Shown: positions 1-13,483 of the stretch, in pieces
Position numbering within the stretch: the stretch's first letter is position 1
Layout: each line of letters opens with the position of its first letter
NCBI GenBank assembly: GCA_021804525.1
Contig: JAJZHJ010000010.1
Location: forward strand, 1 to 13,483
From: Bacteroidota bacterium
GTDB taxonomy: Bacteria > Bacteroidota > Bacteroidia > Bacteroidales > Paludibacteraceae
Reading direction: 5' to 3'
Length of the DNA: 13,483 bases
Notes under the pieces: generated by a model
The model's database searches: none
Told to the model about the DNA's origin: nothing
The model's input: only the letters and a program-made list of their open reading frames with translations
Program-made: the position numbers and the translations under genes

Positions 1-24
1 GTGAGTTGTAATTTCCTTTTCATT
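1..24 (-). CDS. possible 5' end of a leftward gene cut by the window edge
   Basis: Reading leftward from an ATG at 24-22 gives MKRKLQL with no stop before the window ends. The Lys/Arg-rich start would suit a signal peptide or a cytoplasmic N-terminus. The only support is the open frame and a perfect leftward TATCTTTG box about 200 bp upstream. Seven codons are too few to identify a product, so this is a tentative call. Confidence 0.25.
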
Positions 25-221
25 TTAATATGCGTTTTAGTTGAGTTGAATAAATAAGTTTTTAAGAAATTAATTTGTTGATAAGTAAGTATTTGGAGAG
101 ATTTTGCTATTTCAGAGTTTGTGTTTAATTTATTTTTGATCACATCACCTTTTACGACTATTTTATTTTCAAATAGTTAGATGTTTTTAGCTGATGTACA
201 CTTTTGAACTGGTTTGTAATA

Positions 222-229
222 CAAAGATA
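222..229 (-). promoter_or_regulatory. leftward Bacteroidetes -7 box
   Basis: On the minus strand this reads TATCTTTG, a perfect match to the TAnnTTTG -7 element. No TTTG is found at the expected 19-21 bp upstream, so the -33 element is weak or missing. If used, it would transcribe leftward with a leader of about 190 nt before the possible edge gene. Confidence 0.35.
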
Positions 230-300
230 AAGCATTTTATCTCGTTTGTATCATTTTAAATGTTAAAAAAAATAAAGTTTGAAATATTCTTTTTGCAACG

Positions 301-356
301 AAAAATGGCTGAATTTGTTTAAAGATGGTATTTGTTATGTGTTATTGAAATTCAGC
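301..356 (-). terminator. putative terminator of nadE
   Basis: A 9-bp perfect inverted repeat (308-316 with 348-356, arm GCTGAATTT) lies 15 bp beyond the nadE stop. On the minus strand it is followed by a run of five T (positions 305-301). The 31-nt loop is long for an intrinsic terminator, so the call is moderate. Confidence 0.4.
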
Positions 357-370
357 TTCCAAAAACATAA

Positions 371-2305
371 TCAATTGTATTGATTCATTTCGCTAATCCA
401 CAATGATATATCTGCGTCGCTAGGCATTCTCCAATCACCACGTGGGGATAGATTGATGGTGCCGACTTTAGGCCCATCGGGCATGCAGGATCTCTTAAAT
501 TGTTGACTAAAAAAACGATTTAAAAAAAGATGTAGCCACTTTTGAAGCATACTTTTTGTATAAACTCCTTCAAATGTTTGTGTAGCTAAAAAGAGTATTT
601 TGGAAGGTTTAAAACCATAGCGAACCATATAATAAAGGAAAAAATCATGTAATTTGTATGGGCCAATGATTTCTTCTGTTATTTGAGTCATGTTTCCTTG
701 ATTATTTATTGGTAGTAATTCAGGACTTATTGGTGTTTCTAGGATGTCTTGCAATGTGTGAGCGCTTCGTTCATTTAATTTGTGATTGGCAGCCCATTGT
801 ATCAAATAGCGTACCAATGTTTTTGGAACTCCAGAGTTGATTGCATACATTGACATGTGGTCGCCATTGTATGTGCACCAGCCAAGAGCCAGTTCTGATA
901 AATCACCTGTACCTATTACTAATCCGTTTTCTTTATTAGCAATATTCATGAGTATCTGAGTTCGTTCTCTAGCTTGTGTATTTTCGTATGTGGTATCATG
1001 TTTGTTAGGATCGTGGCCGATGTCATTAAAATGGAGTAAACTTGCTTTTGTAATGTCGATTTCGCGAACATTGCATTGTAAAGACTCCATCATTTTTTTT
1101 GCATTATTTAGGGTTCTGTCTGTCGTTCCGAAGCCTGGCATTGTGACTCCAATAATATTTTCCCTTGGAATAGATAACTTATCAAACGTGAGAACAGTTA
1201 CTAATAATGCAAGTGTAGAATCTAATCCGCCTGAGATACCAATAACCGCTTTTTTTAGTTGTGTGTGATTGATTCGTTGTGCTAACCCTGCTGTTTGTAT
1301 GGCAAGAATTTCTTCGCAACGTGTATCTAACACTGGCCCTGCAGGGATAAAAGGAGTGGCGCTGAATTTTCTTGTTAAATGAAACTCTTTATGTGTGGTT
1401 ATGTGACAATCAATTAATTGATATTGAGTAGCCGAAGTTACCAAATTGAATCCATCTTGTGTAAAACTGGTATTCATTTGCCGTTCATTTTTCAGCATTT
1501 CTATGTCAATTTCACTAATGGTTAATTGTTCTTCTAACTGAAAGCGTTGAGATTCTGCTATTATTCTTCCGTTTTCAGCCAAAATACTTTTGCCGGCAAA
1601 AACAACATCTTGCGTTGACTCTCCAAAGCCGGCGCTTACATAAACATAGCCTGCTATACAGCGAGCAGATTGCTGGACTACTAATGAACGGGTGTATTCA
1701 TTTTTTCCAATGGTTTCATTGCTGGCTGAAAGATTAAAAATCAGATGTGCGCCTGACAATGCATGTAATGAACTTGGAGGAATAGTAACCCACAAATCTT
1801 CACAAATCTCTAAGCTAAATCGAAAACTATTGTCACCAATTAAAAGATGAATTCCAAATGGAACTTGTTGCTCAGCAAGAGTCATTTGATTTTCTAACGC
1901 GTGAATAGACGATGCAAACCATCTTTTCTCATAGAATTCATGGTAGTTTGGAATATGAGTTTTTGGTATTACAGCCAGAATTTTGCCTTTCTGAATAACT
2001 ACACCACAGTTAAAAAGGCGATCTCGTTGACGGATAGGCATTCCGACTATAGCAATCAAATCCATGTCCTGAGTCCGCCATAATAGCTGATTGAGTGCAA
2101 TTTCAGCTTCCTCGATGAGCGTTTGTTGATGGAAAAGATCACCACAGGTATATGCTGTGATGCATAATTCCGGAAAACATAGAATTTGTACATGCTGAAG
2201 TGTAGCTTTTAGCATCATTTTTTCAATACGTTCAATGTTGTATCCGCAATTAGCTACTTTTAAATTAGGGATAGCTGTTGCTATTTTTATAAACCCGTAT
2301 TGCAT
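371..2305 (-). CDS. nadE: glutamine-dependent NAD+ synthetase
   Basis: This cytoplasmic enzyme makes NAD+ from deamido-NAD+, ATP and glutamine, the last step of NAD synthesis. The 644-residue protein has two domains. An N-terminal nitrilase-type glutaminase (about 1-290) carries the Glu-Lys-Cys triad at E46 (FPEL), K115 (PKTH) and C168 (EIC). A C-terminal synthetase domain (about 325-640) has the pyrophosphate loop SGGLDS at 358-363 and the GTGDLSELALGW block at 465-476. Both active sites look intact, so it should use glutamine directly. The frame stays open upstream to an ATG at 2401, but the -7 box TAAGTTTG at 2329-2336 lies between the two ATGs. The start at 2305 (MQYGFIKIAT, the usual beginning of the glutaminase domain) is therefore preferred. 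It sits behind the DUF5683-like gene but has its own promoter and two intervening hairpins, so it is probably monocistronic. Confidence 0.95.
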   Translation of the reverse strand: MQYGFIKIATAIPNLKVANCGYNIERIEKMMLKATLQHVQILCFPELCITAYTCGDLFHQQTLIEEAEIALNQLLWRTQDMDLIAIVGMPIRQRDRLFNCGVVIQKGKILAVIPKTHIPNYHEFYEKRWFASSIHALENQMTLAEQQVPFGIHLLIGDNSFRFSLEICEDLWVTIPPSSLHALSGAHLIFNLSASNETIGKNEYTRSLVVQQSARCIAGYVYVSAGFGESTQDVVFAGKSILAENGRIIAESQRFQLEEQLTISEIDIEMLKNERQMNTSFTQDGFNLVTSATQYQLIDCHITTHKEFHLTRKFSATPFIPAGPVLDTRCEEILAIQTAGLAQRINHTQLKKAVIGISGGLDSTLALLVTVLTFDKLSIPRENIIGVTMPGFGTTDRTLNNAKKMMESLQCNVREIDITKASLLHFNDIGHDPNKHDTTYENTQARERTQILMNIANKENGLVIGTGDLSELALGWCTYNGDHMSMYAINSGVPKTLVRYLIQWAANHKLNERSAHTLQDILETPISPELLPINNQGNMTQITEEIIGPYKLHDFFLYYMVRYGFKPSKILFLATQTFEGVYTKSMLQKWLHLFLNRFFSQQFKRSCMPDGPKVGTINLSPRGDWRMPSDADISLWISEMNQYN

Positions 2306-2328
2306 TTTGTTTTTAGTGTTTGTTGCTA

Positions 2329-2336
2329 CAAACTTA
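2329..2336 (-). promoter_or_regulatory. nadE promoter (-7 box)
   Basis: The minus strand reads TAAGTTTG, matching TAnnTTTG, 23 bp before the chosen nadE ATG. No good TTTG is seen at the -33 position. Its place downstream of the ATG at 2401 is the main reason for choosing the later start. Confidence 0.5.
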
Positions 2337-2373
2337 CATCTTTTTTTTTGTTTCCGTTCGACTAAAATGAGTA

Positions 2374-2416
2374 TTACATCATTATCTTTTACCTTTAGCA
2401 AAAGATAATGATGTAA
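2374..2416. repeat. perfect 17-bp inverted repeat upstream of nadE
   Basis: Arms TTACATCATTATCTTTT (2374-2390) and its exact complement (2400-2416) enclose a 9-nt loop. It lies between the DUF5683-like gene and the nadE promoter. On neither strand is it followed by a strong T-run. It could be a terminator for the upstream gene, an mRNA 3'-end stabiliser, or an operator for nadE. Confidence 0.6.
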
Positions 2417-2436
2417 CTAAATTTGATGAAGCATGT

Positions 2437-2459
2437 AAACAGTTAATAAATAACTGTTT
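2437..2459 (-). terminator. hairpin just after the DUF5683-like gene
   Basis: A perfect 9-bp stem (AAACAGTTA, 2437-2445, with 2451-2459) and a 5-nt loop begin 2 bp after the stop codon of the leftward gene. Only a short T-run (TTT) follows on the minus strand. It probably acts as a terminator or 3'-end hairpin, perhaps together with the 17-bp palindrome beyond it. Confidence 0.45.
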
Positions 2460-2461
2460 GG

Positions 2462-3163
2462 TTACTTGTCGCCAAAAGCGAAGGCAACAGCAAGGCCAGC
2501 GTTTGTTGATCCAGGCAAATAATTTCCTTTTGGATCATGTAGTGGCGAGACGGTAGGCTGTACTGAAAGATGATTCCCATTGAGTGAAATGTCCAATAAT
2601 CCATGATGCCTATTTATAGTCTTTGAAGTAAGTGTAGCATCAAAAGTGCTCCATAAAAATGAGATAGCGGCAGTAACAAATCCTACACTTGCTAAACTAT
2701 TGTTATGTGTCGAAAGAGCAATGGCACCAACAGCTAACCCTCCATACGAAGCAGCCATGAACATAATTCCTTTGCCTGTCTGCCCATTGTATAATTGACC
2801 TAATCCAGGCACGAGAAGTGACATGGTACACGAAAGAGCGGGATCTTTGCGACCCGAAAGATACATTGCTTGTAAGTTCATATCCATGTTTGGAGTGATG
2901 CGTTTAAATTGTATCGGTAGTGAAGCTGTTTCGTCCATGTTTTGCGGAACTATGACGTACAATCTTGGCATATCAATGGATAATTGTTTTGGAACAACAA
3001 CATTTTCTCGATTTTTGAGAATTGTGGGCTTACTTGGTTCCAAAATAATTCGTTGGTTAAATCCCTCTCTCAATACGGGATGATCTGTTGTGGCGTTGCT
3101 TTGCGCCAACAAGCCGGAGGCGGATAACATAAAGGCAACGGCAGTAACTAAGAGTGGTTTCAT
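2462..3163 (-). CDS. secreted/membrane DUF5683-like protein
   Basis: The function is unknown. The 233-residue protein begins with a signal peptide (MKPLLVTAVAFML..., likely cleaved after LLA at about 20). A soluble stretch of about 90 residues follows. Next is the block CTMSLLVPGLGQLYNGQTGK (112-131), typical of the small Bacteroidetes membrane proteins grouped as DUF5683 and resembling TM2-type motifs (PGLGQxYNG). Two hydrophobic segments follow at about 132-150 and 156-174, then a polar tail. It is likely anchored in the cell envelope. A TAATTTTG box about 85 bp upstream and hairpins after the stop suggest a single-gene transcript. The family assignment rests on the PGLGQLYNG block and topology only. 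Confidence 0.65.
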   Translation of the reverse strand: MKPLLVTAVAFMLSASGLLAQSNATTDHPVLREGFNQRIILEPSKPTILKNRENVVVPKQLSIDMPRLYVIVPQNMDETASLPIQFKRITPNMDMNLQAMYLSGRKDPALSCTMSLLVPGLGQLYNGQTGKGIMFMAASYGGLAVGAIALSTHNNSLASVGFVTAAISFLWSTFDATLTSKTINRHHGLLDISLNGNHLSVQPTVSPLHDPKGNYLPGSTNAGLAVAFAFGDK

Positions 3164-3246
3164 AATCGAACTTTTTCAGTGGTTACGACAACAGTTGATA
3201 GAAAGCGTTTGTAATAAGATCAGCTTTGAATCAATATTGAATGCTA

Positions 3247-3254
3247 CAAAATTA
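3247..3254 (-). promoter_or_regulatory. promoter (-7 box) of the DUF5683-like gene
   Basis: The minus strand reads TAATTTTG, which fits TAnnTTTG, 83 bp before the ATG. The -33 region has no clear TTTG at standard spacing. Confidence 0.4.
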
Positions 3255-3545
3255 GACTCATAACAAAGAAAATATTCTTTTTTCAATAAAATATGATATG
3301 GAAAAGTAGTTATTGTGACTATCTAATATTCATATTATGAGGTAGTTGTCGTAATGGCTTTTTTCTGGATATGGAAACCTACTTTTTGCTTGTTTTTATT
3401 CCATTTTTAATCGCTCTTTTTTTCTGTTTGAGATGAAACGAACGTGGCTATTGATTTAGATATCACAAATGGTGTCTAAATTCTGTCGTGTCTCTCATAC
3501 CTGAAAAATAATCTCAGGATGAAGTGTGGTGTTGAGTATTGTTAC

Positions 3546-3586
3546 AAAATAAACGAGCATTCCATGACAGAATACTCGTTTATTTT
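3546..3586 (-). terminator. terminator of the PepSY-like gene
   Basis: A 17-bp stem with one mismatch (3546-3562 with 3570-3586) and a 7-nt loop lies 21 bp after the leftward stop. On the minus strand the descending arm ends in a T-rich stretch (TTTATTTT). This is the strongest conventional terminator in the left part of the window. Confidence 0.7.
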
Positions 3587-3607
3587 ACTCGTTTTAATTA
3601 AAGTCGT

Positions 3608-4033
3608 TTACTTGCTCATTAATTTGCCATTTGCATCAAACGCAACTTCTTTCTTTTGTTGCCCTTTTTGAAGGTCAAATTCGTACATTTTACCACGATC
3701 CGTTTCAGATATTTCGGCTATGGTAATTTTAAATTCCGGAAATTCTCTGTTTAGCGATGTTTTCACTGCAGAAGGAATTTCTGACTGCGTAATGCGGTAC
3801 TCAGTTTCTAACCATTTCCCTTGTTCGTTGAAATTCGCAGAATAGGCTTTCCCATGCCAAATGAAATCAGCTTCCCATTCTGTGGCATTCTCTTTACCCC
3901 ATTTGACTTGTTGAGCATTCTGAAACTTCTGTTCAAACCCTGTTTTTACTTTTGCCGGAACTGTTTTCCCGTTAGCAAAAACATTGACACTTAAAAAGGT
4001 TGTCATTGCAACCATCAACCATAGATTTTTCAT
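3608..4033 (-). CDS. small secreted PepSY-like protein (DUF2874 type)
   Basis: The 141-residue protein starts with a signal peptide (MKNLWLMVAMTTFLSVNVFA, likely cut after A20), so it is exported to the periplasm or surface. The mature part is one PepSY-like unit. It begins with FEQKFQNAQQVKW (33-45), followed by WEADF, the aromatic-rich GKAYSANF and the EYRI strand. A helix/strand half repeats the theme at 87-139 (PSAVKTSLNREFPE... then YEFDL and EVAFDANGKL). This pattern is typical of the Bacteroidetes family once labelled putative beta-lactamase-inhibitor-like. The true role is unknown. The frame extends upstream to an ATG at 4168, but the TACTTTTG box at 4063-4070 and the signal peptide fix the start at 4033. 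Confidence 0.8.
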   Translation of the reverse strand: MKNLWLMVAMTTFLSVNVFANGKTVPAKVKTGFEQKFQNAQQVKWGKENATEWEADFIWHGKAYSANFNEQGKWLETEYRITQSEIPSAVKTSLNREFPEFKITIAEISETDRGKMYEFDLQKGQQKKEVAFDANGKLMSK

Positions 4034-4062
4034 TTGAAAGAATTTAATAATTAAACATATAG

Positions 4063-4070
4063 CAAAAGTA
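4063..4070 (-). promoter_or_regulatory. promoter (-7 box) of the PepSY-like gene
   Basis: The minus strand reads TACTTTTG (TAnnTTTG), 29 bp before the chosen ATG. The -33 region is not clear. Confidence 0.45.
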
Positions 4071-4221
4071 AGTTCAAAAAATAAAGCAATTCTCAAGTCG
4101 TAAGAGTATGATCGTATTTTGACCATATTTTGTGTCTTTGATTTGCTTTTTTGCTGTTTTTGAGTCATTCTAGAGGATGCATCTAAACCGAGTCTAATTA
4201 AGTTAAATAATTCGGAAATAA

Positions 4222-4254
4222 TTTGCTTTCCAGGTTGTTGTCGTATTATCTTTG
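4222..4254 (+). promoter_or_regulatory. promoter of small-RNA unit 1
   Basis: A TTTG -33 element (4222-4225) and a perfect TATCTTTG -7 box (4247-4254) are separated by 21 bp. This is a full match to the Bacteroidetes housekeeping promoter. Confidence 0.8.
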
Positions 4255-4256
4255 CA

Positions 4257-4329
4257 CTGTGTTTTCATGGTATTAGATTTAAGGTTAATAAATTGATTGT
4301 GGTTGTCGTGAGACAACCCTTTCTTTTTT
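4257..4329 (+). ncRNA. candidate small RNA, copy 1
   Basis: The transcript of about 73 nt is predicted from the promoter just upstream and the terminator at its 3' end. The 5' part is unstructured and AT-rich, with the core ATGGTATTAGATTT then AAGGTTAATAAATTG. The 3' part is the terminator hairpin. The only ATG opens a 9-codon frame that is not kept in copy 2, so a peptide is unlikely. The layout of single-stranded 5' region plus terminator is that of a trans-acting base-pairing RNA, though targets cannot be seen. The start point is estimated from the -7 box. Confidence 0.7.
4301..4329 (+). terminator. terminator of small-RNA unit 1
   Basis: Perfect 7-bp stem GGTTGTC/GACAACC closed by GTGA, a GNRA tetraloop, followed by CTTTCTTTTTT. 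The same bases occur in all three units. Confidence 0.85.
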
Positions 4330-4441
4330 AAACTGCAGTCAATCCTCATCCAAAAATTTGAATCCAAAATTCGCGTGATTATACGCATCAAATATAATTG
4401 TGCAAAGGGAGATTAATCATGCTCAAAAATGTGGAAAATAA

Positions 4442-4473
4442 TTGGATAAACAATTCCAATACATGTATCTTTG
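4442..4473 (+). promoter_or_regulatory. promoter of small-RNA unit 2
   Basis: TTG (4442-4444), 21 bp, then a perfect TATCTTTG (4466-4473). The spacing is identical to units 1 and 3. Confidence 0.78.
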
Positions 4474-4475
4474 CA

Positions 4476-4549
4476 CTGTGTTTTCATGGTATTAGATTTT
4501 AAGGTTAATAAATTGATTGTGGTTGTCGTGAGACAACCCTTTCTTTTTT
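4476..4549 (+). ncRNA. candidate small RNA, copy 2
   Basis: Predicted RNA of about 74 nt, differing from copy 1 in the transcribed part by one extra T in the run after ATTAGA. That indel opens a 21-codon frame (MVLDFKVNKLIVVVVR... would need the same frame in the other copies, which stop after 9 codons), so coding is unlikely. It shares the terminator hairpin exactly with the other copies and has its own promoter, so each copy should be transcribed independently. Confidence 0.7.
4521..4549 (+). terminator. terminator of small-RNA unit 2
   Basis: Same GGTTGTC-GTGA-GACAACC hairpin and CTTTCTTTTTT tract as unit 1, with no base changes. Confidence 0.85.
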
Positions 4550-4732
4550 AAACCATCCAGATTTGTTCAACTATGTTTTTTGTCTACTTTGAGATGTATC
4601 TATTTTGTGACATGGTCAATATTATTCCATAGCCTTGTTTAGATATCTCATTGTTAACCAACTTATGATTAAAGATACTCGCAATCTATCCTGTAAATGG
4701 AGATTAATCAATCTGAAAAATGCAGAAAATAA

Positions 4733-4764
4733 TTGGATAAGCAATCAAAACACCCCTATCTTTG
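4733..4764 (+). promoter_or_regulatory. promoter of small-RNA unit 3
   Basis: TTG (4733-4735), 21 bp, then a perfect TATCTTTG (4757-4764). Confidence 0.78.
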
Positions 4765-4766
4765 TA

Positions 4767-4840
4767 CTGTGTTTTTCATGGTATTAGATTTTAAGGTTAA
4801 TAATTGATTGTGGTTGTCGTGAGACAACCCTTTCTTTTTT
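4767..4840 (+). ncRNA. candidate small RNA, copy 3 (possible leader of the next gene)
   Basis: Predicted RNA of about 74 nt. Compared with copy 2 it has one extra T before CATGG and one A fewer in TTAATAATTG. The -7 box is followed by T rather than C. The hairpin and U-tract are unchanged. Its 3' end lies 47 bp before the ATG of the DUF3108 gene on the same strand. Read-through or regulated termination could therefore feed that gene, although copies 1 and 2 show that the unit does not need a following gene. Confidence 0.68.
4812..4840 (+). terminator. terminator of small-RNA unit 3
   Basis: Same stem, GTGA loop and T-tract as in units 1 and 2, lying just before the DUF3108 gene. Confidence 0.85.
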
Positions 4841-4887
4841 ATACCTGTAAGTCGATTACATATTTATTCCTGCAATTTTGAGATTCC

Positions 4888-5667
4888 ATGAATGCTAACC
4901 GCATCTTTATTCCCTTCCAGATTCTTTTTTTATTTCTAACGTCAATAAATATACTGGCTGCTCAAAATGTATTTGCTCCAGGCGAGCAGCTTGTTTATAA
5001 AGCATATTACCATCTTGGTTTTGTGTGGCTTCCTGCTGCTTCTATTGAGCTTTCTGTGTTACCTAATGAGAATTCACGATATATAACACTTCAAGCAGTT
5101 GGTAAAAGCTTCAAACGATATGATCTTTTTTTTAAGGTACGTGAGAATTACACTTCCACCGTTGATGCAAAAACATTAGCTCCTGTGCTTGCAACGCGCG
5201 AAGCTATTGAAGGAACTTATCAGGTGAATGACCGATGTCAGTTTAATCCTGACAGTGGAGTCGTAACGTATCGTATTGTAAGAAATTCAGGAGGAAATTC
5301 AACCGGCAAAGAACAAATTAAAGGCAAATTTTTCGATATTTTGACTTCAGCTTATTATTTTCGTACGTTTGACTTTGCAAAGATGGTGGTGGGTGATAGT
5401 TATACTGTCAATACGTTTGTTGATGGCAAAGTCTATCCAATCAACATAGAATTTTTGGGGAATGAAATGTGCAACGATAATAATGATCACCAATATTTAT
5501 GCGCAAAATTTAAGGTGAGCACCATCAAAGGAAAGGTATTTAGCGGAAAAGAAGATATATTGATGTGGGTAACAAACGATGCTGCAAGAATACCTATTCG
5601 TGTGACCTCTAAAATTTTAGTTGGAGAAGTCAATGTAGTTTTGATTTCGGCTAAAGGCATAAAATAG
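4888..5667 (+). CDS. exported DUF3108 domain protein
   Basis: The 259-residue protein has a hydrophobic signal peptide (about 5-25, ending ILAAQ), so it is probably periplasmic or outer-membrane associated. The rest is one DUF3108 domain. It shows PGEQLVYKAYYHLGFVWLPA (31-50), YDLFFKVRENYTSTVD (78-93), FDILTSAYYFR (149-159) and the closing MWVTNDAARIPIRV strand pair (226-239). The family forms a lipocalin-like beta structure of unknown function, and a role in envelope or lipid handling is only a guess. The gene lies 47 bp after the terminator of small-RNA unit 3. The nearest own box is CAATTTTG at 4873-4880, one base off consensus and with no -33 element, so read-through from unit 3 is a possible source of its mRNA. 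Confidence 0.85.
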   Translation: MNANRIFIPFQILFLFLTSINILAAQNVFAPGEQLVYKAYYHLGFVWLPAASIELSVLPNENSRYITLQAVGKSFKRYDLFFKVRENYTSTVDAKTLAPVLATREAIEGTYQVNDRCQFNPDSGVVTYRIVRNSGGNSTGKEQIKGKFFDILTSAYYFRTFDFAKMVVGDSYTVNTFVDGKVYPINIEFLGNEMCNDNNDHQYLCAKFKVSTIKGKVFSGKEDILMWVTNDAARIPIRVTSKILVGEVNVVLISAKGIK

Positions 5668-5686
5668 CTACATATGACACTTTCTG

Positions 5687-5721
5687 TTTGATTAAAATTT
5701 AGCGGAAAATGTGTAACTTGC
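5687..5721 (+). promoter_or_regulatory. weak candidate promoter for metF-xseA
   Basis: A TTTG at 5687-5690 is followed after 23 bp by TAACTTGC (5714-5721). This is an imperfect -7 box with slightly long spacing. It is the best candidate in the 101-bp gap before metF. No riboswitch-like structure is seen there. Confidence 0.3.
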
Positions 5722-5768
5722 GCTCTGAAATGAACAAAAGTATCTCACATTGCTTCTAATTTTTCATT

Positions 5769-6722
5769 ATGCGTGTCATTGATTTGATTACTAACAGCCA
5801 AACGACTGCCTTTTCGTTTGAAATCTTACCTCCGTTAAAAGGGAACAACATTGATCGGGTATATCAAACGATTGATTTATTGCGACCATTCGATCCGAAA
5901 TACATTAATATTACCACTCACCGTAGCGAAATTGTTTACAAAGAGGTAGGTCAGAATCTCTTTAAGCAAGTGGCGGAACGTCATCGTCCCGGGACTGTAG
6001 CTATTGCTGCTGCCATCCAAAACAAGTATAAAATCAATGTGGTGCCACACATTATTTGTAGTGGCTTCACGAAAAGTGAGACCGAATATGCATTAATTGA
6101 TTTGCAGTTTCTAGGTATTCATGATTTGTTGGTGCTTCGCGGAGATAAGGCAAAGCATGAGAAAAACTTTATGCCTTCCAACGAAGGACATTTTCATGCA
6201 CTTGATCTTCAAAATCAGATTAATGATTTTAATACCGGAAAGTTTTTAGATGGCTCCACAATGGAACGTGCTGAACCTATCTTTTCTTATGGTGTTGCCG
6301 GCTATCCCGAGAAGCACGATGAAGCTCCAAACATGGAGACGGATATTTTTTGGTTGAAAGAAAAAGTGAGTCATGGTGCGGCTTATATTGTTACTCAAAT
6401 GTTCTTCGATAATGAAAAATATTTCTCTTTTGTTGATCATTGTCGTGCTGAAGGCATTACTGTGCCCATCATTCCCGGATTGAAACCAATTACCTTTATG
6501 AATCAATTGACGGCTTTGCCTAAAATCTTTCATGTCGATATGCCCGAACCGTTCGTTTTGGAATTGAGCAAATGCAAAACTGATGCTGAGGCTGCGGCAG
6601 TGGGTGTGGAATGGTGCACCATGCAAGCCAAGGAATTGAAACAACAAGGTGTTCCAAGCATTCATTTTTACACGTTAATGGCTGCCCAAAGCGTGAAAAA
6701 GGTGGCTGAGCAGGTGTATTGA
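5769..6722 (+). CDS. metF: 5,10-methylenetetrahydrofolate reductase
   Basis: This FAD enzyme reduces methylene-THF to methyl-THF, the methyl donor for methionine synthesis. The 317-residue protein is a single TIM-barrel catalytic domain of normal bacterial length. It shows FSFEILPP (15-22) with the catalytic Glu at E18, VVPHIICSGF (91-100), LRGD (123-126, the flavin-contacting Asp), VAGYPEKH (176-183), TQMFFD (209-214) with the substrate-binding Gln, PGLKPI (236-241) and HFYTL (299-303). There is no C-terminal regulatory domain of the eukaryotic type. xseA follows after 28 bp with no terminator, so the two are probably co-transcribed although functionally unrelated. The start has no Shine-Dalgarno sequence, as usual in this phylum. 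Confidence 0.95.
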   Translation: MRVIDLITNSQTTAFSFEILPPLKGNNIDRVYQTIDLLRPFDPKYINITTHRSEIVYKEVGQNLFKQVAERHRPGTVAIAAAIQNKYKINVVPHIICSGFTKSETEYALIDLQFLGIHDLLVLRGDKAKHEKNFMPSNEGHFHALDLQNQINDFNTGKFLDGSTMERAEPIFSYGVAGYPEKHDEAPNMETDIFWLKEKVSHGAAYIVTQMFFDNEKYFSFVDHCRAEGITVPIIPGLKPITFMNQLTALPKIFHVDMPEPFVLELSKCKTDAEAAAVGVEWCTMQAKELKQQGVPSIHFYTLMAAQSVKKVAEQVY

Positions 6723-6750
6723 TCTATCCAAACATCAACTTCCTCAAAGT

Positions 6751-8067
6751 ATGCAAAGTCAGAATATTGCCAGTATTTCTTTGCTCGAATTGAACCGGCT
6801 TATCAAAGAAAAGTTGGCGGATGCTTTTTCTACGACTGTGTGGGTGAAAGCTGAAATCAGTGAATTCAGGGAGAATGCAAATGGTCATTGCTACTTAGAA
6901 TTGATCGATAAGGAAGAAACGAATGATCGCATTGCTGCCAAAATGAAGGCTATGATATGGTCGTCAACATACAAGATGTTGAAATTATATTTTGAATCGA
7001 CTACTGGCGAAACCTTGGGCGCAGGATTGAAAATATTAGCGGCTTGTAGCGTTGAATTTCACGAAGTATATGGCATAAGTTTGGTGCTTCACGACATTGA
7101 CCCTACATTCACATTGGGTGAAATGGCGATACGAAGACTCCAATTGTTGAAACAGTTGGAAGAGGAAGGCATGTTGAGCATGAATAAACAATTGCCATTT
7201 GCTATGGTGCCTCAGCGCATTGCCGTAATTTCTTCAGCTACAGCTGCCGGATATGGTGATTTTTTAGATCAACTCCATGTCAATCGATTCGGGTATGTGT
7301 TTTATGCTCGTTTATTTCCTGCAGTTATGCAAGGCGAACAAACAGAGCGTTCTGTTATAGCTGCATTAGATGCTGTTTTTGCTGAAGCAAAGCATTTTGA
7401 TGTGGTTGTCATTCTTCGTGGTGGTGGGGCTGTTGCCGATTTAAGCAGCTTCGATCGTTATTTATTGGCGTTGCATTGCGTTCAGTTTCCTTTGCCTGTG
7501 TTGACTGGTATCGGTCATCTTCGCGACGATACGTTGATTGATCATGTGGCATATGCCAGTTTAAAGACACCTACAGCTGTAGCCGAATTTCTGATCGATA
7601 AAATAGATCAAGCTCACCAATTATTACTCCAGGCGGCAGATAAATTGGCTAAAAGTGCCATGTCTATTCACGAAGCTAAAGCATTGCAACTACAAAACAT
7701 TGTGCGGGAATTCCCTTCCGTGTTATTAGGTCGAACGGCTGTCCAGAAGATGGAATTATCAAGGAAACTATCTATTCTGCAACGTACCGCTATACAGCAA
7801 GTATCCAACCGGCAACAAACGCTGAATCACACAAGAGGTTTGGTTCAGTCAGTTGTAAATAAACAACTTTCCACTCGTCATCATGTGTTGCAATTGATGG
7901 AAAATCAGTTGGCTTATACCAATCCTATATCCATTTTAGAGAAGGGCTATTGTTTAGCTTCGCTGAATGGCAAACGGATTTACTCCAGAAATTCGATACA
8001 ACAAGATGATGTATTGGAAATAGGCTTTCACGATGGCACGGTGACAACCAAAGTTACCGATTCCTAA
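6751..8067 (+). CDS. xseA: exodeoxyribonuclease VII large subunit
   Basis: This is the catalytic subunit of exonuclease VII, which digests single-stranded DNA in mismatch and recombination repair. The 438-residue protein has an N-terminal OB fold (about 28-118, SLLELNRLIKEKL start and VWVKAEISEF). The nuclease domain follows with VISSATAAGYGDF (159-171), ILRGGGAVADLSSFD (221-235) and GIGHLRDDTLIDHVA (253-267), containing the conserved His256 and Asp259. A long coiled-coil-prone region (about 283-390) normally binds the small subunit. The family C-terminal motif LEKGYCL is at 396-402. Catalytic residues appear intact. The small-subunit gene xseB, often placed just after xseA, is absent: only 5 bp separate the stop from a convergent gene. 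Confidence 0.94.
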   Translation: MQSQNIASISLLELNRLIKEKLADAFSTTVWVKAEISEFRENANGHCYLELIDKEETNDRIAAKMKAMIWSSTYKMLKLYFESTTGETLGAGLKILAACSVEFHEVYGISLVLHDIDPTFTLGEMAIRRLQLLKQLEEEGMLSMNKQLPFAMVPQRIAVISSATAAGYGDFLDQLHVNRFGYVFYARLFPAVMQGEQTERSVIAALDAVFAEAKHFDVVVILRGGGAVADLSSFDRYLLALHCVQFPLPVLTGIGHLRDDTLIDHVAYASLKTPTAVAEFLIDKIDQAHQLLLQAADKLAKSAMSIHEAKALQLQNIVREFPSVLLGRTAVQKMELSRKLSILQRTAIQQVSNRQQTLNHTRGLVQSVVNKQLSTRHHVLQLMENQLAYTNPISILEKGYCLASLNGKRIYSRNSIQQDDVLEIGFHDGTVTTKVTDS

Positions 8068-8072
8068 AGTCC

Positions 8073-9587
8073 TTATTCTCCAATTAATACTGGAACTGAC
8101 GGTGTGCTTTCGTTATATAGACGATTAAGCGCAGTAATCACATATTTTGCAGGTTGTTTTGCATTTTGAATGGTATATGTTGCATTATGCTGTATGGCAA
8201 CGATGTGCGTGGCATCCTGTAAGTCAATCGGTTCATTTAATCCAAAGCGATAGATGCAAAAATAGGCGCTTTTATCAAACTCATTTTTCCCCGATGCTGC
8301 TGTCCAGCGTAATTGTAAACGGCACGAGTCGATCGTGATGCGTAAATCAGCAACAGGATTAGGCGCTTGTGCATTTAATGAAGGATACAAGGGCATGAGA
8401 GCAGGATATTTTTGATAATGATCGGCTAATGTATCCACTGCTCCAAAGGGGTTTTGTGCCAATTGATAGCCAGACCACCAAATATTTCCCTGAATGTTAG
8501 GTGTTTCACGTGTAAGACGCATTTTCTCCGCAAATTGATTTATTGATGGATTCTTTAGGTCTTTTGCCTGAAAAGTCATGATACTTTGTCCGATGTAAAG
8601 ATTTGTACCAAAGCTGTTTTTGCTCCACCAATTAATTAACGTAGCATAATCGGCAGCAGGATGTCCAATCGGCCAGTAAAGCTGCGGTGCCACGTAATCG
8701 AGCCAATGATATTTTTCCCATAAAAGCACATTGGCATAAAGTTGATCATAATTACTCAATCCATGCGTGTTACTGCCGGAACCATCGGGCGTGTCGCTGA
8801 GGTTACGATAGATGCCAAATGGACTGACACCAAACACCACCCAAGGCTTGATTTTATGAATGGTTTCAGATACTTCTTTAATCAGTTCGTCCACGTTGTT
8901 GCGTCGCCACATGGCTTTTTCATCTTTTTTGAATCCCATTTTTTTACCCCATTTTCTAAATGAAGCATTGTCATTGAATTCTTCTCCTTTAATGGGGTAA
9001 GGATAAAAATAGTCATCGAAATGAATGCCATCAACATCGTAACGCGAAACAATGTCAGCCACCACTTTGGTTACAAGTTTCCATGATTCAGGATTTCCCG
9101 GATCAAAAAAGAGTTGTTTCCCATATTTAATGAATAGCTTGTGGTGTTTCTTGTTCATCCTCGACAATATTTCGTGGTCATTCGTGGTAACGCGATAAGG
9201 ATTCAGCCATGCGTGTAGTTGCATGTTACGTTCATGGCAGGCTTGAATCATGAAAGCCAACGGATCCCACATCGGATTAGGTGCTTTGCCTTGTTCTCCT
9301 GTCAAGAAACGACTCCAGGGTTCTAATTTTGATGGATAAAACGCATCAGCTTCAGGGCGTACTTGAAAAATAACGGCATTGATACCTGCTCGTTGGAAGG
9401 TGTCGAGCATGGCGCTCCATTCTTTTTGAATAGCTTGAGGCGTCATGTTTTGAAAACGGGTATTGCCGACGGTAGGAATCCATACTCCACGAAATTCGCG
9501 TTTTGGGAATACTTCTGCTTGGATTGAGTGTGAGAGATAGGCTGCAAATAGTGCAACGAGTAGAAAACGAATAGGGGAGTAATTCAT
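8073..9587 (-). CDS. GHL10/DUF187 glycoside hydrolase-like protein (DigH-like)
   Basis: The 504-residue protein has a signal peptide (FLLVALFAAYLSHSIQA, likely cut at about 24). A TIM-barrel GHL10 domain follows (about 29-395), with motifs RGVWIPT (33-39), FQVRPEADAFYPS (74-86), HAWLNPYR (125-132), DGIHFDDYFYPYP (186-198), GVSPFGIYR (253-261) and APQLYWP (300-306). The acidic DD pair in HFDDY is a likely active-site element. A fibronectin-III-like domain closes the protein (about 408-500). The E. coli relative DigH cleaves glycan strands of stem-peptide-free peptidoglycan, so a cell-wall role outside the inner membrane is inferred. A TTG two codons upstream (9593) is in frame, but ATG at 9587 is the normal choice. 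It trails the amn-holA-methyltransferase cluster by 56 bp. Confidence 0.88.
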   Translation of the reverse strand: MNYSPIRFLLVALFAAYLSHSIQAEVFPKREFRGVWIPTVGNTRFQNMTPQAIQKEWSAMLDTFQRAGINAVIFQVRPEADAFYPSKLEPWSRFLTGEQGKAPNPMWDPLAFMIQACHERNMQLHAWLNPYRVTTNDHEILSRMNKKHHKLFIKYGKQLFFDPGNPESWKLVTKVVADIVSRYDVDGIHFDDYFYPYPIKGEEFNDNASFRKWGKKMGFKKDEKAMWRRNNVDELIKEVSETIHKIKPWVVFGVSPFGIYRNLSDTPDGSGSNTHGLSNYDQLYANVLLWEKYHWLDYVAPQLYWPIGHPAADYATLINWWSKNSFGTNLYIGQSIMTFQAKDLKNPSINQFAEKMRLTRETPNIQGNIWWSGYQLAQNPFGAVDTLADHYQKYPALMPLYPSLNAQAPNPVADLRITIDSCRLQLRWTAASGKNEFDKSAYFCIYRFGLNEPIDLQDATHIVAIQHNATYTIQNAKQPAKYVITALNRLYNESTPSVPVLIGE

Positions 9588-9602
9588 ATTCAAAAATTTA
9601 CA

Positions 9603-9626
9603 GCATTGCCAATGAAGGCAAGATGC
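9603..9626. other. small hairpin between the methyltransferase and hydrolase genes
   Basis: GCATTGCC (9603-9610) pairs with GGCA and ATGC in 9617-9626, with a 2-nt bulge and a 6-nt loop. No T-run follows, so it is unlikely to be a full terminator. It may mark an mRNA processing point or mean nothing. Confidence 0.3.
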
Positions 9627-9643
9627 GTTGAACGTAAGTAAAT

Positions 9644-10429
9644 TTATTTTTTGCGTACATAATAAATAGTAGTCTCTTTTGCCGCTTCTGCGTTAGGAGT
9701 CAATGCGTAATAACGATTTTCGCTTTCGCTTACAAAGTTGGTCAAAGGGATTTCGCTGACTTCAAATCCTGCTTCACGCAATCGTTCGGCATAGTCGCGG
9801 CCATATTCGCGCTGATGATCTTTTTGTCCAAAATGACGCAATCGTTCTTCAGGAGTGACAATTGTTTTGTCTTCGTATGTTGTAGCACGATTTGCATTGA
9901 CAGGCGATTGCACTATTCCCCAGCCATTCGGTTTCATGACACGATACAATTCACGTATCGCTTGTCGGTCATCATCTACATGCTCGAGAATGTGATTTGA
10001 CATCACGACATCAAACGTGTCATCAGCAAATGGAATATGGTGAATGTCCATTTTGACACGTGCTAACGGTGACTCCAGATCGGCAGAGTAATAATCGAGC
10101 TGTGGCAATTTTTGAAATCGTTTAATAAAACAATATTCTGGAGCAATGTGCAATAGTTTACCTTTATGATGAAAAAAATCTGTTTTTCGGTCGAGAAAAA
10201 GCCATATTTGTCGGTGTCTTTCTAATGAAAGGCATGAAGGGCAAAGTGCATTTTCGCGCGAAGAGACATATCCATAAGGGAGTAATTTGCGAAAATGGTG
10301 ATGGCATATAGGACATTCAATGTTATGTCCTCGATAAAATATTGAACCGATTTTAATAACAATATGACTGAAAAGTTGCAAATATTTTCGTGGCACATGG
10401 TTGAGGAAAAAGCGAATGAGTTGCTTCAT
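9644..10429 (-). CDS. SAM-dependent methyltransferase with N-terminal zinc ribbon
   Basis: The 261-residue protein has a basic, hydrophobic N-terminus. A four-Cys zinc-ribbon-like module follows: CPIC (39-42) and CPSC (63-66), then LERHR. Next is a class I methyltransferase domain (about 88-175) of the Methyltransf_11 type. Its acidic motif is MDIHHIPFADDTFDVVMSNH (127-146), followed by ILEHV. Motif I is degenerate (LLHIAPE at 92-98 instead of a Gly-rich loop), as in a set of such proteins found near glycan-synthesis genes. The substrate is unknown. Its ATG is 1 bp after the holA stop, so it is translated from the same transcript, and the functional link to holA is not obvious. Confidence 0.82.
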   Translation of the reverse strand: MKQLIRFFLNHVPRKYLQLFSHIVIKIGSIFYRGHNIECPICHHHFRKLLPYGYVSSRENALCPSCLSLERHRQIWLFLDRKTDFFHHKGKLLHIAPEYCFIKRFQKLPQLDYYSADLESPLARVKMDIHHIPFADDTFDVVMSNHILEHVDDDRQAIRELYRVMKPNGWGIVQSPVNANRATTYEDKTIVTPEERLRHFGQKDHQREYGRDYAERLREAGFEVSEIPLTNFVSESENRYYALTPNAEAAKETTIYYVRKK

Positions 10430-10430
10430 T

Positions 10431-11447
10431 TTAATGTAGTATTTTGTATATCAGTTCTTTTAATAATTCGCCTGATTCGGCAGAAACATTATTAACCCCT
10501 TTGGATTGTGCGTCGTAGTTGCGAAGCAGTGCAATGATTTGTTCTGTTTTTGCACTTGAAAATCGACGTGCTGACGTGACATAGTCTTTTACAAAATAAG
10601 CGTTTATGCCGAGTGCTTTTGCAACTATTTGATTGCTTTTATCGGGTAAAGTATGATATACCAATAAATTGCTAAAGAAATTGAACAAAACAGCCAGTGT
10701 TACTGAAATTGGGTTTGCCCGTTCGTTGGTGGAAAAATAACGAATGATGCGGTTTGATTTTAATATGTCGTTGTTGGTAAGTGCTTTGATAAGTTCAAAA
10801 TTGTTGAAGTCCTTACTGATGCCGATGTTCTTTTCTACCAATTCCGGCGTGATACTTGGTAAAGTTGTCGGTTTAGTAATAATCAGCTTCTCTAATTCGT
10901 TGGCAATACGGCTTAAATCGTTTCCCAAAAACTCGGAAAGCATTTCGGCTGCTTTGGCTTCGATAGTGATTTTCTTTTCAGTCAAATAGTCGGTAATCCA
11001 TTTAGGGACTTGATCGTCATAAATTTTATCGGATGTAAACAAAACCCCTTTCTTTTCAATTTCTCCGGCAACTTTGATGCGGCGATCAAGCTTTCCGTTT
11101 TTGTGACAAAACACCAAAAGGGTAGTTGGCAAGGGTTGTTTGAGGTAGAATTGTAGTTCGTCTATGTTTTTGAGCTGTTGCGCTTCTTTTACGATGATTA
11201 CCTGATGAGATGCCCCCATTGGAAACTGCTTGGCGGTGTTGATGATTGTCCCAATGGTACTGTCTTTGCCATAAAAAATAGTCTGATTGAATGCCTTTTC
11301 GTCTTCAGTCAAAACATGATTTTCCACATAATCGCTTATTTTGTCAATATAGTAAGGTTCGTCCCCCATTAAATAATAAATGGATGCGAATTCCCGGCGA
11401 CGGAGCGCGTCGAGTAAAGCACGATAAGTGGTGGTGTTTTTTGCCAT
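10431..11447 (-). CDS. holA: DNA polymerase III delta subunit
   Basis: This is the clamp-loader subunit that opens the beta sliding clamp during replication. The 338-residue protein has the normal length and the three-domain layout of the family. The first domain starts with IYYLMGDEPYYID (23-35), where the Walker A-like loop is degenerate, as expected for delta, which does not hydrolyse ATP. The middle region has LGNDLSRIANELEKLII, the typical helix of domain II/III, and the C-terminal helical collar domain ends with ELLKELIYKIL. The start codon overlaps the amn stop (TAATG), suggesting translational coupling. Identification rests on these motifs and overall length. Confidence 0.9.
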   Translation of the reverse strand: MAKNTTTYRALLDALRRREFASIYYLMGDEPYYIDKISDYVENHVLTEDEKAFNQTIFYGKDSTIGTIINTAKQFPMGASHQVIIVKEAQQLKNIDELQFYLKQPLPTTLLVFCHKNGKLDRRIKVAGEIEKKGVLFTSDKIYDDQVPKWITDYLTEKKITIEAKAAEMLSEFLGNDLSRIANELEKLIITKPTTLPSITPELVEKNIGISKDFNNFELIKALTNNDILKSNRIIRYFSTNERANPISVTLAVLFNFFSNLLVYHTLPDKSNQIVAKALGINAYFVKDYVTSARRFSSAKTEQIIALLRNYDAQSKGVNNVSAESGELLKELIYKILH

Positions 11448-12217
11448 TATTCGAAGCGCAAGTGTTTTATAGTACTACTGTTGTGGATGATGGACGAGAG
11501 CGATTTAATGCCAATTTGTAAATGTTCTTCTACAAAACTAGCAGTCACGCTTTTGTCGCTTACCTCGGTTTTGATGCCGTCGGGAGTCATCGGCATGTCG
11601 GAAACGAGTAAAAGGGCGCCAGTGGGAATGCTGTTGTAGAATCCGACGGAAAACAAAGTGGCAGATTCCATGTCAATAGCCAATGCTCTTGTTTTGTGCA
11701 GATAATCTTTGAAATGTTCGTCGTGTTCCCATACGCGGCGGTTGGTCGAGTAAACTGTTCCTGTCCAATAATCTTTTCCGAAATCACGAATGTTTGATGA
11801 GACGGCACGTTGCAGGCTAAATGCCGGCAGTGCAGGAACTTCAGGTGGAAAATAGTCGTTGGAAGTTCCTTCTCCCCGGATGGCAGCAATGGGAAGAATA
11901 TAATCGCCTAATTGATTCTTGTTTTTCAGTCCGCCGCATTTTCCCAAAAAAAGCACTGCATGAGGTTGAATAGCTGATAGTAAATCCATGATAAGCGCTG
12001 CGTTGGGACTTCCCATACCAAAATTAACAATGGTGATTCCTCCCGCGGAGGCATTGATCATGTTACCTTCGGATATGACAGGGACGTTGAAGCGATGCGC
12101 AAACATCTCTACGTAATTATTGAAGTTCGTTAAAAGTATATGGGAATCAAAAGCTTCAAGAGGGCGTTTGGTATAGCGAACCAACCAATTCTCGACAATT
12201 TCTTTTTTTGTTTTCAT
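11447..12217 (-). CDS. amn: AMP nucleosidase
   Basis: It hydrolyses AMP to adenine and ribose-5-phosphate in the cytoplasm, controlling the adenylate pool. The 256-residue protein is the short Bacteroidetes form: one nucleoside-phosphorylase-type domain without the extra N-terminal domain of E. coli Amn. Visible motifs are FGMGSPNAALIMDLL (66-80), VLFLGKCGGL (88-97), RGEGTSNDYFPPEVPALPAF (114-133), the nucleoside-binding DMESATLFSVGF (182-193) and SDMPM (206-210) with the likely catalytic Asp207. The frame is open to an ATG at 12247, but the -7 box TAACTTTG (12235-12242) lies downstream of it, so the start is taken at 12217 (12226 is also possible). First gene of a tight cluster with holA and the methyltransferase. 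Confidence 0.92.
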   Translation of the reverse strand: MKTKKEIVENWLVRYTKRPLEAFDSHILLTNFNNYVEMFAHRFNVPVISEGNMINASAGGITIVNFGMGSPNAALIMDLLSAIQPHAVLFLGKCGGLKNKNQLGDYILPIAAIRGEGTSNDYFPPEVPALPAFSLQRAVSSNIRDFGKDYWTGTVYSTNRRVWEHDEHFKDYLHKTRALAIDMESATLFSVGFYNSIPTGALLLVSDMPMTPDGIKTEVSDKSVTASFVEEHLQIGIKSLSSIIHNSSTIKHLRFE

Positions 12218-12234
12218 GTTCCGCATTTTGCGTT

Positions 12235-12242
12235 CAAAGTTA
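12235..12242 (-). promoter_or_regulatory. promoter (-7 box) of the amn-holA cluster
   Basis: The minus strand reads TAACTTTG (TAnnTTTG), 17 bp before the preferred amn ATG. The -33 element is unclear. It sets the likely start of amn and gives a very short leader. Confidence 0.5.
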
Positions 12243-12283
12243 CACAATTTTTGCGTTCACTTATTATTCTGTGACAAAGATCG

Positions 12284-12291
12284 TATCTTTG
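12284..12291 (+). promoter_or_regulatory. promoter (-7 box) of the HsdR-N gene
   Basis: A perfect TATCTTTG lies 77 bp before the ATG and divergent from the amn box. No TTTG is found at 19-21 bp upstream. The leader contains two very small hairpins (12294-12307 and 12308-12321) and a 5-codon upstream frame (12348-12365) ending 3 bp before the start. Confidence 0.5.
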
Positions 12292-12368
12292 AAGTATTGT
12301 ATAATACGCATTTTGTTATGCTTGTGTGTCAATTAGATAAATTATATATGGCCCATTTTCATTGATTT

Positions 12369-12833
12369 ATGGTAGCACTCAATTTACCGGCATATCCCTT
12401 TCAAGTCAAAAATAATCATGGTCGTATGGTTATTTTCGATCGGTTACGAAAACGTTTTGTTGCATTAACTCCCGAAGAGTGGGTGCGACAGCATATCGTC
12501 GAGTTTTTGATTTCCGAAAAAGAATTTCCGGCTGCATTGATGGCCAATGAAATTACCTTGCAACGCAATGGCATGAACAAACGTTGCGATACGGTGGTTT
12601 ATAACAGAGAAGGTGATCCTTTGTTAATTGCTGAGTTCAAAGCGCCCGAAGTGGAAATTAATCAGCATACGTTCGATCAAATTGCACGTTATAACATGAT
12701 TTTGAGAGTTTCCTATCTTTTAATCAGCAATGGATTGCAACATTATTGCTGCAACATTGATTATGAAACCCAGCAAGTTTCCTATTTGCCTGACATTCCA
12801 TCCTTTGCTGTAATCAATAGTCGCTTGAGTTGA
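12369..12833 (+). CDS. standalone HsdR N-terminal-type nuclease domain protein
   Basis: This 154-residue protein matches the N-terminal nuclease domain of type I restriction R subunits (HSDR_N_2 type) without helicase or other domains. It shows TPEEWVRQHIVEFLI (34-48), an Asp in KRCD (D74), then IAEFKAP with E89 and K91. Together these form a D...ExK signature of the PD-(D/E)xK fold. The strand SYLLISNGLQHYCC (115-128) follows. The catalytic residues seem kept, so it could cut DNA, but no methylase or specificity gene is nearby and a restriction role is not supported. From memory, similar small genes often sit beside holA in Bacteroidetes, which suggests a housekeeping role. An in-frame stop just upstream fixes the start. 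Confidence 0.82.
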   Translation: MVALNLPAYPFQVKNNHGRMVIFDRLRKRFVALTPEEWVRQHIVEFLISEKEFPAALMANEITLQRNGMNKRCDTVVYNREGDPLLIAEFKAPEVEINQHTFDQIARYNMILRVSYLLISNGLQHYCCNIDYETQQVSYLPDIPSFAVINSRLS

Positions 12834-12853
12834 GGTGCATACGTTAGCCGCTT

Positions 12854-13483
12854 TTATAATTGTGCTTCTTCGTCGGGTTCAATGGATGTTTGAATATCTT
12901 CCAACCGTACCAATTTGTTCACAATAGCATAGATGGTTAGTCCAGCTGAACTGTGAATCTGAAGTTTTTTGGTAATGTTGCGTCGATGAGTGATGATGGT
13001 GTGGCTCGAAAGAAATAATTTTTCGGCTATCTCTTTATTGGTCATCCCTTTTACGATGCAGACAATGATTTCCAGCTCGCGTGTGCTTAGCGTCTGGTGA
13101 TGGATGGTCAATTCTCCTTCCTTTTTTTGTAGCGTTGCCACTATTTTCTCCAACTTGTGAATAGTGTCGAAAATGGAAAACAGATCATCGTACTGCGATA
13201 ACAACCCATTATCAAATGGATTGTACACTAAAGCAATGATCTTTATGGTGTTGTTTTGTGTGCCGTTCCGAATCTTTTTCCCGATTTCAACTCCCCAATA
13301 TGATGGATTGATAAAAAGCAGATCAATTGGATGAGTTTTCAATTGAGCAGTGAGGTCTTCTATGGTTGCAATTTCGGTGACTTGAGTTTTTACTTTCGAC
13401 AATTGTTTCAACAACGCAATGAGTCCTTTACGAATGAGTTCGGAAGGTTCGGCAATGGTGATTTTGCAAATTTCGTTCATCAT
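12854..13483 (-). CDS. LuxR-family regulator with atypical receiver domain
   Basis: This DNA-binding protein of 209 residues (as seen) has a receiver-like N-terminal domain (about 5-115) and a GerE/LuxR helix-turn-helix (132-190). The latter shows LSTRELEIIVCIVKGMTNKE (132-151), EIAEKLFLSSHTIITHRRNI (151-170) and TKKLQIHSSA (171-180). The receiver is degenerate. The usual Asp-Asp pair after the first strand is A11-E12, and the phospho-acceptor position after the third strand (DLLFINP) is N59 instead of Asp. Control by standard phosphorylation is therefore unlikely. The first codon is the very last triplet of the window, with a second ATG right after it, so the true start could lie beyond the edge. 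Convergent with the HsdR-N gene, 20 bp between stops and no terminator seen. Confidence 0.82.
   Translation of the reverse strand: MMNEICKITIAEPSELIRKGLIALLKQLSKVKTQVTEIATIEDLTAQLKTHPIDLLFINPSYWGVEIGKKIRNGTQNNTIKIIALVYNPFDNGLLSQYDDLFSIFDTIHKLEKIVATLQKKEGELTIHHQTLSTRELEIIVCIVKGMTNKEIAEKLFLSSHTIITHRRNITKKLQIHSSAGLTIYAIVNKLVRLEDIQTSIEPDEEAQL

Follow-up and report, generated by a model that had tools for sequence, protein, structure and literature searches.

The window, i.e. the whole stretch of 13,483 nucleotides analysed here, contains three tandem promoter-small RNA-terminator units, followed on the same strand by the gene of a DUF3108 protein (Table 1). All the features that an earlier note had ascribed to this triplet are present in the sequence. 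The consensus promoter it had described, with TTG and TATCTTTG 21 bp apart, was confirmed at all three units, and the Rfam limits predict an RNA of 72-73 nt per copy, in agreement with the proposed 70-75 nt. The 7-bp hairpin with a GTGA loop, reported as invariant across the copies and followed by a U-tract, reads GGTTGTC-GTGA-GACAACC in each unit, with a T-tract after each. Because the copies differ by one-base indels, the units have no common reading frame, as had been noted. Six terminator-like sites were found between positions 4100 and 5000 (shuffle mean 0.4), three of them being the array hairpins, and repeat comparison within the window returned no further copy of the unit. The originally proposed unit length of 85 bp is too short, because an upstream block at approximately -72 to -34 recurs in units 2 and 3 and is conserved between species.

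Table 1. Features of the FopS array and its downstream neighbour. G000 is the source genome and G007 a genus mate; identities are fractions.
Feature	Position	Strand	Evidence
Three tandem promoter-sRNA-terminator units	4223-4330, 4442-4550, 4733-4841	+	sequence; array including upstream blocks 4187-4841
Conserved upstream block, unit 1	4187..4222	+	4187-4225 (including TTG) 0.85 identical G000/G007; spacer 1 0.45
Unit 1 promoter, Bacteroidetes type	4223..4254 (TTG 4223-4225, TATCTTTG 4247-4254)	+	spacing 21, consensus match
FopS copy 1, 72 nt by Rfam limits	4259..4330	+	RF04319, 72.7 bits, gathering 56
Copy 1 terminator hairpin, 7 bp, GUGA loop, then T-tract	4301..4318	+	fold, terminator scan, family stem covariation
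Conserved upstream block, unit 2	4406..4441	+	4406-4444 0.87 identical G000/G007
Unit 2 promoter	4442..4473 (TTG 4442-4444, TATCTTTG 4466-4473)	+	spacing 21, consensus match
FopS copy 2, 73 nt	4478..4550	+	RF04319, 70.8 bits
Copy 2 terminator hairpin	4521..4538	+	fold and terminator scan
Conserved upstream block, unit 3	4697..4732	+	4697-4735 0.79 identical G000/G007
Unit 3 promoter	4733..4764 (TTG 4733-4735, TATCTTTG 4757-4764)	+	spacing 21, consensus match
FopS copy 3, 73 nt	4769..4841	+	RF04319, 75.7 bits
Copy 3 terminator hairpin	4812..4829	+	fold and terminator scan
DUF3108 protein gene	4888..5667	+	PF11306, E 4.9e-33; starts 46 nt after copy 3

Family assignment and RNA structure

In the Rfam search, all three units exceeded the gathering score of the FopS family (BTncRNA_FopS, RF04319; Table 1), and the FopS relation that had been put forward as a guess therefore holds. 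At an E-value of 1, the only other Rfam matches between positions 4100 and 4900 were GibS and BTnc231, both far under their cut-offs. GibS (RF04182) has in common with FopS the R1 part of the 5' end (PMC11697453) and gives weak matches here, but its model spans 142 positions and includes a second seed; since the units score only 25.1-32.5 bits against a gathering score of 115, they are not GibS, and this identity was rejected. BTnc231 (RF04180) has a similar 5' end and a stem with a GUGA loop, but membership was likewise rejected at 28.9-32.4 bits against a gathering score of 80.4.

The units resemble FopS-01 to -14 of Bacteroides thetaiotaomicron in their R1'-type 5' seed, their length, the 3' terminator hairpin, the occurrence in multiple copies and the sigma-ABfr-type promoter. 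They differ in standing three in a row with position-specific variants, and in their host, which is Paludibacter-like, whereas the main text of PMC11697453 speaks of Bacteroidaceae. Besides the array, the source genome (an assembly of 2.15 Mb in 436 contigs, 78% complete) contains two single FopS copies (C31:1084-1155 and C66:2187-2258), and thus five in total; five copies were also found in each of seven genus mates. Several near-identical sibling sRNAs with overlapping targets are also found in other phyla (LhrC, Qrr and OmrA/B, named in the discussion of PMC11697453), to which no sequence relation is claimed.

Short folds of the three copies gave the 7-bp terminator stem in all of them and a mostly unpaired seed. 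The structure expected of FopS, i.e. a single-stranded R1' seed and a 3' intrinsic terminator hairpin, was accordingly found, save for a predicted 5-bp hairpin at the 5' end of the folded pieces, which takes up their first 14-15 nt, two of these lying upstream of the Rfam limit. Across 23 aligned FopS copies from several genera, the terminator stem is paired in 98.1% of the cells (a value matched by none of 500 shuffles), four of its seven pairs show changes on both sides (reached by 4/500 shuffles), and the stem covariation score is 0.321 (reached by 0/500).

Conservation and context of the array

The array is located upstream of DUF3108-metF-xseA in all seven genus mates, with three copies in each genome of clade A (G000, G003, G004 and G007) and four in each genome of clade B (G001, G002, G005 and G006). 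Small position-specific variants are kept across species within clade A and, as each position retains its own variants, the array predates the species of this clade. Between G000 and G007, the RNAs of copies 1, 2 and 3 are 0.97, 1.00 and 1.00 identical, while spacers 1 and 2 reach 0.45 and 0.40, respectively, the DUF3108 leader 0.63 and the first DUF3108 codons 0.59; the value of 0.39 for the unit-1 promoter is lowered, the G007 alignment being about two bases out of step there. In G001, G002 and G005, all four array units carry a GGGA loop and the single copy a GUGA loop, a pattern that suggests some exchange within the arrays.

A TTG-20/21-TAnnTTTG promoter, defined by consensus match and not by a mapped start, precedes every FopS copy (40/40) in the eight genomes of the genus; this layout is not due to chance, since the spacing of 20 or 21 holds in every copy. 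Further upstream, the identity of the blocks at -72 to -34 between G000 and G007 (0.85, 0.87 and 0.79 for units 1, 2 and 3) far exceeds that of the spacers, which hints at a regulator or UP-type element. These blocks look like a shared regulator site, and that of unit 1 is a candidate activator or UP region. Units 2 and 3 belong to an 84-nt repeat (81% identical) which includes the upstream block, and TTAATCA at -65 is common to their two blocks. In clade B, 9 of the 16 array units (L091, L092, L096 and L097) carry TTTGGTNNACCA, a short inverted repeat with varying centre lying over the -33 box. Such repeats were found in 0/12 array units of clade A, and two single copies of this clade fit a looser form; a regulator site at these inverted repeats is only a guess.

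The position of the array could also be read differently, in that the FopS RNAs are real and the array serves chiefly in cis, its promoters driving DUF3108-metF-xseA by read-through with copy 3 in the leader. The DUF3108 start codon lies 46 nt past the end of copy 3, and the gene order is kept in 7/7 genus mates as this reading would have it; however, each of the 28 array copies listed for the genus genomes has a terminator hairpin, and serial promoters with terminators between them would be a poor drive for one gene. In addition, it is the RNA and not the leader that is most conserved (1.00 for copy 3 and 0.63 for the leader), and the two single copies of G000 have neighbours different from those of the array. 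A role chiefly in cis is therefore improbable, and the DUF3108 gene is regarded as a syntenic neighbour of the array, possibly transcribed by read-through from it.

Even less probable is a short peptide encoded from the conserved ATG (MVLDF...). The ATG-GTA-TTA-GAT stretch is indeed conserved, but the three window copies, read by eye, give MVLDLRLIN-stop, MVLDFKVNK... and MVLDFKVNN-stop as a result of one-base indels, the ATG is replaced by ATA in 4 of the 23 aligned copies, and small ORFs were excluded for the B. thetaiotaomicron loci (PMC11697453). Finally, copies of a MITE, which the earlier note had named as a possible refutation, or decayed functionless repeats, which near-identical repeats and FopS copies on phage and plasmid records might bring to mind, are contradicted by an array that is syntenic in 7/7 genus mates and not scattered over varying unrelated sites, by position-specific variants retained across species, fixed promoter spacing, stem pairs changed on both sides, the lack of a further unit copy in the window and the strong constraint (97-100% identity in the RNAs vs 40-45% in the spacers), and this origin has next to no probability. 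All three readings were set aside on this evidence.

Complementarity to SusC start sites and proposed mechanism

Complementarity to the FopS 5' end is found in start regions that read ...AAATCTAATACCATGAAAAA. Seed-duplex energies, which ignore mRNA accessibility, were calculated from -40 to +20 for 36 SusC genes with a usable ATG from G000, G005 and G007 and for a background of 540 ORFs of the G007 sample, the first-ATG rule being applied to SusC and controls alike. The mean was -16.05 kcal/mol at the SusC starts vs -11.91 at the ORFs (p 2.4e-10), or p 1.7e-10 with a best-of-three-ATG rule, and none of 100 shuffled seeds matched the contrast; only 11 of the 36 SusC starts, however, rank with the best 5% of background ORFs. 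When the genomes are considered separately (first ATG), p was 1.9e-5 for G007 (n=15) and 2.1e-6 for G005 (n=15), these 30 loci being the best-scoring among 47 and 51 matches, respectively. G000, where six SusC starts were usable out of 28 matches (most are without a start), gave p 0.039 by this rule and a second value of 0.028. For 35 SusC genes, the median position of the duplex centre is about -6.5, counted from the start codon.

Another, less even control of 63 ORFs pointed in the same direction (35 SusC, p 2.0e-7, 0/200 shuffled seeds); in this comparison, a signal-peptide-like rule set the SusC starts and the first ATG the control starts, and some control loci had come from a seed-complement scan. 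A re-sample of 10 SusC ORFs (local profile, G007 stretches), which includes two pieces of one broken gene and several doubtful starts, gave p 0.11 under the first-ATG rule and 0.024 under the best-of-three rule. In G129, a genome of the genus g38 scanned over about 1.17 of its 2.1 Mb, pairing at five SusC starts was better than at the remaining ORFs (p 0.035 by first ATG and 0.013 by the best-of-three rule). The 69 lipoprotein-like exported ORFs of the G007 sample showed no difference from background (p 0.12).

The first-ranked of the 540 G007 ORFs is a GH3 enzyme and, according to Pfam, two of the top nine are SusD, the other six being a glycosyltransferase, a sigma factor, a transporter, a reductase, a transposase and an esterase; the Pfam set of ten consisted of these nine and of a third SusD, at about rank 13, chosen for its SusD-like look. 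Three genus genomes were scanned for near-exact seed complements (18 nt, up to three mismatches), and most matches were the FopS genes themselves, with 0-1 mismatch. Beyond the five FopS loci per genome, the scan gave 9, 11 and 5 sites in G000, G005 and G007 vs 3, 6 and 9 for the reversed control, i.e. no clear enrichment in these genomes, and the target signal is one of imperfect pairing. On the whole, pairing with the FopS 5' end is predicted to be stronger at SusC starts of the Paludibacter-like genus than at other ORFs, the signal being weaker in a re-sample from one genome.

The earlier reading of the units as sibling sRNAs is thus backed by conservation, covarying stems, a fixed promoter layout and complementarity between the seed and susC starts, the last being weaker in the re-sample. 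Family membership, constraint and synteny are established here, and seed-start complementarity exceeds background in most of the gene sets compared. For FopS-10 it has been described that it binds the start region of susC BT_3983, that translation is lost in vitro and that RbpB relieves this effect, and its reported targets include SusC and glycoside hydrolase mRNAs (PMC11697453); homology and seed complementarity are the reasons for carrying this mechanism over to the units of the window. We consider it very probable that these are tandem FopS sRNA genes, each with its own promoter and terminator, which repress translation of SusC-type importers. From transcription to repression, and likewise for the upstream blocks and for dosage, we infer the following course. 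Each unit would be transcribed from its own housekeeping-sigma-type promoter to its intrinsic terminator, giving an RNA of about 72 nt with the mostly single-stranded 5' end GUGUUUUUCAUGGUAUUAGAUUUAAGGUUAA. The start regions of susC-type mRNAs, and perhaps of some other glycan-use genes, would be bound by this end, which would thereby block translation initiation, as FopS-10 does in B. thetaiotaomicron. The array would most likely raise dosage, and its separate upstream regions would feed one common repressor pool.

Distribution of FopS and implications

FopS was found above the cut-off in 217/250 genomes of the family (234/250 at E 0.001) and in 76/393 genomes of the order (88 at E 0.001), and an RRM_1 (RbpB-type) gene in 101/250 and 257/393 genomes, respectively. 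Hand counts gave FopS at E 0.001 in 67/70 genomes of the genus g38 and RRM_1 in 0/70, and FopS in all 18 genomes of the order families f22, f26, f68 and f111, with RRM_1 in 0/18. On these counts, FopS is often present without a detected RbpB-type gene, although the Pfam RRM_1 model could overlook a divergent RNA-binding protein. No RRM_1 gene was detected in the 78%-complete source genome either, but this is best explained by incompleteness, because all seven genus mates have one to three.

As regards tandem organization elsewhere, a pair of exact 12-nt seed cores, at a distance of 215-245 bp from one another, was found in 13 contigs of the GTDB collection, five of which belong to genus mates of G000; their titles include Paludibacter, Tannerella, Alloprevotella tannerae and Parabacteroides faecalis. 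In three genomes of other genera (G008, G017 and G020), FopS copies also stand no more than a few hundred bases apart.

Copies with the FopS seed also occur in phages and beside tRNA genes; FopS in one Caudovirales phage is mentioned in PMC11697453. Thirteen viral contigs (L218-L230) contain an exact match to the FopS seed, in several contexts and with differing 3' parts. In an Rfam search of nine viral or phage loci, the FopS gathering score was reached at three, and the remaining six scored 39.5-55.0 bits. Bacteroides phage BX-TP2, induced by antibiotic from B. xylanisolvens, contains a full FopS (L231:974-1043, 78.9 bits) near one genome end, adjoining a DNA methyltransferase gene. Phages may use FopS mimics, e.g. 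to turn down surface receptors. In an IMG/VR viral contig with four tRNA genes (L219:3777-3922), a FopS-like RNA just under the gathering score (54.1 bits) begins 2-3 nt past the 3' end of a tRNA-Arg gene, and may be released by tRNA processing. In an uncultured Prevotellaceae contig (L083:1-376) there are two copies of tRNA-Asp, of which the contig end truncates one; a FopS-like RNA scoring below the gathering cut-off (50.4 and 46.5 bits) comes no more than about 15 nt after each copy. A pattern search of the 393 order genomes returned no tRNA-FopS fusions. Finally, 17 plasmid records (H4-H20) contain FopS-like stretches, only three of which cover at least 80% of the query; they come from Bacteroides (7), Parabacteroides (5), Phocaeicola (3) and Prevotella (2).

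The FopS family, its structure and its action are already in print and, since the units belong to this family, the present find is a conserved new array within a known class of RNA. No paper on tandem FopS arrays was among those listed by the literature searches, and the word tandem is absent from the main text of PMC11697453, to which this check was confined. What appears to go beyond that paper is the family-wide occurrence of FopS (217/250), its tandem organization with one promoter per copy, and its presence in many genomes where no RRM_1 (RbpB-type) gene was detected; the wider distribution may already be visible in the supplements of PMC11697453 or in the Rfam species list. It is conceivable, if rather doubtful, that FopS is an old, order-wide repressor whose core action at the start sites of SusC-type importers has no need for RbpB, that the array integrates three or four promoters under separate control into a single RNA pool, and that the seed was taken over several times by phages and tRNA genes to serve their own ends.

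The find would extend FopS control of glycan importers past the Bacteroidaceae named in the main text of PMC11697453, to a family in which most of the sampled genomes carry FopS. The g38 counts call into question the role of RbpB as an obligate partner of FopS, and the in-vitro translation described in PMC11697453 suggests that FopS can repress susC BT_3983 in the absence of RbpB. A conserved array in which each copy has its own upstream region offers a natural system in which to ask why bacteria keep many copies of an sRNA.
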